Shown: positions 1 to 29,726 of the stretch, piece after piece
How positions within the stretch are numbered: the first letter of the stretch is position 1
How the letters are laid out: each line of letters begins with the position of its first letter
From: a virus
Direction: 5' to 3' (one strand)
Virus record (IMG/VR): IMGVR_UViG_3300042458_002197
Location: 1 to 29,726 of that record
DNA: 29,726 nucleotides
Position numbers and translations under genes: made by a program
Notes under the pieces: model-generated
Told to the model about the DNA's origin: nothing
The model's input: the letters and a program-made list of their open reading frames with translations, nothing else
Database searches by the model: none

Positions 1-7
1 TAAAGAT

Positions 8-250
8 ATGGAAGAATATTTTAAAAACCGTGGTGTAGAATTTAACATTCACAATATGTATAGGCAGAACCATAGACACTTGGAAGATACTGACGTCAAG
101 ACTCAAGCAAATGAGATCAGCGACGATGATTGGATGGCGGTTGCTCATGGTGGATATGAGCCGGGCCAGAGTGGGGGTTACTCTAAAGACAGAGTGTTTG
201 AGTCAGTTCATTGTTTTACGAATGAATATAGACGATTGTTAAAAGGGTAA
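8..250 (+). CDS. Hypothetical protein, possibly 5'-truncated by the window edge
   Basis: This is an 80-residue, hydrophilic, acidic protein with no motif I recognise. The reading frame stays open upstream of the ATG to the first bases of the window, and no Shine-Dalgarno is visible in the 7 bases available. The ATG at 8 may therefore be internal to a longer gene. It ends with TAA, 66 bases before the next gene, which has its own good ribosome site. No signal peptide or membrane segment is apparent. The codon pattern resembles its neighbours, so a real gene or gene end is likely, but no function can be given. Confidence 0.55.
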   Translation: MEEYFKNRGVEFNIHNMYRQNHRHLEDTDVKTQANEISDDDWMAVAHGGYEPGQSGGYSKDRVFESVHCFTNEYRRLLKG

Positions 251-316
251 TATTGACACTCAAAACCAACCCTGCCACAGAAAATCGCCGGAGAAACTAA
301 TAACAGGAGACAAAAA

Positions 317-550
317 ATGACTGAGACCAACGAAGCACAGACCAACGAAGCACAGACCAACGAAGCACAGACCAACGAAGCACAGACCAACGAAGCACAG
401 ACCAACGAAGCACAGACCAACGACTTTCTTGCTTCTACGTGTGGTAATTGTGGAGCGGAATTAGTAGGCAATGTCCAGTCGCCCGATGAAAGCCTCTGTT
501 GTGATTGCTACAGATACAATAATGATGATAATGATTACGTCGAAAACTGA
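317..550 (+). CDS. Small zinc-ribbon protein with an N-terminal TNEAQ repeat
   Basis: A 77-residue protein in two parts. Residues 4-33 are six perfect copies of the pentapeptide TNEAQ, hydrophilic and probably disordered or helical. Residues about 42-62 carry two Cys-x2-Cys pairs (CGNC and CCDC) about 15 residues apart, the layout of a small zinc ribbon. The acidic tail is rich in Asp and Asn. An AGGAGA ribosome site at 305-310 supports the ATG at 317. A strong terminator lies about 70 bases after the stop, so this gene probably ends a transcription unit. The zinc ribbon suggests nucleic-acid or protein binding, but that is inference; no named family is recognised. Confidence 0.75.
   Translation: MTETNEAQTNEAQTNEAQTNEAQTNEAQTNEAQTNDFLASTCGNCGAELVGNVQSPDESLCCDCYRYNNDDNDYVEN
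326..415 (+). repeat. Six perfect tandem copies of a 15-bp unit
   Basis: The unit accaacgaagcacag is repeated six times without a mismatch, followed by a partial seventh copy (accaacga). The length is a multiple of three, so gain or loss of copies keeps the frame and changes only the number of TNEAQ units. The lack of synonymous change between copies points to recent expansion. Confidence 0.97.
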
Positions 551-621
551 ATCCGATGTATATCAAGATTCCATTGCTTCACTAACAGCTATAGACAGCT
601 AATTAAAGAAGTATGGTGATC

Positions 622-651
622 AAATGGGCCAGGATTACCACTGGCCCATTT
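622..651 (+). terminator. Rho-independent terminator upstream of the helicase gene
   Basis: An 11-bp perfect stem (622-632 with 641-651) has a GGGCC/GGCCC core, an 8-base loop (gattacca) and a TTTT run at its 3' edge. It should end the transcript of the zinc-ribbon gene. The helicase frame reads open through it from an ATG at 613, but those codons would only translate the hairpin, which argues for the later ATG at 667. Confidence 0.8.
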
Positions 652-666
652 TCGTATTTAAAAAAT

Positions 667-2256
667 ATGATAGCAGAAATACAAGACAACCAGCACGTAT
701 ATTTCTCCCACATAACGCATGTCGAAGAAGACATATTATGGGTAGAATTTAGTGTCACTAGACCAAACCGCTATATCGATCCCACACAATTAGGTAACTG
801 GGATGGCGTCTTTAGGAAATACAACAGAGCCAAAAAGCGCATAGCTAGACCATTATTAGATTATCTCAAAAAAATATGCGCCAAAAAGAATCTAATGCTT
901 GATATAGTCGACAAAAGAAAGCCATGGAAATACGAGCCTATAGATCCAGAAGAAATAAAAGAAGACTTTCTCCCTGGCATTACACTAGCAGAATATCAAA
1001 TAAATGCGATTAAAAAGGCTGTAGAAGAAGAAGTCGGTATAATAGACCTGCCAACAGGAGCCGGAAAGACAGAAGTATTAAGTGGTATATGTAAAGCAAT
1101 ACAATGCCCGACCATCATATTAGCTGACCAGACGATCGTAGTTGATCAGATAAAGCAACGGTTAGAATTACGAGACGTTACTGAAGAGGTCGGGTTGTTT
1201 TACGCTGGTAAGAGACCAAATGGTCAATTAATAGTTGTGGGATCGATCCAATCATTATCTGCTCCTAGTAAGGTCCCTGAATATCCGACGCAGAAGAAGG
1301 ATGAAACCGATAAAGCATATGCCAAGAGAGTTGAGGGTTGGGAGAGGAAGATATCTGCGTTTGAAACGAGAAAGAAGAATGCTAAAGTTCTTTTAAAGTA
1401 CGTCCAAAATGCTGAAATGATTATTGTGGATGAGTGTGACAGGGCTGTATCTGATGCTTGGAAGAGCCTTTTTCGATACTATGTTAAGGCTCGTAGAAGG
1501 TATGGTGTGTCGGGTACGCCGTATGATCCTTCTAAACCTGTTGAAGCGATGGTATTACAGGAACATCTTGGGTCTATTATAGTAAGCGAGACTAGGCAGC
1601 ACATTACTGATTTGGGAAGAATCATCCCGTGTGAATACTTTATGGTAGGTTTCGGGCTTGATGGTAGTATTAGCGATTCTACTGCTTATGACATAGCCTA
1701 TGATGAGCAGATGACTAACAACCCTAAGTATTATCATTTATTAAAGAACATATGCAAAAAGTATTCTGTAAACGACGATGGTACGCTTGTTATCGTCGAG
1801 AGGGAAGCTATAGGGCTAAGATTAAAAGACGAACTGTGTCAGATGGGTATTAAAGCTGATTTCATTTATGGTAAGACACCTAAGGCAGCGAGAAATGAAG
1901 CTTTTAGAGCTTTTGAGCGTAGGGAAATTCAGGTTTTGATCGGCGGTAAGATCATAAATCGTGGCCTTGATCTTGCTGGCGGTTGTGAGACCATGGTTCT
2001 TGCTTGTGGTGGGAAATTGAGGTCTGAGTTTCTTCAGAAGATTGGTAGAGCATTAAGGAGAAATAAAAAGGGTAAGAGTAAGGTTTTTGATGTTATGTTT
2101 AGAAATAACAAGTATCTTTATAATCATAGTAAAGAGCGATTGAAGACGATGATTGATGCTGGATATCCTACGAAGATAGTGTTGCCAAAGGGTATCATGC
2201 CTGGCGAAGATTTTATTAGTTCGCGTTATAGAATTCCAAAGAAATATTTAGTATAA
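667..2256 (+). CDS. uvsW: UvsW-like superfamily 2 DNA helicase
   Basis: A 529-residue SF2 helicase. With the start at 667 the motifs are: a GNWDG segment near residue 43 (also present in the N-terminal domain of T4 UvsW), Walker A PTGAGKT at about 129-135, motif II DECD at 255-258, motif III SGTP at 282-285, and motif VI QKIGRALRR in the C-terminal RecA-like domain. Length and layout fit T4 UvsW, an ATP-driven branch-migration and fork-reversal helicase that also resolves R-loops. The frame is open from an ATG at 613, but that stretch encodes a terminator hairpin, so I prefer 667 although its ribosome site is weak. The sigma-like gene follows after 37 bases. UvsW-type identity is more certain than its exact activity; another SF2 repair helicase is possible. 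Confidence 0.85.
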   Translation: MIAEIQDNQHVYFSHITHVEEDILWVEFSVTRPNRYIDPTQLGNWDGVFRKYNRAKKRIARPLLDYLKKICAKKNLMLDIVDKRKPWKYEPIDPEEIKEDFLPGITLAEYQINAIKKAVEEEVGIIDLPTGAGKTEVLSGICKAIQCPTIILADQTIVVDQIKQRLELRDVTEEVGLFYAGKRPNGQLIVVGSIQSLSAPSKVPEYPTQKKDETDKAYAKRVEGWERKISAFETRKKNAKVLLKYVQNAEMIIVDECDRAVSDAWKSLFRYYVKARRRYGVSGTPYDPSKPVEAMVLQEHLGSIIVSETRQHITDLGRIIPCEYFMVGFGLDGSISDSTAYDIAYDEQMTNNPKYYHLLKNICKKYSVNDDGTLVIVEREAIGLRLKDELCQMGIKADFIYGKTPKAARNEAFRAFERREIQVLIGGKIINRGLDLAGGCETMVLACGGKLRSEFLQKIGRALRRNKKGKSKVFDVMFRNNKYLYNHSKERLKTMIDAGYPTKIVLPKGIMPGEDFISSRYRIPKKYLV

Positions 2257-2293
2257 TTTAGGCAGTATATAATTAGAACATGGAGTAATGTAA

Positions 2294-3283
2294 ATGTCTG
2301 ATGAGATAATCGTGGATGCGTCAGAAGAACTAGTGCTAGATGAGCTGATCGTCGATGTGGAGGCAGAAGTAGAGGTAGAAGTACCAGAAGCGCCGCCCAT
2401 GCGTCGACTTTATTTCATTAATGAGATAGTAGAGTGGAATTTAACACAATACATTTGGACTGGTTGTACGAGGGTTGAACTTCGCGATGAGATAATGAGC
2501 CATGCAACCGAATTGATTAGACAGATTATACGTAAGCAGGGTTTGCACACGATTTATCCCGGTGCTGAAGAATCTGCTTTTGGTGATTTGTTGCAGACTG
2601 CGTGGTGCCAACTTGAGAGAACGCTTTATAAGTATCGATCGAGACCGCATTGTAGGAATTGTTTTAATCCCGATAGACCATCAGACTCTTTGTTATATGA
2701 TCCTCCTCCGAAGCAATATGGTATTATTACTATAGATGATGTTGTTGAAAAGATTGATAAATGTCCTATATGTAATGTTAAATTCTTACCATATCCGTAT
2801 GTCTTGCCTAAACAAGGATTATATGGTGGTACTGAGACAATCATATTTAGGGGCATGAGTAAAGTTTTTAATATGTGGTCGCAGATAGCCAGAACGGTAA
2901 TCTTGGCTTACATCAAAAAAGAAGGCAGAGATAGGAAGAATGGTCATAACTATATGAACCATCTTGGGTCTAGAAACAAGTCCCAAAACAATATGATAGA
3001 AAGATTTATTCTTGAAGCCAGACAATTATCAAAATACAATGATGACTTCCTAAAAATAATAGAGACATTGGAGCTGTTGGTGAAAGAGGATGACAAGCCT
3101 CACGATGGGTTGATCGGTAAACTTGTGGATAAATCTGGTCTATCACGTGCTATTATCACAAATTGGTTTAAATATATTAAATATCAAAGTTTCGATTTTA
3201 CAGACAGCCCTGTGAACAGGATTAGAGGCGAATATAAGAATGATCGAAAGAAAGTAATAAACGACGAAGAAGACTTTGGATAA
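2294..3283 (+). CDS. gp55-like late-transcription sigma factor with zinc-ribbon insertion (putative)
   Basis: A 329-residue protein. After an acidic N-terminus, residues about 64-115 (...AFGDLLQTAWCQLERTLYKY) resemble sigma region 2.1-2.2. Residues about 187-215 (MSKVFNMWSQIARTVILAYI, then KKEGRDRKN) resemble the region 2.3-2.4 pattern of T4 gp55-type sigmas, where a Phe/Tyr-rich strand leads into a helix ending in basic residues. Between them lie C120-x2-C123 and C157-x2-C160, a likely zinc ribbon that T4 gp55 lacks. A helix-turn-helix-like stretch is at about 274-300. A GGAG site 8 bases before the ATG supports the start. gp55 redirects host RNA polymerase to late promoters, which fits a position beside head genes. 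The family call is by pattern and could be wrong; a zinc-binding DNA-binding protein is the alternative. Confidence 0.62.
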   Translation: MSDEIIVDASEELVLDELIVDVEAEVEVEVPEAPPMRRLYFINEIVEWNLTQYIWTGCTRVELRDEIMSHATELIRQIIRKQGLHTIYPGAEESAFGDLLQTAWCQLERTLYKYRSRPHCRNCFNPDRPSDSLLYDPPPKQYGIITIDDVVEKIDKCPICNVKFLPYPYVLPKQGLYGGTETIIFRGMSKVFNMWSQIARTVILAYIKKEGRDRKNGHNYMNHLGSRNKSQNNMIERFILEARQLSKYNDDFLKIIETLELLVKEDDKPHDGLIGKLVDKSGLSRAIITNWFKYIKYQSFDFTDSPVNRIRGEYKNDRKKVINDEEDFG

Positions 3284-3291
3284 GGAACACA

Positions 3292-3750
3292 ATGGACATT
3301 CTTGAAGAAATCCTGAAAAAAATAGACAATAAGACGATCACACTCGAAGATTTTAATCGTCTTATCAAAGAAAGTACCCCAGAAGGGGTTCAAGAGAAAA
3401 TAAGAAGAAGAGTACAAAGGAACGCTACAGACTCTCATATTGACCGCAAGGGTCACCAACCGTTAAGCGCCCCGAATATGACCAGCAGAGTGGTCCCGAA
3501 ACGTAAGCCAAGTAATAATCAAAAGAATAATGGCCGTGGTGACATAGGTAGGAAACACAGTGCGGAAACTGTCAAAGCCATGTATGAAGAAGAGCAAAAA
3601 GAAGCTAAGACTGATGCGAAATATTTTGATAAGGCCAAAGAATTATCTAGCCTAGTCAAAGACAAAGATGTTATCAAGTATTTGATGGACAATAACTTAA
3701 TCGATTCTAATTTTGCACATGCGATCTTGAAAGAGCTTGACGATGAGTGA
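3292..3750 (+). CDS. Hypothetical protein between the sigma candidate and terminase
   Basis: A 152-residue, strongly charged protein. The N-terminal ~25 residues and the C-terminal ~55 residues (...KELSSLVKDKDVIKYLMDNN...) look helical. The middle, about residues 40-85, is basic and rich in Asn, Ser and Pro, likely disordered. An AAGGA site precedes the ATG. Its last 8 bases overlap the next gene, indicating translational coupling with the candidate small terminase. No catalytic motif is seen. Position suggests a role near packaging or late transcription, but this is inference only. Confidence 0.8.
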   Translation: MDILEEILKKIDNKTITLEDFNRLIKESTPEGVQEKIRRRVQRNATDSHIDRKGHQPLSAPNMTSRVVPKRKPSNNQKNNGRGDIGRKHSAETVKAMYEEEQKEAKTDAKYFDKAKELSSLVKDKDVIKYLMDNNLIDSNFAHAILKELDDE

Positions 3751-4255
3751 TCTCGACTCTCTTTTCGATGAATTAGATAATGGTGATATAGACGAACGTA
3801 TCAATATACCAGACGTGGTGGCCGAGAAGATTATTATAGCTGACACGTCTGTGGTGCAAGAAACCAAGGTTATAGAACATACGCCGCCACCGGTTGATAT
3901 AGTAGCATATCACAAAATGATGGACTCAGTTACTGAAGATGTGCTATCCGCATGTAAAAAGGACAGGATAGAGATCCAAGAAGTCGTGGATTTGATGTTT
4001 GGCGAAATCAGGAATGATCAAGAAGCGGGGAGAAATCCATCGCGTGGCTACACGGACAATCTTACGAAATTGCTAGAAGTAAAAGCCAATGTTAATATGA
4101 TTGCTGTTAAGATGATGGAGGCTAATGCTAAAATGCTAGCTGCCACCAAGGCCGGGGCAATCACCGTTAATAATAATAACATGAATGTGGCGACTGGTGA
4201 TGATTATCTAAAACAAATACTATCAGAACCAATGGCTTCAACAGATGAGTATTAA
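3743..4255 (+). CDS. Small terminase subunit candidate (gp16-like)
   Basis: A 170-residue protein directly upstream of the large terminase, where T4 carries gene 16. The centre (about 85-140, NLTKLLEVKANVNMIAVKMM...) is a long helix suited to a coiled-coil oligomer. After it comes an Asn-rich segment (VNNNNMNVATGDDYLKQIL) similar in layout to the C-terminal region of T4 gp16 (NIQNATVFMGS...TEL). gp16-type proteins form rings that recognise DNA ends and stimulate gp17. The frame is open from a TTG at 3737, but the ATG at 3743 has an AAAGAG site and the usual overlap with the upstream stop. Identity rests on synteny plus weak similarity. Confidence 0.62.
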   Translation: MSDLDSLFDELDNGDIDERINIPDVVAEKIIIADTSVVQETKVIEHTPPPVDIVAYHKMMDSVTEDVLSACKKDRIEIQEVVDLMFGEIRNDQEAGRNPSRGYTDNLTKLLEVKANVNMIAVKMMEANAKMLAATKAGAITVNNNNMNVATGDDYLKQILSEPMASTDEY

Positions 4256-4257
4256 AA

Positions 4258-6234
4258 ATGGCTTTAGATGCGTTTCAGCTAGAGACAGTTAAAAGATGTC
4301 AGCAATCATGCACATGGTTTTTGCGTAATTTCGGCAAGATTAAACACCCAATGGCCGGTATCATTCCGTTTAATGTTTTTAGCTATCAGCGATATGCTTT
4401 GAAATGCTTTAGGACTCAGAGATTTAACATTTTTAAAAAGTGTCGTCAGGTTGGCGCATCTAAGATTTCAGGAGCATTCGCATTATGGTATGCGATGTTT
4501 CAGCCCAACAAAACAATACTTATCGTGTCTCGCCGTAATGAAGACGCTATGGGCTTTCTGCGGGAACAAGTATTATTCCCATTTAATCATTTACCAGAAT
4601 GGATGCAAGAAGTATGGAAACCAGTAAAGCAGACAGAACACGAAGTTATCTTCCCTAATGGCTCAAGAATAAGCAGCCTCACCAGTCACCCTGATGTTAT
4701 GCGGTCGAATAGCTCATCATTAAACATTATTGATGAAGCAGCGTTTATTCAGGGCATGGACGATATGTGGGCGTCAGCTGCTCCTACGCTAAACATGGGT
4801 GGATCGGTTATAGCTATCTCTACGACAAACGGTATAGGCGGATGGTACTGGAATACATGGACAGACGCAGAAGCTGGTCTCAATCGATGGAACCCAATCA
4901 ATATCGATTGGTGGGATATGGACTGGGTCATTGAATATGTTGACCCATTAAGTAATACAAAGCAACGCATATGTCCCAGGGATGGCATCAGGCCGTGTAA
5001 GACGACAGAAGAAAAAAAGAAGTACGGTCCTTATTGGTCACCATGGCTGGAAGACCAATATCAGGATCTCGTGAGTGAGGGTGTGGCATGGAAATTCGAG
5101 CAAGAAATTTTAGCATCGTTCGTGGGTAGTGGTAATACTGTGCTTGATAAGGAAGCCCTATCTTTCATTGGCACTACAGTCTCTGAGCCGGAGAATAAAG
5201 TCAAGGGTACACAGATTTACGTTCACCCTGTCACTGGCGCTTCCGAGGAGATGACGTTTGATTTTGAAGACCCAGATCAAGGTTTATGGATATTTAAAAA
5301 GCCTGTTCTGTCTCTGCCTGAGAAGCGCCAGAACGGTGTGATCATTGAACGCGGGCAGAATGCCCATAGTTATGCGATGGGTGTTGATATTTCGACTGGT
5401 AAAGGTAGGGATTATAGTGCTATTCAAGTCTTCGATATGAATACGAGAGAACAAGTGGCTGAATTTATGGCGAGGGTTCTTCCACGTGATCTTGTAAAAT
5501 ATGTTGATCGTGTCGGAAGGTACTACAACACCGCTATGACTGTAGTTGAGCGGAATAATGGCGGCGACATGGTGATTGATGAGCTACGCTATCAAATGGC
5601 TTATCCCAGATTGTGGCGTAAGAAAGATATCAACGATAAGCCAACTCCTGTGACTAGCACTAGACGGAAGCAGCGTGCACTGAAGGTTTCTGCTTATGGA
5701 TATAACACTTCGCAGGCCAGCAAGGCTATTTTGAACAAGTATATGATCGATTATCTTAGGTCTGATCCTGATGATACTTGGACTATTTATAGCAAAAGAT
5801 TGTATAAGCAGCTTCAGATTTATGTCCGAAAGAGAGACAGGTCTGGTAGAGATACTGGCAGGACTGAAGCAGAAGATGGCGCAGGAAACTATGATGACCT
5901 CGTAATGAGCACCGCTTTGGCATTTATAGCCACGAGTGATGGTTTTATAACTGATGCCGGTAATATGTTTCCTTCTAATGGTAGTTCTGATTTCAAGAGC
6001 ATGACTGGTCCGTTAATTTACAGTGATGCTGCTATGGCTGTGGCGCAGAAGACTTATATGGATAAGGGAGGTCAAAATTTCCTTATGCCTATGACTTTGA
6101 GCCCAGATGAACTGCCCGAGACTGTGGCCTCAAGAGTAGTCGACAATTATGCTCTGCAATTGGGTGCTGTCCCAATAAGTCAAGGACGCCCTATCATCAC
6201 ACCACAAAAATGGTTTTATGACAAAAAGAACTAA
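4258..6234 (+). CDS. 17: Large terminase subunit (gp17-like packaging ATPase/nuclease)
   Basis: A 658-residue motor protein that pumps DNA into the prohead and cuts the concatemer. Visible motifs are a Q-motif-like FSYQRYAL (41-48), a deviant Walker A CRQVGASK (62-69), Walker B with catalytic Glu LNIIDEAA (155-162), and coupling motif ISTT (187-190). The RNase H-like nuclease contributes MGVDIST with D377, VVERNN with E431 and DDLVMS with D546/D547. Walker A lacks the common GKT/GKS ending, having ASK, as is often seen in gp17 relatives. The length matches T4 gp17 (610) with some extra sequence. It starts 3 bases after the candidate small subunit and is followed by two small unknowns, then portal. 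Confidence 0.97.
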   Translation: MALDAFQLETVKRCQQSCTWFLRNFGKIKHPMAGIIPFNVFSYQRYALKCFRTQRFNIFKKCRQVGASKISGAFALWYAMFQPNKTILIVSRRNEDAMGFLREQVLFPFNHLPEWMQEVWKPVKQTEHEVIFPNGSRISSLTSHPDVMRSNSSSLNIIDEAAFIQGMDDMWASAAPTLNMGGSVIAISTTNGIGGWYWNTWTDAEAGLNRWNPINIDWWDMDWVIEYVDPLSNTKQRICPRDGIRPCKTTEEKKKYGPYWSPWLEDQYQDLVSEGVAWKFEQEILASFVGSGNTVLDKEALSFIGTTVSEPENKVKGTQIYVHPVTGASEEMTFDFEDPDQGLWIFKKPVLSLPEKRQNGVIIERGQNAHSYAMGVDISTGKGRDYSAIQVFDMNTREQVAEFMARVLPRDLVKYVDRVGRYYNTAMTVVERNNGGDMVIDELRYQMAYPRLWRKKDINDKPTPVTSTRRKQRALKVSAYGYNTSQASKAILNKYMIDYLRSDPDDTWTIYSKRLYKQLQIYVRKRDRSGRDTGRTEAEDGAGNYDDLVMSTALAFIATSDGFITDAGNMFPSNGSSDFKSMTGPLIYSDAAMAVAQKTYMDKGGQNFLMPMTLSPDELPETVASRVVDNYALQLGAVPISQGRPIITPQKWFYDKKN

Positions 6235-6236
6235 CA

Positions 6237-6536
6237 ATGATACCACAAATCAACACACAAGTTATTGAAAACGTAGCAACAGAATACGCAAGATTAAACA
6301 AAGACATTTTTAATTTTTGTGTTAATCAGATAGACTTGTATAAAGATAACAACCATCAGTTTTTGCTTGCCATTGATGATCTAATAACCCAGACGTTTGT
6401 TACAAATGAGACAGATGATACGCCTGAGTTTATGAGAGAAGTCAATAGAGGTAGGGCGTTTGCTGTGGTTTGTCTGGTCTTAAAAATGGTATCTAACCAG
6501 ATAGAAATAGATGAACTTCATAAAATATACGATTGA
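6237..6536 (+). CDS. Hypothetical protein between terminase and portal
   Basis: A 99-residue, mostly helical, mildly acidic protein that starts 3 bases after the terminase stop, so it is probably translated by coupling; its own ribosome site is weak. It contains two long amphipathic helices (about 5-33 and 68-98) around a polar, Asp/Thr-rich link. There is no cysteine cluster, membrane segment or catalytic motif. In T4 the equivalent interval encodes tail sheath and tube (18, 19); this protein is far too small to be either. A helper of packaging or neck assembly is conceivable but unsupported. Confidence 0.78.
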   Translation: MIPQINTQVIENVATEYARLNKDIFNFCVNQIDLYKDNNHQFLLAIDDLITQTFVTNETDDTPEFMREVNRGRAFAVVCLVLKMVSNQIEIDELHKIYD

Positions 6537-6551
6537 AATAGGAGATAGTAA

Positions 6552-6788
6552 ATGTCCCAAGACCAGTTTTTAAATGATTTGTTTACCAGATGCGGTAGAA
6601 GATATACAAATCCAAATGGCAACGTCTGGTTTTTAGAAAGAAATGGTGCACGCATCGTAGAGCCTTTAACAGGCGAGCCTGACCCTAACACATTTAGGGG
6701 CGAATATTATTACAATAGTATAGAAAACATGCTGTACCGTAAAATCAAGACTATTGCTGAGACTTTTGTCTGGAAAAGAATGATATAA
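6552..6788 (+). CDS. Hypothetical protein upstream of portal
   Basis: A 78-residue protein with a good GGAGATAG ribosome site before the ATG at 6552. It mixes short aromatic strands (NVWFLERN, GEYYYNSI) with a C-terminal amphipathic helix (NMLYRKIKTIAETFVW). The family is not recognised. It lies 15 bases after the preceding gene and 86 bases before the portal start, so it probably belongs to the terminase transcript. Confidence 0.78.
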   Translation: MSQDQFLNDLFTRCGRRYTNPNGNVWFLERNGARIVEPLTGEPDPNTFRGEYYYNSIENMLYRKIKTIAETFVWKRMI

Positions 6789-6874
6789 GGTGGAATACTA
6801 CTTCATTCTTTTTGTTCGGTCTATCATATTGTCGGCTCCTGTAAATATATGTTAACCATACGGAGAAGGATTAT

Positions 6875-9800
6875 ATGCCCAGTAACTGGCTTGTCTTCGA
6901 CAGAATACGTGCTTTAACTAAATCAGCGAATGTCTTTAGAGCAGACAAGATTTTCCAGGATCAGTCTAACCTTGACAGGCTCACAGCTGGCGGGGATTTT
7001 TTAGATTTTAGCAGCCAGGCGGCAATCCTTGATCAGACCAATCTTCAGATCAACCGTCTTGAACGGTATAAAGATTACGAGCAGATGGATCAGACTGGGG
7101 AAATTAGCTTAGCTTTAGATTTATATGCAGATGAAGCTTGCCTGACGGGCGACACGCATATACCATTGTTAGATGGAACATGCCCCACAATCGCAGAATT
7201 AGCAGAACGAGGCCAAGATTCGGAGTTCTGGGTATATTCATTTGACCAACAGACGGGGAAATATGTTCCAGCTTTGGCCAAGGGCGCTCGGATTACAGGC
7301 ACGAACGTGCAGATTGTATGTGTGACTCTAGATGATGGTTCTAAGATTCGATGCACCGCAGACCATCTTTTCATGATGCGTGATGGTACATTTGTGCAAG
7401 CATGCGATCTGAAGCATGATGATAGTCTTAAACCTTTATATAAGAAGCGTCGTTATAGAGCCAAAAACGGTAAAGCTCTATTTGAAGTAAAGCCATATTC
7501 GACAGCTACGGCATATGAATATTTCTTCAACGGAGAGCATTTCCAAAGTACTCATAGATGGGTGTATCATTCATTAAATGAAGATTCGCCTGCCGTGGTA
7601 CATCATGGGAATTTCAATAGCTTGGATAATACTCCAGCTAATTTAAAAGGGATGAATGTTTCTGAACATGATGCTATCCACCGGAAATATGGCAAATCCA
7701 ATCATAGTTTTAAAAATATTGCCTGGGCGGATATAGTGAAAATAGCAGAATCATGGAGTGGTACAATAACTAGAGACAATATCTGTGCTGTTCTTGGTAT
7801 TGGTGAGAGGGTACTTTACCGATTGCTAAGCGAGCAAGGCATAAGATGGGAACAATTTAGAGACAGATATAATCACTGTTCTCGTTGCAACAATCAAATC
7901 ACAGGTGCTCGTCGAATATGTGTGCCATGTAGAAAAGCTTTTCTACATGATTATCATATAGAACATCAAAAAGACGTCACATACAGAGAAAAAAGAAAAA
8001 CACATAGAGCAAATAGTCCGCATATACCGGTCATTCAGAAGACTTGTAAAGCTTGTAAATTAAGCAAGAAATCTAACGAGTTTTTGCGGTCCGGATGCTC
8101 ATTTAGTCCTTATTGCAATGATTGTAGGCCAATAACATGTGAAAGACGATACTTGGCAAAATCGTTTAATAACCATAAGGTGTTAAGCGTCGAATATGCG
8201 GGTGTGGTTGATAAAGTATATGACATTGAAGTTCCTAAATACCATTGTTTTGCCGCTGGGACAGATTCTTCTTGGGTCATTGTGCATAATAGTCTGGTCG
8301 ATTCCGAGAAGAAGCATACGTTAATCATAAAAGCTAGGAACAAGCGGTTAAAGCATGAGCTAGAGGATCTATTCTACAATATACTTAGATGGGATAATTT
8401 TTGCCGCCCCACAATGAGATACTTGTGCAAATACGGCGACGCTCCTTTTGAGATCATTTTAGATCAGAATCGTACATCAGTCGCCGCTCTTCGGTTTATG
8501 AATGTTTATAATTTTACGCGGATAGAGACCAGGTATGGTGATCTGATTGGTTTCTTTTACATGGACGCATTGTTTCCAAAGCCCGTGTTTTTGCATCCTT
8601 GGCAGGTAATGCACCTTAGGCTCACTAGCTTTGAAAACATTTATCATCCTTATGGTAGAGCAATCCTTGATGGTGGCAGGAAAGCGTTTAAGCAGTTGCG
8701 GTTAATGGAAGATGCTGCTCTCATTTATCGTATAACACGTGCCCCCGAGAAAAGGAAGTTCACTATACCTGTTGGAAATATTCCGGCTAAAGAGGTGCCG
8801 GAATACATGCAGATGGTAGCGAGAACGTTTAAGCGACAGAGGTTTTATAATCCTTCTACTGGGTCGTTTGATGAGCGTTATTCGCCGTTGATTCAAGAAG
8901 ATGATTTTTTCTTGCCTAGGCGCACAGATGGGTCTGGTCCTGATATTGATATTCTGCCTGGCGCTGAGAATCTTGATCAAATTAAGGATATTGAATACTT
9001 TAAAAAGAAAATGATCGCCCCGATGAAGATACCATTCAATAGAGTGGGAATCGGCGATGGGGCTGGTGAGGCGAATGAGAAGACGCTATCTCAGTCTAGC
9101 AGCGAATTTGCTAAAGCTGTTCAATGGGTACAGCGTGAGGGGGTCAATGGACTGACTAAAGTGGCTATTGTCCATTTGGCTTTGCGTGGTTATGGAGTAG
9201 AGGATTTGAAGGGTTTCGAGATTTCTTTTACCGCCAATTCTGCGTTGGAAGAGCTTTATCGAATTGAGACTTGGCAGACTCGTGTTAGCGTCATGAGTGA
9301 TTTAAAGGATCTTGGATGGTTCCCTAAAGAGTGGATTGTGACGCATTTTACTGATCTTTCTCCTGATGAGATTGAGGAGATTAAAGAGTTAGAGGATGCA
9401 GAGGTAGAAGGTGGCGGTGGAATGGGCGGCGGCGGCGGCGGTGGTGGAATGGGCGGGATGCCCGATTTTGATCTTGGTGGAGAAGAGGGCGGGCCTGAAG
9501 GTGGTATGCCTCCATTAGATCTTGGGGCAGAGGGTGGTGCCGCGCCTGCTGGCGGTGAGGTTGGAGGTGAGGTTGGAGGAGAAGGAGCAGGTGGAGAGGG
9601 TGCTGGTGATGCTGGGGAAGCAGTTGATGCTGGTTTAGGGGCTCCAGCTGAAGGTTATGATATCAGTGCTGATAGGCGGTTAATATTGGAGATTAGAAAG
9701 AGAGAGCTTAAGAGCAGGAAGCGTAAGGTTATGGCGTCTATCGCCGAACGACTTCATAGGGACTATTTTAAGGATGTTCCGTCTTATACTAATGGCTATG

Positions 9801-10054
9801 AGTATTTTATGGCCAGCAAGGAATTTGATGGCTTATCGAAGCGCCCTTCTAAAAATGATAAAATATTCAATGATGATGGTTCTCTGGCTATTAAAGATCC
9901 GTCTAAGGATGATCAGTGCTTGGTGGAATGGACTGTTGATCCTAAAGAGCGTCTTGAAGCTATCAGAGAGAATTACAATCTATTGATTAGCGATTCAGTT
10001 GTGGTCGAGGAGAAAGTTGCTGAAATAACTGACAGGGACCTTCCTCGACGTTGA
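6875..10054 (+). CDS. 20: Portal vertex protein (gp20-like) precursor containing an intein
   Basis: A 1059-residue precursor; removing the intein (residues 89-472) gives a 675-residue portal. The extein is gp20-like: N-terminal helix-rich region, the conserved EISLALDLYADEA segment where the intein sits, then the clip/stem region (for example ...EYFKKKMIAPMKIPFNRVG...). The portal is the dodecameric ring through which terminase packages DNA and to which the neck attaches. After the body comes a glycine-rich acidic stretch (about 846-925, with runs such as GGGGGGGG), then a charged C-terminal domain of about 130 residues ending in DLPRR, longer than in T4 gp20 (524). A GGAGAAGGA site at 6862-6870 sets the start. 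Base use shifts to G/T-rich in the last third. Confidence 0.94.
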   Translation: MPSNWLVFDRIRALTKSANVFRADKIFQDQSNLDRLTAGGDFLDFSSQAAILDQTNLQINRLERYKDYEQMDQTGEISLALDLYADEACLTGDTHIPLLDGTCPTIAELAERGQDSEFWVYSFDQQTGKYVPALAKGARITGTNVQIVCVTLDDGSKIRCTADHLFMMRDGTFVQACDLKHDDSLKPLYKKRRYRAKNGKALFEVKPYSTATAYEYFFNGEHFQSTHRWVYHSLNEDSPAVVHHGNFNSLDNTPANLKGMNVSEHDAIHRKYGKSNHSFKNIAWADIVKIAESWSGTITRDNICAVLGIGERVLYRLLSEQGIRWEQFRDRYNHCSRCNNQITGARRICVPCRKAFLHDYHIEHQKDVTYREKRKTHRANSPHIPVIQKTCKACKLSKKSNEFLRSGCSFSPYCNDCRPITCERRYLAKSFNNHKVLSVEYAGVVDKVYDIEVPKYHCFAAGTDSSWVIVHNSLVDSEKKHTLIIKARNKRLKHELEDLFYNILRWDNFCRPTMRYLCKYGDAPFEIILDQNRTSVAALRFMNVYNFTRIETRYGDLIGFFYMDALFPKPVFLHPWQVMHLRLTSFENIYHPYGRAILDGGRKAFKQLRLMEDAALIYRITRAPEKRKFTIPVGNIPAKEVPEYMQMVARTFKRQRFYNPSTGSFDERYSPLIQEDDFFLPRRTDGSGPDIDILPGAENLDQIKDIEYFKKKMIAPMKIPFNRVGIGDGAGEANEKTLSQSSSEFAKAVQWVQREGVNGLTKVAIVHLALRGYGVEDLKGFEISFTANSALEELYRIETWQTRVSVMSDLKDLGWFPKEWIVTHFTDLSPDEIEEIKELEDAEVEGGGGMGGGGGGGGMGGMPDFDLGGEEGGPEGGMPPLDLGAEGGAAPAGGEVGGEVGGEGAGGEGAGDAGEAVDAGLGAPAEGYDISADRRLILEIRKRELKSRKRKVMASIAERLHRDYFKDVPSYTNGYEYFMASKEFDGLSKRPSKNDKIFNDDGSLAIKDPSKDDQCLVEWTVDPKERLEAIRENYNLLISDSVVVEEKVAEITDRDLPRR
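7139..8290 (+). other. Intein with HNH homing endonuclease inside the portal gene
   Basis: Splicing signals are complete. The first residue is C89 (block A, CLTGDTHIPLLDG). Block B is TADH at 161-164. Block F is VDKVYDIEVPKYHCF. Block G is WVIVHN ending H471-N472, followed by +1 Ser473. The insertion splits the conserved YADEA/SLVDSEKKH sequence of the portal. Between the splicing blocks lies an HNH nuclease region (H243-H244, N252, N256, H265, H269) and two four-cysteine clusters (CSRC...CVPC and CKAC...CNDC), probable zinc ribbons for DNA binding. Inteins excise themselves from the precursor; the nuclease cuts intein-less alleles so that the element is copied in. All key splice residues look intact, so it is probably active. 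Confidence 0.94.
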
Positions 10055-10069
10055 TCTTGGAATTGTTTT

Positions 10070-10094
10070 GGCGGGGAGTACGTGATTTCCCGTC
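10070..10094 (+). other. Hairpin between portal and core-protein genes
   Basis: An 8-pair stem (10070-10077 with 10087-10094, including two G-T pairs) has a 9-base loop. There is no T-run after it (aaattt follows), so it is a weak terminator at best and could instead be an RNA-processing or stability element at the 3' end of the portal message. Confidence 0.3.
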
Positions 10095-10146
10095 AAATTT
10101 AACAGTAGTTTTAGTATGCTGATGTATGCATAAGGGGTTGTCTATC

Positions 10147-13128
10147 ATGGCACAATATCAGAAATCTGTGGCTAATCCAACAGTTAAAATGGATAGTCGA
10201 AAGTTTCTGGGTGCACTAAATGAGAGTGCGCAGGCTCGTGTAGCGTTTTTCACTGACAAGGTACAGGAAATGGGTCGGTCGGCAGGACGCCAATGGCGTT
10301 TAGCTGCGCTCCGTAATAATGACCTCTTCATTGAAGACGTAAGAACAAACACATACTATCTCGCCGAACATAGCAAAACGCAAGGCAAGATAGCAATCAA
10401 TAATATTAGATCCATCGAGATCTCCGAAGGCGAAAAAGCCGGACTCTTTGAAGAATCCTGCAACAGGCTCGTCAACGCTATCGAAGAAAATGACCAACGC
10501 GAAATGGCCATCGCCTTCAATAGAATGAAAGCACAGAGATTCACTGGTAAAACAGTACCAGCATCAGGAGTAGTACGAACAAGAGATGGCGTAACCCGCC
10601 ACATCAACGTCAACAAAGGCATCCTGCCAGAAGACGTAAAAAACAGAATCGTAGCAACGATCGTAGAAGGTCTACAAGATAAAGTTATCGTCGAAAACGG
10701 TCATATCGAAGCAGCCTACTTTAATGACGGCCAAAGATTTAGACTACCAGTCACCAAATGGGCCAGCAAGAAGCTAGTTGCGAGAAACATGAGAGAAGCC
10801 GCTGCCAATGCGTACTTCTCACTAGGATTCCAAAAACGAATCGCAACAGTAGCCAACTACATTGCTGAAGGAAAAATCGAAAAAGCAGTCATCGAAATTA
10901 TACCATTCCTAGAGGATATGGAAGAATTCACACTGCTAAACAAAAACCAAACACAACAGCTGGTCGAAAACGCGATGGCTGCGGCTGGCGTGTTCAACCA
11001 ACAATTGTGTGACGACACAGCAACGCTGTTCTACCGCACTAACATGAAAGTAAGCCGAGACAAGATCCTCCGCGAATGGAAATCAATCGCACGAGCATCC
11101 GAACATTCGGTCCTTGCCGAAAATGTCATAATCCTGGCAGAAAGCAAGAATTTTGAGTCAGCTTACGATAGATTCCTGCATTTGGTATTCGAAGCAATCA
11201 GCAACAGAGAAGTAGCAGCTGAATCGCTCGCCACGACTCTCGAAGTGCTGAAAGACAAGACACCAAAAATCAAAGAATCCCACGAATTGTCCAGCAAATT
11301 GATGGGCTTGATCGACAGACTTAAAGGCCCAGACTTTGACGACGCAGCGATCTACGAAGCCGAAGATCTCATCGCCACAATTCAGGAAGAATTAAGCGCA
11401 TCAGAATCTCTCCGCGATTTTGACAGCATGCCAGGTGATGCAAGCGAAGACATGCCGTCTAATGATAAAGGAATGGACCTTGGCGCAAGCCCTATCAGCA
11501 CCGGTAAAGGTGGCCAGCCTATCATCAATATTAACAGCCCACTGATTCAAATCGGCGGCACCAGTGGTGCAGCTGAAGAAGAAGACGAATTGGGCGGCAT
11601 GGATTTTGAAGATGAGGCACCTGAAGAAGAGCCATCAGACGACGAGTTTGGTGACCTTCTTTCCGGCGATGAAGATGAGCTTGCTGCTCCTGCTGCTCCC
11701 GCTGCTCCTGCAGCGCCTGCTGCGCCTGCTGCGCCAGCTTCTCCAGCAGCCCAAGCTCCTCCTGCCGGTGGGCCTCCTAAGTTTGAGAGCCGTTCACGCC
11801 GTGGCAATAGCTTCAGCGAATCCCGTCCCAAGCCTTATGAAACGAACAGGATGTTCACTAATAAGGATGAAGAAGAAGATGATCTGTCTGGCGAGGACAT
11901 TGAGGAATCTTCTGACCCATATTCATATCGTAAGGGCAATATCAAAGCCAATATGGTAATGGAATATGGCGCACCAGCTATTAAAGATGCTGCTGATCTT
12001 GACAAAGTTGTTGGCCTGATGCAACGGCTTGCTATGGAGCACAAGCTCTCAGGCCAAAGACTGGTCGATAATCTCGATGAGATGGCGCAAGCTAGCATCG
12101 AAGCGATCGGACTCCGCCTGCCGGGTGCTCGGATGGAATCAGCCATCGAACAAGCTGTGAACTATTTCTTCGAATCAGAAGCTCCATTCCCCGGCGCTGT
12201 TCCTCCTTTCGGCAAGAAGGGCAAGAAGAGCGAAAAGAATGGGCTCGATTCGGAAGACGAGGACGAATCAGACAAGCCTTGGGAAGAAGAAGGCATGGCT
12301 GAAGATCAGTACAAATCACCACGATACAAGAAGATCGGGTATGGCCGCGCCGCTTTGAGCACCAAGAAGGGTGTGAGCGAAGGTAAAATCACTTGGCTTG
12401 AATCTGACGACAATGCTATGCTAGGAAGCATCAACGGCGTCAACTTCATTTTCGACCAAGGCGATGGAGACGCTAGCCTCGATCCAGTAATCATGAGCGA
12501 AGACGGAAGCAGCGCTCAGATTCCAATCCCAGCTCGCTTGGTGAATAGCGCTTATGCTGCTGCAGGAATGAGCAAAGGTGATGCTCGTCCTTTCAGCAAA
12601 TGGCTGAGCGAATCAATCGAGCAACTCAGACCAATCAGCGATGAAGAAGATTCAGTATTCAACGAAGCCATGGCTACTATTAGAACCTCACCGGGTGGTG
12701 GGTTCGAAATCGAACTGTCTGGCGACATCGACGTCAACATGGATGACGATGATGATGCTGATGACATGAAGCCAGTAGATTCAGTGGCCGCAGTCGATGC
12801 TTCTGACGCAGATGATGCTGAAGAAGACGAAGATGCCATGCCAAATTTTGAAGCCGAAAAGGAAGATTCGGCAGATGAAGACGACCATGAAGAGTCAGAA
12901 AAAGAATCTGACAAAGAAGAAGAAGGTCTTGCCGAAGATATGGACATCACCGCTCCTGTCGAGACCAAATATGGCAAGGCTGCCAAAGGGAACAAGAGAG
13001 AATTCCCTGCCCATACTATGCCTAAAAAGAAGAGTGGGGACCAACTCGAAGGCATGGGTCCGGACCTGAAGAAAGATGACGGTTCTGGCTCCAAACCACC
13101 TGTTGCCAGAAAGGGCGGATCTAAATGA
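10147..13128 (+). CDS. Large acidic head-associated protein (prohead core or internal protein candidate)
   Basis: A 993-residue protein lying where T4 carries the small core genes 67 and 68, between portal and protease. Residues 1 to about 440 are helical and well ordered. After that come long acidic low-complexity regions, six AAP repeats (513-530), an Arg/Ser patch, a second ordered segment (about 590-690), another at about 745-855, and a very acidic Asp/Glu tail. The ATG at 10147 has AAGGGG 9 bases upstream; an in-frame ATG at 10126 has none. The stop overlaps the protease start (ATGA). Acidic core-type proteins are typically degraded by the prohead protease, so a scaffolding or internal head role is plausible. 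No domain is recognised with confidence. Confidence 0.85.
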   Translation: MAQYQKSVANPTVKMDSRKFLGALNESAQARVAFFTDKVQEMGRSAGRQWRLAALRNNDLFIEDVRTNTYYLAEHSKTQGKIAINNIRSIEISEGEKAGLFEESCNRLVNAIEENDQREMAIAFNRMKAQRFTGKTVPASGVVRTRDGVTRHINVNKGILPEDVKNRIVATIVEGLQDKVIVENGHIEAAYFNDGQRFRLPVTKWASKKLVARNMREAAANAYFSLGFQKRIATVANYIAEGKIEKAVIEIIPFLEDMEEFTLLNKNQTQQLVENAMAAAGVFNQQLCDDTATLFYRTNMKVSRDKILREWKSIARASEHSVLAENVIILAESKNFESAYDRFLHLVFEAISNREVAAESLATTLEVLKDKTPKIKESHELSSKLMGLIDRLKGPDFDDAAIYEAEDLIATIQEELSASESLRDFDSMPGDASEDMPSNDKGMDLGASPISTGKGGQPIININSPLIQIGGTSGAAEEEDELGGMDFEDEAPEEEPSDDEFGDLLSGDEDELAAPAAPAAPAAPAAPAAPASPAAQAPPAGGPPKFESRSRRGNSFSESRPKPYETNRMFTNKDEEEDDLSGEDIEESSDPYSYRKGNIKANMVMEYGAPAIKDAADLDKVVGLMQRLAMEHKLSGQRLVDNLDEMAQASIEAIGLRLPGARMESAIEQAVNYFFESEAPFPGAVPPFGKKGKKSEKNGLDSEDEDESDKPWEEEGMAEDQYKSPRYKKIGYGRAALSTKKGVSEGKITWLESDDNAMLGSINGVNFIFDQGDGDASLDPVIMSEDGSSAQIPIPARLVNSAYAAAGMSKGDARPFSKWLSESIEQLRPISDEEDSVFNEAMATIRTSPGGGFEIELSGDIDVNMDDDDDADDMKPVDSVAAVDASDADDAEEDEDAMPNFEAEKEDSADEDDHEESEKESDKEEEGLAEDMDITAPVETKYGKAAKGNKREFPAHTMPKKKSGDQLEGMGPDLKKDDGSGSKPPVARKGGSK
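11683..11736 (+). repeat. Six 9-bp Ala-Ala-Pro units
   Basis: Six codon triplets encode AAP, written with varied codons (gctgctcct, gctgctccc, gcagcgcct, gctgcgcca), then degenerate to ASP and AAQ. The synonymous variation suggests an old repeat, unlike the perfect repeat at 326-415. It probably forms a stiff, extended linker. Confidence 0.95.
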
Positions 13129-13850
13129 TTAATTCTCGCAGGCCAAGCGGGCGTCAGGTAATTGACCGACGCCTGATAGCAGAGACCGGAGTTATTCCAG
13201 CCGGTCTCTCAATGATCAGAGATACGGTCCCTTTCCATGTGCTAGACACAAAGAAAGCTGTGACCGAAGGAATAGGTGGAAGAGAAGAACCAGTGATGCG
13301 AATCACTGGTCTCATCCAACTTGGTGACAAAGAAAACGCAAACGGTCGGATTTATGGCACATCAGATGTTCTAAATCCAGCAGTAAGAGATATCCAAGAA
13401 GATATCTCATCCAGATCAGTCATGGGTGAATATGATCACCCCGCAGATGCTAAAATCCACCTAGATCGAGTTAGTCACTTGATGACAAAGATCTGGATGG
13501 AAGGGAGGAAAGTTTATGGAGAGGCTGAGATTCTGCATAAGCTTCCTCTTGGGGCTTGCCTTCGCGGGCTTTTTGAACACAAAGTGCAGGTGGGCATATC
13601 ATCGCGTGGTGTCGGCGACATGGAAATCAGCGAAGAAAACGGAAAAGAGCTCTATAGAGTCCTTCCGGGATACTCGTTCGTGACATGGGACGTAGTCGCC
13701 GAACCAAGCGTTAACGGTGCCATCCTCAATATTCAGGAAGGTCTCAGCCGAAGGGTGAGGCCAATCCAGGAAAAGAGAAGCACTTTTAGACCTGAGGTCT
13801 ATCAAGACATGCTTGTTAAAGAGATTAACAAGTATTTTGGTATTAAGTAA
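13125..13850 (+). CDS. 21: Prohead maturation protease (gp21-like)
   Basis: A 241-residue serine protease of the T4 gp21 (U9-type, herpesvirus-assemblin-fold) family. The diagnostic signatures are MGEYDHPADA with H105, corresponding to GELNHP in T4 gp21, and VGISSRGVG with S159/S160, corresponding to GVSSRG, the nucleophile region. The length is close to T4 gp21 (212). In T4 the enzyme is built into the prohead core, activates itself, and cuts scaffold, core and capsid proteins after (I/L)-x-E. It overlaps the preceding core-like gene by 4 bases and is followed by a strong terminator, closing the portal-core-protease unit. Confidence 0.94.
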   Translation: MINSRRPSGRQVIDRRLIAETGVIPAGLSMIRDTVPFHVLDTKKAVTEGIGGREEPVMRITGLIQLGDKENANGRIYGTSDVLNPAVRDIQEDISSRSVMGEYDHPADAKIHLDRVSHLMTKIWMEGRKVYGEAEILHKLPLGACLRGLFEHKVQVGISSRGVGDMEISEENGKELYRVLPGYSFVTWDVVAEPSVNGAILNIQEGLSRRVRPIQEKRSTFRPEVYQDMLVKEINKYFGIK

Positions 13851-13881
13851 TACATCCCCTAGGGTTTTGTCCTAGGCCCAG

Positions 13882-13909
13882 GGCCAACAGGAAGCTGTTG
13901 GCCTTTTTT
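13882..13909 (+). terminator. Strong rho-independent terminator after the protease gene
   Basis: A perfect 9-bp stem (13882-13890 GGCCAACAG with 13895-13903) has a GAAG loop and six T residues at 13904-13909. A smaller inverted pair of CCTAGG sites lies just upstream. It separates the portal-protease unit from the scaffold-capsid unit, so the latter needs its own promoter in the following gap. Confidence 0.93.
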
Positions 13910-13937
13910 GTATAATTCGTAGTTTGGCGATAAAGTA

Positions 13938-14048
13938 TTATGCTTTCTTGGATGACTTAGCTTCCATAGCAGCAACTGGATTCGTAGTCGTATTTTTTGT
14001 TTTTGGCGATCCATTCGGAGGTATCCATGGTTTATAGCTTTTCTTCAT
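13938..14048 (-). CDS. Possible 36-residue basic protein on the minus strand
   Basis: Within the 325-base stretch between the terminator and the scaffold gene, the minus strand has an ATG-to-TAA frame of 36 residues. It begins MKKSYKPWIPPNGSPK and ends EAKSSKKA: Lys-rich, with a Pro/Asn/Thr centre, a composition plausible for a small structural or nucleic-acid-binding protein. No Shine-Dalgarno is visible. A TATAAATA match (the T4 late-promoter consensus) lies just 5 bases before the ATG, which is too close for a normal leader. It is opposite in direction to its neighbours. It may be chance. Confidence 0.25.
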   Translation of the reverse strand: MKKSYKPWIPPNGSPKTKNTTTNPVAAMEAKSSKKA

Positions 14049-14104
14049 TTGCTATTTATAGTTAAAGATATTATTGGAGATTGATAGCTATCCTGCGTGA
14101 TTAT

Positions 14105-14140
14105 CGAGAAAGTTTTATAAGCAACCCGCTATATTTCTCG
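14105..14140 (+). other. Composite hairpin in the leader of the scaffold gene
   Basis: CGAGAAA (14105-14111) pairs with TTTCTCG (14134-14140). Inside, TATA and GC (14116-14119, 14121-14122) pair with GC and TATA (14128-14133), closing a 5-base loop with small bulges. It lies about 95 bases before the scaffold ATG. It may be a regulatory or processing structure for the scaffold-capsid message. The rest of the 13851-14235 gap shows no other convincing signal. Confidence 0.35.
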
Positions 14141-14235
14141 GTGAAAAATAGAGTATGCTGTAGTGGCTAAAGATGAATTTTGGCTACACTCACACAAACA
14201 TAAGCTAGAGACTATCCGATATAGGGAGTTAGGAT

Positions 14236-14943
14236 ATGGATAAGATCAAGGGCCTTTTGGTTAAAGCCGGTTGTAAGCAAGAACTGGTCGAAGCCATTGC
14301 CGAATCACTAGAAAATTTTAAAACAGACCTTAAAGAAAACTTCACCCGCGAATATGGTGTGAAAGTTGAACAAGCTAAAAAGGTCTGTGTAGAAGAAACG
14401 GAAGCCCACAAACGTGAGCTTGCCCGTCGCCTCCAGATTTTCTGCGAGGCTAAGAGTGCTGCGATCGAAGCCCAGCTGACCAAGATGTCGGCACTTAGCG
14501 AATCTCAAGCGTCTGCCAAACTCAAAAACGTCAGAGCACTGCTCGAAGGCGTCGAGTTGAATGGCAAGCGCGATGGAAAAACCGCTGCCGAAGTGGAAAA
14601 AGCTCAGCGTCAGATTAAGCAGCTCAAAGAAGAGCGAGACCGCGCAATCGCCGAAGCTAACCGCAAAACAGCGATTGCCGAAAAAGCTCTCAAACACAAC
14701 CGGACACTGGTGACCGAAAACGCAAAACTCTCCGAGCAAAAGCCAACCGTCACGGAAGGCCAAGCACGAAGATTAGAAGCGCCACGCAAATCAGCACGCC
14801 CAGCTACAACGAGAGCTACTCTTCTCGAAAGCCAAGACCGACGCCCAGTCCAACCGCGAGTAACCCAAAACACAGTAGCACGCCCCAACGGCAGCTTCAG
14901 CGTTCTGGATATCGCAGCCACCATGGACGTTGATCTAGTCTAA
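14236..14943 (+). CDS. 22: Prohead scaffold/core protein (gp22-like)
   Basis: A 235-residue protein between protease and capsid genes, the T4 gene 22 position. It is almost wholly helical and highly charged, with a long coiled-coil stretch of Lys/Glu/Ala-rich heptads (about 20-165). It then has a basic Pro/Thr/Arg-rich link and a short C-terminal segment (SFSVLDIAATMDVDLV), a shape typical of scaffolds that contact the capsid protein by the C-terminus. Scaffold multimers form the prohead core and are later cut by the protease. GGGAG at 14224-14228 and AGGA at 14231-14234 support the ATG. Identification is by synteny and architecture. Confidence 0.85.
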   Translation: MDKIKGLLVKAGCKQELVEAIAESLENFKTDLKENFTREYGVKVEQAKKVCVEETEAHKRELARRLQIFCEAKSAAIEAQLTKMSALSESQASAKLKNVRALLEGVELNGKRDGKTAAEVEKAQRQIKQLKEERDRAIAEANRKTAIAEKALKHNRTLVTENAKLSEQKPTVTEGQARRLEAPRKSARPATTRATLLESQDRRPVQPRVTQNTVARPNGSFSVLDIAATMDVDLV

Positions 14944-14993
14944 CCCTGAAACCAAGAACCAGATTTTTTCCCAACCGGTACGGAGATTCCAAA

Positions 14994-16580
14994 ATGTTAC
15001 CACGTTCATCAGCTCGCCAAGGCCGACACATCACAGAAGGCCGACGCCCAGCAGCCGCCCAAAACGACCTGCACCGTCAATCAGTCATCCACGAAGGCAA
15101 AAAGAATCAGCTCGTCGGCAAATGGTCCGCCGTTCTGAACAAATGCCAAGAAGTACCGAAGGCCAAATTCGGTCTCATGGCCTCCATTCTGGAAAACCAG
15201 TTCAATGCCTGGAACCCAGAAAAGCGCTCCATGATCCTGGAAGACCAAACCACCACAGCGAACATCGCCGACTTCACACGGTTTGCCCTCCCACTCATCC
15301 GCAAGTCATACCCCAAGCTGATCGCCGACAACCTGGTCGGTGTCCAGCCAATGAGCCAGCCAGCCTCGCTCATCTTCTACATCCGCTATCGCTACGCCCT
15401 CTCCAAGGGTGGCACGGTCGCTGGCACACAAATCATGCGCCAAAACACGGCCCAAGCTTACGCCCGTAACAACGGCTGGGCACTGGACCCATACTACTCC
15501 TCACAACAAGTCGTCGGCGAAGCCCTCACAATGGCTCCAGACCGAACGCAATTCTCAGGCGTCCTCGCCCACCGTCCAGTCCTCGCCGGTACTGTCTCAG
15601 TAGAAGTCTACTACAACGCCACCGATTCTAACCCAAGCTGCAACGACGCCAAGCCAGCCTTCCGAGTCACCTTCGACTCAAACGGTGCGCCTGACGTTGC
15701 GCTCTACGACGGTGACCCAAGCGACCTAGTAACCGACGCACTCGTCCTCGACGAAGCCTCCACCAAGTTCGACCACACGACCGGCCAAGTTGCAGTTCGT
15801 TGGAAGGGCGGCGGATGGGCAGCAGACGCCTACGCAGTCGTCAACTACGAGTACGACCTCGAATCCAACCCATTCCAACCAGAAGTCACCCTCAGCATCG
15901 ACAGTGATTCGGTCTCCGCAATCACCCGCAAGCTGAAGACCTCCTGGAGCCTCGAAGCCGCTCAAGACCTCAAGTCAGTCCACAACATTGACGCTGAGAG
16001 CACCTTGACCGACCTCATGGCCGACGAAATGGTTGCCGAAATCGACCGGGAAATCATCAATGACTTGATCATTGCCAGCTCGATCCGCGCAGACCACAAC
16101 TTCGCAACAGCCGCAGGTGCCTCGGTTAACTTCACCGACCGTAACATCGCCCTGATGTACAAGTCACTCGAAGTTGCCAACATCATCCACCGGACCACAC
16201 TCCGTGGCCCAGCCAACTGGATGGTCATGAGCGCCGACATCAGCTCCAAGTTCGAACAACTTAATGACTTCCGCGCCAGCGACGCCTTCAACACAGAAGG
16301 TGTGGATATCGGAATCATGAACGTTGGAACGATCCAAGGCAAGATGCGCCTCTACAAGGACCCATTGTTCCCGAACTGCAAAATCCTGATGGGCTTCAAG
16401 GGATCAAGCGTTCTGGATGCTGGTTACTTCTACGCACCATACATCCCACTGTTGAGCACCCCAACGGTACTCGACCCCAACAGCTACTCCCCATCGAAGG
16501 GCATCATGTGCCGCTACGGGAAGAAGCTGATCGAAGATGGTGGCCTGTACTATGCGACAATTAACGTTAGTAATCTCTAA
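14994..16580 (+). CDS. 23: Major capsid protein (gp23-like)
   Basis: A 528-residue HK97-fold capsid protein. Segments matching T4 gp23 include YPKLIADNLVGVQPM (T4 IPNLIAFDICGVQPM), the following aromatic IFYIRYRY, and the E-loop/P-domain stretch SWSLEAAQDLKSVHNIDAE with EIDREI. The N-terminal region is expected to be removed by the prohead protease; I81-L82-E83 fits the (I/L)-x-E rule, with I65-L66-E67 an alternative. A GGAG site precedes the ATG. Codons end mostly in C and overall GC is clearly higher than in neighbours, as expected for a very highly expressed gene. A hairpin terminator-like element follows 37 bases after the stop. Confidence 0.97.
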   Translation: MLPRSSARQGRHITEGRRPAAAQNDLHRQSVIHEGKKNQLVGKWSAVLNKCQEVPKAKFGLMASILENQFNAWNPEKRSMILEDQTTTANIADFTRFALPLIRKSYPKLIADNLVGVQPMSQPASLIFYIRYRYALSKGGTVAGTQIMRQNTAQAYARNNGWALDPYYSSQQVVGEALTMAPDRTQFSGVLAHRPVLAGTVSVEVYYNATDSNPSCNDAKPAFRVTFDSNGAPDVALYDGDPSDLVTDALVLDEASTKFDHTTGQVAVRWKGGGWAADAYAVVNYEYDLESNPFQPEVTLSIDSDSVSAITRKLKTSWSLEAAQDLKSVHNIDAESTLTDLMADEMVAEIDREIINDLIIASSIRADHNFATAAGASVNFTDRNIALMYKSLEVANIIHRTTLRGPANWMVMSADISSKFEQLNDFRASDAFNTEGVDIGIMNVGTIQGKMRLYKDPLFPNCKILMGFKGSSVLDAGYFYAPYIPLLSTPTVLDPNSYSPSKGIMCRYGKKLIEDGGLYYATINVSNL

Positions 16581-16617
16581 GCGATCGTCTCTTATGAGAT
16601 TCGCTTCATAATAGAAC

Positions 16618-16649
16618 ACAATACCCAAATCGAAAGATTTGGGTATTGT
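16618..16649 (+). terminator. Hairpin after the capsid gene
   Basis: A perfect 14-bp stem (16618-16631 with 16636-16649) is closed by a GAAA tetraloop. The 3' side continues cgtttct, a poor T-run, so it may be a partial terminator or a 3' stabiliser of the capsid message rather than a full stop. Confidence 0.65.
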
Positions 16650-16720
16650 CGTTTCTATGTATTTTATATCATAGAGGATCAGACAGTTATAGATCAAATA
16701 AGCCAATATGAAGGATAAAT

Positions 16721-17404
16721 ATGCCTACTCTGAAGAGACCTGATACTTGCCGATGCGGTTCCTCACGAATGTTGAGAGAAAAAGCCCCCGAAAGATGGGT
16801 CTGTGTGGATTGTAAAACAGTTGTGGTTTCTCGAAAGCCTTTGATAGATAGGAATCTTTGTAGGAGCTGTGGTGTGTCTCGTCTGGACTCTGAATTTAAA
16901 GAAGATTGTAATATATGCAAAAAATGCGCAAAAGACTATACCAATGTTTATTATAGCAAAAATAACGCCAGGCTGTTAAAATACAAGAAAGAATATTATA
17001 AAGATAATAGGGAGAAAATTAGAAAGCATTCAAATGACTATTGGCAATCTTCTATGGACATATTTTTGAATTATGTTTATCGAAGATGCAAAGGCACAGC
17101 TAAACAAAGATTAGGAGCAAGAAGGAGAGATGTGGAATTTGAAGTCTCTTTTTCATACATCAGAAGACTTTATGAATTAAATCAAGGTAGATGTGCTATT
17201 AGCGGGCTAACAATGGCACATAAGTGGTCGGATTTGATGGCTCTGTCGATAGACCGTATTGATTCTAAGCGCGGATATATTGAGGGCAATGTGCAATTAG
17301 TATGCATGTGGGCTAATTTAGCCAAGCAGAAGTTCACCAATGATGATATGAAGAAGGTATTGGATATGTATTACGACCTTCGCAAGAGTCAGGAGAGCAT
17401 ATAA
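16721..17404 (+). CDS. HNH homing endonuclease with zinc clusters
   Basis: A 227-residue free-standing HNH nuclease. The N-terminal third has cysteine pairs (C10/C12 with C28/C31; C47/C50 with C63/C66/C69) forming probable zinc ribbons. Next comes a Lys/Tyr-rich helical linker (about 72-110). The C-terminal HNH core has GRCAISG (156-162), LSIDRID (175-181), GYIEGNVQLVC with N190 and C195, and N199. Such enzymes cut phage alleles lacking the insertion and are copied by repair. It lies right after the capsid gene, a common place for phage homing genes. AAGGA precedes the ATG. The stop overlaps the start of the next gene, which encodes a likely DNA-binding partner. Confidence 0.87.
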   Translation: MPTLKRPDTCRCGSSRMLREKAPERWVCVDCKTVVVSRKPLIDRNLCRSCGVSRLDSEFKEDCNICKKCAKDYTNVYYSKNNARLLKYKKEYYKDNREKIRKHSNDYWQSSMDIFLNYVYRRCKGTAKQRLGARRRDVEFEVSFSYIRRLYELNQGRCAISGLTMAHKWSDLMALSIDRIDSKRGYIEGNVQLVCMWANLAKQKFTNDDMKKVLDMYYDLRKSQESI

Positions 17405-17910
17405 TGCCTGCGCCAGTTCCAGTTCATGAGCGGTTCAGTGATGAGATTAAGCAGCTGACGATTAAACTGTTTAATGAGGGCTGGACACATGCAGAGATTG
17501 GTGAGTATTATTATGAGCCGGAGCGTACTATAGCTAAATTGTGCAAGCATCTTGGGCTTAAGCGGTCTCGTAGTGAGGCTAGTGCTCTTAAGATGAGGAG
17601 TAAGCTTGATAATGAGGAGACTGTTAGGTATATTAGGGAGAATAGGGACAGGCATTCTGTTGGTGAGTTGGCGTTGATGTTTAATTCGTCTGTTGCGTCT
17701 GTTCAGCGTCTTTGTGTGAAGTATGGTATTGTTTTTGATGGTGGTGTGTTGAGGGAGCGTTTGAATTCTAAGTTGGTGGGTGCTTGGTCTGAGGAGATGC
17801 GTTTTGAGGCTAGTGTTAGGGCTAGGAATGTGTCGGATGAGGTTCGTATGAGGATTTCTGAGCGTTCTCGTAAGGCTAGACTTGCTAAGAATGGAGCGTG
17901 TGATGAGTGA
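17404..17910 (+). CDS. HTH/NUMOD3-like DNA-binding protein coupled to the HNH gene
   Basis: A 168-residue protein beginning in the overlap TAATG with the HNH gene, with AGGAGA 7 bases upstream. It has two helix-turn-helix-like repeats: about 22-52 (GWTHAEIGEYYYEPERTIAK...) and about 84-110 (HSVGELALMFNSSVASVQRL...). Its C-terminal region contains two stretches like NUMOD3, the DNA-binding motif of homing endonucleases (AWSEEMRFEASVRARN and VSDEVRMRISERSRKARLA). There is no nuclease motif. It may guide the adjacent HNH protein or regulate it, as a two-subunit homing system; this is inference. Its wobble positions are almost all G or T, unlike the HNH gene. Confidence 0.78.
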   Translation: MPAPVPVHERFSDEIKQLTIKLFNEGWTHAEIGEYYYEPERTIAKLCKHLGLKRSRSEASALKMRSKLDNEETVRYIRENRDRHSVGELALMFNSSVASVQRLCVKYGIVFDGGVLRERLNSKLVGAWSEEMRFEASVRARNVSDEVRMRISERSRKARLAKNGACDE

Positions 17911-18262
17911 CAAGATCGATGGAGTGCCGATGACGTCACTTGAATTTATTGACTCTGAATTGCTTAGAATACGGAATTATGAGAATGATTTTGATGGGGA
18001 AGATTCAATTGCTCCACCTGCTGAGATTGTGGATTCGGCGTCGCGCTTTTTCGCCCAATTTAAGAGTGGGCTGATACCGGCTCCTCATAGAGTCTCAGCG
18101 ACTGTGAATCAGACGGTATTGTTCGAATGGTATTTCCCTTGGTTTTATCACTCTTTCGAGTTTGTTTCGCCGTCTAAGGCCGAAGCGACGTGGATACCTA
18201 AAGATGCGACAGAAGCGGTGACCCACAAGATCATACTAACCCAATTTGATAAGGCTTGCTAA
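17903..18262 (+). CDS. Hypothetical protein, first of two genes starting MSDKI
   Basis: A 119-residue acidic protein. The frame is open further upstream (ATG at 17891), but the ATG at 17903 has GGAG 6 bases upstream and begins MSDKI like the next gene. The pattern of Asp-Gly near 30, a helix (PPAEIVDSASRFFAQF), then VSATVNQTVLFEWYF resembles a widespread uncharacterised family with an NWDG...AP...A...P...TPDG...LEW layout; the match is loose. The C-terminus (HKIILTQFDKAC) is repeated as a remnant at 20335-20373. It overlaps the preceding gene by 8 bases. Function unknown. Confidence 0.75.
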   Translation: MSDKIDGVPMTSLEFIDSELLRIRNYENDFDGEDSIAPPAEIVDSASRFFAQFKSGLIPAPHRVSATVNQTVLFEWYFPWFYHSFEFVSPSKAEATWIPKDATEAVTHKIILTQFDKAC

Positions 18263-18273
18263 TAATGGAGCAT
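18222..18273 (+). repeat. 52-bp repeat, copy 1
   Basis: This segment spans the last codons, the stop and the downstream ribosome site of the gene ending at 18262. It recurs at 20333-20384 with only two differences (A/G changes at two positions). It carries a stop followed by a ready-made GGAG start site, so it can act as a junction for swapping small genes. Confidence 0.95.
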
Positions 18274-18276
18274 GTG

Positions 18277-18642
18277 ATGAGTGACAAGATCGTTGTGGGG
18301 GCCAAGACGCCGCTTGATTTTATTGACTCTCTGCCAAATGGCGAGGCTAAAATTGCTGCGATGGTGGTCTACCAGATGTGTAGAATTTTTGATATAGCTA
18401 ACGGCACGATCAGGCCAACGGCACGAGAAGTCGATAAACTTAACAAAAGCGAGTTCAATGTATATTGGGTCAAACGCGACCTTGAAACGGGACAGCTACT
18501 AAAGTACAGCGACGGATATGTTGAAACATTTAGTACTCTCAGTGTCATGAGCAATACTTTTTATCCGCACCAACCGCATTCTAGCCGTTTTCGGTACGAA
18601 TTATATCTTGGCGACAAACCGTGCGCGTCTGATGCAGTATAA
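18277..18642 (+). CDS. Hypothetical protein, second of two genes starting MSDKI
   Basis: A 121-residue protein that starts at ATG 18277 with GGAG 6 bases upstream, in a leader almost identical to that of the preceding gene. The N-terminus MSDKIVVGAKTPLDFIDSLP parallels MSDKIDGVPMTSLEFIDSEL of that gene, but the rest is unrelated. The central segment (ARE VDKLNKSEFNVYWVKRDL with a helix before it) may be helix-turn-helix-like; this is uncertain. No family is recognised. Confidence 0.75.
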   Translation: MSDKIVVGAKTPLDFIDSLPNGEAKIAAMVVYQMCRIFDIANGTIRPTAREVDKLNKSEFNVYWVKRDLETGQLLKYSDGYVETFSTLSVMSNTFYPHQPHSSRFRYELYLGDKPCASDAV

Positions 18643-18660
18643 CAGGAGTGACTGATGTCT
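18639..18660 (+). repeat. 22-bp start-site repeat, copy 1
   Basis: An identical 22-base segment containing AACAGGAG and an ATG occurs here, in front of the gene at 18655, and again at 20721-20742. It carries a ribosome site plus the first two codons (Met-Ser). Confidence 0.95.
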
Positions 18661-18855
18661 AATGATATTGATGAGGTACGGCCTGTTGTGTGGTGTAGGA
18701 AGATTCATAAGACGGGTGAGTATGAGAAGAGTTCTAGTGGTCATATTGCTGTGTGGACATCAGGTAGTGCTAAAGCCTTTCTGATTAATAGTTCTATTCC
18801 GATGTGGTACATTGAATTGGGGAAGTTCGAGAAGTATACGGGGAAGCAGAAATGA
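18655..18855 (+). CDS. Hypothetical small protein (MSNDIDEV start)
   Basis: A 66-residue basic protein with an excellent AGGAG site 6 bases upstream. It has a single strand-rich body (PVVWCRKIHKTGEY, GHIAVWTSGSAKAFL, MWYIELGKFEKY) without metal or catalytic motifs. Its start DIDEV is shared with the next gene over 14 identical bases, although the bodies differ. It overlaps the next gene by 4 bases (ATGA). Function unknown. Confidence 0.75.
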   Translation: MSNDIDEVRPVVWCRKIHKTGEYEKSSSGHIAVWTSGSAKAFLINSSIPMWYIELGKFEKYTGKQK

Positions 18856-19094
18856 GCGATATCAAGGATATTGATGAGGTTTGTCTTACTTTTGGCAAGT
18901 ATAGAGGTATGACACCGGCTGATGTGTCGATTAAAGATCCGCATTATATTGTGTGGATGTATCATACTGTGAAACCAGTCCCGTGCAGCCATGAATTGAT
19001 GCTGGAATGCCAAGAAGAGGCGGAGAATATAGAGTTGGCGATGTACTATGAGGCTGAGCAATATGATATTGAAAACTATGGGGATAGGGACTAA
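18852..19094 (+). CDS. Small protein with exodeoxyribonuclease X C-terminal-like (DUF3820) motif
   Basis: An 80-residue protein. Residues about 12-36 (LTFGKYRGMTPADVSIKDPH then YIVWM) match the FGKYKG...DP.Y..W motif of the ExoX C-terminal/DUF3820 family, found at the end of some 3' exonucleases and as orphan phage proteins. No nuclease domain is attached, so a DNA- or protein-binding role is likelier than catalysis. The C-terminal half is an acidic helix. Translation is coupled to the upstream gene by ATGA overlap, with GGGAAG upstream. Confidence 0.68.
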   Translation: MSDIKDIDEVCLTFGKYRGMTPADVSIKDPHYIVWMYHTVKPVPCSHELMLECQEEAENIELAMYYEAEQYDIENYGDRD

Positions 19095-19097
19095 ACA

Positions 19098-19670
19098 ATG
19101 GCTAGAGGCTTTTATAGCTTGGTGCAATATTGCCCGGATCGCTTTCGTGGCGAGACGGTGAACGTGGGCTTGATTTTGGCGTGTGAGAACCCGCTCGCGA
19201 TGAAAGTGCGTATGGCTAGGGAATTTTCGCGTTTGCGTGCGTTTTTTGCGTTGAGCGAATTGGATATTGATAATCTCAGGTGTATGTTGGAAGGCTTGGA
19301 AAGTCGCATTGTGTCATGCGTCGAGGGTTTTCAAACGATGGAAGATTTGGGGGCTTTCGCTTTGACACTAGCCAACGACTTGCGGTTGACAGAGCCGCGA
19401 TTATCCAAGATTGAAACTATCGAAGCGGACTTTGAGAGCCTTTTTGCCGATCTTGTTGAAACGCAAGGCAAGCCAGCCATGGATAAGGGATTATATTTTC
19501 TTAATCCTGATTTGGTGGATGATCCAAAGTATAAAGCTATTTTAGAGCGTTCTACCGAGAAATTGGGATTAATGGAAATCTATACCCTAATTGAAATGGA
19601 ATCTATACTTAGGGATCAAATGGAATCTAAACTTAGGGATCTTGCCTACTTCTATATGGCTGGTAAATGA
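19098..19670 (+). CDS. DUF3037-family protein
   Basis: A 190-residue protein whose start (GFYSLVQYCPDRFRGETVNV followed by GLILA) matches the signature of DUF3037, a family of unknown function in bacteria and phages. The remainder is mostly helical, with a Leu-rich region about 45-75 and a helical C-terminus carrying an in-frame 8-residue duplication (MESILRDQ/MESKLRDL). AGGGA precedes the ATG, and the stop overlaps the next gene (ATGA). In bacteria DUF3037 genes often neighbour a HipA-like gene; no such neighbour is seen here. Confidence 0.78.
   Translation: MARGFYSLVQYCPDRFRGETVNVGLILACENPLAMKVRMAREFSRLRAFFALSELDIDNLRCMLEGLESRIVSCVEGFQTMEDLGAFALTLANDLRLTEPRLSKIETIEADFESLFADLVETQGKPAMDKGLYFLNPDLVDDPKYKAILERSTEKLGLMEIYTLIEMESILRDQMESKLRDLAYFYMAGK
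19596..19643 (+). repeat. Two tandem 24-bp units within the DUF3037 gene
   Basis: Copies at 19596-19619 and 19620-19643 are almost identical (one internal difference, plus the last two bases) and in frame, so they add eight residues without damage. This appears to be a recent slippage duplication. Confidence 0.9.
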
Positions 19671-19942
19671 CATATTTTACTTTATACTCCCAGGAGGATG
19701 CGTGGGTGTTCCTCATAACCCGGCTTATGCAATTAGGCTTAGAGTATAATGCACTGCTGGTGTTTGATATATGTAGTTGGATACAGCACTATTCGGAGGT
19801 ATTCGTTCAAGACATTCAGACACTTATGTTGTTAGATATATTTCGGGTTGTGGTGTTTATGGGTTGGATCAGGTTTGTTGAGATTGGTATACCTTATACG
19901 AATTTGAGATGTGTTCATAATTATAGGTCCAAGATTCCCTAA
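19667..19942 (+). CDS. Hypothetical hydrophobic protein
   Basis: A 91-residue protein starting in an ATGA overlap with the DUF3037 gene. It is rich in Leu, Val, Phe, Tyr and Trp, with two hydrophobic stretches (about 13-35 and 50-70, ...LLDIFRVVVFMGWIRF...). The second could pass or sit on a membrane, but charged residues interrupt both. There is no signal peptide or recognised domain, and no separate strong ribosome site, so expression would rely on coupling. Confidence 0.6.
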   Translation: MTYFTLYSQEDAWVFLITRLMQLGLEYNALLVFDICSWIQHYSEVFVQDIQTLMLLDIFRVVVFMGWIRFVEIGIPYTNLRCVHNYRSKIP

Positions 19943-19999
19943 AAATTCTATAGTCTTGAAATTAACTGACAAAAAATTCTGCTTCTTGGAGAAAGCCAA

Positions 20000-20257
20000 A
20001 TGCCAAAATATAAGAGCTATCTGAGTGGTCCTGATCAAATTGGAAGGCTTAATGATGAATTTCAGATATTAAGGGCAATTAGAGGTGTTTTAGAGTTGAA
20101 TTCTAAGGTGATGGAAGACCTTAAGACTGGCAAGATAAATACTGACTCTGTAAAGAAGTTTTTGCTAGTTCAGGTGATGATGGTTCTTGACGGCAAGGCT
20201 AATCCTGCGCTGGTGCGGCAGTTGATAGTGCTTCAGGATTTTAAAAACAACTGGTAA
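20000..20257 (+). CDS. Hypothetical helical protein
   Basis: An 85-residue protein with a good TTGGAGAAAG site upstream. It is almost entirely helical, with three predicted helices (about 14-40, 47-66, 68-82). A GKANPALVRQLI stretch recalls the tail domain of GatB/YqeY proteins, but the match is too short to support a call. A 57-base gap precedes it. Function unknown. Confidence 0.72.
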   Translation: MPKYKSYLSGPDQIGRLNDEFQILRAIRGVLELNSKVMEDLKTGKINTDSVKKFLLVQVMMVLDGKANPALVRQLIVLQDFKNNW

Positions 20258-20281
20258 TTGAGAGCGGAGGAATTGTATTGT

Positions 20282-20373
20282 ATGATCTGGACAACAATTG
20301 ACGGCGCTCACAATCGGCGCTCACAATCGGCGCCCACAAGATCATACTAACCCGATTTGATGAGGCTTGCTAA
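20282..20373 (+). pseudogene. Remnant of a paralogue of the 17903-18262 gene, frame broken by a 13-bp repeat
   Basis: The 3' part (20335-20373) encodes HKIILTRFDEAC and stop, nearly the C-terminus of the 17903 gene product (HKIILTQFDKAC). A start, MIWTTID, lies at 20282 after GGAGG, but three copies of a 13-bp unit put it two bases out of frame. With one copy the frame would read straight through to the TAA. It may be a decayed relic or a switchable mini-gene. Confidence 0.6.
20302..20340 (+). repeat. Three tandem copies of a 13-bp unit
   Basis: The unit cggcgctcacaat occurs at 20302-20314 and 20315-20327; a slightly changed copy (cggcgcccacaag) at 20328-20340 belongs to the original gene sequence. 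Thirteen is not a multiple of three, so each change in copy number shifts the frame of the surrounding mini-gene. Confidence 0.95.
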
Positions 20374-20384
20374 TAATGGAGCAT
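20333..20384 (+). repeat. 52-bp repeat, copy 2
   Basis: This is the second copy of 18222-18273, with two base differences. It supplies the stop of the remnant and the first codons (ATGGAGCAT) of the next gene, after which similarity to copy 1 ends abruptly. Confidence 0.95.
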
Positions 20385-20744
20385 ACAAGCAAAGGTCTGG
20401 GTGAATCTATGAAAATCCTGTTTTCAGGTGAATGGCATTATCCGTCGGGCGGATCCCGCGATTTCGTTATGCTTGGTACAGAGCAAGAGTGTTTGGACAA
20501 GTATCAACACATGGCTATGAATACATTGGGAGGCGTAGATGTCTGGCCACGGCAATGTTGTGACTGGGGCGAAATCGTTGATCACACTACAATGAAACAA
20601 GAGATATTTTTATCGTTTCGTCGTCATAACTTCAGCGGTAAAACTGGGATAATCGAAGTACAAAAAATGATCGATGGAAAAATGGTGGACGGTAGTTTAC
20701 TGTCCATATCGTTGACCGCGATAACAGGAGTGACTGATGTCTGA
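20376..20744 (+). CDS. Hypothetical protein with hybrid start
   Basis: A 122-residue protein from the ATG at 20376, which lies inside the 52-bp repeat. An in-frame ATG at 20409 (MKILFSGEWHYPSGG...) gives 111 residues and may be the true start, because the product from there looks like a complete domain: strand-rich, with GEWHYPSGGSRDFVML and a second half (IFLSFRRHNFSGK...). GAGG lies about 12 bases before 20376. Its last codons lie in the 22-bp repeat that carries the start site for a mini-frame at 20737. No family is recognised. Confidence 0.65.
   Translation: MEHTSKGLGESMKILFSGEWHYPSGGSRDFVMLGTEQECLDKYQHMAMNTLGGVDVWPRQCCDWGEIVDHTTMKQEIFLSFRRHNFSGKTGIIEVQKMIDGKMVDGSLLSISLTAITGVTDV
20721..20742 (+). 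repeat. 22-bp start-site repeat, copy 2
   Basis: Identical to 18639-18660. Here the ATG at 20737 opens only a 13-codon frame, so the start cassette has lost its gene. Confidence 0.95.
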
Positions 20745-20778
20745 CATGTTGGGGTGTACAGGCAACCCTAAAACCTAA
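20737..20778 (+). pseudogene. Orphan start cassette opening a 13-residue frame
   Basis: ATG after AACAGGAG, then MSDMLGCTGNPKT and stop. The start and ribosome site duplicate those of the gene at 18655, but no gene body follows. It is more likely a relic of gene swapping than a functional peptide. Confidence 0.4.
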
Positions 20779-20801
20779 AAAGAGGCAGTAAGGAGAAGAC
20801 A

Positions 20802-20978
20802 ATGACTATCGCTGAGCTAATCGAAAAGCTCTTACAATTAGAACAAAGCGCCACGGTTTCTTTACGGTACGAATTTGAGACCACGGATGGTCGAATCCAT
20901 GAAGAACCGGCTCTCTCCGTATGGTATGATACCCTTGAGAACGTCGTATACATCGACGCTGTGCCAGATGAGCTATGA
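20802..20978 (+). CDS. Hypothetical 58-residue protein
   Basis: It has an excellent AAGGAGAA site 6 bases before the ATG. The product is 58 residues, acidic, with an N-terminal helix (MTIAELIEKLLQLEQ) followed by strands (ATVSLRYEFET, ALSVWYDTLENVVYIDAV). This helix-then-sheet layout is common among small phage early proteins. It stands alone between the orphan start cassette and the gene at 21018. Function unknown. Confidence 0.7.
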   Translation: MTIAELIEKLLQLEQSATVSLRYEFETTDGRIHEEPALSVWYDTLENVVYIDAVPDEL

Positions 20979-21017
20979 GCACCCTAACACAACATTTCAT
21001 TTCGAGGAGCAGTGGAT

Positions 21018-21233
21018 ATGTATACGCTTAACGACACCAGCCAGATCGCTTGTCATGGTACATATAGAAGTATAGCAGACGCCAAGATCTATGCTATCAG
21101 TCTTCAAGAATACGGATTATGCATGACTTACATGATCCTACAATATACCAAAGAGGGACATATTATGGTTTACGATTCAAAAAGTGAACTATTACACGGG
21201 GGAGCAGAAATGATGAAGGGGGCTGGAGCGTGA
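21018..21233 (+). CDS. Hypothetical small protein
   Basis: A 71-residue protein. A GTG at 21012 is in frame, but the ATG at 21018 sits 8 bases after GAGGAG and is preferred. It contains an ACHGTYRSIADAKIYAISLQ helix and a MTYMILQYTKEGHIMVYDSK strand pair, layout alone giving no function. It overlaps the next gene by 4 bases (GTGA). Confidence 0.68.
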   Translation: MYTLNDTSQIACHGTYRSIADAKIYAISLQEYGLCMTYMILQYTKEGHIMVYDSKSELLHGGAEMMKGAGA

Positions 21234-21577
21234 CTATAGATCAGATAGTGGATGTATTAGAGCTGTTTAGCAGGCTAAAAATCGATGCGTTACAATGGCT
21301 AGCGTCCGGACACTCAGGGCTGGATGAAGACAGGCTATTGGAAATCGAGGAGCTGCAGCAGGCGGCGAGAAGCGAGGTAGAAAGGCATAAAACCGAGCCG
21401 AATGCGTTGACTAAATCTCTAATTAAAGCCGCAATGGCGGTCGATGACGAGGCTCTAAGGATCGTGATCACACCGTGTTCTACTCGCATCTTGCATGTAA
21501 TATCCTATCCGGCAGATCATATATGCCTTGGTGGTATAAAATGGTCTCCGGCGACAAAACAATGCCCAGACTATTAG
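21230..21577 (+). CDS. Hypothetical protein, GTG start
   Basis: A 115-residue acidic protein. The GTG at 21230 overlaps the upstream stop, with AAGGGGG about 8 bases before it. Residues 1-70 are helical and Leu/Glu-rich (DQIVDVLELFSRLKIDALQW, RLLEIEELQQAARSEVERH), a possible coiled coil. The C-terminal 45 residues form a mixed region ending in PATKQCPDY. No family is recognised. Confidence 0.68.
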   Translation: MTIDQIVDVLELFSRLKIDALQWLASGHSGLDEDRLLEIEELQQAARSEVERHKTEPNALTKSLIKAAMAVDDEALRIVITPCSTRILHVISYPADHICLGGIKWSPATKQCPDY

Positions 21578-21642
21578 GAAGGTAAGGCAACCTAGCATTT
21601 ACAAATCAAATAAAGAACATTAAGATATATGGGAGGAATTTC

Positions 21643-21870
21643 ATGCTTGAAGATGATCTGATAATGATCAACTCTGTTACAGTGAATGGTATCACAATAG
21701 AGTTGGTCAAGGAAAAAGACGAAGATCCCTTGGGCTTGCCCTATACTCTCCGCACAAGGCCAAATATCATGACTGGGGATGACCCGTGCTTTTTTGGACA
21801 ACATTGGAAAGCTCGGAGACAATTCCATAAAATTGTTAATAGGGTATCGCCCAACGTGGTGCAGAGATGA
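21643..21870 (+). CDS. Hypothetical small protein
   Basis: A 75-residue protein with a near-ideal GGGAGGA site 5 bases before the ATG. The N-terminal half is acidic and strand-like (INSVTVNGITIELVKEKDED); the C-terminal half is basic (FFGQHWKARRQFHKIVNRV). No motif or family is recognised. Confidence 0.7.
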   Translation: MLEDDLIMINSVTVNGITIELVKEKDEDPLGLPYTLRTRPNIMTGDDPCFFGQHWKARRQFHKIVNRVSPNVVQR

Positions 21871-21951
21871 CAGGTGATTGACGATAGCTTTATTGCTTGC
21901 CATAATAACATGTCGATTGTGCTGGGACCGCAAACAATAGAGAGCATTAAA

Positions 21952-22167
21952 ATGATCAAGCTATCTTTCGAAGACAAAATTATCTATTTTCGCGCAGAGG
22001 ACGTTTTGACGATTGAGTATACTTCTGCTCCATCGGATGAGGACTCTTGCGTTATAATCACATTACGAGATGCTAGAGCTAGTGTTTTGACAATGAAAGG
22101 CAGTAATGAAATGCTGTGGGGCGTATTATTATCTAAGCTTGAAACTGCTTTTGGGATCGAGGACTAA
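21952..22167 (+). CDS. Small FlbD-like protein
   Basis: A 71-residue protein. The frame is open from a GTG at 21874, but the product from the ATG at 21952 (GAGAG about 8 bases upstream) looks complete. It begins MIKLSFEDKIIYFRAEDVL then TIEY, continues with a strand CVIITLRDARASVLTM, and ends in a helix. This layout, MIKL...N-x-x-x-I-x-x-IE...T-x-I-x-L, resembles the FlbD family of small flagellar proteins and many phage proteins of the same shape. No role can be inferred. Confidence 0.6.
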   Translation: MIKLSFEDKIIYFRAEDVLTIEYTSAPSDEDSCVIITLRDARASVLTMKGSNEMLWGVLLSKLETAFGIED

Positions 22168-22341
22168 CATGGATATTCGGGGACAGGAATGAATGACATC
22201 GAGGATAGTATTCCAGGGCGTGACTATTTCCTATAGCATATATCATGAATAGCCTGTGTGGAAAAATGCCAGTGCAATACGGGTGGTGGGTGTCAAAGTA
22301 TTTTTGGTAGTGGTTGTTTAATATATGTATTTTATATATAG

Positions 22342-22350
22342 TGATATAAT
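22342..22350 (+). promoter_or_regulatory. Extended -10 promoter for the polymerase operon
   Basis: TGATATAAT is an exact TG-n-TATAAT extended -10 element in the 216-base gap after the FlbD-like gene, 34 bases before the ATG at 22384. No good -35 is present at the normal spacing, which extended -10 promoters do not need. Host-type sigma70 recognition would suit early or middle expression of the polymerase. Confidence 0.6.
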
Positions 22351-22383
22351 GAGTCAATACTATCTGTGGATAGGAGTTCTGTG

Positions 22384-22683
22384 ATGGGCTGTGAATCCTA
22401 TAAAGCCAACGATGCGCAAATAAGATTCAGTGAGATGGATGATGCCGGGTGCTTATGCACATTTCCACACAATGATTTTGGAACCTTGAAACCTGATAGA
22501 GTGAGACAGCTGGCCTATTTAGGAGCGGCAGTGATGTTAGCTCACAGAGAACCAGAAAACGGTTTATCTATCAGGCATTATTACATACCGCATATGCTTC
22601 CAAAGAATTGGGTGGCGGACATCGATAAATGTATCCCTGAATTGGGTGATTCAGAGAAGATAGAGGATAAAATAGATGCATAA
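22384..22683 (+). CDS. Hypothetical protein upstream of the DNA polymerase
   Basis: A 99-residue protein. A GTG at 22366 is in frame, but the ATG at 22384 has TAGGAG 7 bases upstream. It has a Cys near the start and another pair (GCLC) near 25, with a helical centre (RVRQLAYLGAAVMLAHRE). The acidic C-terminus overlaps the polymerase start by 8 bases, implying coupled translation and perhaps a joint role. It does not show the His-rich motifs of a PHP domain. Function unknown. Confidence 0.75.
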   Translation: MGCESYKANDAQIRFSEMDDAGCLCTFPHNDFGTLKPDRVRQLAYLGAAVMLAHREPENGLSIRHYYIPHMLPKNWVADIDKCIPELGDSEKIEDKIDA

Positions 22684-24355
22684 CCTTATAGATCGTTTTA
22701 AGAGGCCGATACCTAGTCAGAAGCAATATCATGATAGACTGAGTAGAGAATTCGAACTGATAGAGAAATTTAAATTCTCAGGCATATTCGAAAAAGTAGA
22801 TGATATTATAAAAATCGCCGATGGCGTTCCACACATAACCAGAGGTTCAGCGTCATGTAGCCTGGTAAGCTATCTTATGGGCATAAGCGAGATAGATCCC
22901 ATAAGTGATAATATATCATTGGCTCGTTTTATGAATGATCATAGGCCAGATAACCCAGATATTGATTTGGATTTTCCGTATGACAAGAGAGATGGGATAA
23001 TAGAGAGGATATTTGATAAGTGGCCCAAAAGAGTAGCGAGGATAAGTAATCGTATACATTATCGGAAAGACGGTGCTATAAGAGAGGCTATGCGTAGATT
23101 AGGATGTAAAACCAAGATTCCTAGGAAAGCTAATGTTAAGGATTTAATGCCTGGGAAGGAGGAACGGGTCTTAGAGCTTGCTGAATGTCTGATAGATCAG
23201 TATTCTCATTATTCACTCCATTGTGGTGGGTTGGTGTTTTTTGAGGATGAGATACCTAGGGAGTTATTAATAGGCAGGAATCAGGTTTATTATGATAAGA
23301 ATGATGTTGATGAACTTGGGATTTTGAAGATAGATTTGTTGTGCAATAGGGCGTTAGCTCAATTGCTTGATATAGATCAGAGAGCTTTAAATTCGTATCC
23401 TGACAATGACCCTAAAGTAGCAGAGTTGTTCGCTGCGGGGGAGGTGATTGGGATTACATTTGCAGAATCTCCGACATTTCGGAAGGCTGCTAAGGCGGTA
23501 AAGCCGAAGAATATTCAGGAATTAGCTGTGGCTTTGGCTCTGATACGTCCTGCGGCAGCATCCAGAGGCCGTAAGAAGACGTTTTTAGACACGTGGACTA
23601 AGGAGAGAAGAATAACTCAGATTGTGTTTGAGGATGATGCTATACAGCAGATACAGAATTTGCTTGGCTGCTCAGAGGATCGAGCAGACTCTTATAGGAG
23701 AGCGTTTGCTAAGAACGATTTTAAGGTAGTTGATGAATTTAAGCAGAAGATAATGCACCATCCGGATGTTGATCTTATTATATCAGAGCTGTTGCAAGTG
23801 AAGATGTATTCGTTTTGTAAATCGCATGCACTGAGTTATGCTTATTTAGTATGGGCTTTGGCTTATCAGAAGGTATACAATCCACACAGATTCTGGAAGG
23901 CCACATTGAATCATTGTAAATCGATGTATAGGCCATGGGTTTACATTCAGGAAGCTAAGAAGGCTGGTCTTAAGATAGACATGGGGAGACCAAAATGGTA
24001 TCTTCATGAGCAGAGTCTTAAGAAGCCTCAGTATCAAATGTGGCTATTTGAACCAGATGTTAATGAACAATATGATCGATTTGGGTCATGGTTTAAGGAC
24101 ATGACGCCAAATGGTTTGCATTTTAGGAGAGATGGCGATTGGCTTGAATTTAGGGGTCTTGTGGCTTGCTATAGGAAGATGAAGGATATTACTTTCGTGA
24201 CTGTTGGTGATGGTACTGGGGTGTATTATGATGTGATACTTGATAGGTCAATAGACATGCATGGGGTGGATATGGTCCAGGGCGCTGGTGAGATTACTTA
24301 TGATGGGTATAACGAGACTGTTACTGTATGCGGTTTTAAGCTAGAGAAGGTTTGA
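22676..24355 (+). CDS. C-family (DnaE-like) DNA polymerase lacking the PHP domain
   Basis: A 559-residue replicative-type polymerase. It opens at the DnaE palm: EFELIEKFKFSGIFEKVDDI, then HITRGSASCSLVSYLMGIS (DnaE GRGSAAGSLVAY), PDIDLDF at 94-100 with D95, D97 and D99, and KIDLL with D220 as third acidic site. Fingers follow (TFRKAAKAVKPKNIQELAVA, LIRPAAASRG; SYRRAFAKND; FCKSHALSYAYLVWALAYQK). QMWLF (454-458) resembles a sliding-clamp-binding motif, and an OB-like domain (about 485-530) ends the protein. Cellular DnaE proteins are about 1000-1160 residues with an N-terminal PHP domain; here it is absent. GAGG precedes the ATG. All catalytic residues I can identify are kept. Confidence 0.9.
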   Translation: MHNLIDRFKRPIPSQKQYHDRLSREFELIEKFKFSGIFEKVDDIIKIADGVPHITRGSASCSLVSYLMGISEIDPISDNISLARFMNDHRPDNPDIDLDFPYDKRDGIIERIFDKWPKRVARISNRIHYRKDGAIREAMRRLGCKTKIPRKANVKDLMPGKEERVLELAECLIDQYSHYSLHCGGLVFFEDEIPRELLIGRNQVYYDKNDVDELGILKIDLLCNRALAQLLDIDQRALNSYPDNDPKVAELFAAGEVIGITFAESPTFRKAAKAVKPKNIQELAVALALIRPAAASRGRKKTFLDTWTKERRITQIVFEDDAIQQIQNLLGCSEDRADSYRRAFAKNDFKVVDEFKQKIMHHPDVDLIISELLQVKMYSFCKSHALSYAYLVWALAYQKVYNPHRFWKATLNHCKSMYRPWVYIQEAKKAGLKIDMGRPKWYLHEQSLKKPQYQMWLFEPDVNEQYDRFGSWFKDMTPNGLHFRRDGDWLEFRGLVACYRKMKDITFVTVGDGTGVYYDVILDRSIDMHGVDMVQGAGEITYDGYNETVTVCGFKLEKV

Positions 24356-24426
24356 TGCTATATTTAAAAATATTGTCAAATATAAAGTACGTAGTATAGA
24401 TAGAACTGTCTAATGAGCATAAAATA

Positions 24427-24474
24427 ATGCCCGATAAACTAATTAAGCATATTAGTAATCTTATACAGGACTAA
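24427..24474 (+). pseudogene. 15-residue frame resembling the end of the 26448-26831 minus-strand gene
   Basis: MPDKLIKHISNLIQD and stop closely matches the C-terminus of the minus-strand gene downstream (IKYISTLIQD and stop). The 36 bases at 24439-24474 match 26448-26483 in inverted orientation at about 26 of 36 positions. It is probably a relic of a second copy. The other 70 bases of the 24356-24477 gap show nothing I can name. Confidence 0.45.
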
Positions 24475-24477
24475 AAC

Positions 24478-25047
24478 GTGCCTTATAAATTCAAGATTCC
24501 AAATAGTCGCGGGTTTCAAGATGTGCCAATATTTAGTCCTCAATTGGTGCCTGATGATTACGGCACGCCGAGTTTTATTAAAGATGTGATATTGCATTCG
24601 TTTATAGTTAGGGTAGCCTATAATGATCATCATACTGAAGAATTCAGAACTATATTCGAAGACGGCTTAGTAGAATTGGACATAGACCAGGCTCGTTTAG
24701 ATCAGTTAACGACTACGGTAGCGTTTGGACCAAAGCTAGACCAATTTAGGGATTGGCTATTCATAGGCCAGAAAATCGGCAACACTATCAGCGTAGAGCA
24801 GGACTACGTAGTCTCTAGTGCTCTTCCGAATAACACTATATTACTAGTAGACGCTGGGGCTGGTAATGTATCAATAAACTTATACGGCATGTTTAATTCT
24901 AACACAATAACTGTGAAGAAAGTAGACACGACTAACAATGCCGTACTATTCAATGTCCAGATTGATGGCGAGAGCAACCCGTCGATCGTGACTCCGTATG
25001 AGTCTTTTACAATAGTGAAAAAATCAGGTTCATACTTTTTGATATGA
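24478..25047 (+). CDS. Putative virion (tail fibre-associated) protein
   Basis: A 189-residue protein starting at GTG (no ATG near; AGGA about 8 bases upstream). The first half is mixed. The second half (about 105-189) is a beta-rich repeat-like domain (NNTILLVDAGAGNVSINLYG, NSNTITVKKVDTTNNAVLFN, then a C-terminal FTIVKKSGSYFLI). This resembles the glycine/Asn-rich beta caps at the tips of phage fibres and appendages. It overlaps the next, larger structural-like gene (ATGA), so the two form a cassette. Structural role is inference. Confidence 0.68.
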   Translation: MPYKFKIPNSRGFQDVPIFSPQLVPDDYGTPSFIKDVILHSFIVRVAYNDHHTEEFRTIFEDGLVELDIDQARLDQLTTTVAFGPKLDQFRDWLFIGQKIGNTISVEQDYVVSSALPNNTILLVDAGAGNVSINLYGMFNSNTITVKKVDTTNNAVLFNVQIDGESNPSIVTPYESFTIVKKSGSYFLI

Positions 25048-26411
25048 TTGGGGCAATGATGAGTCTTCTAAGAAATGTAAACGTTGTAAACGAAGTCGAA
25101 ATAGCAAATGATGACAATAACCCAATAGCTGTAGAAGGTCTAGTCGAAGTAACCAATGATAATAATAACCCCATCCCAGTAATAGTCCAAAATGGGGGAA
25201 CAGACCCAATAGCTGTAGAAGTGACCAATAGTATAACAGCAATTTCGACCCCTGTATTTGGCACAACAGACTCATTCGGCAGACAAAGAATATCACAGCC
25301 ACTAACCATATTCGACAGCCAGAATAGGTATAAACAAGATAGCAAATGGAGTACCGTCACTGCAAGCAGCGGTAACGCCACTTATGTTGCTGCAGAAAGT
25401 GCTGTGAATCTTAACGTCACAGGATCAACTGGCAGTAAGGTGGTACAAGAGTCTGTAAGAGTAATACCATACCAGCCCGGTAAAAGTTTACTATTACTCA
25501 TGACTTTCGCGATGAACACACCTAAAACTAATTTAAGGCAACGCGTTGGGTTTTTCGGCATTAACAATGGAATATACTTAGAAAACGACGGTGAATACAA
25601 TTATCTTGTGTTGCGTAGCCAAAGTCTGAACGTCACAAGAAGAATTAGGCAGGATAGCTGGAACAACGATGTCTTAGCTGATCTGGTCATAAACAAGACT
25701 CAAATATTATGGATAGATATTGAATGGCTTGGAGTCGGCAATGTTAGATGTGGGTTTATAGTTGATGGTCAATATGTATTAGCACATACTTTTAGGCATA
25801 GTAATATAGAACTGACCACATACATGACAACAGCCTGCTTGCCGTTACGATATGAAATTGAGAATACTGGTACCACTGGTTCATCTTCTACACTGAAAAA
25901 AATATGCTCGACAGCAATCTCAGAAGGTGGATACAATCAAAAAACTAAGCAATGGTCGGCTACCAGGACGACTGCCATAGCCAGTACTGCTGTTGCTGAT
26001 GGGTGGGCTCCGGTTATCTCTCTTAAATTAGCTACTGGTAGAGAAGATGCGGTGGTTATACCTGGTCAGATACATCTTTCGGGCACAGGAAATGGTGCTT
26101 ATTATGAATTTTCTTTGATTCGCAATGCTACTATTACCGGTGGTTCATGGGTGAACCACAGCTCCAGCGGCGGCAATGTCGACTATAATGCTAATGCTAC
26201 ATCAATGAGTGGTGGTGTTGTTGAGGAATCTGGGTTTTTTACCAGTACTACACAAGCTAGAGGGGCAGTTAGCACGAATTTAGACTACATTTTCGATTTA
26301 CAGATTGGGAGAGACCAAACACCTACTTCTGATACGGTTACATTAGCTGTGAGACATTTGGCTGTCGGCGGTGATGTTTATGGTAGTTTGAATTGGAATG
26401 ATTTGGTATAA
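25044..26411 (+). CDS. Putative tail fibre/virion structural protein
   Basis: A 455-residue, largely beta-strand protein. The N-terminus contains short repeats (AVEGLVEVTNDNNNPIPV...DPIAVEVTN). There follows FGTTDSFGRQRISQPLTIFD, a signature seen in a group of phage structural proteins (FG.lRvS...). Then come VRVIPYQPGKSLLLLMTFAM (RYqPGkgl...), a region of concanavalin-like strands with GFFGINNGIYLEND, and a Gly/Ser/Thr-rich end. It is probably a receptor-binding or neck-appendage protein. Possible starts are 25044, 25056 and 25059; 25044 gives the ATGA overlap. Its wobble use drifts from A/C to G/T along the gene. Confidence 0.75.
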   Translation: MIGAMMSLLRNVNVVNEVEIANDDNNPIAVEGLVEVTNDNNNPIPVIVQNGGTDPIAVEVTNSITAISTPVFGTTDSFGRQRISQPLTIFDSQNRYKQDSKWSTVTASSGNATYVAAESAVNLNVTGSTGSKVVQESVRVIPYQPGKSLLLLMTFAMNTPKTNLRQRVGFFGINNGIYLENDGEYNYLVLRSQSLNVTRRIRQDSWNNDVLADLVINKTQILWIDIEWLGVGNVRCGFIVDGQYVLAHTFRHSNIELTTYMTTACLPLRYEIENTGTTGSSSTLKKICSTAISEGGYNQKTKQWSATRTTAIASTAVADGWAPVISLKLATGREDAVVIPGQIHLSGTGNGAYYEFSLIRNATITGGSWVNHSSSGGNVDYNANATSMSGGVVEESGFFTSTTQARGAVSTNLDYIFDLQIGRDQTPTSDTVTLAVRHLAVGGDVYGSLNWNDLV

Positions 26412-26447
26412 TATTTGCTAAAGCTTTATCTATTGCTATTATAAAGA

Positions 26448-26831
26448 TTAATCCTGGATTAAAGTGCTGATATATTTGATTTGTTGTTCTTCTAACATAC
26501 TCTGCTTGTTTAACGGTTTGCCGTAAAACTCTACATTTTTTAAGTAAGATGGTGTGTTGTCGTATAATTTGTTATTGGACATATTTTCTGCTACGAATAC
26601 GCTGATTACTTCTCTTAGTCTTTCTGGAATATGCTCATTGTCTTTGCCTTCGATGAAGATGTAATCTTCGAATAATTTTTGGGTCTTTATCACACCTTCA
26701 GCGATGGCGCATAAGACTTTAGTGCCATTATTAGTATTTGTCAGGTATAGCCCATAATTATAGAAGTCTTTTTTTAATGCATAGAGATCTCTGTATGTAA
26801 CACAATTATTTAAGAGAGTTTGAATATTCAT
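26448..26831 (-). CDS. Hypothetical protein on the minus strand
   Basis: A 127-residue protein, the only convincing minus-strand gene in the window. It is AT-rich, mainly helical, with Asn, Tyr, Lys and Glu frequent (ALKKDFYNYGLYLTNTN, IPERLREVISVFVAEN). The ribosome site is weak (gagtgg about 5 bases upstream). It converges on the fibre cassette, and its C-terminus has a partial inverted copy at 24427-24474. It diverges from the ATPase gene at 26961. No family is recognised; a moron-like accessory gene is possible. Confidence 0.72.
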   Translation of the reverse strand: MNIQTLLNNCVTYRDLYALKKDFYNYGLYLTNTNNGTKVLCAIAEGVIKTQKLFEDYIFIEGKDNEHIPERLREVISVFVAENMSNNKLYDNTPSYLKNVEFYGKPLNKQSMLEEQQIKYISTLIQD

Positions 26832-26888
26832 AAGCCACTCTACTGATTGTGATAGTATTCGTATTATATTTGCTAGTTTGTTAGTATA

Positions 26889-26919
26889 TTGACGTAAGTA
26901 AACGATCTTGCCATATAAT
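26889..26919 (+). promoter_or_regulatory. Sigma70-type promoter candidate for the ATPase gene
   Basis: TTGACG (26889-26894) and TATAAT (26914-26919) are separated by 19 bases, slightly long. They lie in the 129-base divergent gap between the minus-strand gene and the ATPase gene at 26961. Confidence 0.45.
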
Positions 26920-26960
26920 ATCAGAACAGTGATTGCAACAATATACTATAGAGGACAGCC

Positions 26961-27554
26961 ATGTACCTGAAAAGAGCAGAAATCAAGGAAGAGCGCCACT
27001 GCTTTAATAACATAGGCCAAAAATTCGAACTAAGGGACATTACACTTCTTGTGGGTGACCAAGGATGTGGTAAGTCAACATTGCTCAGGGGCTTACAGCA
27101 CCAATCTAAATTTCTCAAAGTAGCTTTAACACCATTGGGCCAAAATGGTGTGAACACTATGTTTTTTGACACAGAACATATGAACCCAAGGACGCGAAAT
27201 CCTGAAGGATATGACAGTAATAGTGGATTTGGCTACAATGAGGCTATACATTCCCGCTTTAAATCACATGGTGAAGTTCTAAAGAGATTCACCGTGGATG
27301 TCATGAGCAAGGCTGAAAATAGTGTTCTTTTTTTGGACGAGCCAGAGGCTGGATTGTCGTTAAGGAATCAATATAGGTTATGGGACGAGATCCAAAAAGC
27401 TTGTAGGCGGAAGTGCCAGATAATAATCGCCACTCATTCGCTTGTTATCATTCAGGCCGCTGAGGATGTATTGTCTTTAGAGCACGGAAAGTGGATGAAG
27501 TCTGGTGATTTTATAAGCATCCAAAAGATTGGAGATGTTCAGAGTGACAGATAA
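26961..27554 (+). CDS. COG3910-like P-loop ATPase
   Basis: A 197-residue ABC-type ATPase with Walker A GDQGCGKST (33-41), a signature SHGE (102-105) in the style of the COG3910 predicted ATPases, Walker B with catalytic Glu FLDEPEAGLS (124-133), and switch His ATHS (157-160). It contains no coiled-coil or nuclease domain, so it is a bare nucleotide-binding module that would dimerise around ATP. The family is uncharacterised; relatives include OLD/RecF-like DNA and defence ATPases. GAGG precedes the ATG. It overlaps the next gene by 11 bases. Confidence 0.87.
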   Translation: MYLKRAEIKEERHCFNNIGQKFELRDITLLVGDQGCGKSTLLRGLQHQSKFLKVALTPLGQNGVNTMFFDTEHMNPRTRNPEGYDSNSGFGYNEAIHSRFKSHGEVLKRFTVDVMSKAENSVLFLDEPEAGLSLRNQYRLWDEIQKACRRKCQIIIATHSLVIIQAAEDVLSLEHGKWMKSGDFISIQKIGDVQSDR

Positions 27555-27810
27555 TAATAGCCCTCTCAGAACGCATCCTGTACGGCGTAATGGTACTGTG
27601 TTTATTTGCACGTATACGCCAGGCCATTATGACAAATGCCAGGAACTCATAGACGAATGGACAGAAGGCACCACATGGAGTAGCATATGGGGTGCTCCTT
27701 ATGAGGTGGAAGTAATCCCTGCCACGCATTATCGCAACACCTGCACGCTATACGACCACAGAAAAACAGCCATTCTTGAAGCCAAGCAACAAGCAGAAAT
27801 GGGGCAATAA
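27544..27810 (+). CDS. Hypothetical protein, GTG start
   Basis: An 88-residue protein. Candidate starts are TTG 27529, ATG 27535 and GTG 27544; the last sits 13 bases after the GGAG at 27531, the same distance found at the four junctions further downstream. It has strand GTVFICTYTPGHYDKC and a WTEGTTWSSIWGAPYEVEVI segment rich in Trp. No family is recognised. Coupled to the ATPase gene by overlap. Confidence 0.65.
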   Translation: MTDNNSPLRTHPVRRNGTVFICTYTPGHYDKCQELIDEWTEGTTWSSIWGAPYEVEVIPATHYRNTCTLYDHRKTAILEAKQQAEMGQ

Positions 27811-27811
27811 G

Positions 27812-28282
27812 ATGACCACTCCTTACCAGCCGGTAAATCCGCCCATACCATATGAAGAGCAATACGTCGCAAAAATCGAGGCGATCCATTCCGAAATTGC
27901 CTACTGCTCAAAAATCCTACAAAATTCGCCTTCAACCGAATTTACGCACCGCATCTATGCTCTAGAACGCGATCTACAAGTGAGGCTATGTAACCTCAGA
28001 GAAGGGTTGCTTAACCTTAAGATTGAGCGTTGGATGGCTGATTGCCGGATCGACTCTTTCGACCTGGAAGAAATCGAGAAAGCTGCCAGGGCTGTTTTAC
28101 AAGACCACCCGCACCCTTGGAGAGCCGGTAACACAATAAGAGATGCAAACGATGACTTAGTCGCGGATTCTACATCCAGCTCAACAGATCGGTTTTTGAT
28201 GATGGCTAATCCGACAGCCATTCTTGTGTTAATAGCCGAGATCAAGCGGCTTCAAAATGAAACTGATAATGACACCGCTTGA
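27812..28282 (+). CDS. Ea22-like (Ead) phage accessory protein
   Basis: A 156-residue protein. The N-terminal half is helical (VAKIEAIHSEIAYCSKILQN, ALERDLQVRLCNLREG). The C-terminal half matches the Ea22-like/Ead motif of lambdoid phages: HPHPWRAGNTIRDANDDLVA then FLMMANPTAILVLIAEIKRL, that is W...I.DA....VA...fi..aNP..vl.Li.Ei.rL. Ea22 is a non-essential early protein of unclear function, often encoded with DUF551 genes, as here. The start ATG at 27812 follows the upstream stop by 1 base; the frame upstream is open but lacks a good start. Confidence 0.72.
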   Translation: MTTPYQPVNPPIPYEEQYVAKIEAIHSEIAYCSKILQNSPSTEFTHRIYALERDLQVRLCNLREGLLNLKIERWMADCRIDSFDLEEIEKAARAVLQDHPHPWRAGNTIRDANDDLVADSTSSSTDRFLMMANPTAILVLIAEIKRLQNETDNDTA

Positions 28283-28324
28283 TTTTAATATTGACGCCGC
28301 TTGAATATCATGCCACAATAATCT

Positions 28325-28349
28325 GTCGGGGGGGGTTGATCCTCCCGAC
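28325..28349 (+). other. G-rich hairpin
   Basis: The stem 28325-28333 with 28341-28349 (one G-T pair) includes most of an eight-G run (28328-28335). No T-run follows, so it is not a clear terminator; it lies 20 bases before the mini-gene at 28369. Just upstream a 12-base segment (gacrccgcttga) is repeated at 28271 and 28293. Confidence 0.35.
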
Positions 28350-28368
28350 TCACCAACAGGAGAACCTG

Positions 28369-28431
28369 ATGAGCGTATTAGACGAGTACGGTGACATCAA
28401 ATACAAACAGATTCAATGGAGTCCGATCTGA
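28369..28431 (+). CDS. 20-residue mini-gene leading the DUF551-like cluster
   Basis: It has a strong ACAGGAGAA site and an ATG, then MSVLDEYGDIKYKQIQWSPI, with its stop overlapping the next ATG (TGATG). The final QWSPI echoes the THWRPV/SHWRSV endings of the two DUF551-like proteins that follow, so it may be an internally deleted relative. Its last codons carry GGAG for the next gene, so translating it may feed ribosomes to the cluster, in the manner of a leader. Confidence 0.45.
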   Translation: MSVLDEYGDIKYKQIQWSPI

Positions 28432-28655
28432 TGAGCGATTGGATCGAAATTACTGACGATCCGGATACGCGACCAGAAGCTTGCGAGCTCGTGATTATCC
28501 ACGAGTCTGGGGGTAATGGCTCCGAGCTGTTCGGCTGGCGCGATGGCTGTCGCTGGTACCAATCCAAATTAGTCTATTGGAGCAGCAACACTCAGTCGAT
28601 GGAGCCAGAATCGCGAAAAGAATGCAGCCCACCTTCTCATTGGAGGTCGGTCTGA
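28431..28655 (+). CDS. DUF551-like protein, copy 1
   Basis: A 74-residue protein with the DUF551 layout: start WIEITDDPDTRP, short strands (CELVIIHESG, LFGWRDGCRWYQ), and end SHWRSV. DUF551 proteins are small phage-encoded proteins of unknown role. The frame is open from ATG 28416, but ATG 28431 fits the start of its paralogue and lies 13 bases after GGAG. The codons for the C-terminal Trp-Arg (TGG AGG) form the ribosome site of the next gene. Confidence 0.7.
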   Translation: MSDWIEITDDPDTRPEACELVIIHESGGNGSELFGWRDGCRWYQSKLVYWSSNTQSMEPESRKECSPPSHWRSV

Positions 28656-28906
28656 TGCAGAAATGGATCGAACTCACCGACAATCCAGACACTTGGCCGC
28701 CAATTGGAGTCGTTGTATTGGCTAAAACCGAGTACCCTCACAACCTGATACAGCTATTATGTGTTGAAGAACTAGATTCAGACTTTCCAAAAAGTTGGAT
28801 ATCCTGGATGGTCCCTCATAACATCCACGAAGGCATCGCAGATGATATTAAGTACGAATGCGCTAGCAATCACATTGGAACCGTCACACATTGGAGGCCA
28901 GTATAA
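28655..28906 (+). CDS. DUF551-like protein, copy 2
   Basis: An 83-residue paralogue of the preceding protein: MQKWIELTDNPDTWPPIGVV aligns with its MSDWIEITDDPDTRPEACEL, and THWRPV ends it. The central part is longer and differs (CVEELDSDFPKSWISWMVPH). The ATG at 28655 overlaps the upstream stop (TGATG), 13 bases after GGAGG; an earlier in-frame TTG is not supported. Its own stop overlaps the next ATG (TAATG). Confidence 0.72.
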   Translation: MQKWIELTDNPDTWPPIGVVVLAKTEYPHNLIQLLCVEELDSDFPKSWISWMVPHNIHEGIADDIKYECASNHIGTVTHWRPV

Positions 28907-29412
28907 TGAGACTACCTGATCGTTGGCATTTTTGGGAAGACAATGGGGGCTGCATCGAATGGAGTTTGAAGTCTGGGACCATCCTAGCCCAAATCCATAT
29001 GAAGGTTCCGGATTCGGCTGTAGGCCCCATCTTGGCTGATTGTATAACTTACGGGGCTGAACTATGGACGATCGACCCTTGGTCCAGTATTGCCACCAGC
29101 GTATATGACAGCCTTGAAAAGGCTATGTCTGGATGCGAGGAACAGATAAGGAAATATTTGGAGGCCAAGATTAATAAACTTGAGGCTGAACTGGCGGATC
29201 GGCCAGTGGTATTTGCGATTCAGCATATCGATACCAAAATTCTTGCTGAAAGGGGCTACAAGTCCGTTTCTATGAGGGGTACGACATCCGCCGAGTCATC
29301 TGCGAGTGTTGATCTCTATAGATCAGGAGGAGAAGCCGCAATAGCTATCTTACGGGAATTCTTCGATCCAGAACACTGGAAAGTTGTTGCTTACACAGGG
29401 AGGCTGATCTGA
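28906..29412 (+). CDS. Hypothetical protein, paralogue 1 of a tandem pair
   Basis: A 168-residue protein starting MRLPDRWHFWEDNGGCIEWS, 13 bases after GGAGG. An N-terminal domain of about 90 residues (PILADCITYGAELWT, YDSLEKAMSGCEEQIRKYLE) is shared with the next gene. The C-terminal part (about 90-168) is specific: a helix (AKINKLEAELADRP) and a mixed domain ending YTGRLI. The family is not named, but the pattern of Trp, Asp and the SLEKA...C..QI helix is repeated in the pair. Stop overlaps the next start. Confidence 0.72.
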   Translation: MRLPDRWHFWEDNGGCIEWSLKSGTILAQIHMKVPDSAVGPILADCITYGAELWTIDPWSSIATSVYDSLEKAMSGCEEQIRKYLEAKINKLEAELADRPVVFAIQHIDTKILAERGYKSVSMRGTTSAESSASVDLYRSGGEAAIAILREFFDPEHWKVVAYTGRLI

Positions 29413-29726
29413 TGGAACTACCTGATTGTTGGTATTATTACGGAGATGACGAATGGCGTTTGAGGTCGGGAACCATCACAGCCAGAATCAACATGCATGT
29501 TCCAGGCAATATCGGCTCTCCGCATTTTTGTATTGCGCCTATCTTGGCTGATTGCATTACTTACAGGGGTCAACTATGGACCTGCGGGAACGTCATTGAA
29601 AGCGGCGAATATGATAGCCTTGAAAAGGCTAAAACTGAATGCGAAAAACAAATTAGGAATTATTTGGAACATATTCGGCATTGGTGGCGTATTGGAGTCC
29701 AATCTGATGCGTTTCAGAAACACGAA
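29412..29726 (+). CDS. Hypothetical protein, paralogue 2 (cut by the window end)
   Basis: An open frame of 105 codons without a stop before the window ends. It begins MELPDCWYYYGDDEWRLRSG and shares APILADCITYRGQLWT and YDSLEKAKTECEKQIRNYLE with the preceding protein, with a small insertion (SPHFCI) in between. The ATG lies in a TGATG overlap, 13 bases after GGAGG. After the shared domain the sequences part, as in modular paralogues. The missing 3' end prevents a full description. Confidence 0.7.
   Translation, partial: MELPDCWYYYGDDEWRLRSGTITARINMHVPGNIGSPHFCIAPILADCITYRGQLWTCGNVIESGEYDSLEKAKTECEKQIRNYLEHIRHWWRIGVQSDAFQKHE

What the first reader, a model, noticed from the sequence alone, without database searches (positions are those of the whole stretch)
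28369..29414. Ribosome site written into conserved C-terminal codons of a gene chain
Four successive junctions have GGAG exactly 13 bases before the next ATG, inside the last codons of the upstream gene (TGG AGG, Trp-Arg, in the two DUF551-like genes), and a TGATG/TAATG overlap. The protein end and the next ribosome site are thus constrained together, which may let genes be added as units to the chain.
Basis: seen in the sequence. Interest (0 to 1): 0.5.

Follow-up and report, generated by a model that had tools for sequence, protein, structure and literature searches.

The report
Shared ribosome-site joint between phage genes
In a group of uncultured phages, small genes are chained head to tail through one reusable joint in which the last amino acids of one protein also spell the ribosome-binding site and start of the next gene, and comparison suggests that gene units are gained, lost and swapped at these joints without breaking the chain.

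Summary
In detail: four successive junctions (ATG 28431, 28655, 28906, 29412) have GGAG 13 nt before the ATG inside the upstream gene's last codons, with TGATG/TAATG overlaps. Alone this is ordinary; overlapping prokaryotic genes often carry an intragenic Shine-Dalgarno (SD) site. The uniformity is not ordinary. In 31 non-redundant relatives of the two DUF551-like genes (14 records), the last Trp is followed by AGG (30) or AGA (1), and the next ATG lies at 13 nt whether the overlap is 1 nt (14) or 4 nt (17). AGG is 16.5% of Arg codons there and 10 of 128 internal Trp-Arg pairs. On a gene tree the Arg codon changed once, its neighbours 8-16 times. The joint links many different genes (36 listed junctions, 25 combinations, 23 with coarser classes); three non-DUF551 genes end in the same block. 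A 231-kb relative lacks gene 2 and has one gene where the window has genes 4 and 5, switching at the joint. Fifteen scored DUF551 genes of named phages lack the arrangement, so it belongs to this lineage. Reading: SD-assisted termination-reinitiation fixed into a reusable joint that tolerates gene exchange. Coupling and recombination route are inferred.

The parts
28269..28282 (+). ATGACACCGCTTGA start block; here its other frame supplies the last codons (NDTA*) of the upstream gene 27812-28282
   Evidence: exact copy; 15 exact copies in 10 of 11 records examined, 13 of them opening ORFs of at least 30 codons (not this one), 0 in the reversed control
28291..28319 (+). promoter-like site TTGACG-17-CACAAT before the chain
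   Evidence: consensus scan only; 11 such sites in the stretch against 7.0 +/- 3.0 in shuffles, so weak; the L002 stretch reads TTGACA-17-CACAGT
28325..28349 (+). 5' leader hairpin GUCGGGGGGGG...CCUCCCGAC
   Evidence: part of a fold of -23.9 kcal/mol, z -2.33, 3 of 200 shuffles as good; near-identical sequence in L002
28369..28431 (+). 20-codon leader ORF ending ..IQWSPI*, intergenic GGAG 10 nt upstream; 11 codons in L002 with the same end (IQWGPI*)
28418..28433 (+). joint 1: GGAG (TGG AGT) to ATG of gene 2, TGATG overlap
28431..28655 (+). gene 2, DUF551-like, body class B; absent from L002
   Evidence: AlphaFold2 model mean pLDDT 88.8
28642..28657 (+). joint 2: GGAGG (TGG AGG) to ATG of gene 3, TGATG overlap
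28655..28906 (+). gene 3, DUF551-like, body class C; 86% identical homologue in L002
28893..28908 (+). joint 3: GGAGG (TGG AGG) to ATG of gene 4, TAATG overlap
28906..29412 (+). gene 4: N-terminal part like gene 5, C-terminal part like a separate gene in G002 (63% over 84 residues); L002 has one gene in place of genes 4 and 5
29399..29414 (+). joint 4: GGAGG (GGG AGG, Gly-Arg) to ATG of gene 5, TGATG overlap; the upstream gene is not DUF551-like
29412..29726 (+). gene 5, paralogue of the N-terminal part of gene 4, open at the record's end

Best explanation
The region is a chain of small phage genes connected by a standard joint. The predicted last beta-strand of a DUF551-like barrel ends in His-Trp-Arg. 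TGG AGG provides the Shine-Dalgarno core GGAGG, the next two or three codons are the spacer, and the stop codon overlaps the next ATG (TGATG, TAATG or ATGA). A ribosome finishing one protein is thus placed to restart on the next (termination-reinitiation; inferred). RNA-level selection, inferred from the codon contrast, holds the Arg codon at AGG and the SD-to-ATG distance at 13 nt, even when the stop codon moves by one codon. Because the joint contains what the next gene needs to be translated, genes or gene bodies can be gained, lost or exchanged between joints without disturbing their neighbours. Comparison of records shows different genes at the same joints (shown); the physical route (recombination in short repeated joint and start blocks, or duplication followed by divergence) is inferred.
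For: 31 of 31 non-redundant DUF551-like genes have GGAG at 13 nt; 14 use a 1-nt and 17 a 4-nt overlap, so Trp-to-ATG is fixed while Trp-to-stop is not. Arg codon AGG 30 and AGA 1 of 31, against AGG 16.5% of 7366 Arg codons and 10 of 128 internal Trp-Arg pairs in 11 records. Codon changes on a tree built without the tail: Arg 1, His 11, Thr 10, Pro/Ser 8, Ile 16; apart from Trp columns no other scored column has fewer than 5. 36 hand-listed junctions give 25 joins; DUF3310-type genes follow bodies A, Bp, C and E; the MSCPDYY gene follows A, C and I; bodies A and B occur in both orders. Three genes outside the family end in the same block. L002 joins the leader directly to gene 3, switching inside the joint, and gene 3 to a gene whose start is nearest gene 5, switching in the joint or within about 20 nt after it. 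The AlphaFold2 model of gene 2 has its last strand at residues 70-73, which is HWRS.
Against: No expression data; host and its anti-SD unknown. The genes are related, so counts are not independent. Two of the 31 genes come from a record (G006) found only through a DNA pattern that contains the joint; without it the counts are over 29. The five non-family junctions in the list of 36 were picked because they carry the block. GGAG at 12-13 nt is also the commonest position at other overlap junctions in these records (19 of 42 GGAG positions in 38 junctions), so the distance itself is ordinary. Parts of the spacer are nearly as conserved as the SD (C at -7 in 34, T at -4 in 35 of 36), though these are mostly codon positions the protein holds. 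One joint (G001 leader) has GGGG. A tandem pair in Microcystis phage Mel-JY01 has no such joint, so tandem arrays do not need it. The single L002 gene in place of genes 4 and 5 ends without a joint of this kind.
Confidence: 0.7

Rival explanations
1. Ordinary overlapping-gene SD sites plus tandem duplication: the joint looks uniform only because the genes are paralogues and too little time has passed for it to vary.
For: Overlapping pairs commonly have an intragenic SD (PMC6728339, passages; PMC2784483, passages). The genes are paralogues. The spacing lies in the usual range.
Against: The proteins are down to 22% identical to gene 2. Codons next to the Arg changed 8-16 times while the Arg codon changed once. 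The block also ends genes outside the family.
Confidence: 0.2
2. The block is conserved as a DNA recombination or repeat element, and its SD function is secondary.
For: Nearly the same 16-mer sits at ends of genes from three different families, and positions -9 to -4 are conserved in 31-35 of 36 listed joints. A second repeated block, ATGACACCGCTTGA, sits at gene starts.
Against: The codon just upstream of the Trp is free, the third base of the Ile codon changed 12 times and the last three bases before the ATG vary (CTG, ATA, CTA, TTA, TGC, CGC, AGC, TGA, AGT, ACC, ATC), whereas GGAG and the ATG distance do not. Much of the -9 to -4 conservation is at codon positions that the protein (Pro/Ser, Ile/Val) holds.
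Confidence: 0.15
3. The HWR(P/S) tail is conserved for the protein alone (closing strand of the barrel) and the SD is a by-product.
For: His-Trp is present in the 15 scored DUF551 comparators, and the tail forms the last strand of the model.
Against: Protein selection alone does not hold one of six synonymous Arg codons. The scored DUF551 proteins have Met or Gln there (15 of 15), so Arg is not required by that fold.
Confidence: 0.06

Closest known systems
SD-assisted termination-reinitiation at overlapping gene pairs (Huber et al. 2019, PMC6728339; Palleja et al. 2009, PMC2784483; passages of both read)
   Same: [quoted passage not shown] ATGA or TGATG overlap; known to constrain the upstream coding end
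   Different: The passages I saw treat pairs or genome averages; here one joint of fixed sequence and spacing recurs across a gene family and many gene combinations
PeSL cassettes of T4-like phages (Arbiol 2010, Comeau 2014; not held, known only as cited in PMC4503421)
   Same: A repeated regulatory sequence among small, shuffled phage genes
   Different: PeSLs are described there as promoter early stem loops; this joint is a translation signal written in codons, and no plus-strand promoter-like or terminator-like match lies at the four window joints
DUF551 (PF04448), called a portable domain in the Ea22 paper PMC10834534 (passages read)
   Same: Remote sequence match and similar predicted fold; near-terminal His-Trp
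   Different: The 15 scored DUF551 proteins of named phages go on to (M/Q)PLP.. and lack the Arg codon and the 13-nt restart

Membership tests
SD-assisted termination-reinitiation gene pairs | stop codon overlapping the next start (ATGA or T[GA]ATG) | tested here: met
   31 of 31 family genes (14 with 1-nt, 17 with 4-nt overlap)
SD-assisted termination-reinitiation gene pairs | SD motif in the upstream gene's 3' coding region | tested here: met
   GGAG at -13 in 31 of 31 family genes; in the hand-listed 36 junctions 35 GGAG and 1 GGGG
SD-assisted termination-reinitiation gene pairs | downstream translation depends on upstream translation | not testable with these tools
   needs reporters or ribosome profiling; host unknown
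DUF551 (PF04448) | score at or above the Pfam cut-off of 22 bits | tested here: not met
   best 19.7 bits; 4 of 9 records match at E<=10, 0 of 9 over the cut-off; 8 of 17 members hit, best E 0.0038, no other family
DUF551 (PF04448) | same fold | tested here: inconclusive
   among the 50 listed of 612 BFVD matches, proteins named DUF551 appear with probability 0.80-1.00 but E 0.07-0.64 and TM (query) 0.44-0.59; the only match at E<=0.001 is an uncharacterised phage protein; nothing at E<=0.001 in the PDB
DUF551 (PF04448) | C-terminal HW(M/Q)PLP.. tail (as in the 15 scored comparators) | tested here: not met
   tail is [HR]WR(P/S/L)x(x)* in 31 of 31 against HW(M/Q)PLP.. in 15 of 15 scored of 18 fetched
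PeSL-type mobile cassettes | promoter plus stem-loop between shuffled genes | tested here: not met
   window only: no plus-strand promoter-like or terminator-like match at the four joints; one promoter-like site and one hairpin lie before the chain. Joints of other records were not scanned

The most novel reading that the evidence does not exclude
This phage lineage carries a genetic 'connector': a short coding sequence that is at once the closing strand of a protein, the next gene's ribosome site and the stop/start overlap. Recombination at the connector (and at repeated gene-start blocks) assembles new small-gene operons in working order, so that modularity is built into codons and not into intergenic DNA.
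Probability: 0.35. Interest if true: 0.7.

Novelty: new variant of a known kind. Interest (0 to 1): 0.5.

Why it matters
Phage accessory regions turn over small genes fast, and how a newly arrived gene is translated at once is rarely visible. Here the connecting sequence can be read, is shared by different neighbours, and gives a direct test: change one codon without changing the protein and measure the next gene. It is also a clear candidate for one codon being held by RNA-level selection inside a conserved protein motif.

Tried and rejected
A fifth look-alike at 29694/29707 was rejected as a junction: gene 5 has no stop in that frame and the L002 homologue lacks it.

I considered that the N-terminal extension of some family genes is homologous to the G005 gene ending KGRPI; BLASTP found no alignment, so this is dropped.

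Searches that gave nothing: tblastn of gene 3 in the phage collection at E<=0.01, gene 5 in viral contigs (3 pattern matches, none a relative), genome contigs (28 pattern matches, none a relative; so no host or prophage link), Rfam at gathering thresholds over 26400-29726, tRNAs in the window, PDB fold search at E<=0.001. PHROGs: of 25 family members, four families were hit by one member each, best E 0.004, so no shared PHROG. A distant DNA search of 24000-29726 found only two records of Synechococcus phage S-SRM01, matching the structural gene. The literature searches listed no paper that describes this joint, judged from titles and abstract starts; the library holds only open-licence PMC papers.

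Rows dropped before counts: L011 (5 genes, same stretch as G003), L048 (3, near-duplicate of L047), L053 (2, near-duplicate of L052); L019 and L021 were counted once. Comparators: 18 loci chosen by hand from 60 listed of 235 records; three (L062, L066, L068) had no [HY]W.P in the scanned stretch and were not scored; several of the 15 are close relatives of each other. Gene sets for codon counts are greedy longest ORFs, not a curated annotation.

On re-checking I mended my reading: part of the spacer is nearly as conserved as the SD. For that reason the DNA-element rival went from 0.12 to 0.15 and the best explanation from 0.72 to 0.70.

Full report
WHAT IS THERE. The window is a 29,726-base virus record, possibly a fragment, with PHROG matches to helicase, terminase, portal, head maturation protease, major head protein and DNA polymerase, so it is a tailed phage. 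At its right end lies a chain of small plus-strand genes: a 20-codon leader ORF (28369-28431), genes 2 and 3 (DUF551-like), gene 4 and gene 5 (open at the record's end). The codons are TGG AGT, TGG AGG, TGG AGG and GGG AGG. A fifth look-alike at 29694 is not a junction.

THE PROTEINS. Genes 2 and 3 share mainly the start (W-I-E-x-T-D-x-P-D-T-x-P) and the end (HWR). Neither hits Pfam alone at E<=1. Of 17 family members, 8 hit DUF551 with best E 0.0038 and no other family appears; no match passes the DUF551 cut-off (best 19.7 of 22 bits). An AlphaFold2 model of gene 2 from 25 sequences is confident (mean pLDDT 88.8); its long elements are all strands, the last at residues 70-73, that is HWRS. 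In BFVD it matches one uncharacterised phage protein strongly (44% identity, E 1.1e-7) and several proteins named DUF551 weakly. I treat them as remote DUF551 relatives, not as members.

THE JOINT ACROSS RELATIVES. Protein-based scans of IMG/VR used peptide patterns that stop short of the Trp-Arg, so they do not select for the joint. They and one DNA-pattern scan gave 31 non-redundant family genes in 14 records, the window included: 25 after dropping five duplicates, six more after dropping five near-duplicates. Only record G006 (2 genes) came from the DNA pattern alone; without it the counts are over 29. All 31 end in Trp-Arg plus two or three residues, all have GGAG in the Trp-Arg codons, all have the next ATG 13 nt from it. 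The overlap is 1 nt in 14 and 4 nt in 17: when the stop codon lies one codon further on, the ATG does not move.

SELECTION OR SHARED DESCENT? The Arg codon is AGG in 30 and AGA in 1 of 31. In 11 of the records AGG is 16.5% of 7366 Arg codons and 10 of 128 Arg codons that follow an internal Trp. On a tree built without the tail, the Arg codon needs 1 change, the preceding His 11 and Thr 10, the following Pro/Ser 8 and Ile 16; apart from Trp columns no other scored column has fewer than 5. Gene conversion of the whole joint would not leave the codon just before the Trp free. In the 36 joints the spacer is also fairly conserved (for example C at -7 in 34 and T at -4 in 35), largely at codon positions held by Pro/Ser and Ile/Val, while the three bases before the ATG vary. 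Other overlap junctions in the same records are looser: 38 of 133 have a GGAG within 20 nt, mode 12; of the 5 at 13, 3 are the non-family joints described below. So GGAG near this distance is normal for these phages; its uniformity is special to this joint.

COMPARATORS. Of 18 loci fetched, 15 had the His/Tyr-Trp-x-Pro motif. After Trp come ATG (11) or CAA (4), never an Arg codon; 8-14 residues remain before the stop. Two (L070, L072) do overlap the next ORF by 4 nt, with SD-like bases in the later tail. Microcystis phage Mel-JY01 has two adjacent genes that begin WIKITD(N/D)PATWP, with Thr-His-Tyr near the end, 1 nt apart and without stop/start overlap; the match that led there was weak (E 0.7), so their kinship rests on the shared start motif. 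The joint is therefore best seen as an acquired trait of one phage lineage.

UNITS. Bodies between the conserved start and end fall into 11 classes at one cut and 9 at a coarser one (class letters are mine). The 36 junctions were listed by hand: the 31 family genes plus two leaders and three other genes that carry the block. They give 25 upstream-downstream joins; with the coarser classes and the untested L047 downstream gene merged my recount is 23. Examples: A-B-C in G002, L012 and L005; B-A in G004; D-A in G006; K-A in L052; leader-B-C in the window; leader-C in L002. The last family gene of a chain is followed by a DUF3310-type gene (Pfam E about 6e-15 in the two tested; the others assigned by likeness of their starts) or by an MSCPDYY gene, each after several different bodies, or by other genes. 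Three genes outside the family end in the same block with at most 1 mismatch: window gene 4 (..TGRLI), a G002 gene (..AGRPI, homologous to gene 4's C-terminal half, 63% over 84 residues) and a G005 gene (..KGRPI). In L002 the leader joins directly to gene 3 and the sequence switches from one window junction to the other inside the joint. After gene 3, L002 has one gene where the window has genes 4 and 5; its start is nearest gene 5, and the switch lies in the joint or within about 20 nt after it. This is what gain or loss of units would leave. Direction and route are not known, and the L002 gene itself ends without a joint of this kind.

A SECOND SHARED BLOCK. ATGACACCGCTTGA (Met-Thr-Pro-Leu-Asp/Glu) occurs exactly 15 times, in 10 of 11 records; 13 copies open ORFs of at least 30 codons, five of them in G003; the reversed control has 0. 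Of the 13 ORFs, five are the same MTPL(D/E)FIA extension of family genes, two (G003, L012) resemble each other, and six look different by eye; their homology was not tested. It hints that gene starts as well as gene ends are reused here.

KNOWN OR NEW. That SD sites of overlapping genes lie in the upstream gene, are common, often matter for reinitiation, and constrain the upstream end is published (PMC6728339 and PMC2784483, passages read). Shuffling at repeated regulatory cassettes is known from T4-like phages (PeSLs; the two papers are not held; I saw them only as cited in PMC4503421). DUF551 has been called a portable domain (PMC10834534, passages). In eight searches I saw no paper listed that describes one coding joint reused across many gene combinations. 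I file it as a new variant of a known kind. Shown: sequence pattern, codon conservation, variety of joins, presence/absence at joints. Inferred: coupled translation, selection through the host ribosome, recombination at the joint.

Noticed in passing
window 28269-28282; also G001, G002, G003, G004, G006, L005, L012, L019, L021: ATGACACCGCTTGA (MTPLD/E start) occurs 15 times exactly in 10 of 11 records, 13 times opening ORFs of at least 30 codons, some of them apparently unrelated; in the window its other frame ends the upstream gene.
   Followed up: partly
window 28291-28349: A promoter-like TTGACG-17-CACAAT site followed by a G-rich hairpin just before the leader ORF, with a near-identical stretch in L002; the -35 region repeats the start block (TTGACGCCGCTTGA).
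   Followed up: partly
window 28369-28431; L002 2966-3001: The leader ORF differs in length and body (20 and 11 codons) but shares start region and end (IQW(S/G)PI*), as if it were a gene reduced to its two joints.
   Followed up: partly
window 27531-27554; L002 2124-2137: Another coupled-looking start: GTG 27544 with GGAG 13 nt upstream inside the preceding AAA-ATPase gene (..KIGDVQSDR*); same in L002.
   Followed up: no
window 24356-26960: Between the DNA polymerase gene and the AAA gene the window has extra ORFs, including one matching a virion structural protein family (phrog_1645), that are not at that place in L002.
   Followed up: no
window 28906-29726; G002 9220-9513: Gene 4 looks like a fusion: its first half matches gene 5, its second half matches a separate small gene in G002.
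   Followed up: partly
L045 2254-2704 (Microcystis phage Mel-JY01): Adjacent pair of genes annotated hypothetical that begin WIKITD(N/D)PATWP and have Thr-His-Tyr near the end, without stop/start overlap.
   Followed up: partly
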